NCBI GenBank assembly: GCA_945957605.1
Contig: CAMFLR010000015.1
Coordinates: 1 to 64,000 of the forward strand
Direction of reading: 5' to 3'
DNA length: 64,000 bases
Source: an uncultured Isosphaeraceae bacterium
Lineage (GTDB): Bacteria > Planctomycetota > Planctomycetia > Isosphaerales > Isosphaeraceae
The notes below the pieces were generated by a model that ran no database searches, had not been told where the DNA came from, and saw only the letters and a list, made by a program, of their open reading frames with translations. Position numbers and translations under genes: made by a program. Positions 1 to 64,000 of the stretch are shown here, piece after piece (the stretch's first letter is position 1; each line of letters begins with the position of its first letter).

Positions 1-3000
1 ATGGTAGCCCGCACTCGGCAACCGTGACCTCGATCACGGGTGTCAACGGTGAAACTGGAGCCACGGTCGGCAGCGTCAGCCTCAGCACCACTCATACGAA
101 CGCTGGCACATACTCCAGCGACTCGTGGAGCCTCACCGGTGCGGCAAACTACAACAACATCGCAAGCACCACCATCACTGACACCATCAACAAGGCAAAC
201 GCAACTGTCGTCGTCACGCCTTATACCGTGACTTATGATGGTAGCCCGCACTCGGCAACCGTGACCTCGATCACGGGTGTCAACGGTGAAACCGGCGCCA
301 CAGTCGGCAGCGTCAGCCTCAGCACCACTCACTCGAACGCTGGCACTTACTCCAGCGACTCGTGGAGTCTTACTGGTACGGCCAACTACAACAACATCGC
401 AAGCACCGCGATCACCGACACGATCAACAAAGCGAACGCAACGGTCACCGTGACCAACTACAGCGGCGTTTACAACGCGGCATCGCACACGGCTAGCGTC
501 GTGATCACAGGTGTCGGCAACGCAGTTTTGGCGTCCAACTCGATCAGTGGCATCAATGTCGCCGACTCCAACACGGTGAGTGCCTCGATCACTGGACTGA
601 CCAACTACAACGACACGAGCGGCACTGCAACGCTGAGCATCACGCCAGCAACCGCGACCGTCACCATCGTCAACTACGTGGGAGCGTATGACGGCGCCTC
701 GCACACCGCGAGCGTGACGGTCACAGGCGTCGCGGGTGAATCCGACTCGCACTCGATCTCCGGCATCAATGTTGCTGATTCGGGAACAGTCTCGGCTAGC
801 CTGAGCGATCCAGGGAACTACAGCAATCCGGTCAATGGCACCGCAATCCTCGCCGTCGGCAAGGCGACCGCCACGGTCAACACCACCAACTACACCGGCG
901 TTTACGACGCTGCTCCCCATACCGCCACCGTCACGATCACGGGTATCGGCAACGCGCTCTTGGCGACCAACTCGCTCACCGGCACCAATGTCGCCGACTC
1001 CAACAGCGTTAGCGCTTCGATCACGAACCTAGCGAACTACTTCAACACCAGTGGCACCGCCACGCTGAGCATTACCCCCGCTACGGCGACGGTCACCGTC
1101 GTCAATTACTCGGGTGCTTATGACGGCGCCTCGCACACAGCAAGCGTGACCGTCACGGGCGTGGGCGGCGAAACGGCCACGCAGTCGAAGACTGGGACGA
1201 ACGTCGCCGATTCCGGCACCGTTACCGCTGGCCTGAGCGATCCGGGCAACTACAGCACCCCAGTCAGCGGCACCGCTTCCCTCTCGATCGGCAAGGCGAC
1301 CGCCACGGTCAACACCACTAACTACGCTGGTGTCTACGACGCGGCCTCACACACGGCCAGCGTTTCGATCACAGGTGTCGGCAACACGGTCCTCGCCACC
1401 AACTCGATCAGCGGAACCAACGTCGCCGAATCCGGCTCTACGACCGCCTCGATCACCGGCCTGGCGAACTACAACGACATCAGCGGCACCGCGACACTGA
1501 GCATCACTCCCGCGACCGCGACCGTTACCATTGTCAACTATGCGGGAGTCTATGACACGGCGGCTCACACCGCGAGTGTCACCGTCACCGGCGTCGCCGG
1601 CGAAACTGCCACACAGTCCAAGACAGGGACGAACGTTGCCGATTCCGGCACCGTTACCGCTGGCCTGAGCGATCCGGGCAACTACAGCACCCCTGTCAGC
1701 GGCACCGCGACACTGAGCATCACTCCAGCGACCGCGACGGTCACCATCGTCAACTACTCAGGCGCCTACGACGGCGCCTCGCACACCGCTAGCGTGACGG
1801 TTACCGGTGTGGGCGGTGAAACCGCCACTCAGTCGATCACCGGGACTAACGTCGCCGATTCGGGCACCGCGACCGCCGGCCTGAGCGACTCGGGTAACTA
1901 CAGCACTCCCGTCAGCGGCACTGCGACTCTCTCCATCGGCAAGGCGACCGCAACTGTCACCACCAGCGACTACACCGGCGTTTATGACGCGGCCGCACAC
2001 ACCGCCACAGTCTCGATCACCGGTGTCGGCAACGTTGTATTGAACTCCAACTCGATCACCGGAACCAACGTTGCCGAATCCGGCACCGCTTCCGCGTCGA
2101 TCACTGGACTCGCCAACTACAACGACATCAGCGGCACCACCACGCTGAGCATCACACCGGCGACCGCGACCGTTACCATCGTCGACTACTCCGGTATCTA
2201 TGATGGTAATTCCCACACCGCGAGCGTGACCGTCACCGGCGTCGCTGGCGAAACGGCATTCCAGTCGATCAGCGGCACAAACGTCGCCGAATCCGGCACC
2301 GTCACCGCCGGCCTGAGCGACTCGGGTAACTACAGCACCCCAGTCAGCGGCACCGCCACCCTCGCCATCGGCAAGGCGACCGCAACTGTCAACATCAGCG
2401 ACTACACTGGTGTTTATGACGCGGCCGCACACACCGCCACGGTCTCGATCACCGGTGTCGGCAACGTTGTATTGAACTCCAACTCGATCACCGGAACCAA
2501 CGTTGCCGAATCCGGCACCGCTTCCGCGTCGATCACTGGACTCGCCAACTACAACGACATCAGCGGCACCACCACGCTGAGCATCACACCGGCGACCGCG
2601 ACCGTTACCATCGTCGACTACTCCGGTATCTATGATGGTAATTCCCACACCGCGAGCGTGACCGTCACCGGCGTCGCTGGCGAAACGGCCACGCAGTCCA
2701 AGACCGGGACAAACGTCGCCGATTCCGGCACCGTCACCGCTGGCCTGTCCGACCCGGGCAACTACAGCACCCCAGTTAGCGGCACTGCGACGCTGAGCAT
2801 CACACCCGCGACCGCGACCATTACCATCGTCGATTACTCCGGTATTTACGACGGTAATTCCCACACCGCAACTGTCACGGTTACCGGTGTGGGTGGTGAA
2901 TCGGCTACCCAGTCGATCAGCGGTACCGACGTCGCAGATTCCGGCACCGTCACCGCAAGCCTGACCGACTCAGGTAACTACAGCACTCCCGTCAGCGGCA

Positions 3001-5735
3001 CTGCGACTCTCTCCATCGGCAAGGCGACTGCCACCGTTAACACCAGTGACTATACCGGTGTCTACGACGCCGCAGCCCACACCGCGAGCATCTCGATCAC
3101 CGGTGTCGGCAATGCTGTCCTGGCCTCCAACTCGATCACCGGAACCAACGTTGCCGAATCCGGCACCGCTTCCGCTTCGATCACTGGGCTGGGCAACTAC
3201 AACGACATCAGCGGCACGACAACGCTGACCATCACGCCCGCGACCGCGACCGTTACCATCGTCGACTACTCCGGTATTTACGACGGTAATTCTCACACCG
3301 CAACTGTCACGATCACTGGTGTAGGCGGTGAAACGGCTACCCAATCGATCAGCGGTACCAACGTTTCCGATTCCGGCACCGCCACCGCGAGCCTGATCGA
3401 CTCGGGTAACTACAGCACTCCGGTCAGCGGCACTGCTACTCTCTCCATCGGCAAGGCGACTGCCACCGTTAACACCAGTGACTATACCGGTGTCTACGAC
3501 GCCGCAGCCCACACCGCCAGCATCTCGATCACCGGTGTCGGCAATGCCGTCCTGGCCTCCAACTCGATCACCGGAACCAACGTTGCCGACTCTGGCACCG
3601 CTTCCGCTTCGATCACCGGGCTGGGCAATTACAACGACATCAGCGGCACGACAACGCTGAGCATCACGCCCGCGACCGCGACCGTTACCGTTGTCGATTA
3701 CACAGGTATCTACGACGGTAATTCTCATACCGCAACTGTCACGATCACTGGTGTAGGCGGTGAAACGGCTAGTCAGTCGATCAGCGGTACCAACGTTGCC
3801 GATTCTGGCACCGTCACCGCGAGCCTGAGCGACTCGGGTAACTACAGCACCCCAGTCAGCGGCACCGCTACCCTCTCCATTGGTAAGGCGACCGCAACCG
3901 TCACCACTAGCGACTACACTGGTGTCTACGACGCGGCCGCTCACACCGCGAGCATCTCGATCACCGGTGTCGGCAATGCTGTCCTGGCCTCCAACTCGAT
4001 CAGCGGAACCAACGTTGCCGACTCTGGCACCGCTTCCGCTTCGATCACTGGGCTGGGCAATTACAACGACATCAGTGGTACCACGACGCTGACCATCACG
4101 CCCGCGACCGCGACCGTTACCGTTGTCGATTACACAGGTATTTACGACGGTAATTCTCACACCGCAACTGTCACGGTTACCGGTGTGGGCGGTGAATCGG
4201 CTACCCAGTCGATCAGCGGTACCGACGTCGCCGATTCCGGTACGGTCACCGCAAGCCTGACCGACTCGGGTAACTACAGCACTCCAGTCAGCGGCATTGC
4301 AACTCTCTCCATCGGCAAGGCAACTGCGACTGTCAACATCAGCGACTATACCGGTGTCTACGACGCCGCAGCCCACACCGCCAGCATCTCGATCACCGGT
4401 GTCGGCAATGCCGTCCTGGCCTCCAACTCGATCACCGGAACCAACGTTGCCGACTCTGGCACCGCTTCCGCTTCGATCACCGGCCTCGCCAACTACAACG
4501 ACATCAGCGGCACGACAACGCTGACCATCACTCCCGCGACCGCGACGGTTACCATCGTCAACTACACCGGCACCTATGACGGTGCCTCACACACCGCAAG
4601 TGTGACGATCACCGGCGTTGGTGGTGAAACAGCCAGCCAGTCGATTTCCGGCACGAACGTCGCCGATTCCGGCACGGCCACGGCAGCCCTGAGCGATCCG
4701 GGCAACTACAGCACCCCGGTTGGTGGCACTGCAACCCTCACCATCAACAAGGCCTGTGCCACGGTTGTCGTCACTCCCTACAGCGTGACCTACGACGGCG
4801 CCTCGCACATGGCTGGTTACACCATTACCGGTGTCAACGGTGAAACTGGTGCCACTGTAGGCACAGTCGATGTGAGCCACACAGCGCACACCAACGCCGG
4901 CACGTACTCCAGCGACTACTGGACCTTCACGGGCACAGGCAACTACAGCAACATCAGCGCCAAGACGATCACCGACACTATCGGCAAGGCAAACGCGGTC
5001 GTCACGATCACGCCCTACACGGTGACCTACGACGGTGTCTCGCACACCGCACTCGTGGCGTCGATCACCGGTGTCAATGGCGAGACTGGTGCAACGGTGG
5101 GTACGGCTGATGTGAGTCACACGGTGCACACCAACGCCGGTGTCTACTCGACCGACTACTGGACCTTCACCGGTGCGGCCAACTACAACAACATCGGTGC
5201 GACGACAATCACCGACACCATCAACAAGGCCAGCGCGGTCGTCACGATCACGCCCTACACGGTGACCTACGACGGTGTCTCGCACACCGCACTCGTGGCG
5301 TCGATCACCGGTGTCAATGGCGAGACTGGCGCAACGGTGGGTACGGCTGATGTGAGTCACACGACGCACACCAACGCCGGTGTCTACTCGACTGACTACT
5401 GGACCTTCACCGGTGCGGCCAACTACAACAACATCGGTGCGACGACGATCACCGACACCATCAACAAGGCTAACGCGGTCGTCACGATCACGCCCTACAC
5501 GGTGGTCTATGACGGTCTCGCGCACACCGCGCTCGTGGCCTCGATCGTGGGTGTCCATGGTGAAATCGGCGCAACGGTTGGTACAGCCGATGTGAGCCAC
5601 ACGACGCACACCATCGTCGGCGTGTACTCTAGCGACTACTGGACGTTCACCGGTGCGGCCAACTACAACAACATCGCCGCCACGACAATCACTGACACCA
5701 TCACCAAGGCCGGTACGTCGATCACCACGACCGCC
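1..5735 (+). repeat. In-frame tandem modules: 216-bp A/B units (432-bp AB dimers) flanked by 237/240-bp C units
   Basis: Module starts, taken at the conserved Tyr codon, are exact. C type: 222, then 4779, 5016, 5256, 5496. A type: 459, 891, 1323, 1971, 2403, 3051, 3483, 3915, 4347. B type: 675, 1107, 1539, 1755, 2187, 2619, 2835, 3267, 3699, 4131, 4563. All A/B spacings are multiples of 216 bp with no indel over 4,320 bp. The order ABABB occurs twice in succession (891-1970 and 1971-3050), giving a 1,080-bp higher-order unit, and is followed by four AB dimers. Bases 2011-2257 and 2443-2689 are identical over 247 bp by eye. The pattern suggests recent unequal recombination that preserves module boundaries. 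Confidence 0.9.
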
Positions 5736-6617
5736 AGTCCGAATGGAATCACTTACGCGGGCCTGACTGCCCCCACCGTGAGTGACTCGGCCGTGCTTTC
5801 GGGTGGTGCCAATGAGACGGGCAAGTTGGTCTTCACCTTGTACTTCGGCTCTCCCGGATCCGGCGTCCAGGTGTTCACAACAAACGTCACTGTCAATGGA
5901 CCCGGCACCTACACCGCCAGCACCAATAGCGAGACCTCGGTCGGTTCCTACTACTGGACCGTCTCGTACGCTGGCGACACCAACAATAGCGGCAGCATCG
6001 ACTCCGGAACCTCGACTGCCGAGCAGTTCACGATCCGTGACCAGGTTGTCAACTCCGAGGGAGCGACGCAGGGCTTCTGGGCAAACAAGAACGGCCAGAA
6101 ACTCCTTCAGAGCTATACCTCAACCGCGATTGGCAACTGGCTCGCCACCACGTATCCCAACTTGTTCGCGAACTTGAGCGGCGCCAATGGTACTGCGGTT
6201 GCGAACTACTTCACGCTCGTGAAGAACTCGTCGTCGGGCGTGGTGAACAATACCTACTCGCAGGCTCTGACCACAGCGCTTAGCGTTTGGGTGACCACAA
6301 CAGGACTCGGTTGGAATACCACCTCGACTGGCCCAGCTAGTTACGGCTTCCAGCAAGGTTTCGGTGGCCAGGGCCTCGGCACTTGCTACTACAACGTCGG
6401 CAGCAACGGTGCTTCGTTCGGCGTGTCCAACAACACCTACGTGACGGTCAACCAGTTGCTGGCATCGTTCAACGCTGTGGGGGCATGGACGGGCGGTTCT
6501 CTCACCACCTTGCCGAAGCCCGCGAAGACCTACCTGTACAGCGCGACCGACACCACGCTCATCAACGGCGCGAACACCGTGTTCAACGGGATCAACCAGG
6601 CCGGCGACATCGCGTAA
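1..6617 (+). CDS. Giant modular Ig-like repeat surface/secreted protein (5' end outside window)
   Basis: The frame is open from the first base (codons in phase from base 3), so the N-terminus and any signal peptide lie upstream. About 2,200 residues are visible. They consist of two 79-residue modules (the first partial), twenty 72-residue modules, four more 79/80-residue modules, one unrelated Ig-like domain (about bases 5736-6040), and a non-repetitive C-terminal domain (6041-6614) beginning with a TQGFWANKNGQ motif. Modules carry a YDGxxHTA turn followed by a GNY segment, resembling YDG/MBG-type Ig-like repeats of bacterial adhesins. Composition is Thr/Ser/Ala/Gly/Asn rich, with one Cys in the repeats (AC in module 4779) and one in the C-terminal domain. 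A surface, stalk-like role is inferred from this architecture; no enzymatic motif is visible. A terminator follows directly. Confidence 0.85.
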   Translation, partial: GSPHSATVTSITGVNGETGATVGSVSLSTTHTNAGTYSSDSWSLTGAANYNNIASTTITDTINKANATVVVTPYTVTYDGSPHSATVTSITGVNGETGATVGSVSLSTTHSNAGTYSSDSWSLTGTANYNNIASTAITDTINKANATVTVTNYSGVYNAASHTASVVITGVGNAVLASNSISGINVADSNTVSASITGLTNYNDTSGTATLSITPATATVTIVNYVGAYDGASHTASVTVTGVAGESDSHSISGINVADSGTVSASLSDPGNYSNPVNGTAILAVGKATATVNTTNYTGVYDAAPHTATVTITGIGNALLATNSLTGTNVADSNSVSASITNLANYFNTSGTATLSITPATATVTVVNYSGAYDGASHTASVTVTGVGGETATQSKTGTNVADSGTVTAGLSDPGNYSTPVSGTASLSIGKATATVNTTNYAGVYDAASHTASVSITGVGNTVLATNSISGTNVAESGSTTASITGLANYNDISGTATLSITPATATVTIVNYAGVYDTAAHTASVTVTGVAGETATQSKTGTNVADSGTVTAGLSDPGNYSTPVSGTATLSITPATATVTIVNYSGAYDGASHTASVTVTGVGGETATQSITGTNVADSGTATAGLSDSGNYSTPVSGTATLSIGKATATVTTSDYTGVYDAAAHTATVSITGVGNVVLNSNSITGTNVAESGTASASITGLANYNDISGTTTLSITPATATVTIVDYSGIYDGNSHTASVTVTGVAGETAFQSISGTNVAESGTVTAGLSDSGNYSTPVSGTATLAIGKATATVNISDYTGVYDAAAHTATVSITGVGNVVLNSNSITGTNVAESGTASASITGLANYNDISGTTTLSITPATATVTIVDYSGIYDGNSHTASVTVTGVAGETATQSKTGTNVADSGTVTAGLSDPGNYSTPVSGTATLSITPATATITIVDYSGIYDGNSHTATVTVTGVGGESATQSISGTDVADSGTVTASLTDSGNYSTPVSGTATLSIGKATATVNTSDYTGVYDAAAHTASISITGVGNAVLASNSITGTNVAESGTASASITGLGNYNDISGTTTLTITPATATVTIVDYSGIYDGNSHTATVTITGVGGETATQSISGTNVSDSGTATASLIDSGNYSTPVSGTATLSIGKATATVNTSDYTGVYDAAAHTASISITGVGNAVLASNSITGTNVADSGTASASITGLGNYNDISGTTTLSITPATATVTVVDYTGIYDGNSHTATVTITGVGGETASQSISGTNVADSGTVTASLSDSGNYSTPVSGTATLSIGKATATVTTSDYTGVYDAAAHTASISITGVGNAVLASNSISGTNVADSGTASASITGLGNYNDISGTTTLTITPATATVTVVDYTGIYDGNSHTATVTVTGVGGESATQSISGTDVADSGTVTASLTDSGNYSTPVSGIATLSIGKATATVNISDYTGVYDAAAHTASISITGVGNAVLASNSITGTNVADSGTASASITGLANYNDISGTTTLTITPATATVTIVNYTGTYDGASHTASVTITGVGGETASQSISGTNVADSGTATAALSDPGNYSTPVGGTATLTINKACATVVVTPYSVTYDGASHMAGYTITGVNGETGATVGTVDVSHTAHTNAGTYSSDYWTFTGTGNYSNISAKTITDTIGKANAVVTITPYTVTYDGVSHTALVASITGVNGETGATVGTADVSHTVHTNAGVYSTDYWTFTGAANYNNIGATTITDTINKASAVVTITPYTVTYDGVSHTALVASITGVNGETGATVGTADVSHTTHTNAGVYSTDYWTFTGAANYNNIGATTITDTINKANAVVTITPYTVVYDGLAHTALVASIVGVHGEIGATVGTADVSHTTHTIVGVYSSDYWTFTGAANYNNIAATTITDTITKAGTSITTTASPNGITYAGLTAPTVSDSAVLSGGANETGKLVFTLYFGSPGSGVQVFTTNVTVNGPGTYTASTNSETSVGSYYWTVSYAGDTNNSGSIDSGTSTAEQFTIRDQVVNSEGATQGFWANKNGQKLLQSYTSTAIGNWLATTYPNLFANLSGANGTAVANYFTLVKNSSSGVVNNTYSQALTTALSVWVTTTGLGWNTTSTGPASYGFQQGFGGQGLGTCYYNVGSNGASFGVSNNTYVTVNQLLASFNAVGAWTGGSLTTLPKPAKTYLYSATDTTLINGANTVFNGINQAGDIA

Positions 6618-6653
6618 TCGGCTTAGCTGTAGACGCAACAGCAACATTCCAAG

Positions 6654-6685
6654 AAGGCCCCGGAGTAATCCGGGGCCTTTCTTCG
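6654..6685 (+). terminator. Rho-independent terminator of the repeat protein
   Basis: A perfect 11-bp stem (6654-6664 with 6669-6679, AAGGCCCCGGA / TCCGGGGCCTT) with a GTAA loop is followed by TCTTCGTT, 37 bp after the stop codon. The next 280 bases to the convergent gene at 6966 show no gene. Confidence 0.85.
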
Positions 6686-6965
6686 TTGAAGATTCATGAA
6701 GCGTCATCCGCCACGACTCTCAAGAAGCTCTGCTCCCAAAGTGGCGGCCTAATGCAGAACAATTCACTCAAGGCGAAATCAATCGCGACACAATGCGGAG
6801 GAATTCAATCGGACGCGACGGTTCGCAGAGAACTTGCACAACTGCCTTCGCGTCTTGAACTCGATCAACAAACCACAACTATCAACATTTGCAATCCAAT
6901 CAGCTGCGAAAACAAAGTAAGTGGAGGCCGGCAAGTACCGGCCCCCAACTTGTGAAATACGCAAC

Positions 6966-9908
6966 TCACCGAGGCTTGCCCCCTGGCGGTTTGATGTCGT
7001 TCTTGAGCGGGAACACGATGTCCCCCTTCAAACCGGGTTCTACCGCCTGTCCGCCTCGTTCGTCGGAACCGTCGGGGCCAACGCTGTACAGAAGCCAGCA
7101 GTTCTCGGCGGGCTTGCGAAGCGGATCGGACGACCTCGCGTAGAGCGAGGATTGCACTTCGATTGTGCCGATCGGCAAGAGCAATTGCTTGTGCGATGCG
7201 ACGTACCCGAAGTATGCCCCCGAATAGGGATCCTTCAGGTCCTCCTCGGTTGCAGCAAAGGTCGTATCCGCGCCTGACGCGGCGACAATTTCATCAAGTG
7301 ACTGGGGAAGTTTCCCGTCGTGGCGGGCCTGGTGCAGCCGCAGAAGCAGCGTCAGCCAGATCATGTTTTTGAAGGTCTGCTCACGCGCAAGCTGCGTCAG
7401 GTTTCGGCCAATTGCCGCGTGATCGAGGAGTGGTGTTGTGGATGCCAGGCCACTAAGTTCATCAGGGTTAAGCGCGAGGGCTCCGCCGTCTTCCAGCACC
7501 AGGAAGCCCCACTTGGGGTCGACCATCCAGTGAAACCATTGCTGTTGTTCCACTGGCGTGTGCGGAGGGATAAACGGGTACGCAACGTGGTCCAACCTCT
7601 GGATCTGAGCGCCGGCAAGCAGGTCGAAAACCTTGCGGGTTCGGGCGATTTCCCAGGGCGTTGTCTGCAAATCGGTGTGCAACTTCTCGGTGGGACTGAG
7701 CTTCCGCTTGATGTTTGTCTGGCCGTAGAGAAGCTTCTCAACCAGCATTTCTGGCGGCAGTTCGAGAGTGTTGTGGAAGATCGCCACATCAACCTGGAAC
7801 CGATCGACGGGAGCTGCGCCAGGCGGGATCGCCTTCCACGCGCGTGCAGCCTTTTCGAGCGTAGCAACCGTTTGCCGAGGGTCGGCCGCCCAGCGCAGGA
7901 TTGTGGCGTTCGCTACAGGTTCGATCAATTGGCTCGACCACAGCGATGTGTACGAATACTGCCGCGCCAGCCGCAGAAGAGTTTCAACCTCGACCCACGC
8001 TCCGTCCAGGTCGCCGCGCGCCTGCCGGACTCGCGCAGAGATCGCCAAAGGCAGCACAAGGCTCTGGATCGGCGGCCCGTCTGTTCGGTCAAATTCGGTC
8101 GCCGTGCGAAGGTCGAAATAGCGGCAAGCTCGCTTTTGCCCACCCTCACGTAGCTTCACCAGTGCAGGCTCAACTTGCACAAGCCATTCTGCAATCCAGG
8201 GCGGCGGCGGATCGAATGACTGTTGATCGAGCAGTCGGACGTCGCTAGCCCATCCTGGCGTCTGGCTGATTTTCAGATTGCCGGTCGGGTCGTTGATGCT
8301 GGCCGCCATGCCGCCGTTGCTGTCTTCGGTTCCCTGGCGAGACTCTGGTGTTGGATAGGCATTACGAGACATGATCCGCGCTGCCTCGAAATACAGCGGT
8401 GCAGCGTTGTCCACTTCGGGAATAGACGAGACGATCCGCGCACGGTCGAAAAACGTGTTGGCCTGTTTCGGGGGCAGTGTCGGGACGCTCCAGGAGCGTT
8501 CGGCGATATACAGGGGAGCGAGAATCGCAGGCGCCGCGGCCGTGTAGATCGCCAGCCGAGCCCAGCGCTTCCAGCCTGGTCTGTCATGCAGCCAGTCCCC
8601 GCTCCAGGCCCAGCTTATGCCGAGCAATCCGATCGCGATATACGGCCAGTGCCAGGGGAACATGACCCGTGCGGAATGGAGTTCGAAGAGAGGCACGACG
8701 ACGACCAGGATCGCGACCAGCGCGATCATCGCCGCCAGAATTCCTCTTCGAAAGGCCATCCCGCAGATGACCGCGATTGCGAACGGAATCGTCAGACCCC
8801 AAGCCGCCCACGAGAATAGCGATCCGGAAGCGAAACCGCGAAGCGGGAAGGGCGGCAACCATGGCCACAGAAAAGCAAAGGCAATCGACCAGAGTCCTAG
8901 CGAAACGACCCACCACGTCACCACCTTCACAGCCCAAACGACACCTGGCCGAGCTCCATGATGAAGCAGGAAACGATGCGTCTGTCCACGATTCTCGACG
9001 TTGAAAACCAGAACTCCGTTCATCAGCGCCAGGATAAATGCGCCAATGCCCATGAACATAGCCGCATCGCTCGGAAAACGGTTGCTGGGCCACGTAATCA
9101 AACGCGGGATCACAGCACTCGTGACGGCGAGGGTCATTAGAATCCACAACTCGGCGCGCACCTGTCGCGAAGTCTCCCAGAACAGGCGAGGGACGGCGGC
9201 GGACCAGATTCGACGACGTCGACGGATTGTCGAATCAGGGTTTGAAGTTGGAACTGCAACAACGGTTGTCGCAGGCGTTAAACGTGCGCGACGCCGTTGC
9301 CACCGCGGCGGTCCCGTGACGTGAAAGAGCCAGGCCGAAGCTCCTGTGGTTAGGATTGCCACGGCAAGCAAAATGGGTGTTTGTTCAACCGCGGGTCCGT
9401 GTTGCAGATCTACCAACGGCAACAGCGTGAGGCAGAGCGAAATCATCGCCAGGACCGCGGCGTGGAGCGCGTTCGAAAGAGCAGCCGACCAGAACAGGCC
9501 CCACCCCAGCGCCATCAGGCCCCAGACCAGCGCGACGACGCCAGCCCGCTGCCACTCGGGCGAATAGCGGCCAAACGCAAGCGCACTGAGCCACAGCAGA
9601 AGTCCCAACGCCAGAGTTGTGACGAGCGCAAACGAGGCCTTCGCGGACCAAACTCGAAGGCGTTCGGCCGGCATCGCGTCGAGAATCCACAACGTGCCGC
9701 CTTCCCGCTCGCCCGCAAAAACCGCCGCCGCGACCAGAAACAGATACGTCATGGTGACAACCAGCGCGACGATCGCATACCCGGCCGCCGGCACTTCCGC
9801 TCCCCAATAGGAGAAGAGCGACGATTGCACCAGCATTCCCATCAAAGCCAGGAAGCCCCAGACCGGCCACGTCTGCCGCGCTTCTTTCCACCACATTCGC
9901 GCGAACAT
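6966..9908 (-). CDS. ABC-2 type permease fused to a large C-terminal extension
   Basis: This 980-residue protein is the membrane partner of the ATPase encoded 35 bp upstream. Residues 1-230 form an ABC-2-type half with about six hydrophobic segments and the FAGEREGGTLWILDAMPAER motif typical of these permeases (substrate-gating loop). Residues 240-480 form a second set of about six membrane segments. From about residue 484 the protein turns soluble. It holds a helical region of about 350 residues and ends in a KDPYSGAYFGY...LLYSVGPDG stretch that resembles the C-terminal part of planctomycete pseudopilin-like proteins. Standard ABC-2 permeases are 230-550 residues, so the extension is unusual. 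Exported substrate is unknown. Start ATG at 9908 has AAAGGAGGATTCC just upstream, a strong ribosome binding site. Confidence 0.75.
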   Translation of the reverse strand: MFARMWWKEARQTWPVWGFLALMGMLVQSSLFSYWGAEVPAAGYAIVALVVTMTYLFLVAAAVFAGEREGGTLWILDAMPAERLRVWSAKASFALVTTLALGLLLWLSALAFGRYSPEWQRAGVVALVWGLMALGWGLFWSAALSNALHAAVLAMISLCLTLLPLVDLQHGPAVEQTPILLAVAILTTGASAWLFHVTGPPRWQRRRARLTPATTVVAVPTSNPDSTIRRRRRIWSAAVPRLFWETSRQVRAELWILMTLAVTSAVIPRLITWPSNRFPSDAAMFMGIGAFILALMNGVLVFNVENRGQTHRFLLHHGARPGVVWAVKVVTWWVVSLGLWSIAFAFLWPWLPPFPLRGFASGSLFSWAAWGLTIPFAIAVICGMAFRRGILAAMIALVAILVVVVPLFELHSARVMFPWHWPYIAIGLLGISWAWSGDWLHDRPGWKRWARLAIYTAAAPAILAPLYIAERSWSVPTLPPKQANTFFDRARIVSSIPEVDNAAPLYFEAARIMSRNAYPTPESRQGTEDSNGGMAASINDPTGNLKISQTPGWASDVRLLDQQSFDPPPPWIAEWLVQVEPALVKLREGGQKRACRYFDLRTATEFDRTDGPPIQSLVLPLAISARVRQARGDLDGAWVEVETLLRLARQYSYTSLWSSQLIEPVANATILRWAADPRQTVATLEKAARAWKAIPPGAAPVDRFQVDVAIFHNTLELPPEMLVEKLLYGQTNIKRKLSPTEKLHTDLQTTPWEIARTRKVFDLLAGAQIQRLDHVAYPFIPPHTPVEQQQWFHWMVDPKWGFLVLEDGGALALNPDELSGLASTTPLLDHAAIGRNLTQLAREQTFKNMIWLTLLLRLHQARHDGKLPQSLDEIVAASGADTTFAATEEDLKDPYSGAYFGYVASHKQLLLPIGTIEVQSSLYARSSDPLRKPAENCWLLYSVGPDGSDERGGQAVEPGLKGDIVFPLKNDIKPPGGKPR

Positions 9909-9943
9909 GGAATCCTCCTTTCAGGATCGAGAGACGGGTCGGG

Positions 9944-10903
9944 TCAGGCGACGAACGCTGGGCTCGAAACGGATGATGGTGCTGGGCGACGGCCCCGCAT
10001 GTATCCGATATAGATATCCTCAAGCGAGGGCGTCTCGATCCTCACGGACTCGACGCCCGGCAAGTTGCGTACCGCCTCGCACGCCGCACGGTCGCGGGCG
10101 CGAACCAGCCAGTGCGCCTGCCGGGGAGCGTCGGACGCGTCGATCAACTCAAGCGGCAAAGATGTCGGCGGCGCTTCGAGATGGTCGCGGCTCTGGAAAT
10201 TCACCGCCAGGAGGAAAGTCCTGGCGCGGAGATCATCGAGCGCCTCGGCGAGCACGAGCTTTCCCTTATGCAGCAGTGCCACGTGACTGGCGACGCGCTC
10301 GACTTCGCCGATCTGATGGCTCGACAGCAGAACGGTCCGGCCGCCGGCGGCGAGGTCGACCATGCTCTCGAGGAATTCGCGCCGGACCATTGCATCGAGG
10401 CCGGAAGTCGGCTCGTCGAGAATCAAGAGCGAGGGATCAGAAGCCAGTGCCAACGACAGCGAGACCTTGGCCCGCATCCCCTTGGAAAGTGCCTTGATTT
10501 TGCGATCGGCTGGCAAGCCGAAACCCTTTGTCAGGTCACCGTAGCGAGCAAGGAAACCCGAAGAGCCCACGACGGCCTCGGGATGAAATCCGGCCGCGAA
10601 CCAGCCAATCTCGGCCACCGTCATCCAGTCATAAAGCGTCGGAACTTCAGGGACATGGCCGACTTTCCGTCGAACTTCCAGCCCCTGCCGCGCGGGGTCG
10701 AGCCCCAGCACACGCGCCTGACCGGCATCGGGCCGGATCATTCCCAGCAGGATCTGGATGGTCGTCGTCTTGCCCGCGCCGTTCTCGCCCAGCAGGCCGA
10801 AGACCGACCCTTCGGGCACCGAAAGGTTTAACCCGTCGAGGGCGACCTGGTCGCGATAAAACTTGCTTACGCCTTGAATCGCGATTGCAATGCGTTCTTC
10901 CAC
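9944..10903 (-). CDS. ABC transporter ATP-binding protein (YtrB/CcmA type)
   Basis: ATPase driving the ABC-2 permease downstream. Motifs visible: Walker A GENGAGKT, signature LSKGMRAKVSLSLALA, Walker B LLILDEPTSGLD, and the H-loop SSHQ. A C-terminal region of about 90 residues follows the catalytic core, as in bacitracin/Nat-type exporters. I place the start at GTG 10903, only 2 bp after the stop of the GntR gene (TGA 10908-10906), with AGGGG about 9 bases ahead. The longer frame to 10963 would overlap the regulator by 58 bases and adds residues with no family match. This gives 319 residues. Co-transcribed and probably translationally coupled with the regulator. Confidence 0.88.
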   Translation of the reverse strand: MEERIAIAIQGVSKFYRDQVALDGLNLSVPEGSVFGLLGENGAGKTTTIQILLGMIRPDAGQARVLGLDPARQGLEVRRKVGHVPEVPTLYDWMTVAEIGWFAAGFHPEAVVGSSGFLARYGDLTKGFGLPADRKIKALSKGMRAKVSLSLALASDPSLLILDEPTSGLDAMVRREFLESMVDLAAGGRTVLLSSHQIGEVERVASHVALLHKGKLVLAEALDDLRARTFLLAVNFQSRDHLEAPPTSLPLELIDASDAPRQAHWLVRARDRAACEAVRNLPGVESVRIETPSLEDIYIGYMRGRRPAPSSVSSPAFVA

Positions 10904-10905
10904 GG

Positions 10906-11322
10906 TCAGGCCCCTTTCCCGTTCGGCTGATTCCCCGTGCTCTGGCCCTGTGCCTGCGACCACTCCTCATGGAGAATCGTCTCGATTTCCCGTGCCGGCA
11001 GCCCCGTCTCGCGCGCCTCATCGAAGGCCGAGCGGAGCCTGCCGCGGACGTAATCCACCCGCGCGAGCCTGCATCGCTCGGTCGCCCCCGCGACAACCTG
11101 CAAACCCGTTCCCCGCACCGGTTCGAGCAACCCTTCACCCTGGAGGTCGCGGTACGCCCGCGCCACCGTGTTCGGGTTCACCACCAATTGCTTGGAAAGC
11201 TCGCGAACCGACGGAGCTAACTCCCCCGGGCGCAAAACTTCCCCCGCGATCGCGAACTTGATCCGATCGGCGATCCGGCCATAAATCGGCCGGCCGTCCG
11301 ACTCGCTCAGGTCGATCAGCAT
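10906..11322 (-). CDS. GntR-family transcriptional regulator, YtrA subfamily
   Basis: 138 residues: an N-terminal winged helix (PIYGRIADRIKFAIAGEVLRPGE... SVRELSKQL..NPNTVARAYRDLQGEGLLE) followed by a short, about 50-residue, helical C-terminus. That is the short-tail architecture of YtrA-type repressors, which normally control an adjacent ABC transporter and themselves. Start ATG 11322 is preceded by AGGAGG with 6-base spacing. The gene heads the operon with the ATPase and ABC-2 permease. An inverted repeat over its transcription start (11338-11355) is the obvious operator. The ligand that releases it is unknown; for relatives it is often cell-envelope or antibiotic stress. Confidence 0.88.
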   Translation of the reverse strand: MLIDLSESDGRPIYGRIADRIKFAIAGEVLRPGELAPSVRELSKQLVVNPNTVARAYRDLQGEGLLEPVRGTGLQVVAGATERCRLARVDYVRGRLRSAFDEARETGLPAREIETILHEEWSQAQGQSTGNQPNGKGA

Positions 11323-11337
11323 CGCTGGCCTCCTAGT

Positions 11338-11384
11338 GTATTAGTCAACTAATACAGTATTAGCGTAGACCTGACAGTTGTCAA
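11338..11384 (-). promoter_or_regulatory. Sigma-70 promoter with YtrA-type operator
   Basis: On the minus strand: -35 TTGACA (11384-11379), 16-bp spacer, -10 TAATAC (11362-11357). Directly downstream lies a perfect inverted repeat, GTATTAGT-CA-ACTAATAC (11338-11355), and a third half-site GTATTAG (11357-11363) overlaps the -10. The operator covers the predicted +1 (about 11349), so binding would block initiation; autorepression by the GntR protein is inferred. The rest of the intergenic stretch to 11662 shows no further gene or clear structure. Confidence 0.8.
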
Positions 11385-11662
11385 TGGCGGTGGCGAATTG
11401 CGTTCGGAATTGGGTTTTATCGAGTTGCGATGGGCTGTGGTCATTTGAGTTTGACCTTAAATCCAAGCTTACGACGATCAATCACCGCCGAATTTCGAGC
11501 GAATCAGATGTCGGCCACTACACATCATTTTCCGATTGGCGTTTGTCCGATGCTTAGGAAACGAAATCATCGTTTTTCGACTTTTTTCCAGTCCGGTCCA
11601 TTCCACGACGGTCGTATGCTCGCTCGAGACGGAAATCTCAAGTAAGGCGCAGGGCAACTCCC

Positions 11663-12148
11663 ATGAAAGCATTTCATTATTCAATTGCTGGGATGATGAT
11701 CATAATCTTTGTGATCGCCATTGTTTCAGCAGCATTAAAATATGCCACCGAGTTATGGGCGAGCGTCGCATTCTTTTTGACTTTTGGGATGCTGCTATTC
11801 TCATTAATCGGCGTCGCATTCAGACAAGGAAATCAACGTCTCTTCTGGGCCGGTTTCGCCGTGTTTGGATTTGGATACTTCATCCTGGCGATTTCGACCG
11901 GTGCACTTGGTCGACCGCATTTATTGACAACAACATTCATTGAATTTCTCTATGGAAAGATCGGTCCCTCTCAGACAATCACATCTGACAAATCGACACT
12001 CCAAGTCACCGGAATGGTCATGTTCAGCACGACAACACCCGCGTCAGGTGCCCTGCCCTTTTTCCAGATTGGACATTCGATCGCCACGCTTCTTATCGCA
12101 TTGCTGGGCACGTTTCTGGTTCGCGCTTTCAGGCAACAGGAAGATTGA
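11663..12148 (+). CDS. Small four-helix membrane protein, unknown function
   Basis: 161 residues with about four hydrophobic segments (residues 5-27, 31-52, 60-80 and 135-155) and a 45-residue loop between the third and fourth that contains several Thr/Ser. I recognise no family motif. GC content is visibly lower than in the flanks. The next frame begins before this stop, but its probable real start is at 12223. Similar short membrane proteins of unknown role are common in planctomycetes. Confidence 0.6.
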   Translation: MKAFHYSIAGMMIIIFVIAIVSAALKYATELWASVAFFLTFGMLLFSLIGVAFRQGNQRLFWAGFAVFGFGYFILAISTGALGRPHLLTTTFIEFLYGKIGPSQTITSDKSTLQVTGMVMFSTTTPASGALPFFQIGHSIATLLIALLGTFLVRAFRQQED

Positions 12149-12222
12149 AGCCACTGACAGACCGGGGTCTTCGGATTGAGCTCAATCTGATCGATCAAAG
12201 CAACGCAGCAAGGAGGCGAGTG

Positions 12223-12777
12223 ATGCTACCGAGGGCAAGAACGTCGATCGCCAGGCTCATGGTTGTTGTCGCACTCGTGGCAATGGTTTGCACAATTCCG
12301 CTACAGCTCAAGTACATCAGAGAGGAAGTGAATCATCTCTACCTGGGATCGATGATGGCGGGTGCGGCGGATATGTATGATCAAATTGCTGAAATCCCTG
12401 ACGAATGGGCGGATTCTTGCCGCACGACGGCGCGCGAGTTCTCGGCCTGGTGGAAAGAAAGATACAAAGAGCATGAAGCAGGAATTGGTTACGACCCGCT
12501 TAAACATGAGCCACTTCGCAGCCAATTATTCCGGCGTTACGCCGATTCGATCGAGAAACTTAGCGAAACTCAACGTCGCCAACTCTTGTTTCCGAGCCGA
12601 CTTCACAGTTTCAATCCGATGCGAGTCTGGATTGCAACGCTGGGACCAACGGTCGCATTGATTCTACTTCTTGCGTGGCTCTGCCGTCCCGCTACGATAC
12701 GATGGCCACGTGTTGTTATTGTTTGTCCAGAACGGACTTCACCAGCACAAAACAGCGGCAATTACGATGGATGTTGA
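12223..12777 (+). CDS. Membrane-anchored hypothetical protein
   Basis: 184 residues from the ATG at 12223, which has a strong AGGAGG (12211-12216). The frame is open upstream to 12145, but those residues lack a binding site. There is an N-terminal membrane helix after a basic stretch (about residues 11-31), a charged helical region (about 40-140, rich in Glu/Arg/Trp), and a second membrane helix near 145-165. The form is that of a two-helix protein with a large soluble loop. No family recognised. Its last 11 bases overlap the start of the YjbR gene. Confidence 0.55.
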   Translation: MLPRARTSIARLMVVVALVAMVCTIPLQLKYIREEVNHLYLGSMMAGAADMYDQIAEIPDEWADSCRTTAREFSAWWKERYKEHEAGIGYDPLKHEPLRSQLFRRYADSIEKLSETQRRQLLFPSRLHSFNPMRVWIATLGPTVALILLLAWLCRPATIRWPRVVIVCPERTSPAQNSGNYDGC

Positions 12778-13111
12778 AGACTTCCGCGAACTGGCGCTCA
12801 GTTTCGACGATGTCGAGGAAAGCTCTCACATGGGCTCACCCGACTTCCGCGTCGGTGGCCGTATCTTCGCGACGCTCGCGATGCAAGATCGCGGATTCGG
12901 CAACCTGATGCTCTCGTCCGAATTGCAAGAGATGCTGATTGCCGAAGCGCCTGACGTGTTTCTGCCGGTCGCGGGCGGATGGGGAAGAATGGGAGCTACA
13001 CACATTCGCTTGGCTGAAGCCAGTCCGCAACAACTGCTCAAAGGACTTCAACTCGCCTGGAATCTGCGGCTTGAAAAGAACATAAAGCCGAAGCGCCGCA
13101 AGAAGTCTTAA
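12767..13111 (+). CDS. MmcQ/YjbR (DUF419) family protein
   Basis: 114 residues beginning MDVEDFRELALSFDDVEESSHMGSPDFRVGGRIFATL, the typical opening of the YjbR/MmcQ fold (CyaY-like, proposed DNA binding). The GWGRMGATHIRL stretch is the usual middle motif (WVxxxL-type), and the C-terminus is a basic tail. The open frame extends 96 bases further upstream, but family alignment puts the start at ATG 12767, overlapping the preceding stop by 11 bases. Precise cellular role unknown. Confidence 0.85.
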   Translation: MDVEDFRELALSFDDVEESSHMGSPDFRVGGRIFATLAMQDRGFGNLMLSSELQEMLIAEAPDVFLPVAGGWGRMGATHIRLAEASPQQLLKGLQLAWNLRLEKNIKPKRRKKS

Positions 13112-13263
13112 ACCATCTGCTCGGAATCGAGACCGGAATCTCACTCCAAGAATCACGCACTTCATCACAATTTTACACACTTATAACACGATCTTTATCA
13201 ACTTGCAGCCAGGCATCGAGAACGGTAATCTCGTTCGACTGACGACTAAACCAAGGGGAAGTC

Positions 13264-14295
13264 ATGGAATACCGACAACTCGGCGCATCTGGTTTCAAGG
13301 TCCCGGTTCTTAGCCTTGGCACCGGCACATTCGGCGGTAGCGGCGAACTGTTCAAGGCCTGGGGCGCGACCGAGGTCGCCGAGGCCACGCGACTTGTCGA
13401 TATCTGCCTCGAAGCCGGCCTGACGATGTTCGACACCGCCGACGTCTATTCGCAAGGTAAGGCCGAGGAAATTCTCGGACAAGCGATCAAGGGACGTCGC
13501 GACCAGGTCATCATCTCAACCAAAGCGACGTTCAGACGTGGTGATGGACCGAACGACGTGGGATCGTCGCGCTATCACCTCATCAAATCAGTCGAAGGCT
13601 CGCTCAAGCGGCTCGGCACCGATTTCATCGACCTGTTCCAGCTTCACGGCTTCGACGCCATGACGCCAATCGAAGAGGTTGTGAGCACGCTCGACGACCT
13701 GGTAAAAGCCGGCAAGATTCGCTACGTCGGCTGCTCGAACTTCTCCGGCTGGCACCTCATGAAGTCACTCGCCGTCTCGGAAAAATACGGCCTCACACGA
13801 TACGTCGCACATCAAGCCTATTACTCGCTCGTTGGTCGCGATTACGAGTGGGAGCTCATGCCCTTGGCGCTGGATCAGGGCGTCGGCGCAGTGGTTTGGA
13901 GCCCGCTCGGCTGGGGACGCCTGACCGGCAAGATCCGTCGCGGTCAGCCCAAGCCCGAAATTAGCCGGCTCAACAGCAAGCTTGCAACCGATATCGGGCC
14001 GCAAGTGCCCGAAGAATATCTCTATCGCGTTGTCGACGCTCTCGACGAAGTCGCGGCCGAAGTTGGTAAATCGGTGCCGCAAGTCGCACTCAACTGGCTA
14101 CTTCAACGCCCAAGTGTTGCGAATATCATCATCGGTGCTCGCAATGAAGAACAACTCAAACAAAACCTCGGCGCGGTCGGCTGGAACCTGACGAAGGAAC
14201 AGGTCGCCAGGCTCGACGCCGCCAGCGCAACCCCTGCCGCGTACCCGTACTGGCACCAGCACGGATTCGCCGAACGCAACCCGCCGCCCGTTTGA
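13264..14295 (+). CDS. Aldo/keto reductase
   Basis: 343 residues with the AKR (beta/alpha)8-barrel signature: catalytic Asp and Tyr in FDTADVYSQG, Lys in ISTKATF, and His in LFQLHGFD. The NADPH-binding C-terminus has GARNEEQLKQNLGAVGWNL. It resembles the YghZ/YajO-like general reductases. NADPH-dependent reduction of aldehydes is inferred; the substrate is unknown. Start ATG 13264 follows AAGGGGAAGTC, a good ribosome binding site. Followed by a terminator, so probably monocistronic. Confidence 0.92.
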   Translation: MEYRQLGASGFKVPVLSLGTGTFGGSGELFKAWGATEVAEATRLVDICLEAGLTMFDTADVYSQGKAEEILGQAIKGRRDQVIISTKATFRRGDGPNDVGSSRYHLIKSVEGSLKRLGTDFIDLFQLHGFDAMTPIEEVVSTLDDLVKAGKIRYVGCSNFSGWHLMKSLAVSEKYGLTRYVAHQAYYSLVGRDYEWELMPLALDQGVGAVVWSPLGWGRLTGKIRRGQPKPEISRLNSKLATDIGPQVPEEYLYRVVDALDEVAAEVGKSVPQVALNWLLQRPSVANIIIGARNEEQLKQNLGAVGWNLTKEQVARLDAASATPAAYPYWHQHGFAERNPPPV

Positions 14296-14343
14296 GAAAA
14301 TCGTACGGGCGCGAACCTTCAGGCTGTTGCAGGTGTCCATCCT

Positions 14344-14383
14344 GGGCCGCGCATTCTCGATTGGGTTGCGCGGCCCTTGGTTT
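14344..14383 (+). terminator. Terminator of the aldo/keto reductase gene
   Basis: Perfect 10-bp stem GGGCCGCGCA / TGCGCGGCCC (14344-14353 with 14367-14376), 13-base loop, then TTGGTTTATT. Located 48 bp after the stop. Confidence 0.75.
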
Positions 14384-14416
14384 ATTCCGCATATCATCTG
14401 GTGAAGGAACGCCTGT

Positions 14417-15625
14417 TTGTTCAATCGTGCCATGATCGTCATTCTGATGACGGTCACCCTCGACGCCATTGGGATCGGACTGGCGCTGCCGGTCATCCCC
14501 ACCCTGCTCCGCGAGCTCTCGCACGAGTCGCAAATCGCCAGCCGCTTCGGCGTGTTCATGGCGATTTACCCTCTCATGCAGTTCTTGTTCTCGCCGGTTC
14601 TGGGACGCTTGAGCGATCGCTTCGGTCGTCGCCCGATTCTGCTCGTTTCACTCGCGGGAGCGGCCATTGATTACCTCATCATGGGCCTCTCGCCGGTCCT
14701 CTCCGTGCTCTATTGCGGACGAGTTCTCGCCGGCGTGACAGGAGCAAGCATGGCCGTGGCGACGGCCTACATCGCCGATATTTCCACTCCAGATGAACGC
14801 TCGAAACGCTTCGGCTACATGAACGCCTGCTTCGGCCTGGGATTCGTCGCCGGCCCATTGCTTGGTGGGGTGATCGGCAGCCTGTCGCCGCGTTACCCGT
14901 TCCTTGTCGCGGCCCTGTTCAACGGTTTGAATCTCCTTCTCGGTTTCTTCGTCCTGCCCGAATCACGCACCGAGCGAGACGCCGAGTTCAAGAGCGAGTC
15001 GCGCAACGTCTTCGGCGCAATTGCCGCTCTTCGAGGCAACCGCGCCCTTGTTCCCCTGCTAACCGTCTTTTTCCTGATCCAACTCATCGGCCAAATTCCC
15101 GGGTCGCTCTGGATCGTTTATGGCGAAGATCGATTCGGTTGGGACGTCCGCATGGTCGGTCTGACGTTCGCTTCGTTCGGTATTTTGCACGCGATTGCGC
15201 AGGCATTTTTCACCGAGCCAACCACCAGGCGCTTTGGCGAGCAAGGGGCGATTCTCATCGGCATCATGGCCGATTGCCTGGCGTTCGTCGCGATGGCGCT
15301 CATCACGCGCGGGTGGATGGTTTTCACGATCATGATTCTGTTCACAACAGGCGGAATCGCGTTGCCGGCGTTTCAGTCGTTGCTCTCACGGCAGGTAAAA
15401 GAAGAACATCAGGGCGAGTTTCAAGGCACGCTCGTCAGCATCACAGCGCTCACCGAAGTATTCGGCCCCATCGCGGCAACGCGCATCTACTCGCATTCCC
15501 CAGCATCGTTGCCGGGGCTGATCTGGATTGTTGGCGCGGGATTGTACGTGCTCTGCATTCCCGTGGTTTTGAGCCGAATGGCGCGCATTCCCGCACCGCT
15601 GGCGGCCGGCGTCGAGAGCGATTGA
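14417..15625 (+). CDS. MFS exporter, TetA-like (DHA1 family)
   Basis: 402 residues with 12 predicted membrane helices. The DHA1 drug:H+ antiporter motif A is clear in the loop after helix 2 (GRLSDRFGRRPILLVSL), with a related motif in helix 4-5 (GASMAVATAYIADISTPDERSKRFG) and motif C GFVAGPLLGG in helix 5. These match class TetA(A-C)-type efflux proteins, but the substrate cannot be read from sequence and tetracycline resistance should not be assumed. Start is TTG 14417 with GAAGGA 9 bases upstream; ATG 14432 in the same frame is the alternative. No regulator gene adjoins it. Confidence 0.88.
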   Translation: MFNRAMIVILMTVTLDAIGIGLALPVIPTLLRELSHESQIASRFGVFMAIYPLMQFLFSPVLGRLSDRFGRRPILLVSLAGAAIDYLIMGLSPVLSVLYCGRVLAGVTGASMAVATAYIADISTPDERSKRFGYMNACFGLGFVAGPLLGGVIGSLSPRYPFLVAALFNGLNLLLGFFVLPESRTERDAEFKSESRNVFGAIAALRGNRALVPLLTVFFLIQLIGQIPGSLWIVYGEDRFGWDVRMVGLTFASFGILHAIAQAFFTEPTTRRFGEQGAILIGIMADCLAFVAMALITRGWMVFTIMILFTTGGIALPAFQSLLSRQVKEEHQGEFQGTLVSITALTEVFGPIAATRIYSHSPASLPGLIWIVGAGLYVLCIPVVLSRMARIPAPLAAGVESD

Positions 15626-15705
15626 TCGCTACTCTCCCTGGCGAGAGGTGTACCGATACGTGTACGATGCCTGAAACGATCGTCGCCCTCGTGTGAGAAC
15701 AAGCG

Positions 15706-16677
15706 ATGGAACTTTCCAGGCGTCAGTTCATTCAAGCCACGGCCGTCGGAACCACGTTGGTGCCCGCGCTCGCAGCCGGAGCCGCCGAAAAATTGCCGAC
15801 GCGCGTCCTCGGCCGAACCGGCATTGAGGTATCGATCCTCGGCTTCGGATCCGGAAGCCGGTTTTTGATGTACGCCGAGGAAGACAAGGCGCTTGAGGCC
15901 CTCACTCGTGCGCTCGACCTCGGCATCACGTACATCGACACCGCTCACTCTTACGGCAACGGCAAGAGCGAGGAACGCATCGGCAAGCTCATGCCGGAGC
16001 GCCGCAAGCAAATCACCCTGGCGACGAAACTCTCTGCGCGCAAGTTCGACGACGCCAAACGTCAAATCGACCTGAGCCTGAAGCGATTGCAGACCGATCA
16101 CCTCGACGTCTTACACATCCACGCCCTGGCTGGCCCCGAAGATCTGGCAGAAATCGAAAAGCCGGATGGCGTTCTCAAAGCCCTCTATCAAGCACGTGAG
16201 CAAAAGATTACGCGAGCAATTGGTATCACCTGCCACGCATCGCCGACAGCGTTGAAGTCGGCCCTGGAACGCCACGATTTCGATTGCACGCAGATGGCGC
16301 TAAATGCCGCGATGGCCCACATGGTGGATGGCCGAGGCGGTATGAAAGCCACGCCGATGGTGCACGGTGGCTTTGAGGAGCTGGCATTGCCCGTCGCCGT
16401 TCAGAAGAAAATGGGCATCATCGCCATGAAGGTGTTCGGGCAGGAACAAATCATCGGCTCGGCACCGATCGACAAGTTGCTGACTTACTCGCTCTCACTC
16501 CCCGTAAGCCTGGCGAGCGTGGGCATGCCGAAACGCGAATTCATCGAGCGCAACATCGAGCTGGCTCGCGAATTCAAGCCGATGAATGAAACCGATCGCC
16601 GCAACCTGTCGCACACGATCGCAACCGAACGCAAAGTTTCGCTGCTCGAGTTCTTTCGCGATCACGAGGATGCCTGA
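15706..16677 (+). CDS. Aldo/keto reductase with Tat signal
   Basis: 323 residues. The N-terminus SRRQFIQATAVGTTLVPALAAGAAE is a twin-arginine signal peptide, so export folded to the periplasm-like space is expected. The AKR core follows: Asp and Tyr in YIDTAHSYGNGKSEERIG, Lys in LATKLSAR, His in LDVLHIHAL. It differs from the reductase at 13264 and resembles the Tat-exported AKRs common in Planctomycetota. An odd point is that an NADPH-type enzyme is routed outside the cytoplasm; cofactor loading before export would be needed. Substrate unknown. Confidence 0.88.
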   Translation: MELSRRQFIQATAVGTTLVPALAAGAAEKLPTRVLGRTGIEVSILGFGSGSRFLMYAEEDKALEALTRALDLGITYIDTAHSYGNGKSEERIGKLMPERRKQITLATKLSARKFDDAKRQIDLSLKRLQTDHLDVLHIHALAGPEDLAEIEKPDGVLKALYQAREQKITRAIGITCHASPTALKSALERHDFDCTQMALNAAMAHMVDGRGGMKATPMVHGGFEELALPVAVQKKMGIIAMKVFGQEQIIGSAPIDKLLTYSLSLPVSLASVGMPKREFIERNIELAREFKPMNETDRRNLSHTIATERKVSLLEFFRDHEDA

Positions 16678-16735
16678 CTCTCTGCTTTCGGGCGAAGTTC
16701 GTGTTCGGACATATTGAAACGTTGCGCAATTCTGC

Positions 16736-17647
16736 ATGACGTTTCTTCGGGAAAACAATCGATTGAGCGAGCGCACGCAAGTCTTGTACGACCCGCGGAA
16801 CGGTGATCTGGCGCTGCGAGCGGTCGATCTTCGTGAAGATGGTACGTTACCCGAGCGGACAAATTACTTCACGATTTGCTGGATTCAGAAAGGTCGCGGC
16901 ACGTTCTGGGCCGACGCGGGATGTTTTCATTTCGAGCCGCATTCCCTGCTTTTTTTCGTGCCCTATCAGAATATCCGCCTCGTTACCGACGAGCCTGCCC
17001 AAGGAGTCGTTCTCCAGTTCCACGCCAACTTCCTCTGCATCGAAACGTATCACCACGAGGTCGGCTGCAACGGAATTCTGTTCAACGATCTCTACGGTGT
17101 GCCGCTGGTTGAGTTGGATGAACGTCACAACCAGGAGTTGGGCGACCTGATCGGAAATATTCGTGGCGAGCTGGAAGACGGTGGTCTGGCTCACTCGGAA
17201 GTGCTGCTGTCGTACCTGAAAATCTTCCTCGTCAAAGCGAGCCGGCTCAAAATCGAACAGCAGGGATGTGGCGACGGTTCAGTCAATTCGACGCGCCATC
17301 CCGCCATCGCCAAGCTTAGAGAACTACTCGAAGCAAACTTTCGCACCAGTCATGCCCCCGCCGACTACGCGGGTTGGCTGCACATGACGCCGAAGGCGTT
17401 GTCACGCGTCGTCAAGGAACAGCTTGGCAAAACGCTGGGTGAGTTGATTCGCGAGCGGATTCTGAAACAAGCACGCTGGGAATTGCTGCACACGCTCAAA
17501 CCGGTCAAGCAAGTCGCCCACGAGTTAGGCTACGACGACGAATTGTATTTCAGTCGACTGTTCAAGCGCGATACCGGGTTTTCGCCGGCATTTTTCCGCG
17601 AATATGAGACGACAATTCGTGGCGGGCGAAATCTGTCCATGACATAG
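16736..17647 (+). CDS. AraC-family transcriptional regulator
   Basis: 303 residues. The N-terminal about 180 form a cupin-like sensor domain (FTICWIQKGRGTFWAD... HSLLFFVPYQNIRL). The C-terminal about 100 carry two helix-turn-helix motifs of AraC/XylS type (SRVVKEQLGKTLGELIRERILKQARWELL... VAHELGYDDELYFSRLFKRDTGFSPAFFRE). Located 110 bp upstream of the DUF417 gene on the same strand, which is its likely target. Ligand unknown. Confidence 0.9.
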   Translation: MTFLRENNRLSERTQVLYDPRNGDLALRAVDLREDGTLPERTNYFTICWIQKGRGTFWADAGCFHFEPHSLLFFVPYQNIRLVTDEPAQGVVLQFHANFLCIETYHHEVGCNGILFNDLYGVPLVELDERHNQELGDLIGNIRGELEDGGLAHSEVLLSYLKIFLVKASRLKIEQQGCGDGSVNSTRHPAIAKLRELLEANFRTSHAPADYAGWLHMTPKALSRVVKEQLGKTLGELIRERILKQARWELLHTLKPVKQVAHELGYDDELYFSRLFKRDTGFSPAFFREYETTIRGGRNLSMT

Positions 17648-17757
17648 CGCCTTCCGTCCATTCCTCGAAATCACGTTCTGGCCGATCATTTGAGTATGCC
17701 CGTCGCGAGCCACCGAAAGTCAGGCGGCAGGACGGCACACGAGAATGGATATCAGCC

Positions 17758-18384
17758 ATGAAAATGATTGACGGCATCTTCACGTTGGCTTCACATGCGG
17801 ACCGGATCGGCGTAACTGTTACCCGAATCGGTCTAATCGTTGTCCTGCTCTGGATCGGCGGCCTCAAGGCGTTTCCCTACGAAGCCGACGGTATCGTCCC
17901 GTTCGTGGCCAACAGCCCCGCCATGAGCTTTCTTTATCACGCGAAATCGCCTGAATATAAGAAGCATGTGAACAAAGAAGGTGAGCTCGTGGCGACGAAT
18001 CGTGAGTGGCACAAACAAAATGGGACTTACACATTCGCCTACGGTCTGGGCGCGGTGATCGTGGTTTACGGCGTGATGCTCTGCCTGCATTCCTGGCTGC
18101 CGCAGGTCGCCGCGCTCGGAAGTTTCCTTATCGCCATCATGTCCTTGGTGACACTCTCGTTCCTGGTCACAACGCCGGAGTGTTGGGTGCCCGCTCTAGG
18201 AGACGCACAACACGGATTCCCTTATCTGAGCGGTCGCGGCCGATTGGTAATCAAGGACGCGATCATGTTGGGCGCCGCGCTGGTCACAATGGCAGATTCG
18301 GCGAATGCGTACTTGCGGAAGCGGGCGATTCATTCGAGCGTCGCCGCTGCTGGCATCCCGCAAGATCAGGCGGTGGCTGTTTAG
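17758..18384 (+). CDS. DUF417 (YkgB/RclC-like) inner membrane protein
   Basis: 208 residues with four membrane helices, the family signature near the N-terminus (RIGLIVVLLWIGGLKAFPYEADGIVPFVANSPAMSFLY), and the typical C-terminal FLVTTPECW...GFPYLSGRGRLVIKD segment. In E. coli the relative RclC belongs to the reactive-chlorine response and is controlled by an AraC-type activator. Here an AraC-type gene sits directly upstream, so a stress-induced role is plausible but inferred. Ends 45 bp from the convergent ureD. Confidence 0.88.
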   Translation: MKMIDGIFTLASHADRIGVTVTRIGLIVVLLWIGGLKAFPYEADGIVPFVANSPAMSFLYHAKSPEYKKHVNKEGELVATNREWHKQNGTYTFAYGLGAVIVVYGVMLCLHSWLPQVAALGSFLIAIMSLVTLSFLVTTPECWVPALGDAQHGFPYLSGRGRLVIKDAIMLGAALVTMADSANAYLRKRAIHSSVAAAGIPQDQAVAV

Positions 18385-18429
18385 CCCATTCACTGCAGCC
18401 GCACATTGACATGCGAACACAAGCGATTC

Positions 18430-19344
18430 TTATCGCCACGGAAACTCCGGTGGTACCTTGCATCCGGTAACCTCGGGGCGAACGAGCGACCAGAAATCGC
18501 GAATCTTTGCACGGACGACGCTCGATTCGCCGCCGATGATCTTGTAGACCAAGCCAGCTTGATTCGGCAGTCGGCCGACGCCCGCAGCCCAGCCTTCGTC
18601 CGGCTTCCATGCCGAAACGGCCGTGCGGGCGATCGCGTCGGCAATGGCGGGTGGCGTGAGCAACAAAACGTTGCCGAAGACGTCGAAGTCGTTCATCACA
18701 CCAGGACGCGTCACAGCCGATTGTGCGGGCTCGACCCGAAATTTTTCGACAAATAGCGAAGTGCCGTCGGGACGTTCGGCGGCAACGGTCGAGGAAAAGA
18801 GGTCGTATTTGAAGAGTTCGCCGTCGCGATAATACTTGCGGCCACCCAACAAGGTCTCCGCGTACAAGAGCGTGGCGGTAGGGGCGATGCGTATGTGAGT
18901 TCGCGTTAGAAATCGTGAATGTGCAAAGGGAATGATTGCCTCGGGAAGGTATTCGAGATAAGCACCATCGTCGAGCGTGATTTCCTGTACTTGCGTCGCG
19001 TGATTCGCGTCCATCTCGTGAATCTTTGTCGCAGCTTGCGTTGTGACGTGCCCGCACGCGCCAGGGCCAGAGGCGATCTCGATCGTGTAACGATCGCCCT
19101 GAAGGATGCCGCCCGAATTGGTGATGACAAACACCACTGGCAGCGTCGGCATTCCTTCGTCGCAATAGAGCGATTTTTGCACGAGCAGAGGGGCGCGACG
19201 TTCCATCACCGCCAGGATCGAGCGATCTTCTCTCTTCTCGAATCGCAGGCGTAGAAACGCACACTTGCCGAACGAGCCGCTTCGTAATTGCGGCGGTTCG
19301 TCGAGATAGGGCTGGAGTTCGGGCGGCGTTATTTGATCGTTCAC
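18430..19344 (-). CDS. ureD: Urease accessory protein UreD (UreH)
   Basis: 304 residues. Contains the family's [35 protein letters not shown] segment and [15 protein letters not shown], characteristic of UreD, the scaffold that binds apo-urease and channels nickel from UreG/UreF to the active site. It is last in the urea operon and overlaps ureG by 4 bases (ATGA), so the two are translationally coupled. Cytoplasmic. Confidence 0.95.
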
Positions 19345-19979
19345 GCGCGGGCTTTCACTTCGAGGTCGAAAAGCACCATTTCACGAATCAGCTCGATCAG
19401 CCGGTCGATCCCCTCTCCTGTCTTGCAATTCGTAAAGACGAATGGCTTATCACCACGCATGAATTTTGAGTCGTCATCCATCACTTTCAAGCTTGCACCA
19501 ACATAAGGTGCGAGGTCGGTTTTGTTGATGACGAGAATGTCAGACTGCGCGATTCCCGGGCCGTTTTTGCGCGGGATTTTGTCGCCCGCAGCCACGTCGA
19601 TGACATAGATAAAGAAGTCGACAAGTGCGGGGCTGAAAGTGAGTGTAAGGTTATCACCGCCGCTTTCGATGAGCACCACATCGGTGTCTGGAAAGCGTGC
19701 TTCCATGTCTTCGACCGCCGCGAGATTCATGCTGGGGTCTTCGCGGACCGCAGTGTGAGGACATGCGCCGGTCTCGACACCTATGATCCGTTCTTCGACA
19801 AGAATTCCTTTGAGCGTGCGCTGGACGTGCTTGGCGTCTTCGGTGGTGACGACGTCGTTGGTGATGATGAGAATACGTGTTCCAATATCAAGCAGTTTGG
19901 GAGTGATCGCCTCAATGATCGCGGTTTTCCCCGAGCCGACCGGACCACCAACGCCGATCCGCGTGATTTTCTTTGCCAT
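19341..19979 (-). CDS. ureG: Urease accessory GTPase UreG
   Basis: 212 residues, a SIMIBI-class GTPase that delivers Ni2+ to urease. Visible: P-loop GPVGSGKT (residues 12-19), the nickel-binding CPH motif ([11 protein letters not shown]), the Walker B-like LIESGGDNL, and the guanine-specificity NKTDLAP. Length is usual for the family. Begins 17 bp after ureF and overlaps ureD. Confidence 0.97.
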
Positions 19980-19996
19980 CGACTATGTACCCTCGC

Positions 19997-20686
19997 TCAA
20001 TTCATGAACATGCGAACGTGTGCCCGGACGTGCAATGACGCCAGGATATCGTACACCGGTGCGAAGGCGGTCATATCCTGAAGCGTATGCTTCACGACGC
20101 GTTCGTAGGCCGCTTCGGCATCGGCATTGACTTCAAAGAGAATCGACTGAGCATCAAGATAGTGAATCTTCATCAGTCGAAGTGAGGCATTGACCATCAT
20201 CCCGGCCACGCCGTATTGATGTACGGCGAACGCATCTTGCTCCGATAGCCCCAGCGCGGTGAAGACACATGCCTGACCGATCGGCAAGCATCCCGGCGTC
20301 GTACCGGCGCGAATTCGTACGAGCCATTCGCTGACGACCGATGGTCCCAGCACGCGATCGGCCATCTCGGCTAATTTGCGGCCCATCCGCACCGTCATCG
20401 TTCGCATTTCTTCGTTGAGCTTGCGATCGAAGACGGCATGATCGGCGCGATCGATTGCCTCGGAATCGCTCGTTTGTGCGGCGCGAAAGGCAGCAAGCAC
20501 GGCTACGCCGTCGGATGTCGCCGCCTGCTCGACCGCCGTACGTACGAAGTCGCGAAGCGTCGCGACGTCGCGTACAACGCCGAGTTGCACCGCGGTTTCC
20601 AGCCCGTTCGAGAATGAGAACGCGCCAACGGGCAGCAACGAATCGCCAAACTGAAGAACGCGCATCAACTCAGCGATCGTTGCCAA
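19997..20686 (-). CDS. ureF: Urease accessory protein UreF
   Basis: 229 residues, all-helical GTPase regulator that works with UreG and UreD. Core motif LLPVGAFSFSNGLE near the N-terminus and GTTPGCLPIGQACVFTALGL in the C-terminal half are diagnostic. The open frame runs back to 21007 inside ureE, but that part has no family similarity. I choose TTG 20686, preceded by GAGGTG and keeping the family's N-terminal helix (IAELMRVLQFGDS); ATG 20665 is the alternative. The 65-base gap to ureE holds two AGTTCTT direct repeats (20707 and 20721) of unknown meaning. Confidence 0.93.
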   Translation of the reverse strand: MATIAELMRVLQFGDSLLPVGAFSFSNGLETAVQLGVVRDVATLRDFVRTAVEQAATSDGVAVLAAFRAAQTSDSEAIDRADHAVFDRKLNEEMRTMTVRMGRKLAEMADRVLGPSVVSEWLVRIRAGTTPGCLPIGQACVFTALGLSEQDAFAVHQYGVAGMMVNASLRLMKIHYLDAQSILFEVNADAEAAYERVVKHTLQDMTAFAPVYDILASLHVRAHVRMFMN

Positions 20687-20751
20687 GACAGCCCACCTCG
20701 AAAAGTAGTTCTTAGTCGTCAGTTCTTGGTTGTGAGTATTTGATGCAGGGA

Positions 20752-21318
20752 TCAGTCGGCATATCGTTGAATATGCGAATGCGGGGTGGAATCGGCTCCG
20801 CCAAAGAGACGGCGAGCTTCGTGCGGCGCGAGGTAGGGAATCACCTCGGCGCCAGGCATGAAGTCGTAAGTGATCCCCTCGAACGCATGCGTCTTCATAA
20901 CCGACGCCATCACCTTGCGATCGACAGTCAGCGGCACATAGACGGTCGTCCCCTTGACCACGGCCGGCCAGTGCTGATTGCCCAGCGCGTGGCCGAGTTC
21001 GAAGCACGTGCGAGCCAATAACTCAACAGATTTGTCGAGAAGTGCGTCGATCTTCACGACCATCACGTCGTTGAGAGTAACTCGCGCGACGATGGCCGTG
21101 CGTGTGGGTTCATCCCACACGAGAATGTCGCCGTTTTGCAGGTGCGTATTGCGCTCGAGCGCAACGGCAACTTCAACGCCCGACTCTGACCGGCGGCGGA
21201 AGCGGTTTTTCTGAGCTTGCCACTGGTCAAGGTCGAGAGGATCGATCACAGCCTCATCAAGCCGGTCTGTCCACGCTGCGTCGCCGACGTTGCCGAGCGG
21301 CTTTTCCACCAGGATCAT
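20752..21318 (-). CDS. ureE: Urease accessory nickel chaperone UreE
   Basis: 188 residues. The C-terminal domain has the metal-binding GHALGNQHWPAVV motif with the dimer-interface His. The C-terminal tail HSHIQRYAD carries only two His, so it lacks the long His-rich tail of the Klebsiella type. The N-terminal peptide-binding domain is present. Placed between ureC (30 bp) and ureF (65 bp). Confidence 0.94.
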   Translation of the reverse strand: MILVEKPLGNVGDAAWTDRLDEAVIDPLDLDQWQAQKNRFRRRSESGVEVAVALERNTHLQNGDILVWDEPTRTAIVARVTLNDVMVVKIDALLDKSVELLARTCFELGHALGNQHWPAVVKGTTVYVPLTVDRKVMASVMKTHAFEGITYDFMPGAEVIPYLAPHEARRLFGGADSTPHSHIQRYAD

Positions 21319-21348
21319 TACCGTCTCCTGTCGTCTCTCAGGCTTGCG

Positions 21349-23067
21349 TCAGCAGAAGAAGTAAAGCTGGTTGAGCGAGATCGTCTTGGGAGGCTCAACC
21401 GTCGCGTGGACGCCGTTCACTTTCACAGCGAAGGTTTGTGGATCGACGTCAATATTGGGCAAGAAGTCGTTGCGGACCATGTGGTGCTTGGTGAGAACAC
21501 GCGTGCCGAAAACCGGTTCGACGATGCGTTGAAGTTGATACTTCGACTTCACGTCGAGATCGTAAGCTGCGCGTGAGACGAACGTCACGCACGACTTCGA
21601 TAATGCCGAACCAAAGGCGCCGAACATGGGACGGTACATCATCGGCTGGGGCGTGGGGAGCGACGCGTTTGGATCGCCCATGTTGGCCCAGGCGATGAAT
21701 CCGCCCTTCAAAACCATCTTGGGTTTGGCGCCGAAGAATGCGGGTTCCCAGAGCACGAGGTCGGCCATCTTGCCTGGCTCAACTGAGCCCAGCATGTGCG
21801 AGACACCGGCTGTAATGCAGGGATTGAGGGTGACTTTTGCGAGGTATCGCAGCACGCGAAAATTGTCGTTGCCGGGAGCGTCTTCAGGAAGCGGCCCGCG
21901 TGCTTTCTTCATCGCGTCGGCTGTTTGAATCGCCCGAAGGAAATTCTCGCCGATGCGGCCCATCGCCTGCGAATCGCTGCCGATGATGGAGATCGCCCCC
22001 ATATCGTGCAACACGCTTTCGGCGACAATCGTCTCGGCCCGCACGCGGCTCTCAGCAAATGCCACGTCGGAGGGAATTCTAGGATTTAAATTATGGCAAA
22101 CCATGATCATATCAAACAGTTCGGCCACCGAATTGACGCCGCAGGGCAATGTCGGGTTGGTCGAACTGGGAAGGACGTTGGGCTGGCCGACGACTTTGAG
22201 CAAGTCGGGCGCGTGGCCGCCGCCGGCTCCTTCCGAGTGATAGGTATGAATCGTCCGGCCGTCGAACGCGGCGATCGTGTCTTCGACGAAGCCCGACTCG
22301 TTCAGCGTATCGGTATGCACTGAAACACCGACGTCGTATTCGTCCGCGACAGAGAGACATGAGCGAATGGCGGCCGGCGTGGTGCCATAATCTTCGTGAA
22401 TTTTGAAACTCGCCGCGCCGGCTCGAATTTGCTCAATCAACGGCGTAGCGGTGCTCGCGTTCCCTTTTCCGTGGAACCCGAAGTTGATCGGCAGATTTTC
22501 GACCGACCGGAGCATCATCTCCAGGTTCCAGGGGCCGTTCGTGGTCGTCACGCCGTTGCTGCCGTCGCTCGGTCCGATACCACCACCCCACAGGGTTGTC
22601 GTGCCGTTGGATAGGGCCGACCAAACCTGCTGCGGGCAAATGTAATGGACGTGGGTGTCGTGGCCGCCAGCGGTGAGAATCAGGTGCTCGCCGGTGATGG
22701 CGTCGGTGGCGGTTCCGGTCGTAAGGCCCGGCGTCACGCCATCCATCGTGCTCGGATTTCCCGCCTTGCCGATGCCAACAATCTTACCGTTGCGAATACC
22801 AACGTCAGCCTTGACGACGCCGAGGATCGGGTCGAGGATCGTCACGTTGGTGATGACCATGTCGAGACAGCCGGCTTCCTGTGTGAGCTGGTTGTCGGAG
22901 CCCATCCCGTCGCGCAGGGTTTTGCCGCCGCCGCACACCAACTCGTCGCCGTAGACCCGCAGGTCACGTTCGATTTCGACATAGAGATCGGTATCGCCAA
23001 GGCGGATCTTGTCGCCGACAGTCGGTCCGAACAGGTCCGCGTATTGCTTCCGCGAAATCTTCGACAT
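21349..23067 (-). CDS. ureC: Urease alpha subunit UreC
   Basis: 572 residues, nickel amidohydrolase that hydrolyses urea to ammonia and carbamate. By the fixed +5 offset from Klebsiella numbering, the metal site is complete: His139 and His141 (HVH), carbamylated Lys222 and His224 (FKIHED), His251, His277 and Asp365 (SDSQAMGR). The mobile flap keeps Cys324 and His325, but the usual second His is Asn326 (VCHNLNP instead of the CHH seen in the enzymes I know best). All other catalytic residues are normal, so the enzyme should be active. 18 bp after ureB. Confidence 0.97.
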
Positions 23068-23085
23068 GACGCGTCGCGCTCCTGG

Positions 23086-23583
23086 TCAGGACTCGGTCGA
23101 CTTGAACCCGCGATCTTTCGCACGCTGCACGGCCGCTTCGTAATTTGGTCGATAGTCGGGAGTCGGTCCGTCCCCCGTCCAGCCGTCGACCAAGTTGTTG
23201 AAGCCGCGGCAAAACTGCTTGCCGCCCATTGGAACGAGGGTGACCTCTTTCTCGTCACCAGGCTCGAAACGAATGGCCGTGGTCGCGGGGATATCGAGCC
23301 GCTTGCCGAACGCTTTTGCGCGATCAAAATCCAGGTAACGATTCACTTCAAAGAAGTGAAAATGCGAACCAATTTGAATTGGGCGATCACCTGTGTTGCG
23401 TACCTTCAGAGTCGTTGTAGGACGACCAACGTTGATCTCGATCTCTCCTGGTGCAACAATCACACCGCCAACCGGCACCCTTCGGACACCGGCGTGAACG
23501 TGCGGCGGAGCATCCGGGTGGCCTTTCCAGTCGCCGACACCAGGCTCTTCAGCTTTGTTTTCAGGCTCAGCCATGATGTGCAT
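23086..23583 (-). CDS. ureB: Urease beta subunit UreB, with long N- and C-terminal extensions
   Basis: 165 residues against about 100-135 in most bacterial UreB. The core is [44 protein letters not shown]...[23 protein letters not shown]. About 35 extra residues precede it and about 40 follow ([32 protein letters not shown]). The C-terminal extension is typical of longer two-domain-like UreB forms. The start could also be the Met four residues in; neither has a strong binding site. Confidence 0.95.
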
Positions 23584-23633
23584 CTCGGGTTTGGAAGAGG
23601 TGTAAAGTCGTGATGTGACGCGGCGTGTCAGCG

Positions 23634-23936
23634 CTACTTGATCGGTTCGTGGACTGTCACCAGACGGCTACCGTCGGTGAAAATCGCTTCGAGCTGGACG
23701 AAGGGAATCATCTCGGGAACGCCTTCCATTACGTCATCGCGCGTGAGGACGGTGGCTGCGTCCTTCATCACCTCTTCGACCGTTTTTCCTTCGCGTGCGC
23801 CTTCGAGAGCGGCTGCGCAAATGACTGCCATCGATTCGGGATGATTGAGCTTCAGCCCTTTCGCCTTCCGCCTAAGGGCGATGTCCGCCATTTGATGGAT
23901 GATCAGCTTTTCCAACTCTCGAGGCGTCAGGTGCAT
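23634..23936 (-). CDS. ureA: Urease gamma subunit UreA
   Basis: 100 residues, the standard length. Diagnostic opening [39 protein letters not shown] and closing [20 protein letters not shown]. Forms the trimeric (alpha-beta-gamma) urease with UreB and UreC. Placed 36 bp after the urea transporter and 50 bp before ureB. Confidence 0.97.
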
Positions 23937-23972
23937 GTCACTGACTCCAAGGGTGCAAAACTGGCGGAAGGC

Positions 23973-24872
23973 TTAGAGCTTTGAGAAGAGCCGTGCTTCG
24001 GCTTGGATGGTCGCAAGGAGGAGCCAGGTTGCGAGCACGAAGGGGGCGGTTAGTGCGGGAACACCAAGTTCCTTCGGGAAAAACTCGGTGATCAAGGTTG
24101 CGACAATCGCTGCAAGAAGTGGAAGCGTGAGACACTTGCGCTGAAGGAACAGAGCAATCGCCGCGAGTGCTCCGTTGTAGCCGTAAATGCCGATCGCGAT
24201 CGATTGCGAGGGGTCGCCGTGGTAGTCTGCAATTGCAGTGCCCACCAACGACCCGAGAAATGCCATTGCCGCATGCCAGCGGTCGCTCAAGGCGATTCCC
24301 ACCAGAAACAGAATGCCGGTGATCACATTCGCGCCGAGCATCACCTCGGCTTCGCCTCGCAGCACCTCATAAATGAAGCCGCGGGAAGTATCGGGCGAGT
24401 TGGGATGCGCAACGTCGATCCCAGTTCCCGACATCGCGTGCGCGATCGCGATGATGATCCAGGTGACGACGACAAACGGCGCCGTGTATGTGGGGAACTT
24501 CAGGAACCGTTTTGCCAAGAAGGTGATCACCGCGGCGAGGACGGAACCGGTAACCAGCAGCACCCAGGTGATCACGAAATTGGGGCTCAGAAAAAACAGT
24601 GTGCCCAGGCCGACGAGCGTCGAATTGAATCCGTAAATTCCTTGAGCGAGATCGCTGCGATTGAATGACGCCAGGTAGGCAGTAAGCGGGCCGACAATTG
24701 CACCAATGAGTGCCCCGACAAGCATGATCGGCGACGCGATCGCGATTCCGGCCAGAAAGCAAAGGCCGGTGCCGCCGTGCCCCTGAAACATGATCTGGCC
24801 GATGCCCCGAAGGACGATCAGCGTCGCACCCCGCGCAGACTCTTGGGAGATGGGCATGAGGATGCGGCTCAT
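23973..24872 (-). CDS. Urea transporter (UT/Yut family)
   Basis: 299 residues of two homologous membrane halves, each with five helices, as in bacterial UT channels. The half-signatures LAQGIYGFNSTLVGLGT (N-half) and SIAIGIYGYNGALAAIALF (C-half), the LGAN motif before helix Ta2, and repeated YTAPFVVVTW / LTAPFVLATW match the family (PF03253). It conducts urea across the inner membrane to supply the urease encoded next. First gene of the operon; a sigma-54 promoter lies about 50-60 bp upstream. Start at ATG 24872; an in-frame ATG five codons later is possible. Confidence 0.92.
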   Translation of the reverse strand: MSRILMPISQESARGATLIVLRGIGQIMFQGHGGTGLCFLAGIAIASPIMLVGALIGAIVGPLTAYLASFNRSDLAQGIYGFNSTLVGLGTLFFLSPNFVITWVLLVTGSVLAAVITFLAKRFLKFPTYTAPFVVVTWIIIAIAHAMSGTGIDVAHPNSPDTSRGFIYEVLRGEAEVMLGANVITGILFLVGIALSDRWHAAMAFLGSLVGTAIADYHGDPSQSIAIGIYGYNGALAAIALFLQRKCLTLPLLAAIVATLITEFFPKELGVPALTAPFVLATWLLLATIQAEARLFSKL

Positions 24873-24917
24873 TGGTCGGCGTTAATATGCCTTGGTGGCG
24901 ATGGGACGTCGTCAGGT

Positions 24918-24934
24918 TGCACTAAGTATGCCAA
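24918..24934 (-). promoter_or_regulatory. Sigma-54 (-24/-12) promoter of the urea operon
   Basis: Minus strand reads TTGGCATACTTAGTGCA. It matches the consensus TTGGCACGNNNNTTGCA at 10 of the 13 defined positions and has the required GG-N10-GC spacing exactly. Predicted start is near 24907, giving a leader of about 35 bases to the transporter ATG. Sigma-54 control fits a nitrogen-scavenging operon and implies an NtrC-like activator bound upstream. Confidence 0.75.
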
Positions 24935-25000
24935 GCCGCCAGGTCGAGAGCAATTCGCTGGTTTGTAGGGAAATCACTTTTCTCTTGCGATTCCTACGGT

Positions 25001-25050
25001 CTGTGTCCGGCTTTATTACACAGTGTCCGGAAGTGCCTTACAGTGGAGTA
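25001..25050. promoter_or_regulatory. 20-bp-phased direct repeats, candidate activator site for the urea operon
   Basis: CTGTGTCCGG (25001) and CAGTGTCCGG (25021) match at 9 of 10 bases, and CAGTGGAGTA (25041) matches partly. Spacing of exactly 20 bp puts them on the same DNA face. They sit about 95-145 bp upstream of the predicted sigma-54 start, the usual distance for enhancer-binding activators. The intergenic stretch 24873-25353 holds no gene. Confidence 0.45.
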
Positions 25051-25162
25051 ATGCTGACGTAACTTTATTTGCGACAAAGCGTTACCAGACATCTTCACGC
25101 CGCCTGAGCCAAGTGCGCGACGAGCTCGACCGTACTTCGGTGCGCAGAGGCACGAAGAAGCG

Positions 25163-25177
25163 TGCACTGACAGTGCA
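25163..25177. promoter_or_regulatory. Perfect palindrome in the urea transporter/porin intergenic region
   Basis: TGCACTG-A-CAGTGCA, 7-bp arms around one base. The TGCAC...GTGCA ends resemble the NtrC site (TGCACC-N5-GGTGCA) but with 5 rather than 7 bases between them, so identity is uncertain. It lies between the divergent urea operon and porin gene, about 255 bp upstream of the sigma-54 start. Confidence 0.45.
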
Positions 25178-25353
25178 TCGTCCTCACATAGTCTCCCTTT
25201 TTTATACCGGCATTTATTAATCCGGACGATTCGGATTCGATGAAGCCCACGCGTCGCCACGACCGATACAACACGAAAGTTTTCACATTGAATTCCCGAC
25301 ACGGTCGCGCCTGCCCCGTTTGTAACGAATCACACACAAAGGAGGCGCCGGCA

Positions 25354-27075
25354 TTGACTCTCCCAATCCGGCTCGCCCTGACCGCCACGTTTGCTGTCGG
25401 TCTATTCATGGCTGGACCACCGGTCATTGGTCAGGAGCCTCCCGCCGCGCCACCTCCCCCTATCCCGCCAGCAGCAGCAGCCCCGGCGGCTGCAACTGAA
25501 AAGCCAGTCGAGTCTTTGGCCACAAATGCCGAAGTGCTCGCAGAAATTCGCAAGCTTCGGCAGGAAGTAGCCGAGACGCGGCAACTCAAGGCTCAGGTGG
25601 AGTCGCTCCAGCGCCAGCTCGATGCGGCTTCGCAACCGGGAGAAGGCGGTGCTCGGACAGCAAGCACCGTGGGTGCAAGCAAGTATCCTGGCTTCGGAAC
25701 GCCACACACTGCGGCCGAGGAAGAGGGCGACGGCGACGGCATTCCCGAGCGTCATCAATCGGGTGCCTTCGTTCCGGATAGGCCCGAAAAGGCCGATGCC
25801 GATAAGTACCCGCTGAAGGGCCGCTACAAGTACAACCACGACGCAACAGGCCCGCTCGGTGGCGGCGGATTCTTTAGTTTTAGCGATCACAACGACGAAT
25901 TCACACTCAACATCACGAATCAAATCACGGTCGACGGCACCTTTTTCGACCGCGCAAATCTGCCTACTAATGAGCAAAACTTCAATATCCCCTTCGCTCG
26001 TACATTCTTCTATGGAAATATCACCAAAGATTTTAGTTACCAGATTGGCACGCAAGGATTTCTCGGCACCTTCAACCTGCTCGATTCGTTCCTTGCCTGG
26101 CACATCACCGACAACCTGACACTGCGTGCGGGCAAGGGACTAGCGCCCCCTTTGTACGAATATACGGGCTTCACCCCTGCCCTCGAGCCGGTGATTACCA
26201 ACTCGCCGCTCTTTCAGTTGGCGGCCAAGCGCCCGATTGGCTTGATGTTCAGCGGCACGCAGTTCGACAAGAAGTTCCAGTGGTGGTCGGGCGTTTCAAA
26301 CACGGCAACCGGCTTGTTCGGCGATCTGAATCGTAACGTCGAATACAACGGCGCGTTCGATGTCACTCCGTTCCGTGGCGATGCCTGGAAGGGTTCAGTG
26401 TTCGAAGGCCTCGGTGGTGGCGTGGGCGTGTCCGCCGGTGACCAGAACTATGCGTTGAATCAAACGAGCATTGCCTTTCTGAACAATGGCGAGGCGACGA
26501 CGAACCCGAGCTTTGTGACCGTTGTTGGCTTGCCGTTTTATATCTACAACCAGAATATGCGAGCCGATGGCTTGCGCACGCGCGTTGCGCCTCACGTTTA
26601 CTGGTACGGGCGGTTCAGCCTTCTCGCCGAGTTGATGAACTTCAGCCGCGAACTGACCGACGGCAAAACCACGGCACGATCGACGCAAATTGCCTATTAC
26701 GTCAACGCATCATACTGGCTTACGGGCGAGCGTGACTTCATGGGTAACGGCTTTCAGGGCTATTCGACCGTGGAGCCGCTTCACCCTTTCATCCCAAGCC
26801 GCGGCCAGTACGGCCCGGGCGCCTGGCAGATTGCGACACAATGGTCGCAGTTCAACGCTGGCTCAGCAGATATCTCCCATGGCTTTGTCGACACCTCACG
26901 CTCCGCGACGCGCATGGACAACTTCATGGTCGGCCTGAACTGGTGGCCCAACAAGTATACGCGCTTCAGTCTTGACTATGTTTGGACGCACTTCAACAGG
27001 GCAATTCCACTCGTCGCACCAAATCCTGTGTCGCAATACAATACGGCCTGGATGCGGTATGCGATGTTCTTCTGA
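25354..27075 (+). CDS. Outer-membrane porin (OprP/OprO-like)
   Basis: 573 residues. Start TTG 25354 is set by AGGAGG at 25340-25345 and places a clean signal peptide first (LPIRLALTATFAVGLFMAGPPVIGQ). Then come a Pro/Ala-rich linker, a coiled coil (EVLAEIRKLRQEVAETRQLKAQVESLQRQL) and a beta-barrel of about 400 residues ending in aromatic Phe-Phe, with alternating polar/aromatic strands (SYQIGTQGF, RTFFYGNITKDF). This resembles phosphate-selective porin O/P family proteins, which include porins for short amides and urea. The frame is open further upstream to 25240 but without a signal sequence. Divergent from the urea operon, so a role in urea or anion uptake is inferred. Confidence 0.78.
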   Translation: MTLPIRLALTATFAVGLFMAGPPVIGQEPPAAPPPPIPPAAAAPAAATEKPVESLATNAEVLAEIRKLRQEVAETRQLKAQVESLQRQLDAASQPGEGGARTASTVGASKYPGFGTPHTAAEEEGDGDGIPERHQSGAFVPDRPEKADADKYPLKGRYKYNHDATGPLGGGGFFSFSDHNDEFTLNITNQITVDGTFFDRANLPTNEQNFNIPFARTFFYGNITKDFSYQIGTQGFLGTFNLLDSFLAWHITDNLTLRAGKGLAPPLYEYTGFTPALEPVITNSPLFQLAAKRPIGLMFSGTQFDKKFQWWSGVSNTATGLFGDLNRNVEYNGAFDVTPFRGDAWKGSVFEGLGGGVGVSAGDQNYALNQTSIAFLNNGEATTNPSFVTVVGLPFYIYNQNMRADGLRTRVAPHVYWYGRFSLLAELMNFSRELTDGKTTARSTQIAYYVNASYWLTGERDFMGNGFQGYSTVEPLHPFIPSRGQYGPGAWQIATQWSQFNAGSADISHGFVDTSRSATRMDNFMVGLNWWPNKYTRFSLDYVWTHFNRAIPLVAPNPVSQYNTAWMRYAMFF

Positions 27076-27331
27076 GTTCTGCGTATTATCGGGATAATCA
27101 TGCTTAATGCTTGGCATTAGCAAATCGAATGATCCAGACATCTTCTCCATTCACACTCGGCATTTGAACGGACCTGAGAGCCTTCCGATCATTTGTCGAT
27201 CGATCGCACAACTGCGTGTCGACGATCATCATCGTTCCATATAATGAGTCGATCACTGGCCCGTCGCTTTGAATCCGGGCGAGATCTGGATCGATTTTTC
27301 AACGAGCCATCCCAGCTTGGAGTCCAATCCC

Positions 27332-28342
27332 ATGAAGCCGGCTCTCTGTTCGTTCCTTCTCTTTTTCGTGCTCGCGCCTTTCGTCTGCGATGCTGCGGAG
27401 CCGCAAATTCCGCGTGAGGCGAATGGCCTGGCAGAAAAACGATTACTTGCCTATGAGGCGACCGGGCTCTGCATGCTTCAGCCTTATGAGCCGGGAAAAG
27501 TGCCTGTTTTGTTCATCCACGGCTTATGGAGCACACCCGCCTCCTGGGAAGCGATGATCCACTCTCTTAGCAACGATCCCGCGTTGGCAAAGCAATATCA
27601 GTTCTGGACCTTCGGCTATTCGACCGGTGACCCGATCCCCTACTCCGCTCACTTGCTGCGGAATGCGCTCGACGAGTTGCGTCGGGAGATCGACCCGAAC
27701 AAGGCCGATGGAAGTCTCGACCGGCTCGTGGTGGTCGGCCACAGTATGGGAGGCCTGCTCGCCAAGATGATGGTCGTCGAGCCCGGCGATCGTCTCTGGC
27801 GGGGCATTAGCGATCGGCCCTTCGCAGACCTCACCGGTGAAGAGTCAGACAGAGACCTTTTGCGAAACGGCTTGATGTTTAGAGCTCGCCCCGAAGTCTC
27901 ACGCGTCGTGTTCATCGCCACGCCGCATCGCGGCAGTCCGATCGATAGGGGTGCCATCGGACGCGTCGGCTCGCGGCTCGTACGGAAGTCGTGCCCCATT
28001 CAGGCGGCTCACGACCGACTCGTGAACCGAAACCCACCCGACTTTTTCCGAGGGCTTTTCCGCGACAAACTGCCGACGAGCATCGACGAACTCGAAGAGG
28101 GCAACATTCTCCTCGGTATCCTCGCCGATCTCCCAATCCGCGCCCCCAAGGCCCATTCAATCGTCGCCGTGCGTGGCGAGGCACGTCCGGGAAACGGCAC
28201 CGACGGGTTGGTTCGTTACGCGAGCGCGCACATCAACCCCATCGATAGCGAGTTGATCGTCTCCGCCGGCCACCTCTGCCAGGATCATCCCGGAGTCATC
28301 GCGGAAGTGCAGCGGATTCTCGGCGATAACAAACCTCGGTGA
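27332..28342 (+). CDS. Exported alpha/beta hydrolase, lipase-like
   Basis: 336 residues from ATG 27332 with a signal peptide (KPALCSFLLFFVLAPFVCDAA). The fold's marks are clear: oxyanion HGLW (63-66), nucleophile elbow GHSMGG with Ser138, acidic residue likely in RGEARPGNGTDG, and a C-terminal His in SAGHLCQDHPGVIAEV. It resembles PGAP1-like/triacylglycerol lipase families. Extracytoplasmic ester or lipid hydrolysis is inferred. Monocistronic; no close partner. Confidence 0.85.
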   Translation: MKPALCSFLLFFVLAPFVCDAAEPQIPREANGLAEKRLLAYEATGLCMLQPYEPGKVPVLFIHGLWSTPASWEAMIHSLSNDPALAKQYQFWTFGYSTGDPIPYSAHLLRNALDELRREIDPNKADGSLDRLVVVGHSMGGLLAKMMVVEPGDRLWRGISDRPFADLTGEESDRDLLRNGLMFRARPEVSRVVFIATPHRGSPIDRGAIGRVGSRLVRKSCPIQAAHDRLVNRNPPDFFRGLFRDKLPTSIDELEEGNILLGILADLPIRAPKAHSIVAVRGEARPGNGTDGLVRYASAHINPIDSELIVSAGHLCQDHPGVIAEVQRILGDNKPR

Positions 28343-28413
28343 TTGTCGAGTGGATCATGACATCTATTCGACACGAACTTCGAGCCGCGAATCCCAACTT
28401 GGACAAGTAGCGG

Positions 28414-29727
28414 CTACTTCTGAGTTGGCGGAACAGATTGTGCCTGGTTCCAAATTCTCTTGATCGTTTCTTCCTGAGAATAGCCGACCGGACAGGCGGC
28501 GCTCTTGGTGTTGGCGAAATAGCTGCGCAGAGTTTCGTTGGGACAGGTGATCATTCGAGTACCAGGCATTTCGAGGTGACCATTCGGGTCGGTCCGCTTG
28601 ATCCAATCGTGGGCGTAGACGAGCCATTGATTGCGGTACGCTTCCGGTTGCTGCGCAAACCAGGAAATCTCGTCCCAGCCCCAGCAGAACATCGATTTGG
28701 GGTCGGCCACATTGGGATTCGGCCCTCGGCCAAAATTGTCGAACTCAACCAGGTAAGGCAAGCTCTCACATTTCCAGCCGCTGGGTGAAATGCAGCCTTT
28801 GCTTCTCTTGAACAACGCATCGAGATGACCAACTTCCAGAACGGCCTCTTGCGGCTTGCCCGGGCCCGCCTTGATGCGCATGGGAAACGAATTGAAATCG
28901 AGGAGACTGATACCGTCTTTGACCATGCCGCCGGAAGGCACGTGACCATCCATCAACACCATATGGCGTCTCGCGTGAAGCTTCGCATAGGCCCGCACTT
29001 TAGCCAGAAACGCCGAATAGATTTTCAGATCCTTGTCATCCGCGCCGATGAGTCCCACCTGACCTAAATGGAAAGCTTCGCAGCCGACATTGATGTAGGT
29101 AACGGCGAGATAGTAGAACCAGAGCTGAGTCTCAAGATTGTTGATAATCGGCACTCCACCACGGCCGCCAGCCCTGGCGGGCCGGCCTTCCCGTTTGATA
29201 ATCGCAGCGCTCGAGAAAGTTCGGTCCTCTACAGGCAAACCAAAATCCGTGAAGACCCATGCGGGAATCTTCAGCTTATTGACATCTGTACTGACTTGTT
29301 CAAACAGGCAAGCTTGAAAAACAACCTCAGGATCGACGGCATGCACCCGATCGACCATTTTCTTGGCGTACTCCAAGAAAGCGGGGTCACCGAGCTTTGA
29401 CTCCTCGCTCCAGCGATAGAGAGCCCGGCCAATAAACTTGGCGCCTATGTTCTGGATCATGCGGACATCATCATCGCGATAAGGGAACTGGTACCGCTCG
29501 GGAGTACCGGGAACCAGGAAGTAACCCATGGTGATTGAACGATCGAGGTACTTTTCCAGCGTCTGTCGCGAAATCGTGCCATCGAAGTAGTACGGACTAT
29601 TCTTATCGAAGTTGGGTTTGGCAGACTCCGCTCCCTCTCGAAATGGTTCCGCGCCGCGAGTCGTTCCCGCGAGTCCAAACACACAAACGGCGATCGACGC
29701 AAGAGTGACGTGGAATACTCGTGTCAT
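28414..29727 (-). CDS. Exported protein, possible glycoside-hydrolase-like barrel
   Basis: 437 residues with a signal peptide (TRVFHVTLASIAVCVFGLAGTTRGAE). The body has alternating strands and helices with acidic residues at strand ends (FQACLFEQVSTDVN, CEAFHLGQVGLIGADD, HMVLMDGHVPSGG, YLVEFDNFG) and a Trp-rich C-terminal part, suggesting a TIM barrel of the kind seen in glycosidases. I cannot name a family, and the catalytic assignment is only a guess. Several Cys occur (FQACLFE, KGCISPSGWKCESL, CPNETL, SAACP). Convergent with the hydrolase gene. Confidence 0.6.
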   Translation of the reverse strand: MTRVFHVTLASIAVCVFGLAGTTRGAEPFREGAESAKPNFDKNSPYYFDGTISRQTLEKYLDRSITMGYFLVPGTPERYQFPYRDDDVRMIQNIGAKFIGRALYRWSEESKLGDPAFLEYAKKMVDRVHAVDPEVVFQACLFEQVSTDVNKLKIPAWVFTDFGLPVEDRTFSSAAIIKREGRPARAGGRGGVPIINNLETQLWFYYLAVTYINVGCEAFHLGQVGLIGADDKDLKIYSAFLAKVRAYAKLHARRHMVLMDGHVPSGGMVKDGISLLDFNSFPMRIKAGPGKPQEAVLEVGHLDALFKRSKGCISPSGWKCESLPYLVEFDNFGRGPNPNVADPKSMFCWGWDEISWFAQQPEAYRNQWLVYAHDWIKRTDPNGHLEMPGTRMITCPNETLRSYFANTKSAACPVGYSQEETIKRIWNQAQSVPPTQK

Positions 29728-30512
29728 TGATCACCTCGCCGTGTAGAGAAACACTCGGGATGGACCGAAAAACTCGCACTACGCAACGTCTCGGCCCGTG
29801 TGAAAACAAAAGCGAAGATCTGTTCGCCCAAGAATCGGATCGTCGGCCAAATTCTGAATGGCTACTCCCTGCTTTACCAGAACCGCACACGAGAATCGAC
29901 GATGTTCAGCCGCCAGTCGAGAGAAGTGAGTTTCATCGTCCACGGATTGTCCGCAGACAGTCGCAGGTAAGCTGCCGCGAAATCAAAAATGCATCACTGC
30001 GCTCAAACACTTCCAACTTTGAATGCCACAAATGCTCCGATGGACGACGAAGTTGTGCTCGACTTCGAAGCGCCCGCAGTTTTTCCGGATTTCAGGCCTG
30101 ATATCGCGGCTGCGGTAGCCGGGCTCTCCCTCCACATGTGATGCGAATAAACACAGCGCAAAATACTCGCACAAAACGCGAACCCGGGACGAACTAGCAG
30201 TAGCGAGGGTGTTCGGCCAAGCAATCCCGAGGCCCTCAGGTGATGCGGTGCTTCTTGCTCGTGCCTCGATCCGTGCTTGTTCCTCAGGTTTAGAGGGCCG
30301 GATTGGGGCGTTCCTGGGGGTTACCCCCTCGCCGGGCACGACGGCCATTTCCCGTCGGCGACCGCTTTTCGTCTCCGACCGTCCGGCCGAGATGGCCGAG
30401 ATCAGGCGGTCCGTCGCCAGCCGACGTGCCGTGTTGAAGGCGCGTGCGCTGATTTTCAGCGCATCGCTATTCCATTGGCTTTGATGGGAACTGACGCGGA
30501 GGGACGAGACCA
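29728..30512. other. 785-base stretch without a confident gene
   Basis: Open frames exist on both strands (minus 29983-30513; plus 30209-30534), but none has a family motif or a convincing start. The right half (30220-30500) has the GC3-rich look of coding sequence in the minus frame (TARRLATDRLISAISAG...), so a degraded or rapidly evolving gene is possible. The promoter for the polyamine cassette must lie here; I could not identify it. Confidence 0.4.
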
Positions 30513-32093
30513 ATGTCTACGAACGCGACACTAGTCCTCGATCGCGGCCCCGGGAAGCTTCGGCTTTACCTTGGCGGCGACCTGCAGTTCGACACCGATG
30601 ACGAAGCGATCTATCACGATCGTCTCGCCCATCCCGCCCTGCTCGCCGCACGAGCAAGGTTTGGGGATCGCCTTAACCTGCTCGTGATTGGCGGCGGCGA
30701 TGGCCTGCTCGTCCGCGAGCTACTCCGGCATGAAGGAGTCGCGTCGATCCGCGTGATCGACTTTAATCCCGACGTTCTGGCGCTTGCGAGAACCGAACTC
30801 GCCGCCTGGAACGAGTCGAGCCTCGCCGACGAACGCGTTGTTGTCGAGGTCGCCGACGTCCGCGAGGCGCTCCCGGCCGCCGGCTCGTTCCATGTGATCT
30901 TCTCGGATTTGACCTGTCCCGCCACGCTGGCCGATTGCGGTCTGTTCACGCGTGACTGGTTCCAAAAGCTCCGCGAGCACCTGGAGCCCGAAGGCATTCT
31001 TGCCATAAACGGGCTCTCTCCGGATCAAACTCCAGCAGCGTACTGGTGCCTTTACCAGACGCTCCGTTCGGCCGGACTCGCCACACTGCCGGGCCGGTCG
31101 CGCGTTCCCAGCTTCGCGGAGTTGGGATATGGCGAGTGGGGCTTCTTCCTCGGCTCGGAACGTGCCATCACACCGGCTGAGATTCGCTCGATACCCATCC
31201 CCCAGGGCGTGCGAACTCTTGACGACGCCGGGCTGGTGGACTGCTTCGAGTTCTCCCGGCAACAGGCCGACTTGCGGACGACGATCCTGCCCGCGTCTGA
31301 CGCAGGGCGGACGCTTTATGAGTATCTCCTCGAAGCGACTGCGATCAAGCCGGGTGAGTCCGGCGAGACGATCTGCTTCCTGGGGTTCGACGACCCGGTT
31401 GCGCCGCTTGAACCGGCCGCGGCGACAGTCCCGAGCCTGAGGCTGAAAGGGTGGCTCGATCGCCAGCCTGGTACAGGAATCGACGACCTCTTGATGTGCG
31501 TGCCGTTGGGTCACCGGATCGTCACCCGCGACCTGGTCAAGGAGTGGGCGCACCACCTGTTCCAGGTCACAAGCAAGCTCGATCTCAGGCGGTTGGTCTC
31601 TGCACTGCTCCACCGCGCCACGGCCTTGCCTCGCCGTCTGATCGCCGAGCTGAAGCAGTTCCGCGTGTTCCTTTCGCGCGGTGAAGATCCCATGGCAAGC
31701 ACCACAACCTGGGGCTGGCGATTTTTTAGCGTGCTGATGCTTGTAATCGTCCTCGCGCAGACGGCGATGCCCACGGCTGTCTATGCCAAAGGGTTCTCTG
31801 GCGGCGGTACCTCTCACGCGGGAGGAGGAACGCATGTAGGGGAAGGAACCCATGTCGGAGGCACCGTGCATTCGCCAGGCACGACCTATACGCATCCGGG
31901 CGGTGGACATCCAATGCCAAGGCCAGGAGGCCCGCCGATGCGACAGCATAGCGGGTACGTGTCGGGAGGCTCGGGCGGGTACGTGTCGGGAGGACTGAAC
32001 ATCCCGTACACCTATTACTCCTCCGACTCCTACTACAACTACTACTACCGCTACGAAAACGGGCAATACGTCTACTACTGCTCGCCCCGCTAA
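30513..32093 (+). CDS. Spermidine synthase homologue fused to a membrane/signal segment and Gly/His/Tyr-rich tail
   Basis: 526 residues. Residues 1-260 are an aminopropyltransferase (SpeE-like) domain: YHDRLAHPALL, SAM-type GGGDG loop (60-64), VIDFNPD, and SDLTCPA holding the catalytic-position Asp132. The usual second Asp of the DSTDP-type motif is Cys135. Residues 265-393 are of unknown fold. At Met394 a signal-peptide-like stretch begins (WRFFSVLMLVIVLAQTAMPTAVYA), followed by a low-complexity tail of about 105 residues with GGGTHVG, GYVSGG repeats and YYNYYYRYENGQYVYYC. Ribosome binding site GGAGGGACGAG precedes the ATG. The gene leads a cassette with a FemAB transferase and SpeD. Substrate specificity and whether the tail is made separately are open. 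Confidence 0.75.
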   Translation: MSTNATLVLDRGPGKLRLYLGGDLQFDTDDEAIYHDRLAHPALLAARARFGDRLNLLVIGGGDGLLVRELLRHEGVASIRVIDFNPDVLALARTELAAWNESSLADERVVVEVADVREALPAAGSFHVIFSDLTCPATLADCGLFTRDWFQKLREHLEPEGILAINGLSPDQTPAAYWCLYQTLRSAGLATLPGRSRVPSFAELGYGEWGFFLGSERAITPAEIRSIPIPQGVRTLDDAGLVDCFEFSRQQADLRTTILPASDAGRTLYEYLLEATAIKPGESGETICFLGFDDPVAPLEPAAATVPSLRLKGWLDRQPGTGIDDLLMCVPLGHRIVTRDLVKEWAHHLFQVTSKLDLRRLVSALLHRATALPRRLIAELKQFRVFLSRGEDPMASTTTWGWRFFSVLMLVIVLAQTAMPTAVYAKGFSGGGTSHAGGGTHVGEGTHVGGTVHSPGTTYTHPGGGHPMPRPGGPPMRQHSGYVSGGSGGYVSGGLNIPYTYYSSDSYYNYYYRYENGQYVYYCSPR

Positions 32094-32106
32094 GGAGTGA
32101 TAAGTC

Positions 32107-33165
32107 ATGATCGCCCCGCTCCAACTCACCGAGTTCAGTGATAAGTATCGTGATGCCTGGGAGTCGGCAGTGCGTGAGAATCCCGCATGCGGGTTCATGC
32201 AATCGCTGACCTGGGCGGAGTTGCAGTCGCGCCAGGAGGTCGAGGTCTATCCGCGGCTCTGGCTTCGCGACGGCCAGATTGAGGGCGGGGCGATCTTTCA
32301 GGCTGCCCGCTCGCTCGACGGGCCGGGCATCCTGATCACGCCAGGGGGACCGCTCGTCCCCTGGCACGACCCGCAACGCGCCGCTGTACTCTTTGCCGCG
32401 ATTCGCCGCGAGGCGCGCCAACTGCTTCGACGGACCGGCAGCATCCTCTGGCGGATCGAGCCACGTCTCGCTCCTCCGCTTCCGCCTTACCTGCGTGGGT
32501 TCGTCCGCGCCCCCGTCGACTTCGACCCATTCGAGACCAATGAGATCGATCTTTCAGGTGGCATGGCCGATGTCCTCGGACGGATGACGTCAAAGGGCCG
32601 TTACAACGTTGGACTGGCTAAGCGGCACGGCGTCGAAGTTGAAGTGACGACCGACCCGGCCTCCGCCGCGCGGTTTCATCCGCTGCTTGCCGAGACCGCT
32701 GCACGTCAGGGCTTTGCCGCGGAACCGCTCTGCTACCTGATGGATCTGGCGGCAACTCTTTTCCCCGCGAGGATGGCTGCGGCGTTCTTCGCGACGTACC
32801 AAGGCGAAACGGTCGCCGGTGCCATTGCGATTTTTTTCGGCCCACGCGCCACGTACTTGTACGGTGGCAGCCGCCGGGAACACCGCGACGTGATGGCTCC
32901 GTACGCCGTTCAGGCCGCCATCATGGCCTCGGCAATTGAACGCGGTTGTGACACCTACGACCTTTACGGGATCGATGCTCAGGGCGACCGTGCCGACCAT
33001 GCGTATCGCCAGTTCTCGCAATTCAAGCGTCGATTCGGAGGCGTGAATCGCGTCTACGCGGGTGCAAACGACCTCTACAACTACGATCAGATCGCCGATG
33101 CGATGCTCCCCTTCCTGCAGCATCTGGGAGTCGAGGAAACACCTGCCAGTGGACTCACTCCGTGA
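32107..33165 (+). CDS. FemAB/FemX-like peptidyltransferase (GNAT fold)
   Basis: 352 residues with the double GNAT-like fold of FemABX: first half through PRLWLRDGQIEGG and FQAARSLDGPGILITPGGPL, second half with KGRYNVGLAKRHGVEVEV, YLYGGSRREHRDVMAPYAVQ, CDTYDLYGIDA and HAYRQFSQFKRRFGG. Family members add amino acids from aminoacyl-tRNA to peptidoglycan peptides or acylate other amines. It lies 13 bp after the SpeE fusion and 83 bp before speD, with GGAG ahead of its ATG. In this context it may join a polyamine or amino acid to a peptide; that is inference. Confidence 0.85.
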   Translation: MIAPLQLTEFSDKYRDAWESAVRENPACGFMQSLTWAELQSRQEVEVYPRLWLRDGQIEGGAIFQAARSLDGPGILITPGGPLVPWHDPQRAAVLFAAIRREARQLLRRTGSILWRIEPRLAPPLPPYLRGFVRAPVDFDPFETNEIDLSGGMADVLGRMTSKGRYNVGLAKRHGVEVEVTTDPASAARFHPLLAETAARQGFAAEPLCYLMDLAATLFPARMAAAFFATYQGETVAGAIAIFFGPRATYLYGGSRREHRDVMAPYAVQAAIMASAIERGCDTYDLYGIDAQGDRADHAYRQFSQFKRRFGGVNRVYAGANDLYNYDQIADAMLPFLQHLGVEETPASGLTP

Positions 33166-33248
33166 TCCTGCGAATGAGTTTCATTGCCGCAGGGGTAAAT
33201 GACGTCTGAAACAATCCTGGCTGGAAAGAAGAAAGGTCTGAATCTCCC

Positions 33249-33605
33249 ATGATCGGTCAACACTTACTTGCCGACCTCTATGAGGTAGCGTCCGAGCTTC
33301 TGGTCGATGACGGCTTGCTTGCGGAGTGCCTCGACGAGGCTGCGCGTCGAGGGGGGATGCACGCGATCGGCGCTCCGGTGCTGCACCGCTTTGAAGGGGG
33401 TGGCCTCACAGGCTATCTCCTCCTTTCGGAGTCTCATATTGCATTCCATACATATCCCGAATATCAATACATCGCCCTCGATGTTTTTTCATGCGGCCAA
33501 GCCGATTCGAGGGCCGCGCTCTCGGTTTTCGTCACAGCTCTTGAACCCGGCCGAGAACGAATAACGAGAGCGCCCCGTGGCACCGAGATCCCGCACCGCG
33601 ATTGA
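33249..33605 (+). CDS. speD: S-adenosylmethionine decarboxylase proenzyme (prokaryotic class 1B)
   Basis: 118 residues. Motif LLLSESHIAFHTYPE: the chain is self-cleaved between Glu61 and Ser62 to make the pyruvoyl group on Ser62. His67 and Cys82 (DVFSCG) match the processing and proton-donor residues of the Thermotoga enzyme shifted by one. Makes decarboxylated SAM, the aminopropyl donor for a SpeE-type enzyme, which is encoded two genes upstream. Third gene of the cassette; AAAGG precedes the ATG. Confidence 0.93.
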   Translation: MIGQHLLADLYEVASELLVDDGLLAECLDEAARRGGMHAIGAPVLHRFEGGGLTGYLLLSESHIAFHTYPEYQYIALDVFSCGQADSRAALSVFVTALEPGRERITRAPRGTEIPHRD

Positions 33606-33624
33606 GAATGGTCCGAAAGGAATC

Positions 33625-34257
33625 TCACGTTCGCAGCAGTTGGAACGCGATCCCGGTTCCGTGGCCACCCCTTAACGCGAGGTCGATCCATAGCAAAGCC
33701 AGGGGTTCAAGCAATCGCGCGTTGGAGAGCGGACCGGCGTCGACCGGATCAAATGCCAACTCTTGAGCCAAATCGGCGACAATCTGTTTCGCCGACGCGT
33801 CGTCGCCAGCCAGGAACATCGAGACTCTCTGGCCGCCGAAACTCTGGCCGCTCATGTGCTCATACCCGATCGTGTTGAAGGCTTTAACGATCCGCGCCCC
33901 CGGCGTCCACGATGCGATGAGCTCGGCCCCCGAGGTGTCGAGACCGACTTCCAGGCCCGATAGATCGGCCTTAAGCGGGTTCGTGCAGTCGATCACGACC
34001 TTCCCAGCCAGGTTGCCCGCCGTGCTCAAAGCTGCTTTCGCCGCCGTCCAAGGCGTGGCGAGCACCACCACTTCCGACCGGGCGGCTGCGCCAGGTACGT
34101 CGAGAACGGAGACCCTTCCGTTGCTCGCGTCGGACAGAGCGGACGACTTGGGTGCGGCGGGATCTCGAACGCCGAACGTGACCTCATGGCCCTTGCCGGC
34201 CCATGCGAGTCCGAGTGTACGGCCGACGTTGCCGGCGCCGATGATTGCGATCTTCAT
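33625..34257 (-). CDS. NADPH-dependent F420 reductase-like oxidoreductase
   Basis: 210 residues. N-terminal Rossmann motif KIAIIGAGNVGRTLG, then VRDP, VVLATPW, DCTNPL and IVKAFNT, the pattern of the NADP-binding F420 reductase/dinucleotide-binding family. A coenzyme F420 partner cannot be assumed. Start ATG 34257 overlaps the stop of the monooxygenase gene by 4 bases, so the pair is translationally coupled and likely controlled by the divergent HxlR regulator. Confidence 0.85.
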   Translation of the reverse strand: MKIAIIGAGNVGRTLGLAWAGKGHEVTFGVRDPAAPKSSALSDASNGRVSVLDVPGAAARSEVVVLATPWTAAKAALSTAGNLAGKVVIDCTNPLKADLSGLEVGLDTSGAELIASWTPGARIVKAFNTIGYEHMSGQSFGGQRVSMFLAGDDASAKQIVADLAQELAFDPVDAGPLSNARLLEPLALLWIDLALRGGHGTGIAFQLLRT

Positions 34258-34571
34258 GACAGTGCCTCCCGCGTCCATGCGATGCCTGTTGGTTCATAGT
34301 GTTCCATTTCCTCGATCCGGTCGACGAACGGCGCGACGAGGGCGTAGAATTGCGGGAAGTGCGGGCCGCGCCTGAAACCGGTCAGATGTCCCTCGGTACT
34401 GTCCCAGTCGATCGTCAGGGCGAAGCGATCGGCATCCTTTGCACATTGGACGAGGCGATAACCCAGGCAGTTTGGCGAGGCCGTCAATTGCTTTTGAGCC
34501 TGGTTATAGGCTTCGAGGAAGGCTTCAGCCTGTCCTGACGCGAGTCGGTAACGGATGATCTCAACAACCAT
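34254..34571 (-). CDS. Antibiotic biosynthesis monooxygenase (ABM)-like small protein
   Basis: 105 residues. VEIIRYRLASGQAEAFLEAYNQAQKQLTASPNCLGYRLVQ...FALTIDWDSTEGHLTGFR is the ferredoxin-like ABM fold (dimeric alpha-beta barrel), found in small oxygenases acting on quinone-like compounds. Start ATG 34571 has GGAGG directly upstream (AATT spacing); the open frame further upstream crosses the HxlR gene and is discarded. Co-transcribed with the F420 reductase-like gene. Confidence 0.8.
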   Translation of the reverse strand: MVVEIIRYRLASGQAEAFLEAYNQAQKQLTASPNCLGYRLVQCAKDADRFALTIDWDSTEGHLTGFRRGPHFPQFYALVAPFVDRIEEMEHYEPTGIAWTREALS

Positions 34572-34616
34572 AATTCCTCCATGCTTTGGGTGACTCTGCG
34601 GGATGCTTCTACCAAA

Positions 34617-34644
34617 TCGAAATAGCGTGGTGAAGTAGTTTCGA
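34617..34644. promoter_or_regulatory. Inverted repeat in the HxlR divergent promoter region
   Basis: TCGAAA (34617-34622) and TTTCGA (34639-34644) form 6-bp arms around 16 bases, centred in the 105-bp gap between the HxlR gene and the divergent ABM gene. HxlR regulators usually bind such a site between themselves and their target. A TATAGG at 34652 could serve as -10 for HxlR. Confidence 0.4.
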
Positions 34645-34676
34645 GGAAGTGGTATAGGCACAAAAAGGAAACCGAC

Positions 34677-34994
34677 GTGGATGAATCCGAATGCCCGATC
34701 CGGACGACGCTGGATGTGATCGGCGGGAAGTGGAAGCCGCTCATTCTCTTTCAGCTCAAAGATGGTCCGCAACGATTCAGCGCCCTGCGTCGGTCGATCC
34801 CCGACGTCACGCAGAAGATGCTGACCGATCGGCTCAAGGAGTTGGAACGAGATGGCGTTGTTCGCCGAGAGGTTTATGCCGTCGTCCCGCCCAGAGTTGA
34901 ATACTCGTTGACACCATACGGCGAAGGGCTGCGTCCAGTGCTCGCCGCGATGGCCGCCTGGGGCGAGCAGCATCGTGCCCGCAACCAGGTGTGA
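34677..34994 (+). CDS. HxlR-family transcriptional regulator
   Basis: 105 residues with the diagnostic CPIRTTLDVIGGKWKPLILFQLKDGPQRFSALRRSIPDVTQKMLTDRLKELERDGVV winged helix. The N-terminal Cys6 sits at the position that senses electrophiles or quinones in several HxlR/YodB-type members. Start GTG 34677 follows AAAAAGGAAAC. Divergent from the ABM/oxidoreductase pair, its probable regulon. Confidence 0.92.
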   Translation: MDESECPIRTTLDVIGGKWKPLILFQLKDGPQRFSALRRSIPDVTQKMLTDRLKELERDGVVRREVYAVVPPRVEYSLTPYGEGLRPVLAAMAAWGEQHRARNQV

Positions 34995-35060
34995 GCGGGG
35001 TTGCTGAACATCTCCGCAAGATCTTCTGAACCATTCCGTTGCAAATTCTGTAGCTGCAAA

Positions 35061-37658
35061 TCACCGAAGAGGGGCACCGCCAAGGTCCGTCAATCGCCGC
35101 CTGATATCCCACGCGGTTGTGCCGTCCATTGGGCAAATCGCGTCACCTTCGTCGAACTCCAGGTTCGTCGTCATGCGTACCCAGTAGGAAATCCGCTCCG
35201 CTTCGGCCTCGACGGGTTGCGGCATGGTCCAGCAACGAACCGTGGCGTCGCGTCCGCGGCTCACAAGTCGGCCGCCGTCTCTACTGAAAACCACGCCGCC
35301 GACCGCTTCGCCATGCTTCAGCGCCGGGCCTATGGGCAACCCAGTGGCGGCGCACCATAACCGGATCTTGCCGTCGTCGCCACCTGTGGCAACAGCCGTC
35401 CCGTCGGGCCGAAACGCAAGGCAATCAACCCGTGCGCCGTGGTCGAGCCGCTCACCAATCGGTCGGCCCGTCGAGGAATCCCAAAGGCGAGTGGTACCAG
35501 CATCGCCCGAGGTCGCGAATACTTCTCCATCAGCGCGGAAGCTCAGGCAGCGAATCTCTCCCTGATCTACCAAGGCGATCGTCGCGATCTTGCGAACGAT
35601 ATCCCAGACCCTCACACCACCATCGCGACTGCCCGTCAACAAACGTCCGCCCGCGAAGTCGAACGCTAGACGTATAACGCTCGCATCATGGGCCAACGGT
35701 TCGTTGAGAGGTTGCCCCGTCGTGGAATCGAGAAGATGCACGGCGCCGTCTTCGCGCGCGACGGCAAGGGTCGATCCATCGGGAGAGAATGAGACCGCAA
35801 GGATCGGCGCAGGATCTCCTTCCCATTTGCCAATCGGTTTGCGGGACACAAAGTCCCAAAGGACGCTCGATCCCGTCGCGTTTGCCGCAGCGATCCTCGC
35901 TCCTTCCGGGCTGAAACAAACTGCCGTAACAGGTGAGCCGCAATTAATGGGTTTGCCAAATGGATCGCCGGTGATGGCGTCCCAGAATCGGATCAGCCCC
36001 GCGTCGTCCGCGGTTGCCACAACGTTGCCGTCCGGGTGGAAAGTCACTGCGCGAACGAGGCCATCGTGCATCAAGGGAGAGGAAAGGGGCGACCCGGTCG
36101 CGAGATCCCAAAGCCGGGCCGTGCGGTTTGCACCGGCCGTGGCCAGCGTCCGGCCTTCGGGGCTGAAATCTACGGCGTAAACTTCGGCGCCGTGGCGAAA
36201 TCCTCGCTCCAAGAGCTTCGCGCCGACATGCCAGGCAGAGAGGCTCATGCGCACCACTCGCTGCAGTTCAGCGGGAGCGTCTTCCAAGGCGCGAGATAGC
36301 CAGAGCATCCCTTCATTCCGAGCGTCACGTGCGAAACACGTGTGGGCACGTTCGAGCGCGAGCCGCGACTGAGAACGGTTCACTTCGATGAACGCCGCTT
36401 CGTGCTCGGTGCGATAGCGGATATCGGAGAGCCATTTTTCGAGGTCGTCGGCGAGTTCGAGCGCGGTGGCATGCCGGTCTTGGGGCTTGAGCGACATCGC
36501 TTTGACGCAGATTGTCTCGAGCGTCGCATCGATGGACCGGCGCACTCTGCGCGGGCCGAGGAAAATACCGCGTCGGACTCGGTTGAGAACCGCGGGAGTA
36601 TCGCCATCGGGGAACGCATCTTGACCGACGAGCACGCAGTACAGGATCGCCCCGAGACTGTAGATATCGCTCGAAGGTCCGACCCGATCGACACCCCCCT
36701 CAGCCTGCTCCGGGCTCATATATCGAGGCGTGCCGATCACCGAACCCGGCCGGGTCTGCGATGGGTCAGCCGAAGCGTGGCGGGCGGATAGGGTCTTGGC
36801 TCCGTCATCTCGGGCGTCGGAGTGAAGTCGAGCGATTCCCCAATCGACCACCAATGTTTCTCCGAAGTGGCCGAGCATCACGTTTTCGGGCTTGAGGTCG
36901 CGATGGACCACACCCTGACTATGGGCGTAAGCGACCGCGTTGCAGACGTCGATCACGCTTCGCAGCAACCGTCGGAACGCCAGCTCGCGCGTCTCGACGC
37001 CTTCTGCCGACTTGCCCATGTGATGGAATCGATCAATCGCATCGCGCAGCGTTCCGCCCTTGAGCAGACGCATCGCGTAGAAGGGCCGGCCATCAGCATG
37101 GCGATTCAGGCTGTAAACCGGCACAATTCCGGGGTGCTCGAGGCTTCCTGTGACTTCAGCCTCGAACAGGAAACGGGCCTGAAAATCCGGGTCATGAGCC
37201 CGCTCGACGGGCAATTCCTTCAAAGCAACCGAGCGGTTCAGCTCCGTGTCGAGCGCCAGGAAAACCTCGCCAAGTCCGCCTCGCGCATGTGGCCGCAGGA
37301 CTTCAAATCGCCGCGTACCACTCGTTGCGCTTTCCGCTGCTTCGAGCCTGTCACCCCGATCGGACCGCGGGTAGTCGACCGTCACGTTGGGATCGTTCTC
37401 GCTGCGCGCTGCGGCTTCTTCGTGTCGACCGACCTTCTCTCCCGCACGAGACAAATCTCGTTTTACTCGGGCCTGTAGTTCCGAGAGGGACGCCGAGTCG
37501 AGTCGACCATCGCTTGCAAGAATTTCGGACAGCGACTTCTCGGGAAAACGAGCGAGCGTCTGTGCTGCTTTGACGAGATCTGCTTCGTCGACGTTGCCGC
37601 TTGAAAGGGCGTACAAGCAGAGCAGCAGTTCGTGCGACACGGCCTCTCGCTCAACCAT
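35061..37658 (-). CDS. Ser/Thr protein kinase with C-terminal WD40 propeller
   Basis: 865 residues from ATG 37658. A helical N-terminal region (1-115) leads to a Hanks-type kinase: glycine loop ARGGLGEV (about 125), Lys147 in VALKEL, VVHRDLKPEN (251-259), DWG in place of DFG (272-274) and SPEQAEG. A transmembrane segment is not evident between domains. A linker of about 70 residues precedes at least seven WD40 repeats (HGAEVYAVDFSPEGRTLATAGANRTARLWD and similar). This fusion is typical of Planctomycetota. The frame continues upstream to 37781, adding a hydrophobic stretch that would place the kinase outside the cell, so I reject it. Substrates unknown. Confidence 0.93.
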   Translation of the reverse strand: MVEREAVSHELLLCLYALSSGNVDEADLVKAAQTLARFPEKSLSEILASDGRLDSASLSELQARVKRDLSRAGEKVGRHEEAAARSENDPNVTVDYPRSDRGDRLEAAESATSGTRRFEVLRPHARGGLGEVFLALDTELNRSVALKELPVERAHDPDFQARFLFEAEVTGSLEHPGIVPVYSLNRHADGRPFYAMRLLKGGTLRDAIDRFHHMGKSAEGVETRELAFRRLLRSVIDVCNAVAYAHSQGVVHRDLKPENVMLGHFGETLVVDWGIARLHSDARDDGAKTLSARHASADPSQTRPGSVIGTPRYMSPEQAEGGVDRVGPSSDIYSLGAILYCVLVGQDAFPDGDTPAVLNRVRRGIFLGPRRVRRSIDATLETICVKAMSLKPQDRHATALELADDLEKWLSDIRYRTEHEAAFIEVNRSQSRLALERAHTCFARDARNEGMLWLSRALEDAPAELQRVVRMSLSAWHVGAKLLERGFRHGAEVYAVDFSPEGRTLATAGANRTARLWDLATGSPLSSPLMHDGLVRAVTFHPDGNVVATADDAGLIRFWDAITGDPFGKPINCGSPVTAVCFSPEGARIAAANATGSSVLWDFVSRKPIGKWEGDPAPILAVSFSPDGSTLAVAREDGAVHLLDSTTGQPLNEPLAHDASVIRLAFDFAGGRLLTGSRDGGVRVWDIVRKIATIALVDQGEIRCLSFRADGEVFATSGDAGTTRLWDSSTGRPIGERLDHGARVDCLAFRPDGTAVATGGDDGKIRLWCAATGLPIGPALKHGEAVGGVVFSRDGGRLVSRGRDATVRCWTMPQPVEAEAERISYWVRMTTNLEFDEGDAICPMDGTTAWDIRRRLTDLGGAPLR

Positions 37659-38147
37659 CGCGCAACCCCCGGCATCGAACTTAGACGCGGCTCCGGCTGA
37701 TGATAAAGTGTTCACTGCCGGAAGGAAAGCGATGAACGCCAATGCATAAACCGCCAGGCAAGTGATCCCGGCATGAAACACTGTTTTTCGAGGTAATGGC
37801 AGGCGTGGGGCAATCCACGTTTACATGATCAGTTGCATGGATATTTCAAAAAACTAATCTGCGATCCCCTGCGCGTTTGATCCGCTTTGTAGCTGATCGC
37901 CTACAGGATTTGCTCCGACCCAGTAGCGCCACGTCTCGGGACCAGCGTCGCGGTTGCTTGACGTGTCTCACCCACGCTTCGCCGCCTTCGATCGCATTGC
38001 GACAGTTCGGGTAACCGTGATATCCGAACATCTTGCGTGCTTGGCTGAATCACCCAAACTCCGTAGAAGGCGTTCGCCAGCCTGTCCACACTATGTGGAC
38101 ACCTCGCACTCACGAAGTGTGAGAAGTTGCATCACGGACCGCTGCGC
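37659..38147. other. Intergenic region upstream of the kinase
   Basis: 490 bases without a supported gene. It holds a small palindrome GTCCACA-CTA-TGTGGAC (38084-38100) of unknown role; short frames on both strands have no motif. The kinase promoter should be here but is not obvious. Confidence 0.45.
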
Positions 38148-38181
38148 AAAAAAAAGGACTTGCGGCTTTCGCCACAAGTCC
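38148..38181 (-). terminator. Rho-independent terminator of tRNA-Asn
   Basis: Minus strand: an 11-bp stem with one wobble pair (38181-38171 with 38166-38156), GAAA tetraloop, then eight T. It begins 34 bases after the tRNA 3' end. Confidence 0.9.
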
Positions 38182-38215
38182 CTTATTCACTCGACTTACG
38201 TCGATCTTCAAAAAG

Positions 38216-38288
38216 CTCCCCGACTAGGACTCGAACCTAGAACCTAGCGGTTAACAGCCGCTCGCTCTACCGATTGAGCTATCGGGGA
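38216..38288 (-). tRNA. tRNA-Asn (anticodon GTT)
   Basis: 73-base cloverleaf: acceptor TCCCCGA/TCGGGGA with discriminator G, D arm GCTC-AATCGGTA-GAGC, anticodon arm AGCGG-CTGTTAA-CCGCT (GTT), variable AGGTT, T arm CTAGG-TTCGAGT-CCTAG. All stems pair fully. CCA is not encoded. Single gene with its own promoter and terminator. Confidence 0.97.
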
Positions 38289-38300
38289 ATCGGTAGGACA

Positions 38301-38329
38301 AAGATACCGAGTGGAGATCGTGAACTCAA
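38301..38329 (-). promoter_or_regulatory. Sigma-70 promoter of tRNA-Asn
   Basis: Minus strand TTGAGT (38329-38324), 17-bp spacer, TATCTT (38306-38301), 12 bases before the mature tRNA 5' end (38288). Confidence 0.7.
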
Positions 38330-38456
38330 GCCCGAATGGTGATGAATTCCGAAACTTTCCATCGCTCGCGGCTGAGCCAAAGGCAAAACCGATGGGGGAC
38401 GCCAGGCGGCACGACGCCCCCCAAGTCCTGTCTCAACCGCAAGTAACGGCGCACGC

Positions 38457-38621
38457 TTACTCTTTGCCCGGAGTCTTCGCTGCGTGCGTTTCCATCGCCT
38501 TCTCGAGAATGCCAACGATCAGCGCGTTGAGCGAAGCCTTGTCTTCCTTCGCCCAGCTCGCCAATTGTTCGTGAAGAACTGGTGGCATCCGAATCTGAAA
38601 GTGAACCACGGTCTCGGGCAT
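38457..38621 (-). CDS. Small ribbon-helix-helix (Arc-type) DNA-binding protein
   Basis: 54 residues, MPETVVHFQIRMPPVLHE at the start, then LASWAKEDKASLNALIVGILEKAME. The strand (VVHFQIRMP), helix, and S-L-N-A-L-I helix order matches the Arc/HicB-like RHH fold. CAGGAG lies 8 bases ahead of the ATG, and the gene ends in TAA 55 codons later. Possible roles: antitoxin-like or an autonomous repressor. No toxin gene adjoins it. About 130 bases upstream of the tRNA-Asn promoter on the same strand. Confidence 0.75.
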   Translation of the reverse strand: MPETVVHFQIRMPPVLHEQLASWAKEDKASLNALIVGILEKAMETHAAKTPGKE

Positions 38622-38966
38622 GACTAATGCTCCTGGGAACCTGGTGAACCTGAATCGAATCGGGATTGAATCGGTCGTTCAAGAAAGGGCGGTAGCCCGA
38701 CTCAATCGTTCCCTCGCGTCGGTCAAAATCCCCCTGTGAAGGGCCTGCCCGAAGCGTACGCATGCAATTTAGCATTTTCTCTGAACGTAAACAAACCTCT
38801 CGCGCACATCATTTTTGCATTTCTCCCCGCCGGTCACAAAAGTAAGCCACGAAGCCGTTAGGAGATATATCCCGTAGCGCCGCTGGGAGCTGGGCATGCC
38901 GGGACTGGTTCCTGCCCTAAAACGCTGGTATTCTGAAGAACCATTCACCCAGGAAAATCGCCGTTC
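38622..38966. other. Divergent intergenic region, no gene seen
   Basis: 345 bases between the RHH gene (minus) and the GbsR gene (plus). Open frames are short and lack motifs. No clear operator was found. Confidence 0.5.
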
Positions 38967-39560
38967 ATGATGACGTCTCCACCCGACGACCAGGCTGCGA
39001 ATGCTCCTCCCTCGGCTGCACCGCTCGCGCCCATCGTCGCCAATCATCCACACGGCGAGTTGATTCGACAGTTCGTCGAGCACTGGGGCGTCATGGCCCG
39101 CGCATGGGGCATCAACGCCTCCATGGGTGAGTTGTTCGCGCTACTCTATGTCACCGGCACCGACTGGAGCGCCGAAGAGCTACGCGACACATTGCAGGTC
39201 TCACGCGGCAATGTCAGCATGAATTTGCGGGAATTGATTGCGTGGGGTGTTGTGCACAAGGTGCATCGCCAGGGTGAACGTCGCGAGTTTTATCGCGCTG
39301 AGGAGGATGTCTGGACATTGTTCCGGCGCATCCTCGGCGAACGCAAACGCCGCGAGCTCGATCCTACGCTCGCCGTGCTCGACCGCGCAGTTGCGCAGGT
39401 TCCGGACGATGAACCGAATCGCGACCAGCGCCGCAGGTTGGTTGAATTGCAGCAGTTTTTTGCATTGATGAATACATTGGCAACGCGCCTGATTACGCTA
39501 AATGCCGACGATTTGCGCGATTTGGGACAGATTTTCGGTGATGAGGCATCGAAGTCCTGA
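38967..39560 (+). CDS. GbsR/MarR-family transcriptional regulator
   Basis: 197 residues. The MarR-type winged helix of the GbsR branch is visible: WGINASMGELFALLYVTGTDWSAEELRDTLQVSRGNVSMNLRELIAWGVVHKVHRQGERREFYRAEEDVW. A Pro/Ala-rich N-terminal tail (1-25) and a C-terminal helical dimerisation region follow. GbsR relatives often repress osmoprotectant or membrane-transport genes; no such gene is adjacent, so the target is unknown. A large hairpin terminator follows. Confidence 0.88.
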   Translation: MMTSPPDDQAANAPPSAAPLAPIVANHPHGELIRQFVEHWGVMARAWGINASMGELFALLYVTGTDWSAEELRDTLQVSRGNVSMNLRELIAWGVVHKVHRQGERREFYRAEEDVWTLFRRILGERKRRELDPTLAVLDRAVAQVPDDEPNRDQRRRLVELQQFFALMNTLATRLITLNADDLRDLGQIFGDEASKS

Positions 39561-39681
39561 TTTCACCACACGCTTAACAAAAAAATCTCCGGCCCCCCTT
39601 TTCACTCGCTGTTTTCGGCCTAGAACAGCGGAGTGATTGCGGTTCAGGGGCAACCCCCTTGTTTCGTCGATCACGAAAGTG

Positions 39682-39765
39682 CAGCCCCAACAGACTGCTT
39701 TCGCACTCTGGGCGGAAGGCGGAGGCAACCCATCTTGGCGATGGGAGTCTGTTGGGGCTGTTTTG
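39682..39765 (+). terminator. Long hairpin, probable terminator of the GbsR gene
   Basis: Perfect 15-bp stem CAGCCCCAACAGACT (39682-39696) / AGTCTGTTGGGGCTG (39746-39760) around a 49-base, itself structured loop, followed by TTTTGTTTCT. Located in the 245-bp gap between convergent genes. On the minus strand no T-run follows, so it would work for the plus strand only. The long loop is unusual for a simple terminator. Confidence 0.6.
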
Positions 39766-39805
39766 TTTCTGCTGGTGGCAAAAACTTGCCAAGTGAACCG
39801 CAGCT

Positions 39806-40573
39806 TTATTGCGCAAGCCAGCCACCATCGACGATCAAATCGGTACCGGTGATGAACGAACCGGCGTCGCTCGCGAGCAAGAGAAGCGGTCCGATCAGTT
39901 CTTCAGGACGCCCCCAGCGATCCATCGGCACTCGGTCAACGAACCAACGCCGCTTTTCCGGGTCGGGATGCATCGTTGACGTCATCGGCGTCTCAAACGG
40001 TCCCGGCAAAATCGCGTTGACGGTGACGCCCGTCTTTGCGAGTTCAAGCGCCATCGACCGCGTCAAACCGCAAATCCCAGCCTTCGACGCGCTATAAGCA
40101 TTCCGCTCGGCGCTGCTGACATGCCCGAAGACCGAGCTAACGTGGATAATCCGCCCCCAGCCGCGCGATTTCATGCCCGGAACGAAGGCGCGAGAGAGCA
40201 TCATCGGCGCGTGCAAATTCACCGCCAGCACGCGATCCCAATCGGCGTCGACGACTGACTCAATCGGCTGGACGATGTTGATTCCTGCGTTGTGAACGAG
40301 AATATCGACACGCCCCAGGACGGCATTCACACGATCGACAAGCGGCGCGATTTCGGCACGGTTCGCGAGATCGGCCTGAAACAGCGAAACCGAGGTATCG
40401 AGTCCGTCTCCAATCTCCATCGCCGCACGCTGGAGTTCCTCGGGATGACGCGCGACGATGCCGACGCTTGCACCTGCTTCGGCAAGGCCGCGAGCCATCG
40501 CGAGGCCAAGCCCCTTGCTGCCGCCAGTCACCAGCGCGATGCGGCCGTTCACGGAAAAACGATCGGAAGTCAT
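39806..40573 (-). CDS. SDR-family oxidoreductase
   Basis: 255 residues. Classical short-chain dehydrogenase: TGGSKGLG (16-23) for NAD(P), NAG at the fourth strand (HNAGINIV), catalytic Ser in HVSSVFG and YSASKAG for Tyr/Lys. It resembles gluconate 5-dehydrogenase-like SDRs (WGRPEELIGPLLLLASD... DLIVDGG). Start ATG 40573 has CAGGAG about 10 bases ahead; the ORF start at 40624 is not supported. Divergent from citrate synthase. Confidence 0.9.
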   Translation of the reverse strand: MTSDRFSVNGRIALVTGGSKGLGLAMARGLAEAGASVGIVARHPEELQRAAMEIGDGLDTSVSLFQADLANRAEIAPLVDRVNAVLGRVDILVHNAGINIVQPIESVVDADWDRVLAVNLHAPMMLSRAFVPGMKSRGWGRIIHVSSVFGHVSSAERNAYSASKAGICGLTRSMALELAKTGVTVNAILPGPFETPMTSTMHPDPEKRRWFVDRVPMDRWGRPEELIGPLLLLASDAGSFITGTDLIVDGGWLAQ

Positions 40574-40890
40574 CAAAGGCGCGCTCCTGGACGGACTATG
40601 GGTCGATTGAGGACGAATCGGCACATTGCTGTGGGTCGAGGTGATGGCGAGGCACCTCGCGGTCGCCTAGAATACAGGAAGAGCGACCCGATTGGCGCGA
40701 TTTTCGCCGCACTGGTTCAGGCGCGTTTGACGCGCCTCAGGATGTCGGTTACTGTCCAGTTGCGAGCGACTCGCGCAGGTAGGTTAAGAAGCCAGGCGAC
40801 CCCCGACGGTTGGCTCGACTGAAGCCGATCGCCAGTCCTCGAAGATCTTGCCCTGCCCTGCCCCTTTCAGTTCGAGCGGAGCCCCGTCAA
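40574..40890. other. Divergent intergenic region between the SDR and citrate synthase
   Basis: 317 bases. It contains a perfect palindrome AGGCGCGT-TTG-ACGCGCCT (40719-40737, 8-bp arms) near its middle, which could be an operator. No gene was found; promoters for both genes should lie here. Confidence 0.5.
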
Positions 40891-42042
40891 ATGAGCAATG
40901 AGTCGGCGGATGTTTACTACCCAGGCCTTGAAGGTGTGATCGCAAGCGAGACCGCGATCGCCAATATCGACGGTAAGCATGGTGACGGCGGGCTCGAGTA
41001 CCGGGGCTATCAGATCGAAGACCTCGCGGGCAAAGTTTCCTACGAAGAAACCGCGTTCCTTTTGCTCCACGGCGATCTTCCGAACACGGCGCAGCTCGCC
41101 GAATTCTCGGCGCGGCTTAAGTCGATGCGCGAAGTCCCCGCGCCGCTCATTAGCTTGCTCGAAAAAGTCCCCAAATCGGTCCATCCGATGGACGTGCTGC
41201 GTACGTCCGCGAGCGTGCTCGGCCACTTCGACCCCGATGTTGCCGCCTCGCCTACCGACCACGCCGCAAACGTGCGCAAGGCCGAGCGACTGGTGGCGCA
41301 ATTGCCCACCGCAATCGCTGCTCGCGAACGAATCGTCGAAGGACACGCGGTCGTCGCCCCCCGGTCCGATCTGGGCCACGCGGCGAACTTCCTCTACATG
41401 GTTCACGGCAAAGAGCCGTCGGACACGTCGCGCGATGCGTTTGACGTCTCGCTCGTTCTCTACACCGAGCACGAGCTGAATGCGTCAACCTTCTCCGGCC
41501 GCGTGACCGTTTCGACACTCTCCGATATCTATTCCGGCGTCGTTGCGGCGATCGGCACGCTCAAGGGTCCATTGCACGGCGGTGCCAACGAAGAGGCCTG
41601 GAAGCTCGTCGAATCGGTTGGCGCTCCCGAGCGTGCGGAAAAGTGGATTCAGGACGCCCTCGCTCGCAAGGAGCGAATCATGGGCTTCGGTCACCGCGTC
41701 TACAAGACAGGCGACCCCCGTGCGCGGATCCTCAAGGAATATTGCGGCAAGCTCGCGCATGAGCTGGGCGACGACCGCTGGGAACGCGTGGCCGAACCGA
41801 TTGAACGCATTGTCACCGAGACGAAGAAGCTGCCGCCGAACGTCGACTGGCCGTGTGCGCGGCTCTATCACTACCTCGGCCTGAACCTCGACATCTACAC
41901 GCCAATCTTCGCGATGGCACGCGTCGCGGGCTGGGCGGCTCATATCATCGAGCAGCTCGACCACAACCGCCTGATGCGTCCTCGCGCCCGTTACGTCGGC
42001 CCGCCGACCCGTCACGTCCAGCCGATTGCCGACCGCAAGTAA
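40891..42042 (+). CDS. Citrate synthase (bacterial short type; citrate/2-methylcitrate synthase)
   Basis: 383 residues, the usual length of the short dimeric-type enzyme. Catalytic residues are visible: His in LHGGANEEA, His in GFGHRVYKTGDPRA, and Asp in LDIYTPIFAMARVAGW. Catalyses condensation of acetyl-CoA (or propionyl-CoA) with oxaloacetate. Start ATG 40891 (MSNESADVYYPGLEGVIASETAI) is the family start; the frame is open earlier but without similarity. Which acyl-CoA is preferred cannot be told from sequence. Followed by a strong terminator. Confidence 0.95.
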   Translation: MSNESADVYYPGLEGVIASETAIANIDGKHGDGGLEYRGYQIEDLAGKVSYEETAFLLLHGDLPNTAQLAEFSARLKSMREVPAPLISLLEKVPKSVHPMDVLRTSASVLGHFDPDVAASPTDHAANVRKAERLVAQLPTAIAARERIVEGHAVVAPRSDLGHAANFLYMVHGKEPSDTSRDAFDVSLVLYTEHELNASTFSGRVTVSTLSDIYSGVVAAIGTLKGPLHGGANEEAWKLVESVGAPERAEKWIQDALARKERIMGFGHRVYKTGDPRARILKEYCGKLAHELGDDRWERVAEPIERIVTETKKLPPNVDWPCARLYHYLGLNLDIYTPIFAMARVAGWAAHIIEQLDHNRLMRPRARYVGPPTRHVQPIADRK

Positions 42043-42073
42043 GCGTCGGCCTCGCATCAACGGATTCTTCGTT

Positions 42074-42105
42074 AACGTCCTCGTTCCCCGAGGACGTTTT
42101 CTTTT
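42074..42105 (+). terminator. Terminator of the citrate synthase gene
   Basis: Perfect 10-bp stem AACGTCCTCG / CGAGGACGTT (42074-42083 with 42089-42098), five-base loop, then TTCTTTTG. 31 bp after the stop. Confidence 0.9.
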
Positions 42106-42146
42106 GCGCTCAGCTCACGGTCGTTTCGTGGAGCGAAAATGAAACC

Positions 42147-42184
42147 AGCCTCCATCGCGCCGGCAGGACCGGGCGACGGAGGCT
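42147..42184 (-). terminator. Terminator of the coiled-coil gene (minus strand)
   Basis: 12-bp stem with one mismatch (AGCCTCCGTCGC / GCGATGGAGGCT on the minus strand), followed by GGTTTCATTTTC. It lies 38 bp after the stop of the gene at 42223. Confidence 0.7.
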
Positions 42185-42222
42185 GATGGAGTTGACCACG
42201 AGGTACCAGCGAAGCAGCTTAC

Positions 42223-43938
42223 TTACTTGGCGGCGTCGGGCTTCTCGGTCGCCGGCTCGTCGGGCTTGGCAGCGTCAGGCTTGGTCCCGTCGGGGTTGGC
42301 TTCAACGCCAGGAGCGTTCGCACCCGGCTGCACCGGCTTGGGCTTGAGCAATTGACGCATCCCGGGCTTGTTACGGCTTTCGAGAGCACCCGCACCAAAA
42401 CCTTCGGGCGGCGGCGAGTAACCAAGCTCGGTCAGCAGGCGGCTAAGCTGCATCGGCGGCACGCCTGAGGTGCGAGCCTCACGCGTGGCTTCCGACTTCT
42501 CTTTGTTGAAAGCAACGTCTTCCGCGGTAAGGCCGGTGCCTTCCGTGTTCGCGTTGCCAACCAGGTTGCGACGTTCGTCGATCACGTAGGCTTTCGCCAT
42601 CGAGATCCGGCCCCAGGCCAGGCCGGTGCGCGGGGGAACGGGTTCGCCGGCCCGAGCAAAGGCACGCTCGACAGCCTGACGGCCAGGACCGCGGTCGATA
42701 CCCGGAGGAGCAAGGTCGTACTCGATGATGCCGCCCGACTGTTCGATCATGCGAATCAGCTCGGTCCGGTCATCTTTGCCGTCGCGATTGATGTCCATCT
42801 TGCCGACAAGGGCGAACCGCGTGGGGCTGTCAGCCGGCAGCGACGGCGAGTAGAGTTGGTCGTTGTAACGGATCGGGTTCGTCGAGTCTTTCGTCTCGAT
42901 GATCTTCGCGAGGCTGTCGCGCTCGCCGCGACCGGGGTCGCCGGCCGAGATGATCTCAACGGTCCCCTTGGGACGATCGTTGGGAATACCACGAGCGTCG
43001 CGATCGAACACCGTGAACCGCATAAGCGGGCGGACGCCGTTACCGCGGTTGATGCCGAGCCGGGTTTCGCCGCGGCTGTAGTCAACATAGGTGACGCGGC
43101 CGATCGACTTGCCAACCGGCAGAACGTCGGACTTGAGGGCGTCCTTATCGCGCAGGTCGTTGATCGTCTTACCCAGGTCGCGACGCAGAACGGCGAGCTT
43201 GTTCGTCTCGTCGGTCAGCTTGTTCGTCAGGTCGGTGATCTGGTTCGTCTTGTCCTTGTCGGTGTTCTGCAGGTTCGTGATCGTGTCGTACAGGCTTTGA
43301 AGCTCGGTCTTGAACCGATCGATTTCAGCCTGACGTTCCTGCAACGCCTTGTCACGCGCGCCGATCGCCTTCGCGACTTCAGCGGCGTTGGTCGAGTTCG
43401 CCGATCCCAGTTCCTTGCGGAGCTTGAGATAGTCGAGCGACATTTCACGCAGCACGTGCGACTGATTGACGAGCAGTTCCTTGAGGCGGTCGATCGTCTT
43501 GGCAGCCATCCGGTTCTCGTTCGGCTCACTCACGTAGCCGGTGACGATTCCGTTGATCACGCCCTTCAAATCGTCGAGCTTCGGATCAGCACCACCGGCT
43601 TGCAAAACCGTGGCGATCGCCGTTGCCGATTGGGTGCCAATATTTTGGATGTCAGCCGCAACCGCTTGCTTGTGCTTGGCATCCGCGGACTTGACCGCGT
43701 CGACATCTTCCAGATTGGGATAGCCGAGCATCGTGCGATACGTGTTCGCCTGCTCGAGCGCGTTGCGCGCTTGAGTGTCGGCCTCGCTCTTCTTCTTGGA
43801 AATATCTTCGAACTTCGCGAAGTTCTGCGAGGAGCTCGAGAACGCGAAGTAATTCGTTACCGCGAGAATGAATACGAGCATCACGAGCGCCGCGACGGCG
43901 ATCTTGAGCCCTTGATTGTCGTTGCTTGCTGGGGGCAT
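42223..43938 (-). CDS. Membrane-anchored coiled-coil protein
   Basis: 571 residues. Short cytoplasmic N-terminus, one membrane helix (residues 11-33, LKIAVAALVMLVFILAVTNYFAF), then an extended helical region with heptads through about residue 270 (QERQAEIDRFKTELQSLYDTITNLQNTDKDKTNQITDLTNKLTDETNKLAVLRRDLGKTINDLRDKD). A beta-rich domain (GKSIGRVTYVDYSRGETRLGINRGNGVRP...KGTVEIIS) and a Pro/Asp/Lys-rich tail follow. Likely in or on the cytoplasmic membrane facing the exterior compartment. No family is recognised; proteins of this layout are common in planctomycetes. GGGAGTGACCACCC precedes the ATG. Confidence 0.65.
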   Translation of the reverse strand: MPPASNDNQGLKIAVAALVMLVFILAVTNYFAFSSSSQNFAKFEDISKKKSEADTQARNALEQANTYRTMLGYPNLEDVDAVKSADAKHKQAVAADIQNIGTQSATAIATVLQAGGADPKLDDLKGVINGIVTGYVSEPNENRMAAKTIDRLKELLVNQSHVLREMSLDYLKLRKELGSANSTNAAEVAKAIGARDKALQERQAEIDRFKTELQSLYDTITNLQNTDKDKTNQITDLTNKLTDETNKLAVLRRDLGKTINDLRDKDALKSDVLPVGKSIGRVTYVDYSRGETRLGINRGNGVRPLMRFTVFDRDARGIPNDRPKGTVEIISAGDPGRGERDSLAKIIETKDSTNPIRYNDQLYSPSLPADSPTRFALVGKMDINRDGKDDRTELIRMIEQSGGIIEYDLAPPGIDRGPGRQAVERAFARAGEPVPPRTGLAWGRISMAKAYVIDERRNLVGNANTEGTGLTAEDVAFNKEKSEATREARTSGVPPMQLSRLLTELGYSPPPEGFGAGALESRNKPGMRQLLKPKPVQPGANAPGVEANPDGTKPDAAKPDEPATEKPDAAK

Positions 43939-44301
43939 GGGTGGTCACTCCCTCCACGCAACTCGCCCGGGAAGGGCGCGAAGAGTCGCGAGGTTTTGAA
44001 GTAGTATGTCACACAAAGATGGGAGGCGAGCGGAAAGGATCGACGGAAAACAACGCAGAACGCGTGCTAGGCCCGTGGATATTCCATGTACGTAAGCTTG
44101 ATCGATTCTAAGGCCCAATCCGGCGCGGGTCAAATGAAATCACCCATGCTGTGGCGGTTTGCACAAAATAGACAAAAGATACGACCTATTCAGCGTTTGT
44201 GCCGATTTTGCCTGTTTTCCCGAAAGCCTGCGAATCGGCTATGATGCATTTCCGAGTCACGGCGCGTAAACGCTTCGCAGCTTCGACGAGGGTCATCGCA
44301 C
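43939..44301. other. Divergent intergenic region
   Basis: 363 bases between the coiled-coil gene (minus) and the zinc-ribbon gene (plus). No gene or clear structural element was seen. Two open frames here have no motif. Confidence 0.5.
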
Positions 44302-44925
44302 ATGAACGCCAACACGCTTCGCACCAACGAGTCGAACCCGCCCTTGTATTGCGCCCGTTGCCGTCGAGCCGCAATCGAAGGCATCAGCCTTTGCGAACAA
44401 TGCGGCGATTCATTGGCACCGCAAGGCTACTGCGAGATCTGCGAGCGTTGGTGGTTGCTTGCACCAGGAACCGATTGTCCCAAACACGACGTCGCGCTTG
44501 CAGAGTCGCCTGAGTTTACCCAGACCGTCGGAAAATCCGGAAAACTGGTTGTCGTTGCGACCTATGGTCTCACTTTGGAGGCGCACGGCCCCAAGCTTCG
44601 ACTCGAAGCCGAAGGAATTCCGGCGTTCCTCGACGGTGCTCGCATGGCCGAGCACGGCATCTATCAGGTGGCGACCGGCGGCGTGAAACTGCTTGTTCCC
44701 GAGGAGTTCGCCACAGACGCGCGTATTCTCCTCGCCCAGACCTGGGCGCCACCGAAACTCGACGATGACGACGCCGAAGACGACTGGGAGGGCCTTGCCC
44801 CGCCCGACGCCGCCGACCGACGACGATCCGTCATGAAGAAGATGATCGTGATCTATCTCTTCTGGCCGATCGCCGCGGCGGTTGTTACGGCCGTTATTTT
44901 TGGAGCAATTCAACTTCTCGGCTGA
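44302..44925 (+). CDS. Zinc-ribbon protein with DUF2007 domain and C-terminal membrane helix
   Basis: 207 residues. The N-terminus has paired Cys (C17, C20, C31, C34, then C44, C47, C59), two likely zinc ribbons. The middle (about 78-150) is a DUF2007-type domain (VVVATYGLTLEAHGPKLRLEAEGIPAFLDG...VKLLVPEEFATDARILL), a ferredoxin-like fold often called a putative signal-transducing domain. A membrane helix ends the protein (about 180-205). Topology would leave both folded domains cytoplasmic. Role unknown. Confidence 0.75.
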   Translation: MNANTLRTNESNPPLYCARCRRAAIEGISLCEQCGDSLAPQGYCEICERWWLLAPGTDCPKHDVALAESPEFTQTVGKSGKLVVVATYGLTLEAHGPKLRLEAEGIPAFLDGARMAEHGIYQVATGGVKLLVPEEFATDARILLAQTWAPPKLDDDDAEDDWEGLAPPDAADRRRSVMKKMIVIYLFWPIAAAVVTAVIFGAIQLLG

Positions 44926-44940
44926 ATCGCGATTGGACGA

Positions 44941-45711
44941 TCAAGCTGGCCTTGGTTGATAGGCAAGCCAGAGGGCGCGGAAGTATTGCAGCACGCGATC
45001 TGGATCCTTGCTCTCGGGAATTTCGGCGAGTGTGAATCCGTTATAATTCTGCCCCTGAAGCAATGAGAAAAGTTCGCGCCAGGGGTAATTCTCATCGGTG
45101 AGATCGCGGAGATGCACCTCGCGAATCTTGGGCGCGACGAGTGCGAAGTTCTCGCGAATCGAGCCGTCCTTCACGTCGCTTGGATTTGAATTCCAGCACG
45201 CGTAAACATTGCGATGATTCGCGTATTCGAGAATCTTGGCGAAGTTCGGCAAGAGCTGCGTCGTACCGCCGTGCACCTCAACTCGAATCTCGATGCCGAA
45301 TCCCTCAGCATCTTCCCCCACCTCCGCGAGCGCGTGGCCGATTTGCTTGAGCGTCGCGTCGAGATCGGCGCCTCTGGGAATCCCATTCGGCCGCACCTTA
45401 ACACCGGGTGAACCCAGGTCATGCGCGAGACGGACATACTCCTTCGTGCCAGCGATGTTCTTCTTCACCTCGGCGGCGTCGGTCGACTGGTATTCGAAAG
45501 CGCTGCCCATGCCGGCGAGTTCGAGCGGTGAATCCTCGAACCGCTTGCGAATCGCATCGCGCTGGGCCTTGCTCAGATTGACCTCGACCTTGTGCGCGTG
45601 CGACGTCCGCAACTCGACGCCCTCGTACTTGAGCGTTTCGAGCTTCTTGAAAATCGTGTCGAGATCCCAATCCTTGGCGATGTTATAGGTGATCGTGCCG
45701 AGGCGAAGCAT
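44941..45711 (-). CDS. Sugar phosphate isomerase/epimerase-like TIM barrel
   Basis: 256 residues of the AP-endonuclease-2/xylose isomerase-like barrel. Metal-ligand-type residues appear as GIEIRVEVHGG, YACWNSNPSDV and REVHLRDL. Start ATG 45711 (MLRLGTITYNIAKDWDLDTIFKKLETLKYEGVELRTSHAH) matches the family start. Relatives are inosose or sugar isomerases and epimerases; the substrate here is unknown. Confidence 0.85.
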   Translation of the reverse strand: MLRLGTITYNIAKDWDLDTIFKKLETLKYEGVELRTSHAHKVEVNLSKAQRDAIRKRFEDSPLELAGMGSAFEYQSTDAAEVKKNIAGTKEYVRLAHDLGSPGVKVRPNGIPRGADLDATLKQIGHALAEVGEDAEGFGIEIRVEVHGGTTQLLPNFAKILEYANHRNVYACWNSNPSDVKDGSIRENFALVAPKIREVHLRDLTDENYPWRELFSLLQGQNYNGFTLAEIPESKDPDRVLQYFRALWLAYQPRPA

Positions 45712-45801
45712 GCGTCAGTCCCGTTCGCGAAGTTCGATCGATGGAAACCGAGCGATACTGTCGCCGATCAGCCGGGCGCTCTCAAGCGTCTGCCTTGAAG
45801 C

Positions 45802-47169
45802 TTAGATCAACTCGGCAATCGGGTGCCCTTCGCCGCCGATACTCACCGGTCGGCCGCTGCGATTCTGGAACGTCGTCGCCAGGTCGAGGCCGAGCTGATG
45901 ATAAATCGTCGCCAGAACATCGGCGGGCTTGAGCGGCCGATCTTTGGGTGTTTCACCCTTCGCCGTCGAAGCACCGACCACTCGCCCCTGCGCGAGGCCG
46001 CCGCCGGTCATGAGCACGCTCATGACTTCGCCCCAGTGGTCGCGTCCAGGGACAGGGTCTTGCGGTAAACCCTTGTTGATTCGCGGCCCACGGCCGAATT
46101 CGCCCATCACCACGACCATCGTCGAATCAAGCATGCCACGTTCATCGAGGTCGTCCACGAGCGTCGACACCGCGCTATCGACCATCGGCACTGCGCGTTT
46201 CACCGACGTTTCGATGCTCGAATGCATATCCCAGCCGTCGAACGTGAGCGTGACAAATCGCACGCCCGACTCGACGAGCCTTCTCGCCAGTAGCGCACTT
46301 TGCCCCCAACGATTGCGGCCGTAGCGATCGCGAAGACGCGGATCTTCCTTGTTGATATCAAATGCCGCGCGGGCGGCGGGGCCCGACACCATCGCATATG
46401 CGTCGCGCGTGAAACGGTCGAGCCCGTCCATCAAACCCATTTGATCGACGTCGCGGCGGGCATTATCAAAAGCGTGCAGCAAGCCCATCCGCTTCTCGAA
46501 CCGATTGGCCTCCAGCCCCGCCGGAAGCGCCAGGTTCGGCACGCTGTATCCCCGCTCACCGGGATCGCCATTCACGCTGAACGGGTTGGTCGCCACGCCC
46601 AGATAGGCACCGCCATGATATCCAGGCGCGATACCCACTGAATGCGTCGTTGGTAGCCCAACGTACGCCGGCATCCCTTCTTTGCGAGCCCCTTTCAGCT
46701 TCGTAATGATCGAACCGGCAGAGGGATATTGCGGTGAAAGATCAACGGAAGTCGACCCGTGATAGCCGGTCAGCATCCAGTGCGCGGCGGCGAAGTGATC
46801 GCCGGTGTTGTGATGCACCGAACGAATCAGCGACATCTTCTTCAAGAGCCGCGCGTGTTCAGGCATAACCTCCGGCAAAAACACGCCAGGAAGCGCCGTT
46901 GGAATGGCCTTGAAAGGACCCCGATACTCTACCGGCGCGTCGGGCTTGGGGTCGTACGTCTCATGCTGCGGCGGACCACCATCGAGCCAGACGAGAATGA
47001 CCGACCGCTCGCTCGGATTTGGCACGCCCGAGGCACGATTAACGGCTTCGGCCCGCAGGAGATGTGGCAACGTGAGGCCGCCGACACCGATCGCACCCGC
47101 GCGAAGCAGCGCACGGCGAGAAACACCGCCACAATGACGCGCGATGCCTTGTCCAAGTTCCAACATCAT
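45802..47169 (-). CDS. DUF1501 domain protein with Tat signal
   Basis: 455 residues. N-terminal CGGVSRRALLRAGAIGVGGLTLPHLLRAEA is a Tat signal. The body is a sulfatase-like alkaline-phosphatase fold of the DUF1501 group (GGPPQHETYDPKPDAP, SVHHNTGDHFAAAHWMLTGY, MGEFGRGPRINKGLPQDPVPGRDHWGEV). In planctomycetes DUF1501 genes are regularly paired with DUF1549/DUF1553 cytochrome-like genes, as here. Biochemical function unproven. Confidence 0.93.
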   Translation of the reverse strand: MMLELGQGIARHCGGVSRRALLRAGAIGVGGLTLPHLLRAEAVNRASGVPNPSERSVILVWLDGGPPQHETYDPKPDAPVEYRGPFKAIPTALPGVFLPEVMPEHARLLKKMSLIRSVHHNTGDHFAAAHWMLTGYHGSTSVDLSPQYPSAGSIITKLKGARKEGMPAYVGLPTTHSVGIAPGYHGGAYLGVATNPFSVNGDPGERGYSVPNLALPAGLEANRFEKRMGLLHAFDNARRDVDQMGLMDGLDRFTRDAYAMVSGPAARAAFDINKEDPRLRDRYGRNRWGQSALLARRLVESGVRFVTLTFDGWDMHSSIETSVKRAVPMVDSAVSTLVDDLDERGMLDSTMVVVMGEFGRGPRINKGLPQDPVPGRDHWGEVMSVLMTGGGLAQGRVVGASTAKGETPKDRPLKPADVLATIYHQLGLDLATTFQNRSGRPVSIGGEGHPIAELI

Positions 47170-47222
47170 GTTGCCCTCACAAAAGGGTGGTTGGAGTCGC
47201 TTCGGCGGTGCATTGAGGCGGG

Positions 47223-49685
47223 TCAGTCGTTGAACTGGAATTCCTTGGCGTTCAAAAGCGCCCAGAGAATGTCCTCATAGGCTTGCCGCTTCTGTTGCGG
47301 ATTCGCGTTCACGTGAGCGAGCGCAGTGGCCGCTTCGCTACTACTCGGCGCCCGGCCGAACGCATCCCAGAAGAGTTCATCGAGCTTCTCTTCCTCGCCG
47401 CGTTTATCCACCGCGAGCTTCTCAGCGCGACCGCCGCCAGCGGTCAGCTTCGCATGCACATCGGCCGAGTTGAGCATCATCAAACTCTGCCCCAGGCTCG
47501 CGTCGCTCACGCGTTCGCATTCGCACGCGGTATCACGCTTGGGGCGGCCGAAGGCGTCAAGGAATCCCGATGCGACACCTTCGTCCGGCAGGTCGATTGC
47601 GCGAGTTCCCGCAGGCAAGCCCGAAAAGCTCGTTGGCACCGCGGTGACCTGCGAAATTGCGTCGAGCAGAACCTCGGCCCCCAGACGCCGCGGATAATGC
47701 CGGGCGAAACTCTGCTTGTCGCTGAGATTCGTCTCGTTGGGGATGCTCGAAAGGCTATAAACTTCGCTCGTGGTGATGGTGCGGATCAGTCCCTTGAGGT
47801 CGTACCCACTCTTGATGAACGCGTCGGCGAGAGCATCAAAAAGCTCGGGATTCGACGGCGGGTTGGTCAGCCGCATGTCGTCCATCGGCTCAACGATCCC
47901 GCGGCCGAAGAAGTGCGACCAGTAACGGTTGATGAGAGCCTTGGCAAAGAAGGGATTTGAGGGATTCGCCATCCAGTCGACGAGTCTTTGCCGCGGGTCA
48001 TCCGACGCCGTCACTGGAACGATCGCCCCGCCTAAACCCTTGGCGGCCATCGTTTTGCCAGTTTTGGGATTGGTGACCGATCCGGTCCGGGCACTATAGA
48101 CGACGTCTTCGAACTGCGAGTCGAGCTGTGGCTTGCGTTTGAGCCGCCCAAAGAAGGCGGCGAAGCCGTAGTAGTCATCCTGGCTCCAGACCTCGAACGG
48201 GTGGTGATGACACTTGGCGCACTGAAGTCTCATACCGAGAAAGACTTGCGCCGTGTCGTCGACATACTCGTCGGTCTTCTTTTTCTTACGATACCACGTG
48301 ACCGCCGGCGTGCTTTCCGGCGTACCCGACGCAGTGAGCACGCCGCGGACGAATTTGTCGTAAGGCATGTTCTGCGAAAGGCTTTCGCGAATCCAGTCGT
48401 GAAACCGGTACGTAACGGTCACCGCTTCGGGCTTACCGTCGCGCTTGTTCTTGAGGATGTCGGCCCACTTGATCGCGAAGTACGACGCATATTCCGGGCG
48501 TTCGAGCAGCGAATCGACCAGCTTCGCACGTTTGTCGGCACTCTTGTCCTTCACAAAGGCACGAGTCTCGGCCGAGGTCGGCAACGAGCCGGTGATATCG
48601 ATCGATGCGCGGCGAATGAACTCGGCGTCGCTGCACCGGCCCGACGGTTCAAGATTGAGCGCCTTCCACTGCTTGAACACGAGTTGATCGACGAAGTTGC
48701 GCGGCTTGAACTCCGCCTTTGCCAGGCTGGCGCGATTGAGCGGAACCGTCGCGCGGAAAACCGCGACCTGCCCGGCGTACCGCGCCATGATCGCCGCCTG
48801 TCCCGAGCGGCCGAGCGACTTCACCAGGCCACCATCGGCAACATCCGCCACATCGGTATCGTTCGACTGATATTGCGTCCAGCGGCTGACGTCTTCACGA
48901 TGCCCGTCGGTATAAACGGCGGTCACCACAAGCTGTTGCGTCGAGCCCTGAGCCAGAACGCGATTCTGAGGGTAGATCTCAACACGCGCCACAGTCGGAT
49001 CATCGGGACGACCGAGCGGCATGCCCGACTCGATCCAGCGCAGGATGACCTTGTAGTCGTGCCCCCCCTCCTCCATTCGCTTACCGCCGCCGTGGGGAAC
49101 CTTTGAAATCGACTTGGTCAGCAGCAAGCTGTGCGTCGGAGCGACCGGAAATATGCGCCGTCCACGCGATTCCTTCGTCAGTGTTTCATAGTCCAGCACC
49201 GGTTCAAAACCGAGCAAGCTGAGCCGGAAACCGTTCTGCCCACTCGCTTTACCGTGACAGCCCCCGGAGTTGCACCCCAGCTTCGTGAAGACCGGCACAA
49301 CCTCGTTGGCGAAGTTCATCGGCGGTGCCGACTTGAATGACTTCACGATCACCGGGATTTTCGATTCGAGCCCGGCATGACGAGCGACCACAGTCGCTGT
49401 ACCGTCGCCTTTGGGGACGATCAGACCGGTCGAATCGACGTCGGCCACGCTTGTGTTTGTCGACGTAAAACTCGTCCGCGACGTGACATCGGCGATAGCA
49501 GCCGTTCCGCGCACGAAGTCTACCGTGAGCTGCTGAACCGCGTCTGGGCCCGTCAGAACCGCTTTGTCGGGAAACAAGCGGAGCGCGGCCGCTGGTTCGG
49601 CAAACACGTTCTGAGCAAACGCAAAAACGATCAAGCTGGCCGCGACAAGGCGCGTGACAGGAAGAGGGTTCCGGCCATCTCGCAT
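47223..49685 (-). CDS. DUF1549/DUF1553 protein with Ig-like domains and heme-type motifs
   Basis: 820 residues. Signal peptide (VTRLVAASLIVFAFAQNVFAE), a first Big_2-type Ig domain (about 35-115), a c-type cytochrome-like segment with C138-NSGG-C143-H144 (four residues between the Cys instead of two), a second Ig-like domain (about 235-315), DUF1549 (NFVDQLVFKQW...SIDITGSLPT...) with a canonical CAKCHHHPFEVW, then DUF1553 (INRYWSHFFGRGIVEPMDDMRLTNPPSNPELFDALADAF...). Upstream of DUF1501 by 53 bp and probably co-transcribed. An electron-transfer role outside the cytoplasm is inferred. Confidence 0.93.
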   Translation of the reverse strand: MRDGRNPLPVTRLVAASLIVFAFAQNVFAEPAAALRLFPDKAVLTGPDAVQQLTVDFVRGTAAIADVTSRTSFTSTNTSVADVDSTGLIVPKGDGTATVVARHAGLESKIPVIVKSFKSAPPMNFANEVVPVFTKLGCNSGGCHGKASGQNGFRLSLLGFEPVLDYETLTKESRGRRIFPVAPTHSLLLTKSISKVPHGGGKRMEEGGHDYKVILRWIESGMPLGRPDDPTVARVEIYPQNRVLAQGSTQQLVVTAVYTDGHREDVSRWTQYQSNDTDVADVADGGLVKSLGRSGQAAIMARYAGQVAVFRATVPLNRASLAKAEFKPRNFVDQLVFKQWKALNLEPSGRCSDAEFIRRASIDITGSLPTSAETRAFVKDKSADKRAKLVDSLLERPEYASYFAIKWADILKNKRDGKPEAVTVTYRFHDWIRESLSQNMPYDKFVRGVLTASGTPESTPAVTWYRKKKKTDEYVDDTAQVFLGMRLQCAKCHHHPFEVWSQDDYYGFAAFFGRLKRKPQLDSQFEDVVYSARTGSVTNPKTGKTMAAKGLGGAIVPVTASDDPRQRLVDWMANPSNPFFAKALINRYWSHFFGRGIVEPMDDMRLTNPPSNPELFDALADAFIKSGYDLKGLIRTITTSEVYSLSSIPNETNLSDKQSFARHYPRRLGAEVLLDAISQVTAVPTSFSGLPAGTRAIDLPDEGVASGFLDAFGRPKRDTACECERVSDASLGQSLMMLNSADVHAKLTAGGGRAEKLAVDKRGEEEKLDELFWDAFGRAPSSSEAATALAHVNANPQQKRQAYEDILWALLNAKEFQFND

Positions 49686-49929
49686 TATCCGTTCTCCCGC
49701 GTCGGAGGGTGTCTACTATCGCATGACCGAGGAGGGTGGCGGGCGATCCATTCGTGTCGGCAGGTGGGCAGCGATTGGCAGGCTTGCGTCAGTTCGCGAG
49801 CGAAAACCGGGCTGCTCTTTGAACTCTATCGCTACCCTCGTCGCCGGGCAACTCAATTGTTGAATATTTCTTACGACAACGTGCAACAGATGTGACGATT
49901 CATCAACAAATGCGGCGCCACCGTTGCCA

Positions 49930-50826
49930 TTACGCCTCGTCGCGTTTCCGCGCAATCAAAACGCGCGGATGATTGGCATGGTCCCGAACAGTCGGGCTAA
50001 GTGCAAGCTGCGGATGGGCTTCGAGCAACGCTCGCACATCGTGCTCCTGGTCGGAGCCGATTTCGAGCACAATCGCGCCGCCGGGTTTTAGCAAGGGAAC
50101 CGCCTGGGCAATCAACGGTTCGACAAGGCGAAGGCCATCCGGGCCTCCATCGAGCGCCAAATGTGGTTCGTAGTCGCGCACGCCGGGCGCGAGCAGAGGC
50201 ACCACATCAGAACGAATGTAGGGCGGATTCGACACAATCGCATCGAATGGCCCTTGGTCTTTGACAGGATCGAGCAAGTTGCCTTCGATAAACGTCACGC
50301 GATCGGCCAGGCCAAGCGCAACGGCATTCCCCCGTGCCACATCGAGCGCGGCCGGACTACGGTCGATCGCAATCGCCCGCGCCGTCTTGCAGACGTGTAA
50401 CGGTGCGAGAGTTAGGCAACCGCTTCCTGTCCCAACGTCCACAAACCGAAGGTCGGGCCGATCCTTGAACAGGCGAAGGAACTCGACGACCACGAACTCG
50501 CTATCGGGACGAGGAATAAGGACGTCGCGAGTCACCCGGAACTTGAGACTGTAAAACTCTTTACGACCAACAAGATATGCGACCGGCATTCCCTCTGCGC
50601 GACGCCGAACTCGCTCGCGAAACTGACTTTTGCCCGACTCGCCCACTTCCTCTTCAAAGTGGGTGTAGAGCGCCACTCGTTCCCAGCCGAGCACGTCGGC
50701 GAGCAGCACCTCGGCATCGAGCCGGGGGCTTTCCGCGCCTTTCTTTCGCAAGTAATCGGTCGTCCAGGTCAGCAGCCGCCGGACGGTCCAAACTTCGGTG
50801 GCGGCGTCGGTCCGGTCTTCGGCCAT
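49930..50826 (-). CDS. prmC: Release factor N5-glutamine methyltransferase PrmC
   Basis: 298 residues. Helical N-terminal domain, then a SAM-binding DVGTGSGCLTLAP and the NPPY catalytic motif (IVSNPPYIRSD). Methylates the GGQ glutamine of release factors. It follows prfA by 4 bp, the conserved rpmE-prfA-prmC arrangement. Start is ATG 50826. Confidence 0.95.
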   Translation of the reverse strand: MAEDRTDAATEVWTVRRLLTWTTDYLRKKGAESPRLDAEVLLADVLGWERVALYTHFEEEVGESGKSQFRERVRRRAEGMPVAYLVGRKEFYSLKFRVTRDVLIPRPDSEFVVVEFLRLFKDRPDLRFVDVGTGSGCLTLAPLHVCKTARAIAIDRSPAALDVARGNAVALGLADRVTFIEGNLLDPVKDQGPFDAIVSNPPYIRSDVVPLLAPGVRDYEPHLALDGGPDGLRLVEPLIAQAVPLLKPGGAIVLEIGSDQEHDVRALLEAHPQLALSPTVRDHANHPRVLIARKRDEA

Positions 50827-50830
50827 CGCG

Positions 50831-51898
50831 TCATGCCTCGCCGAGTTGCTCGCGTCGGTCGTGGTCGATCAGGGCTTCCGTCAACGGGCCCAGGTCGCCC
50901 AGGATCACTCGATCCAGGTTGTAAAGCGTCAGGCCGATCCGGTGATCGGTCACGCGATTCTGCGGAAAATTATACGTGCGAATCCGTTGCGATCGATCGC
51001 CCGAGCCGACGAGCGTACGCCTTTGCTCGGCACGTTCCGATCGCAGCTTCTCCTCGCGCTGCTCATAAAGCCGGGTACGGAGAAGTCGCATCGCCTTCGC
51101 GCGATTCTTGTGCTGCGACCGTTCGTCGCGACACACCACGACAATTCCGCTCGGCTTGTGCGTCAGTCGCACAGCACTTTCCGTCTTGTTCTGGTGCTGC
51201 CCGCCCGGCCCACCGGCACGCATGACGTCGGTTTCGAGATCCTCAGCGCGGATCACAATGTCGACTTCCTCAGGCTCGGGCATCACGGCGACCGTCGCGG
51301 CCGAGGTGTGAATCCGTCCCTGAGTTTCGGTCGCCGGCACGCGCTGAACGCGGTGGCCGCCGCTCTCAAATTGCAGATGGCGATACGCGCCGTCGCCCTT
51401 GATGCCGAATGACACTTCCTTGAAGCCACCCAACTCGGTCGGCACCATGTCGATCGGCTCAAACGACCAGCGCTTCAATTCGGCATAGCGCTGATACATC
51501 TCGAACAGGTCGCGCGCAAACAGCGCAGCCTCGTCGCCACCAGTGCCGGCGCGAACTTCGATGATCATCGCCATGTGATCGGAGCCGGCGACCTTGTCGT
51601 AAAGCGCGTTGCGCAACGACTCGCCAACCTCGACCTCTTTCGCTCGCAGTCCCTCGACCTCGCCGAGGTAATACTGCTTCATTTCGTGATCGCTCTCGGC
51701 CTCGGCGAGGCTTTCCGCCTCGGCGATTTCGCGCCCAAGTTCGAGATAGCGTCCATACGGCAGCGCCAGCTTGGCGAGCGTGCCGCGTTCCTTCGCGAGC
51801 GCTGTCAGCTTTCCGGGATCGGTGGCGACGGCAGGGTCGTGAAGCGCCGCCTCGACCTCGAGGAACCGTTGGTAATCGGCCTGAAGCTTTTCGAACAC
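50831..51898 (-). CDS. prfA: Peptide chain release factor 1
   Basis: 355 residues. The PAT codon-recognition tripeptide ([10 protein letters not shown]), characteristic of RF1 (UAA/UAG), and the catalytic loop [19 protein letters not shown] are present, followed by [15 protein letters not shown]. Length and N-terminus ([19 protein letters not shown]) are normal. Operon with prmC. Confidence 0.97.
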
Positions 51899-52030
51899 GG
51901 TGCGCGTCTCAGCGTTGAAAAACCCAGCCGGCAGCGTCTGCCCCAGTTCGCTCCATAAAAAGGCGACGGCCCGGCCGGCCGAGGGGTTCCCTCACGCCGA
52001 CGGGCCGCAAACGATCTTACAGAGCGAAGA

Positions 52031-52264
52031 CTAGGCCTGGCCGGCAGGCGCCTTGGCCTTGCCGTACTTGCCCTGGAACTTCTTGTTGAACTTATCAACA
52101 CGGCCAGCCGCGTCGACCAGCTTCTGAGCACCGGTGTAGAACGGGTGGCACTTGGCGCACACTTCAACCACGATCTTCGGCTTGGTGCTGCGGGTCATGA
52201 ATGAGTTGCCGCAACCGCAGGTCACCTGACAGTCGTGATACTTGGGATGGATGGAGTCTTTCAT
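52031..52264 (-). CDS. rpmE: 50S ribosomal protein L31 (zinc form)
   Basis: 77 residues from ATG 52264: [27 protein letters not shown]...[31 protein letters not shown]. Cys at CGC and CAKC identify the zinc-binding type A form. The longer frame upstream to 52432 has no similarity. Heads the rpmE-prfA-prmC cluster, 132 bp before prfA. Confidence 0.97.
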
Positions 52265-52496
52265 GGCCCGCCTCGTAAGCTCAAAGTAAAGCGTGACTTG
52301 CGCCCGGAAACCGCCTCGACCGCACGATCTATTCGCCGACCTGGCTCGCGGGCAGACGTAACATCGTAACAACGCCGCCGCAAAACTTCCAGGCCAGCCG
52401 GGCGATTTCAATTCATACGGATCTTCATACAATCAATCCGCGGCGCCGCGAATCAGTGAACATCGAAATACTAGCGAGGTGGGCAAGCCCCTCCCC

Positions 52497-53105
52497 TCAG
52501 CAATTCTTGTATTTCCAGTTCCTCGACTTCCCCTCGACCAGCCATTCAAGCGTCGTCGCCAACCGCTTTTCACGCGTCGGCTCCGTCTTGGCCTCGTTGA
52601 TCCACTCGATGTACTCGCGCTTGTGGCTCGGCGCAAACGCATCGAACGTCGCCTTTGCCTTTTTGTTACCGGCAAGCGCCTTGGCAAGCACCTCGGGAAC
52701 CACGATATCGCTCGCGTCGCGCTTCGGCTTGGCTTTGGGGACTTTCACCCCCTGCTCGTTCAACTCCATCGCCTTCTTGATGTATCCGACCAGCACCTTC
52801 TTGGCCGGAAGGTCCGACTTCTTCGTCATCTTGCCGAACGAGCCCATGCCGTTCGCCTCTTCGGGCTTGTCGTAGTCGGGAACGACCAGCGCGTGCTTCC
52901 AGAACCCGAACGACATGTGCGCCTTGAAGGCGGCCATGCTGCAAAATGGGCCTTTGTAGTCGAAGCAGGGAAAGCCCCACTTGATGGTCTCCTCGACGTC
53001 GGGGCAGACCTCGTGGACCAGCTCACGAATGTATTCGAGGATCGGCTTCGCAAAATCGGCCGACTTGGCGATGTAGGCGTCGACACGCTCGTCTCGTGTT
53101 CCCAT
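52497..53105 (-). CDS. YdeI/DUF1801 and OmdA-type domain protein
   Basis: 202 residues. N-terminal DUF1801-like domain (DERVDAYIAKSADFAKPILEYIRELVHEVCPDVEETIKWGFPCFDYKGPFCSMAAFKAHMSFGFW) and a C-terminal OmdA-type segment (EVLAKALAGNKKAKATFDAFAPSHKREYIEWINEAKTEPTREKRL), the YdeI/OmpD-associated layout. Start ATG 53105 has GAGGA upstream; GTG 53120 is possible. Function not established. Confidence 0.88.
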   Translation of the reverse strand: MGTRDERVDAYIAKSADFAKPILEYIRELVHEVCPDVEETIKWGFPCFDYKGPFCSMAAFKAHMSFGFWKHALVVPDYDKPEEANGMGSFGKMTKKSDLPAKKVLVGYIKKAMELNEQGVKVPKAKPKRDASDIVVPEVLAKALAGNKKAKATFDAFAPSHKREYIEWINEAKTEPTREKRLATTLEWLVEGKSRNWKYKNC

Positions 53106-53124
53106 CAGCGGATTCCTCACTCAA

Positions 53125-53526
53125 TCATTTCAATTTGAAGGCATGAGGTAACAATTCAGCCATCGTCAAAATCCCGACGCGATCAACAACGACCGGCGTA
53201 TCGGGCGCCGCGAATTCGGCAAGCACCTGCCGGCAGGCGCCGCAAGGCATCAGCAGCCCGGTATCGCAACCATCAGGCGCATCAACGCACGCGACGGCCA
53301 CGGCATCAATTTTGACATATCCTGCAAGAACCGCCGCAAACGCCGCCGTTCGCTCGGCGCAAACTGTCAAACCATACGACGCATTCTCGACGTTCGCGCC
53401 GGTGAAAATGTGCCCGCCCGCACGAATCGCCGCACCGACATGAAACTTCGAGTACGGGCAATAAGCGATTCGGCTGGCGGTTTTGGCGGCTTCGAGGAGT
53501 TCTGCCAGGTCGTGCGGCAAGTCCAT
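53125..53526 (-). CDS. cdd: Cytidine deaminase
   Basis: 133 residues, the standard tetrameric form. Zinc and catalytic residues: TVCAERTA (Cys plus the proton-shuttling Glu) and MPCGACRQVLAEF (two Cys). Substrate-binding FHVGAAI and NVENASYG are also present. Start ATG 53526 is set by family length; the frame extends upstream without similarity. Pyrimidine salvage, cytoplasmic. Confidence 0.93.
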   Translation of the reverse strand: MDLPHDLAELLEAAKTASRIAYCPYSKFHVGAAIRAGGHIFTGANVENASYGLTVCAERTAAFAAVLAGYVKIDAVAVACVDAPDGCDTGLLMPCGACRQVLAEFAAPDTPVVVDRVGILTMAELLPHAFKLK

Positions 53527-53614
53527 TGGCGGATCATCCCAAACGAAAACGGGCGGAACTCGCATCTGAATGCGGGCTCCGCCCCGATCGGTCGACGATT
53601 TGTTCTGATCGATC

Positions 53615-54331
53615 TTAACGCGAACCGAACCGTGTGTCCTGGATGTCGTCGCCATTATTGTGGCCGACGAACTGCCAGGAGAGTTCGCTGGCAACCAACC
53701 GCAGGAACTTCGCCCGGAAAACCGAGCGGGAAACACCCGAATCCAACGAGAGCGGCGCGTTCTTGGGGAACAGACTCTTCCAGTCGGTTTCGTAGATCTG
53801 GTTCGCTTCCTTGGGCGCGGAAGTGTTGCGCTTCCCCTTGCTGGTCTTGGGGTGGTCGTACTCGGTGACGCGAATGTTCACCTCGGAGTTGCCTTCGAGC
53901 ATGCCAGGGCTGCGATAGTCTTCAACCTGGAAGCTCTGAATTTCGAAGTGAACGACCATGTCGGCGTCGAACGCCTTGATGATGTCGACCTGGTCGGTCC
54001 ACGTCGGATTCGCTTCAACCCACGTGTAAACCTTGTCGGTATCAACAACGGTGATCTTCTTCACCTTCTCACGGAAGATCTTGATCACCTCGCGGTTGAT
54101 TTCGCGATCGACGGCGCGCGAGTCGGCCTGAACGGCGGGTGCGCACGTCGTCACAACGACGACCTTCTTGCCTGTCAGCTCAGGTCCGGCGCCCGGAATT
54201 TCGGGCCCGTCCGAGAGGAAGTAGGCCAGGGTGCGCGGATCGCAGCCCGCAAGCGTCAGAGCGCCGGCCGAGGCCAGAACCATCAGCCCGAGCATCTCTC
54301 GGCGTGTCCTTACGCGAATCCGAGGGGTCAT
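53615..54331 (-). CDS. Predicted lipoprotein, unknown function
   Basis: 238 residues from ATG 54331, which has AGGAGG close upstream. A Tat-like RTRREM precedes a hydrophobic stretch and LAGC lipobox with Cys30. The mature part is a mixed alpha/beta domain (KKVVVVTTCAP...INREVIKIFREKVKKITVVDTDKVYTWVE) of about 200 residues. No family known to me. Located between the cytidine deaminase and DUF2752 genes, same strand. Confidence 0.7.
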   Translation of the reverse strand: MTPRIRVRTRREMLGLMVLASAGALTLAGCDPRTLAYFLSDGPEIPGAGPELTGKKVVVVTTCAPAVQADSRAVDREINREVIKIFREKVKKITVVDTDKVYTWVEANPTWTDQVDIIKAFDADMVVHFEIQSFQVEDYRSPGMLEGNSEVNIRVTEYDHPKTSKGKRNTSAPKEANQIYETDWKSLFPKNAPLSLDSGVSRSVFRAKFLRLVASELSWQFVGHNNGDDIQDTRFGSR

Positions 54332-54375
54332 CCTGAGCCCTCCTCTCTCTTCAGTTCGTGACGAGATCGATTCAG

Positions 54376-54882
54376 TCAGATTAAGCTCAATGACCGCCGG
54401 ACGAACCACGTCAACGCGGCCAGGGCTATGGCGACCACCACCACAACCGCCAGAGATTCACCAAGCGACCGAACGCCCAGCGAGCGTCCCGTCGCGGAAC
54501 AGGCGAGCAGCCAACCAGCCAGGGGCACAGAACCGATCGCCCAGACCAGGCCCGCAGGATTCGCAGCCCACGATTGAGCTACCCCTCCTCGTACGAACCA
54601 GGCGAACGCGGTCGTCATGCCACACGTCGGACAGGGCTTACCCGTCAGCCGAAGGATTGCACAGGGTGGTCGTCCAAGTTGCTCGTGCGTACCGAAACCT
54701 CGCGGATCAGGCTCGAGTCGAGCCGCTACCGCCAGGGCGGTCATCAAGAGAATCGCGAGAAGAGCCGCGGTCACCCGCATTGCGGGCCCGAGCCTTGGCT
54801 TCCCAGCGATCGTCTCAAGGGTGCGTAGGGCGATGGGAGGAGATCCCGCGCCCAAATCCTCGTCTTTGGCGGGCAAGATCAT
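54376..54882 (-). CDS. DUF2752 membrane protein
   Basis: 168 residues from the Met at 54882 (the frame continues to 54927). The diagnostic PCPTCGMTTAF motif (Cys pair, about residue 80) and two to three further membrane helices define DUF2752, small integral membrane proteins of unknown role found widely in Planctomycetota and Bacteroidota. The upstream part is hydrophilic. Confidence 0.85.
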   Translation of the reverse strand: MILPAKDEDLGAGSPPIALRTLETIAGKPRLGPAMRVTAALLAILLMTALAVAARLEPDPRGFGTHEQLGRPPCAILRLTGKPCPTCGMTTAFAWFVRGGVAQSWAANPAGLVWAIGSVPLAGWLLACSATGRSLGVRSLGESLAVVVVVAIALAALTWFVRRSLSLI

Positions 54883-54996
54883 GGTGACGTGCCCCGGGAA
54901 ACTATCCCAAGCCGGAAAAACCCGCAAGATCAGATTGGCCTACCATTGAAGATCAATTTACCGGCGAAGTACGAGCTTTGGGATTAACGCCCGCGC

Positions 54997-55665
54997 TCAC
55001 CCAAGTTGCTCAACCCAGGCCTCAGCCTCATCCGTCGCCACATTCATTCTTCGCTCGACTTCAAGCCGGGCGGCTTCGAGTGCATCGCGATCCGCATCCG
55101 GCGGCACGTGCACCGCTTCCGGCACAACGCAAGCTGCCGCGCGGAACGGCCGAGGCACCGCGAATTTATCCCAACTCTTCGCCCGCCAAGGCTTCTGAAA
55201 CGCCATCCCCGCGCCGACGATCGGCAGCCCCGTACGGCTCGCCAAGTACGCCAAACCCGGCGAAACGTGGCGCCTTGGCCCTTTTGGACCATCGGGCGTC
55301 ACGCACAGGTGTCCTCGGTCGACGCGGTGTGTCATCTCTCGCAGTGCTCGCGCTCCGCCGCGCGTTGTCGACCCGCGCACGACACCAAATCCCAACCGCT
55401 TTACGACCTGCGTGATGAGTTCGCCATCACGATGATCGCTGATGAGAATCTGCATCTCGGGCCACGCCCAGTAGTACGCAGGAAAGAGCATAACCTCGTG
55501 GAAAAACGCGTAGATGAAACGTTGACCAGTTCGGCGCGCAACTTCCGGATTCACCGAGGGATCGGCATATCGAAAATGGAACTTGTTCGTGCTGACGAGT
55601 CGTTTGACGAGGAACGAACCGGTGATACCAACCGCATTGATGAGCGCGGGATGTTTGATTTTCAT
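54997..55665 (-). CDS. DUF374 (lysophospholipid acyltransferase-like) protein
   Basis: 222 residues. Contains FFHEVMLFPAYY (the H(X)4-type position), ISDHRDGELITQVVKRLGFGVVRGSTTRGGARALREM and CVTPDGPKGPRRHVSPG, the DUF374 signature of the glycerol-3-phosphate/lysophospholipid acyltransferase superfamily. Relatives act in lipid A-like acylation; here an envelope lipid role is inferred. Cytoplasmic-membrane associated. Confidence 0.85.
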   Translation of the reverse strand: MKIKHPALINAVGITGSFLVKRLVSTNKFHFRYADPSVNPEVARRTGQRFIYAFFHEVMLFPAYYWAWPEMQILISDHRDGELITQVVKRLGFGVVRGSTTRGGARALREMTHRVDRGHLCVTPDGPKGPRRHVSPGLAYLASRTGLPIVGAGMAFQKPWRAKSWDKFAVPRPFRAAACVVPEAVHVPPDADRDALEAARLEVERRMNVATDEAEAWVEQLG

Positions 55666-55819
55666 CGGTTTGCCCTTCCCGTCCCTGTGAGGGGCGACTG
55701 CCCGCCAGCGCCGTATGATATAGTTTTGAGGTCCGCACGATCGCCGAGACCTGATTCGGCCTTGTCATATCCCAACGTGGCGATCTCCGCTAGATCGATA
55801 GGTCCCTGGGGCCTCGAAC

Positions 55820-56359
55820 ATGCAAAAACCTCCACCGCCGCGGCGGTTCGGCATTGGCGACCTGGCGATCCTGATCGCGGGAATCACCATCGGATTTTGG
55901 CTTCTTGGCATCGGCTCCGGCGCGCAGATGTCTGTGATTGGCTCAGACGCGGGCATGCGCGTGAGTCCCTACGGCGCCTGGGTTGGCGTGCTTGGCGGCC
56001 TGTCAGTCGTCGGGCCGCCGCTACTGATTCTCGCGCGTCGCCGTCACAAGCGCAAGTTTGGCCCGGGCGAGTTGATGTGGTTCAGCCAGGGAACATCAGC
56101 CTGGCTCCTCTGGCCGCCGATTGTCTACCACCGCGTGCAGACGAATCCGCCGGGCGGACCAATCGCTGGTCCGTGCTTCGCCTACGGCACGCCGCTGATG
56201 GCCCTCTATCTGGGATCGGCCCTTTTGTTTGGCGGCTGGATCCGCAAACGCCGACGATGTCGAGCACGGTCGTGGCAAGAGACCTTTGGCCTGATTCTTG
56301 GCGTCTTTTGGGCCTGCACGGGCGGCTATGCGCTTTACATCATTTGGAGCAGCCGGTGA
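55820..56359 (+). CDS. Four-helix membrane protein, unknown
   Basis: 179 residues. PPPPRR N-terminus, then hydrophobic segments at about 13-33, 52-70, 115-138 and 155-175 with basic loops (RRRHKRK and RKRRRCRARSW), giving a four-helix membrane protein with its tail inside. No family match. Confidence 0.6.
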   Translation: MQKPPPPRRFGIGDLAILIAGITIGFWLLGIGSGAQMSVIGSDAGMRVSPYGAWVGVLGGLSVVGPPLLILARRRHKRKFGPGELMWFSQGTSAWLLWPPIVYHRVQTNPPGGPIAGPCFAYGTPLMALYLGSALLFGGWIRKRRRCRARSWQETFGLILGVFWACTGGYALYIIWSSR

Positions 56360-56402
56360 GCCGACGGACACATATGCCATTGCAACCGACGCCAAGATCG
56401 AT

Positions 56403-57548
56403 TTAATAATCAAATTGTATCTTGGGATTAATCTTTTTAGTTCTCATCACTCCATCCTCCGTGATATGAGAACCGATCGCGATCACTTCCTCAAGTTGCG
56501 GTAGACCTACGAAGACATTCAGGCTTTTATCGGTAATATTCGTAAAGCTTAAGCGAATCAGCCGAAGCTTAGTCAGGCCCGAAAGACTTTCGATTCCGTC
56601 GTCAGAAATCTGGTTATAGCTGAATTCGATGCGCTCCAGATCAGCCAAGCTACCGAGTGACACGAGCGATTTATCACCAAGCATCGCGTGCGAAACTTCA
56701 AGTCTTCTGAGCGACGTCATATGGCTTATCGCTTCAATTGTCGACACTGGGGACTTATCAATTAATAATGCGTTCAATCTAGAATGATTGGCGATATAGG
56801 CCAACCCTGTGCCATTGATACTCGACGGCCCGATGCTCAAAACCTCGAGATCTTTCAACTCGGTCAAATAGGCCAGTCCAGCGTCGGTTAACGCCAGCCC
56901 GCGTAAGTTCAGATCGCGAAGGGATGTGAGTTGAGCAATATAAGAAAGATGTTCGTCACGAAGGCTCCCTAGACCAATTGTCAACTCTCTGAGCTTGCGG
57001 CAGTTCGCGATGTATTTCAGGCTGTCTCCATAGCTGGCCAGGCCGGACAGCTCAAGATGCTCCAACTGAGTAAGTCCAGCCAATGGCGCCAAGTCATCGT
57101 CAGTAAGCCGATTCTCCATTCCTAGATCGAGCCATTTGAGATGCTTGAGCTGGCCGATGCGAGCCAAGAGTTTGCGATCAACTCTGGTTTTGTCCGCGAA
57201 CATCAAATTAATCGTCGTTACATTAGAAAACAGGTCGCCTTCGAGCCCAAATGTTAGCTTCGCAAGCCATGAGCCGGCAGATTCATTCTCGCGAGAGTTT
57301 TTGTCCCTTTCACTATTTCCGTCGCCGATCCCGCGATTTTTGTCTCGGATCTTGCTGTCGTCGTAGCCAGCGTAGCCACCAAGGGAACGAATCTCGTCCA
57401 CAAGCTCTTTCTGCTCGCGAGCCAAGTCAATCCACCGACCTAAAATCAATCCGAAGACCAATATCGAGAAAAGAAAGGTGCACAGGCCGAACCGGAAGCG
57501 AAACGGCCTGAGACGCCTCTGCTTGGTTGCGCGAGTAAGAGCTTCCAT
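56403..57548 (-). CDS. Membrane-anchored leucine-rich repeat protein
   Basis: 381 residues. A single N-terminal membrane helix (FRFGLCTFLFSILVFGLILGRW) follows a basic stretch, a coiled segment rich in Asp/Asn/Lys, then about nine leucine-rich repeats (LTQLEHLELSGL, LRDLNLRGLALTDAGLAYL, LSGLTKLRLIRLSFTNITDKSL) of the bacterial, ribonuclease-inhibitor-like type common in planctomycetes. The repeats face the external or periplasmic side. GC is lower than in neighbours. Start chosen at Met9 (57548); ATG 57572 is possible. Confidence 0.82.
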   Translation of the reverse strand: MEALTRATKQRRLRPFRFRFGLCTFLFSILVFGLILGRWIDLAREQKELVDEIRSLGGYAGYDDSKIRDKNRGIGDGNSERDKNSRENESAGSWLAKLTFGLEGDLFSNVTTINLMFADKTRVDRKLLARIGQLKHLKWLDLGMENRLTDDDLAPLAGLTQLEHLELSGLASYGDSLKYIANCRKLRELTIGLGSLRDEHLSYIAQLTSLRDLNLRGLALTDAGLAYLTELKDLEVLSIGPSSINGTGLAYIANHSRLNALLIDKSPVSTIEAISHMTSLRRLEVSHAMLGDKSLVSLGSLADLERIEFSYNQISDDGIESLSGLTKLRLIRLSFTNITDKSLNVFVGLPQLEEVIAIGSHITEDGVMRTKKINPKIQFDY

Positions 57549-57611
57549 GTGGATTGAATAACTCCACATCACGCAATGATTTGAAAATAAGGCGTATTGC
57601 CCCGCCCTCGA

Positions 57612-58448
57612 TCACGCCGGCCACTCCCCACTAAACACCTCCGTCGCCGCCCCAGTCATAAAGATCGACGAATCATCGCTCGGCCAGTCGAGCCGCAAGT
57701 CGCCGCCGGGTAGATGAGCCAGAATCGACCGATCCGTCTTCCCCGTAAGCACGCCGGCCACGCACACCGAGCACGCCCCCGTACCGCACGCAAGCGTAAT
57801 CCCCGACCCGCGTTCCCACGTGCGCATCTTCACTTCATTGCGACTGATCACCTGCACGAAGTGAACATTCACCTTGCGCGGGAAGCTCGGGTGAACTTCG
57901 AGCGCTGCCCCAACGCTCTCGACCGGAAACGCATCAACATCATCGACATAAACAATGGCGTGCGGATTGCCCGTACTCACTGCTGTGACGAGCAAGTCGT
58001 GCCCAAGCACGTTCACCGGCGCGTTGATCGGCGGATCGCCGGCGAGTTTGGTCGGAATGTCCGACGCCTGCAAGATCGGCGCTCCCATGTCGACCTTGAT
58101 CAGCTTCGCCTTGCCGTTTTCCGCCTCGATGTCGAGCGTCAGCACGCCGCGTCCCGTTTCGATCTTCACGCGTGACTTGGCGGCAATTCCGTGGTCGTAA
58201 ACATACTTCGCCACGCAACGAATGCCGTTGCCGCACATTTCTGACTCGGAGCCGTCGGCGTTAAACATTCGCATCCGGGCATCGGCTCGCTCGGAGGGTG
58301 TGATCAAGATCAGACCATCGGAGCCAATGCCGAAATGACGGTCACTCACGGCCTGGGCGAGTCGTGCGGGATCGGCGGGTGCTTTCTGATCGAAGCAATT
58401 CACATAAACATAATCATTGCCAATGCCGTGCATCTTCGTAAACTTCAT
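57612..58448 (-). CDS. dapF: Diaminopimelate epimerase
   Basis: 278 residues. Catalytic thiol pair: Cys72 in MCGNGIRC and Cys221 in ACGTGACS, with FTKMHGIGNDYV start and VSTGNPHAI. Converts LL- to meso-diaminopimelate for lysine and, where present, peptidoglycan. Its start overlaps the end of the phytanoyl dioxygenase gene by 4 bases, so the two are coupled. Confidence 0.97.
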   Translation of the reverse strand: MKFTKMHGIGNDYVYVNCFDQKAPADPARLAQAVSDRHFGIGSDGLILITPSERADARMRMFNADGSESEMCGNGIRCVAKYVYDHGIAAKSRVKIETGRGVLTLDIEAENGKAKLIKVDMGAPILQASDIPTKLAGDPPINAPVNVLGHDLLVTAVSTGNPHAIVYVDDVDAFPVESVGAALEVHPSFPRKVNVHFVQVISRNEVKMRTWERGSGITLACGTGACSVCVAGVLTGKTDRSILAHLPGGDLRLDWPSDDSSIFMTGAATEVFSGEWPA

Positions 58449-59185
58449 CGTGGCCCCTCGTTGGCGGATTCAAACCAGTTCAGGCCGCCCGGCAACGGGT
58501 CGGCCGCGTATTCAAGATGGATCACCCTGCGACGTCGTGGCGACTCAGCCGACGACGAGGCGTGCAAAATCATTGGCCGCATCAAAACAACCGACCCGCG
58601 CGCAGCCAGACACGTCACCGGCCTCACAAGTTCGAGCCAGTTTCGCGTCGCCTCTGCGCCGACCATTCCTTCGCGATGACTGCCCGGCAAAACTTGCAGC
58701 GGACCTTGCGATTCGTCGCAATCGTCGAGATGCACGCGCAACGTCACCATGCGCTGCAAAACCGCGACCGGCGGGCGAACGTGCGTGATTCCCGCCTTCA
58801 CGGTCCACGGCCCGAAGCCAGGCGCATCGTGGCGTTCTCGGACCGCGATGGTCAAGTCCTGATGCCAGGGGACGCCCCAGTTCGCTTCGGGAGTTTTGTC
58901 GAACAAAAGCGCGCGAACCGCGAATGCTGCATCGCCGAGAATCGGTCGAACGAGATCGAGTAACTCGGGCGACCTCGCCAATTCGCGGACTTCCGGCACA
59001 CTTCGAAGCGCGTCGCGCATCCCGTACAACGCCCCTTCACGTTTCAGCGTTCCGGGATTGTCCGCAATCGCATCAAGCGCTCGACAAAGGTCGTCGACCA
59101 CCTCGGGCCGAACGACATCCGCCGCAATGGCATAGCCATCGCGCTCGAAGTCGGCCAGCTGGTAACAAGGTGCGCAGGTTGTCAT
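58445..59185 (-). CDS. Phytanoyl-CoA dioxygenase (PhyH) family protein
   Basis: 246 residues. Non-heme Fe(II)/2-oxoglutarate oxygenase fold: the HxD metal pair in VPWHQDLTIAV, the distal His probably in MILHASSSAES, and an Arg-rich RRRRVIHLEY for the co-substrate. Upstream partner of dapF. Its substrate is unknown; members hydroxylate lipids or small molecules. Confidence 0.85.
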   Translation of the reverse strand: MTTCAPCYQLADFERDGYAIAADVVRPEVVDDLCRALDAIADNPGTLKREGALYGMRDALRSVPEVRELARSPELLDLVRPILGDAAFAVRALLFDKTPEANWGVPWHQDLTIAVRERHDAPGFGPWTVKAGITHVRPPVAVLQRMVTLRVHLDDCDESQGPLQVLPGSHREGMVGAEATRNWLELVRPVTCLAARGSVVLMRPMILHASSSAESPRRRRVIHLEYAADPLPGGLNWFESANEGPR

Positions 59186-59284
59186 GAAAGTGGCATCCAG
59201 ATCTTGCCGCGCACTACCATGCGCGATGCCTCTAGGCTACCTTCGATGGGCCGGGGCAGCAATCGCGATCGAACGGGAGGCACC

Positions 59285-59683
59285 ATGGCGAAGATTCTTG
59301 GGATCGGTGGCATCTTCTTTCGCGGGCGCGATCATAACGCCCTGCGCGACTGGTACCAGAAACACCTCGGTATCGACTCGAAGGCCTACGGATGTGCCAT
59401 GTTCCCCTGGCGCCGGGCCGACGACGCCACCAAGTCGGAAACGACCGTCTGGACGATTTCCAAGAACGATACCGACTACTTTGGCCCGACCAAGCCGGCA
59501 TTCATGATCAATTACATCGTCGATGACCTCGACGGTATGATCGCGACCCTCCGCGAACTTGGCGCTGAGGTCGACCCGAAGGTCGATGAATCAGAGTACG
59601 GCAAATTCGGCTGGGTGACCGACCCCGAAGGCAATCGAATCGAGCTCTGGCAGCCGCCCGCGCAAGCCACTGAGCCCGCCTAG
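59285..59683 (+). CDS. VOC-family (glyoxalase/bleomycin resistance-like) protein
   Basis: 132 residues. Start ATG 59285 has GGGAGGCACC directly upstream. Typical VOC motifs: GIGGIFFRGRDHNALRDWYQKHLG, the middle INYIVDDLDGMIATLRELGAEVDP, and the metal-side FGWVTDPEGNRIELWQPP. Substrate unknown; may be a dioxygenase or glyoxalase-like enzyme. Confidence 0.87.
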   Translation: MAKILGIGGIFFRGRDHNALRDWYQKHLGIDSKAYGCAMFPWRRADDATKSETTVWTISKNDTDYFGPTKPAFMINYIVDDLDGMIATLRELGAEVDPKVDESEYGKFGWVTDPEGNRIELWQPPAQATEPA

Positions 59684-59767
59684 TCCCTTGTCGATAACAG
59701 CGTTGCACTCTACGCTGGAATAATCGACGACGTGGGGTCGTTTTTTCTATTCGGGTGAGTTCGCGCC

Positions 59768-60529
59768 ATGTTCGGTCTCCCATCGTCGACCGAGTTCGAC
59801 GTTAAATTTTCCCTGTTCGGCATTCCAGTGCGCGTGCATCCCCTTTTCTGGCTTGTAGCCGCTCTGCTCGGCCAAGACACGCTGCGACTCGGCGGCGGTA
59901 CCTTTCTTCTCTGGATTGCCTGCGTTTTTGTTTCAGTCGTCGTACACGAGTTCGGACACGCGCTAACGGCCCGCTATTTCGGTGCGGATCCATCCGTCCT
60001 TCTTTATGGAATGGGCGGGCTGTGCGTCTATCGCGAACAACAAACCCGGCCACAACGGCTCGTCGTTCTGTTGATGGGTCCGGGCGCCGGGTTCTTGCTC
60101 CTTGCGTTGGTCGTCGTGCTCACGACGACGGCTTGCGGCATCTCGATCGGTGACTTTTGGAACTTGCGGTTTCGCAGTGCTCGAATGGTGCCGCCGGTGC
60201 CGGTCATCTTCGCGGCTCATTTCCTTGCTCAAATCAATCTCATCTGGGGATTGTTCAACCTTTTGCCCATCATGCCGCTCGACGGCGGCCAGGTCGCCGA
60301 AATCCTCCTCAACTTCCACAATCGGGCTCACGGAACGCGACGAGCCTACATTCTCTCGATTCTCACCGCCGGGCTTGCCGCCATCTTTTGCGTGCGCATG
60401 CAGTCTTACTGGAACGCGGTGTTACTCGGCCTTCTCGCGCTCAACAGCTATCAAGTGCTCCAAACACTGCATTATCAAGCCAAGTATGGCGATAGTTTCT
60501 ACGACGACGCCGACTGGTGGAAACGATGA
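59768..60529 (+). CDS. Site-2 protease (M50) family membrane metalloprotease
   Basis: 253 residues. HEFGH (VVVHEFGHALTARYF) gives the zinc-binding HExxH in a membrane helix, and NLLPIMPLDGGQV supplies the third ligand Asp. Five to six membrane helices are predicted. Cleaves transmembrane substrates such as anti-sigma factors or membrane proteins. Its stop overlaps the start of the next small gene (ATGA). Confidence 0.92.
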   Translation: MFGLPSSTEFDVKFSLFGIPVRVHPLFWLVAALLGQDTLRLGGGTFLLWIACVFVSVVVHEFGHALTARYFGADPSVLLYGMGGLCVYREQQTRPQRLVVLLMGPGAGFLLLALVVVLTTTACGISIGDFWNLRFRSARMVPPVPVIFAAHFLAQINLIWGLFNLLPIMPLDGGQVAEILLNFHNRAHGTRRAYILSILTAGLAAIFCVRMQSYWNAVLLGLLALNSYQVLQTLHYQAKYGDSFYDDADWWKR

Positions 60530-60804
60530 CCGGTGAATGGAAGCTTTGGCTGGCCATAGGGTTCGGTCTAGGAGCAGACTTCGCTGTAGTCGCTTGCCCG
60601 CCGCGGGTCAAGGTTGTCGGCAAGCTGCGCCGCAAAACGATTACGGCGATCAAGACGTTTGTCGAAGAGGAACTGCCCGACACGCCCTTTGCTTTCAAAG
60701 GCCACTTCCGCCCCGGAAGACTGCATAAACTGACTTGGGCGGGCAGTCCTCCTCAGTGCGTGCAGCAACGCATTCGCAACGTCATGGTCGAACTCCTGTC
60801 CTAG
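60526..60804 (+). CDS. Small hypothetical protein
   Basis: 92 residues starting at ATG 60526, which overlaps the M50 stop. N-terminal hydrophobic stretch (WKLWLAIGFGLGADFAVVACPP, signal-anchor-like) followed by a basic, mixed region (RVKVVGKLRRKTITAIKTFVEEELPDTPF...RNVMVELL). No family recognised. Translational coupling to the protease suggests linked function. Confidence 0.55.
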   Translation: MTGEWKLWLAIGFGLGADFAVVACPPRVKVVGKLRRKTITAIKTFVEEELPDTPFAFKGHFRPGRLHKLTWAGSPPQCVQQRIRNVMVELLS

Positions 60805-60953
60805 ATATCTTCGAAGAATCTCGGCGCGAAACGGTCCTGATCCCTTCCCTTCCGGCCCTTTGGCGGAAACAATCGGTTGGGGTCTGCGGGAGCGCATTTG
60901 GCGCGTCTCGTCACGCCTTGATAGATATTGATTCAAGACGGTCAGTCGATCTC

Positions 60954-63518
60954 ATGAGCAAATCACGCAAGCCACGTCCGGCACCTCCCGAGTCTCCTGC
61001 GCAACGGTCCGGTACCCCGGAAGCCGATGGCGTTGCGGAAATGGCTGCCACTGGGCGGGCCCTTGTGCTTTCCGAGCGGAGCGAAACTCCTCCGCCGTTG
61101 CCCGAATTGTTGCCGATTCTCCCGCTGCGCTCCGACGTGGTGTTTCCGCAAACCGTGCTCCCGCTTGTGGTTAATCGCGGAGCCGGCATCAAGCTGATCG
61201 ACGATATCAATCTCAGCAATAAGATGCTCGCGTTTGCGACGCAGCGCCACTCCGATACCGAAGACCCCACGCTCGCCGACCTGTATCCGACCGTCTGCGT
61301 CGGCAGCATGCTCAAGATGCTCAAGTTCCCCGACGGCTCGACGCGTATCGTTTGCCAGGGCCTCTTCCGCGCCCGCCTCGTCGAAATCGTCAAGAACGAG
61401 CCCTATCTCATGGGCCGGCTCGAGCCGATCGAAGACGTCGTTGAAGAAGGCGTCGAGCTCGAAAGCCACTCGCACATCGTCAATCAACTCTTCCAGCGCA
61501 TGGTTGACCAGAGCCAGCAAGTGCCTGAAGAGCTTCAAGTTGCGGCGATGAACACCCGCGAGCCCAGCCGGCTCGCCGACCTGCTCGGGTCCAGCCTGCC
61601 GTTCTCGATCGAGGAAAAGCAGCAGCTTCTCGACGAAACCAACGTCAAGAACCGCCTGAACAAGCTCGCCGGCCTGCTCAATCGTCAGCTTGCTGTCCTC
61701 GAACTCGCGACCAAGATCCAGGCGCAGGTTGGCAACGAGATCACCAAAGCCCAGCGCGACCATTTCCTCCGCCAGCAAATTAAGGCGATTCAGGAAGAAC
61801 TCGGCGAAGGCGAACCCGAAAACCCCGAGCTCGACGAACTTTGGAGCAAGCTCGAAGCGGCCAAGCCGCCCGAAGCCGTGCTCACCGAAGCCGAACGCGA
61901 GATGGAACGTCTCGCCAGCATGCACCCCAGCTCGGCTGAGTATTCAATCGTCCGCACATATCTAGACTGGCTCGCCGCCTTACCCTGGGCGAAGTCTAGC
62001 CGCGACCGCCTCGACCTCCGTCGCGCTCGCAAGGTGCTCGACACCGATCATTACGACCTCGAGAAAATCAAGGAACGCATCCTTGAATACCTCGCGGTCC
62101 GCAAGCTCAAGAAGGACATGAAGGGCCCGATCCTTTGCTTCTCGGGTCCGCCGGGCACAGGTAAAACCTCCCTGGGCAAGAGCATCGCCAAGGCGCTTGG
62201 GCGTGAGTTTGTGCGCATCAGCCTGGGTGGCGTGCACGACGAGGCCGAAATTCGCGGCCACCGTCGCACGTACGTCGCAGCCATGCCCGGACGGATCGTC
62301 CAGGGCATTCGCAAGGCGAAAACGAATAATCCCGTGTTCATGCTCGATGAGGTCGACAAGCTCGGCAACGACTTCCGCGGCGATCCCTCCGCCGCGCTTC
62401 TGGAAGTTCTCGACCCCGAGCAAAATTCGACCTTCCGCGACCATTACCTCGATGTCGATTTCGACCTCTCGAAGGTGATGTTCATCGCCACGGCGAACAT
62501 GCTCGAAACGATACCCGCCCCCCTGCTCGATCGCATGGAAGTTCTTCAGCTTCCCGGTTACAGCGAGGAAGAAAAGCTCCTTATCGCGCAGAAGTACATC
62601 ATTCCCAAGCAGCTCGAAGCTCACGGACTCGGGACGGAACAAGTCACGTTCCTCGACGAAACCGTCAAGCGGATCATCGCCGATTACACCCGCGAAGCCG
62701 GCCTGCGCAACCTTGAGCGTGAAGTCGCGACTGTTTGCCGCAAGATCGCCCGCAAGCACGCCGAAGGCGACCGCAAAGCAACAACCGTTGTGCCGGATCG
62801 GATTGTCGACTCGCTCGGCCCGCCCAAGTTCTTCCGCGAAGTCGCCGACCGCACTGGTACGCCTGGAGTGGCGACCGGCCTCGCCTGGACGCCCACCGGC
62901 GGCGAGATTCTCTTCATCGAAGCCACGGGCATGCCAGGCAAGGGTTCGCTCACGCTCACCGGTTTGCTTGGCGAGTCGATGAGGGAATCAGCCCAGGCGG
63001 CAATGAGCTACCTGCGAAGCCACGCGAAGGAAATGGGGCTCGACGCCTCGAAGATCGTCAAAACCGACGTGCACATTCACGTCCCCGCTGGCGCCGTTCC
63101 CAAGGATGGCCCTTCGGCCGGCGTGGCGATTTCCGCGGCATTGATGAGCCTGTTCCGCGGCATGCCAATTCATCAGAACCTGGCGATGACCGGCGAAGTC
63201 ACGCTGACCGGCCGGGTGCTGCCCGTTGGCGGCGTTCGCGAGAAGATTCTCGCCGCCCGTCGCGCGGGGATCACAAAAATCCTGCTTCCTCGCCACAACG
63301 AGAAGGACCTGATCGAACTGCCCGCCGAGGTGAAGGCCGATGTTTCATTCCACACGATCGAAACGCTCGACGATGTGGTCGACCATCTCTTCCCCAAAAC
63401 GCGCGGCAAATCGCAATCGACCCAGCAAGCGTCTGGCAAGAAGAAGTCGGTGCGTGTGAATGTAACGCGCAAGTCGGGCGTCCCCGACAAACCGGCTCGC
63501 CGGCCCGGCTCGGCTTAA
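60954..63518 (+). CDS. lon: ATP-dependent protease Lon
   Basis: 854 residues from ATG 60954. LAN substrate-binding N-domain (ILPLRSDVVFPQTVLPL), coiled helices, AAA+ module with Walker A GPPGTGKT (398-405) and Walker B VFMLDEVDKLG, and the Ser-Lys protease domain: Ser721 in PKDGPSAG and Lys764 in GGVREKIL, 43 residues apart as in E. coli Lon. The frame extends upstream to 60735 without similarity. A basic tail rich in Lys/Arg/Pro/Ser ends the protein, an addition of about 50 residues. Cytoplasmic quality control. Confidence 0.97.
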   Translation: MSKSRKPRPAPPESPAQRSGTPEADGVAEMAATGRALVLSERSETPPPLPELLPILPLRSDVVFPQTVLPLVVNRGAGIKLIDDINLSNKMLAFATQRHSDTEDPTLADLYPTVCVGSMLKMLKFPDGSTRIVCQGLFRARLVEIVKNEPYLMGRLEPIEDVVEEGVELESHSHIVNQLFQRMVDQSQQVPEELQVAAMNTREPSRLADLLGSSLPFSIEEKQQLLDETNVKNRLNKLAGLLNRQLAVLELATKIQAQVGNEITKAQRDHFLRQQIKAIQEELGEGEPENPELDELWSKLEAAKPPEAVLTEAEREMERLASMHPSSAEYSIVRTYLDWLAALPWAKSSRDRLDLRRARKVLDTDHYDLEKIKERILEYLAVRKLKKDMKGPILCFSGPPGTGKTSLGKSIAKALGREFVRISLGGVHDEAEIRGHRRTYVAAMPGRIVQGIRKAKTNNPVFMLDEVDKLGNDFRGDPSAALLEVLDPEQNSTFRDHYLDVDFDLSKVMFIATANMLETIPAPLLDRMEVLQLPGYSEEEKLLIAQKYIIPKQLEAHGLGTEQVTFLDETVKRIIADYTREAGLRNLEREVATVCRKIARKHAEGDRKATTVVPDRIVDSLGPPKFFREVADRTGTPGVATGLAWTPTGGEILFIEATGMPGKGSLTLTGLLGESMRESAQAAMSYLRSHAKEMGLDASKIVKTDVHIHVPAGAVPKDGPSAGVAISAALMSLFRGMPIHQNLAMTGEVTLTGRVLPVGGVREKILAARRAGITKILLPRHNEKDLIELPAEVKADVSFHTIETLDDVVDHLFPKTRGKSQSTQQASGKKKSVRVNVTRKSGVPDKPARRPGSA

Positions 63519-63527
63519 GGTTCGCTC

Positions 63528-64000
63528 ATGCCGAGCCAGGCGCAGGACACGTCCGACGCAAGCACAGCGCCGCGTGTCAGCCTGCGCGGTATCGTCAAAA
63601 CCTATGGCGGCGTGAATGCGCTTTCGGGCGTTGATCTCAACGTCTCATCGGGCGAAATTCACGCACTCTGCGGCGAAAATGGCGCCGGCAAAAGCACGCT
63701 CATGGGCGTGCTGGGCGGCGCCACCCGAACCGACGATGGCGAGATTCGACTCGACGGCCAACTCGTCCGCTTCAACGGCCCGGCCGACGCCATCGCCGCT
63801 GGCGTCGCGGTCATTCATCAGGAACTAAGCCTCGTCGGCGGCCTGACTGTCGCAGAGAATCTGGCTCTCGGCCAGGAGCCCCGCTTCGGCCCCTGGATCA
63901 ACCGCCGCCAGATCGTAAAAACTGCGAAAGACTCTCTCGCCCGCTTCGGATTCCGTCTCGACCCCAAACGCCGTGTCGAGACTCTGACAACCGGCCAGCG
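63528..64000 (+). CDS. Sugar-type ABC transporter ATP-binding protein (RbsA/MglA-like), 3' truncated by window
   Basis: 157 codons visible from ATG 63528, running off the right edge. Walker A GENGAGKST is preceded by RGIVKTYGGVNALSGVDLNVSSGEIHALCGENGAGKS, and the Q-loop region is VIHQELSLVGGLTVAENLALG, the pattern of carbohydrate importers of the RbsA/MglA group. The partner permease and binding protein must lie to the right. Starts 9 bp after lon, so co-transcription is possible. Confidence 0.88.
   Translation, partial: MPSQAQDTSDASTAPRVSLRGIVKTYGGVNALSGVDLNVSSGEIHALCGENGAGKSTLMGVLGGATRTDDGEIRLDGQLVRFNGPADAIAAGVAVIHQELSLVGGLTVAENLALGQEPRFGPWINRRQIVKTAKDSLARFGFRLDPKRRVETLTTGQ

Follow-up and report, generated by a model that had tools for sequence, protein, structure and literature searches.

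A SpeE-like fusion protein, a FemAB-type transferase and SpeD in one planctomycete cassette: a possible derived relative of the 7TM-SpeE/DUF350 system

The cassette and its occurrence

In the window, the 64,000-nucleotide stretch of an uncultured Isosphaeraceae genome analysed here, three intact plus-strand reading frames follow one another closely (Table 1), P1 and the FemAB gene being separated by 13 bp and the FemAB and SpeD genes by 83 bp. A sequence-only reading of this DNA had placed three genes at these coordinates, assigned them as SpeE-like, FemAB and SpeD, and proposed a polyamine-peptide conjugation system. Both layout and assignments stood, the latter with Pfam matches of 67 bits to Spermine_synth (PF01564, P1 residues 31-203), 102 bits to FemAB (PF02388, cut-off 24) and 105 bits to AdoMet_dc. 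The assembly (8.8 Mb, 33 contigs) holds one copy each of SpeD, FemAB and compact SpeE, and a second PF01564 match belongs to a 900-aa membrane protein. The codon-position GC of the three frames is near that of the neighbours; those scanned were urease genes, a porin, an oxidoreductase and a kinase, with no murein genes among them.

Table 1. Coordinates of the cassette features within the window
Feature	Position	Strand	Basis
P1: SpeE-like domain, linker, signal/TM segment and Gly/His/Tyr-rich tail (predicted exported), 526 aa	30513..32093	+	
P1 residues 1-250, SpeE-like aminopropyltransferase domain	30513..31262	+	PF01564, homolog alignment, tree, structure model
P1 residues 251-393, orphan linker	31263..31691	+	no match among 392 planctomycete genomes
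Possible internal start: in-frame ATG (M394, nt 31692) preceded by GGTGA at 7 nt	31680..31694	+	sequence
P1 residues 394-425, signal-peptide/TM-like segment MASTTTWGWRFFSVLMLVIVLAQTAMPTAVYA	31692..31787	+	sequence; modelled helix 399-417
P1 residues 426-526, Gly/His/Tyr-rich tail (predicted exported), end ..YYCSPR	31788..32090	+	sequence; orphan
FemAB-type (FemX-like, GNAT-fold) transferase, 352 aa	32107..33165	+	PF02388, Acetyltransf_6, FemX structure matches
SpeD, predicted class 1b S-adenosylmethionine decarboxylase, 118 aa	33249..33605	+	Pfam, NCBIfam, active-site residues

P1 was searched for in about 720 distinct genomes (order, 45; phylum, 392; class, 373), and phyla beyond Planctomycetota were sampled by way of plasmid records and a single pattern scan. 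No ortholog of the P1 fusion was found in the roughly 720 planctomycete genomes, where the SpeE domain alone gave matches, with up to 40% identity. Viral contigs held no relative, and a relative of SpeD (55% identity) occurred in one genome, where SpeE does not adjoin it. A conserved three-gene system is thus ruled out for the sampled genomes, none of which shares the set. The sequence-only reading had itself named the three genes never being conserved together as grounds for refuting it, and that is what the sampling returned. The arrangement of P1, FemAB and SpeD is far beyond chance, though the set was found in one genome.

SpeD and the composite protein P1

The complete active site that had been attributed to SpeD was confirmed: S62, H67 and C82, the processing serine and the catalytic histidine and cysteine, are all present and align with S63, H68 and C83 of the T. 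maritima enzyme. SpeD also passes TIGR03330 (101.7 against a cut-off of 75.7), and its HTYPEY stretch retains Pro70, a position that we assigned by eye. Since this proline separates AdoMet decarboxylases from arginine-decarboxylating SpeD homologs (PMC10407285), its retention, together with the TIGR03330 score, disfavours an arginine or ornithine decarboxylase. Judged by its residues, the window SpeD is an intact class 1b AdoMet decarboxylase.

P1 starts directly at its SpeE domain. AlphaFold2, run with 37 sequences, confidently predicted an aminopropyltransferase fold in the first 250 residues (pLDDT mostly >90), and the top PDB matches of the domain are polyamine aminopropyltransferases, the best being 1uir (E 4e-18). 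However, P1 scored 84.8 bits against the curated speE equivalog, where the cut-off is 249.6, and it reached no NCBIfam spermidine-synthase cut-off; its best NCBIfam profile, PRK03612, was covered over the C-terminal half alone. The relatives of the SpeE domain are the C-terminal halves of proteins of about 500 aa that carry an N-terminal 7TM-like half, which is missing from P1, and in the FastTree phylogeny the window domain joined these 7TM-type SpeE proteins with a support of 0.923, on a long branch. A substrate other than putrescine has been proposed for this family, and a 7TM-SpeE fusion reportedly does not replace spermidine synthase. That the domain might be an ordinary spermidine synthase had been put forward beforehand as an outcome that would count against the conjugation idea; branch position and missed cut-off both point the other way, and on sequence grounds the domain is a member of the envelope-gene-linked SpeE branch and not of the classic spermidine-synthase branch.

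The homolog alignment showed which side of the active site has changed. The dcAdoMet-side residues Q25, D63, D83, D115 and D132 are retained in P1, as are Y34 and H35, while three positions differ (D135C, Q166N and Y194G). From the human and bacterial enzymes, we take positions 135, 166 and 194 to be on the diamine (acceptor) side. Among the aligned homologs Q166N was seen in P1 alone and Y194G was rare. By itself D135C is no sign of a new substrate, because ordinary planctomycete SpeE proteins adjoining SpeD carry the same DxxCP motif, and for the same reason we ruled out that D135C makes the enzyme inactive. SpeE homologs that share the PGR..VPSF stretch (L161, L162) turned out to belong to plain SpeD-SpeE pairs.

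The linker was modelled with low confidence and then as helices at residues 339-388; beyond the helix of the signal/TM segment, the tail is mostly disordered, with a final hairpin at 508-525, and the tail, like the linker, had no homolog in the 392 genomes. A signal-peptide-like segment and an exported Gly/His/Tyr-rich tail had been proposed for this protein, and residues 394-526 carry the sequence features of both. As the GGTGA before the in-frame M394 resembles a Shine-Dalgarno sequence, the tail may be made as a separate secreted protein, either instead of or in addition to its place in P1.

These features also accommodate ordinary polyamine synthesis, in which spermidine or a different free polyamine, N1-aminopropylagmatine for example, is the product of SpeD and SpeE, while the tail is translated from the internal start and secreted on its own and FemAB is an unrelated neighbour. 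The two enzymes are the sole SpeD and the sole compact SpeE of the genome, the catalytic D132 and the whole dcAdoMet side are retained, the DxxCP motif is known in classic SpeD-SpeE pairs, and the internal start has its Shine-Dalgarno. The 7TM-type branching, the unique Q166N with the rare Y194G, and the missed equivalog cut-off nevertheless tell against it, and we consider ordinary synthesis unlikely. A decaying or recently acquired remnant without a working function would fit the singleton distribution, the orphan linker and tail and the altered acceptor site. It is hard to reconcile with three intact frames, one of them FemAB, open over 352 aa, with their neighbour-like codon-position GC and with the complete active site of SpeD, and we give it very little credence.

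Related SpeE clusters and their lysine-ended partner

In the relatives, the genes are ordered SpeD-DUF4178-X-DUF350-7TM::SpeE, without FemAB, and the planctomycete clusters also include a flavin amine oxidase. The protein that we call X, encoded between DUF4178 and DUF350, is small and Gly-rich, is either anchored in the membrane or secreted, and ends in Gly-Lys. We found Gly-Lys-ended X in 32 planctomycete genomes of the discovery set and then in 23 of the 24 readable clusters of genomes that had not been used before, a count from which we removed by hand any solitary SpeE gene, contig edge or classic SpeE; in the one exception (G602, L142) X is a lipoprotein with the C-terminus GVAGSS. Elsewhere the Gly-Lys tail belongs to a lipoprotein some 230 aa long, and in two clusters (L023 and L099) a TM segment joins it to DUF4178 in one fused protein, which provides a precedent for the tail fusion in the window. 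Outside Planctomycetota, the Gly-Lys end occurs in Gemmatirosa, in Ensifer and on an Alteromonas lipoprotein, while X likewise ends in Lys in three proteobacterial lineages, as Val-Lys in Tritonibacter and as His-Lys in two Novosphingobium and one Burkholderia.

When the 1 kb upstream was scanned blind, 50 of 73 7TM-type loci had an exported frame that ends in Gly-Lys; some of the 73 are repeat views of one genome. The opposite strand of the same loci gave none (0/73) and shuffled sequences gave 2 in 1460. At other SpeE loci the scan gave two hits in 34, and these two loci were themselves of the 7TM type, with low scores. No model scored above its cut-off for X when nine of the proteins were compared with Pfam and seven with NCBIfam.

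Operons of this type have been described near PspA systems, and monitoring of polyamine levels or aminopropylation of other substrates has been suggested for them (PMC11237479, citing Li et al. 2019, Biochem J 476:2579). The literature that we found names no aminopropyl acceptor for SpeD/7TM-SpeE clusters, and in what we examined on these clusters there was no description of the Gly-Lys hallmark of X. A lipoprotein with a Ctha_1186 domain, mentioned in such operons (PMC11237479), may be the same kind of protein as X. The near-invariant Gly-Lys (or Lys) end thus gives 7TM-SpeE a specific and testable candidate acceptor. As SpeD and 7TM-SpeE clusters occur across several phyla, we regard the Lys-ended exported partner of 7TM-SpeE as a more general and more important result than the window cassette.

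The window itself departs from this scheme. Its tail ends in Arg (..CSPR) and not in Gly-Lys, and positions 28000-37000 contain no separate small ORF with a membrane anchor and a Lys end. The genome lacks DUF4178, and its sole DUF350 lies on another contig within a His-Xaa-Ser cluster, which rules out that the rest of a 7TM-SpeE system is present elsewhere in the genome. With the 7TM half, the DUF350/DUF4178 neighbours and the Lys-ended partner all missing, the window set falls outside the 7TM-SpeE/DUF350 clusters proper; it is best described as a derived relative of that system, and may work in a similar way.

FemAB, the proposed mechanism and known systems

FemAB carries, in addition to its PF02388 match, an Acetyltransf_6 GNAT domain (52 bits), and it matched the W. 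viridescens FemX structures 1ne9/3gkr with an E-value of 1e-11. At the position that we take to correspond to FemX Arg211, the window protein has Glu. Its gene is preceded by a strong Shine-Dalgarno sequence, AAGGAGTGATAAG, and this ribosome-binding site together with the short spacing suggests that FemAB is probably co-expressed with P1. The protein is far under the NCBIfam equivalog cut-off (62 vs 500 bits), and no murein genes are among the neighbours scanned; neither score nor context places it with standard cell-wall ligases next to murein genes, a grouping that would have spoken against the earlier proposal. A weak FemAB match was found in one of the 392 planctomycete genomes. The genome-collection scan, which requires exact short peptides and is blind to moderately diverged orthologs, found no close relatives, just distant FemABs of Patescibacteria. 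Plasmid relatives reached at best 40% identity over half the length, in unrelated contexts where these could be read.

A part for FemAB in polyamine-peptide conjugation, as had been suggested, was not upheld: no relative of the window FemAB occurs in any of the SpeE/SpeD and 7TM-SpeE clusters examined, and we found no sequence link between FemAB and the tail or polyamines. There is nearly an even chance that FemAB is located here by coincidence, as an ordinary aminoacyl transferase of cell-wall or small-molecule type, while the SpeE-tail protein and SpeD act without it, which agrees with its weak matches to FemX and TIGR03019 and with a distant plasmid relative in Methylobacterium that adjoins a peptidase-type ABC transporter. 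The probable common transcript with P1, the murein-free surroundings and its being the sole FemAB of the genome are less easily explained in this manner. Such a bystander FemAB is compatible with our main explanation, minus its FemAB step.

That explanation, to which we assign a probability of roughly 0.4, treats the cassette as a derived variant, present in a single genome, of the SpeD/DUF350/7TM-SpeE envelope system, one that aminopropylates an exported tail, a FemAB step following. SpeD would supply decarboxylated SAM, and the SpeE-like domain, lacking the 7TM half and with an altered acceptor pocket, would transfer the aminopropyl group to an exported polypeptide tail and not to putrescine. 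We infer that the acceptor is such a tail and that the P1 SpeE domain uses its own, either fused to the enzyme's C-terminus or produced from the internal start. As a speculative further step, FemAB could form an amide bond that attaches an aminoacyl residue to either the tail or the amine of the aminopropyl group. The explanation draws directly on the gene content, the SpeD residues, the SpeE clade, the changed acceptor positions, the export signal of the tail and the Lys-ended partner in the relatives. Given an envelope-branch SpeE and a Gly-Lys exported neighbour in its relatives, aminopropyl transfer to the exported tail is a reasonable reading, although the window tail lacks the Gly-Lys end. 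The sequence-only reading is thus partly supported: the exported tail appears more plausible as an acceptor than it did from the window alone, while a conserved FemAB linkage is unsupported.

A broader possibility is suggested by E. coli, where YjfM and YgiB (DUF1190), both ending in Gly-Gly, are encoded directly upstream of YjfC and YgiC, which RefSeq names peptide-spermidine ligases; PMC12270671 cites Pederick et al. 2023 for that activity. A C-terminal Gly ligated to spermidine would be chemically similar to a C-terminal Lys whose side chain has been modified by an aminopropyltransferase. A widespread pathway may therefore aminopropylate the C-terminal Lys of exported Gly-rich proteins to N6-(3-aminopropyl)lysine, a spermidine-like C-terminus paralleling the Gly-Gly route, with the window as a compact enzyme-tail variant with FemAB. 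We hold this wider idea tentatively and think it somewhat unlikely; if true, it would represent a new protein modification and tie polyamine chemistry to envelope stress systems. The window provides an example of the tail being fused to the enzyme.

Among known systems, the canonical spermidine and thermospermine synthases (1uir, 6bq2, 7xif) share with P1 the fold and the dcAdoMet-side residues, but have D, Q and Y on the acceptor side where P1 has C135, N166 and G194, and P1 adds a long C-terminal extension with the exported tail. The FemX/FemAB peptidyl transferases (1ne9, 3gkr, 6snr) have in common with the window FemAB the fold family, a C-terminal GNAT domain and an FK motif (by eye), although the structures match over part of its length. 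The E. coli yjfL-yjfM-yjfC and ygiB-ygiC sets, the former with a DUF350 protein, resemble the window in placing an exported or anchored Gly-rich protein beside a polyamine-handling enzyme; however, they use a ligase and a protein ending in Gly-Gly, without SpeE or SpeD. The 7TM(MFS)-SpeE/DUF350/DUF4178 clusters (Li et al. 2019; Ravi et al. 2024, PMC11237479) share with the window set the SpeE clade, SpeD and the association of an exported Gly-rich tail or protein with the enzyme. In contrast to them, the window is without the 7TM half, the DUF350 and DUF4178 neighbours and the amine oxidase; its tail is fused to SpeE and has an Arg end instead of Gly-Lys, and FemAB has been added.

Exported partners of the 7TM-SpeE clusters

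Among the compared loci (L-numbers), a C-terminal Gly-Lys is near-invariant on the exported Gly-rich protein of the clusters combining DUF350, DUF4178 and 7TM-SpeE, a SpeE with an N-terminal 7TM half (L022-L045, L080-L086, L095, L098-L119, L122, L123, L126-L160), and Lys is its last residue in every readable cluster except one. The departure, within a SpeD/DUF350/7TM-SpeE cluster, is a lipoprotein ending GVAGSS. None of the Gly-rich proteins that were scanned had a Pfam or NCBIfam model. In two loci the C-terminus of the DUF4178 protein is itself joined, via a TM segment, to a tail ending in Gly-Lys. In ordinary SpeD-SpeE pairs of several planctomycete families (L055-L077), DxxCP replaces DxxDP in the catalytic motif.

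Surroundings of the cassette and related loci

Upstream of the cassette in the window lie urease genes, accompanied by a urea transporter. The open frame facing P1, the SpeE-like protein with the exported tail, is probably an antisense artefact of high GC. Elsewhere in the same genome, a putative His-Xaa-Ser locus encodes an HxsA-like repeat protein, an HxsD-like protein and a pair of radical SAM proteins; all these names come from the sequence itself rather than from a profile search.

Coordinates of the features discussed
Feature	Position	Strand	Source
ureD, ureG, ureF, ureC, urea transporter	18430-24872	minus	window
492-aa open frame opposite P1	30720-32198	minus	window
DUF4178-TM-Gly-Lys tail fusion	L023:2-475		
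DUF4178-TM-Gly-Lys tail fusion	L099:1-909		
Lipoprotein ending GVAGSS	L142:2182-2580		
His-Xaa-Ser system, then 69-aa DUF350 protein	L092:5814-9984		own genome, contig C6
FemAB relative locus	L094:5016-8597		Methylobacterium nodulans pMNOD02
YjfM (DUF1190)	L121:7388-8026		E. coli K-12
YgiB (DUF1190)	L125:1745-2416		E. coli K-12

Possible peptide export and peptide-spermidine ligases

On pMNOD02, a FemAB relative (40% over 172 aa) comes directly after genes for an ABC transporter with a peptidase domain and for an HlyD adaptor, a neighbourhood that hints at a locus for peptide export. In E. coli K-12, both YjfM and YgiB end in Gly-Gly, and a peptide-spermidine ligase lies directly 3′ of each.
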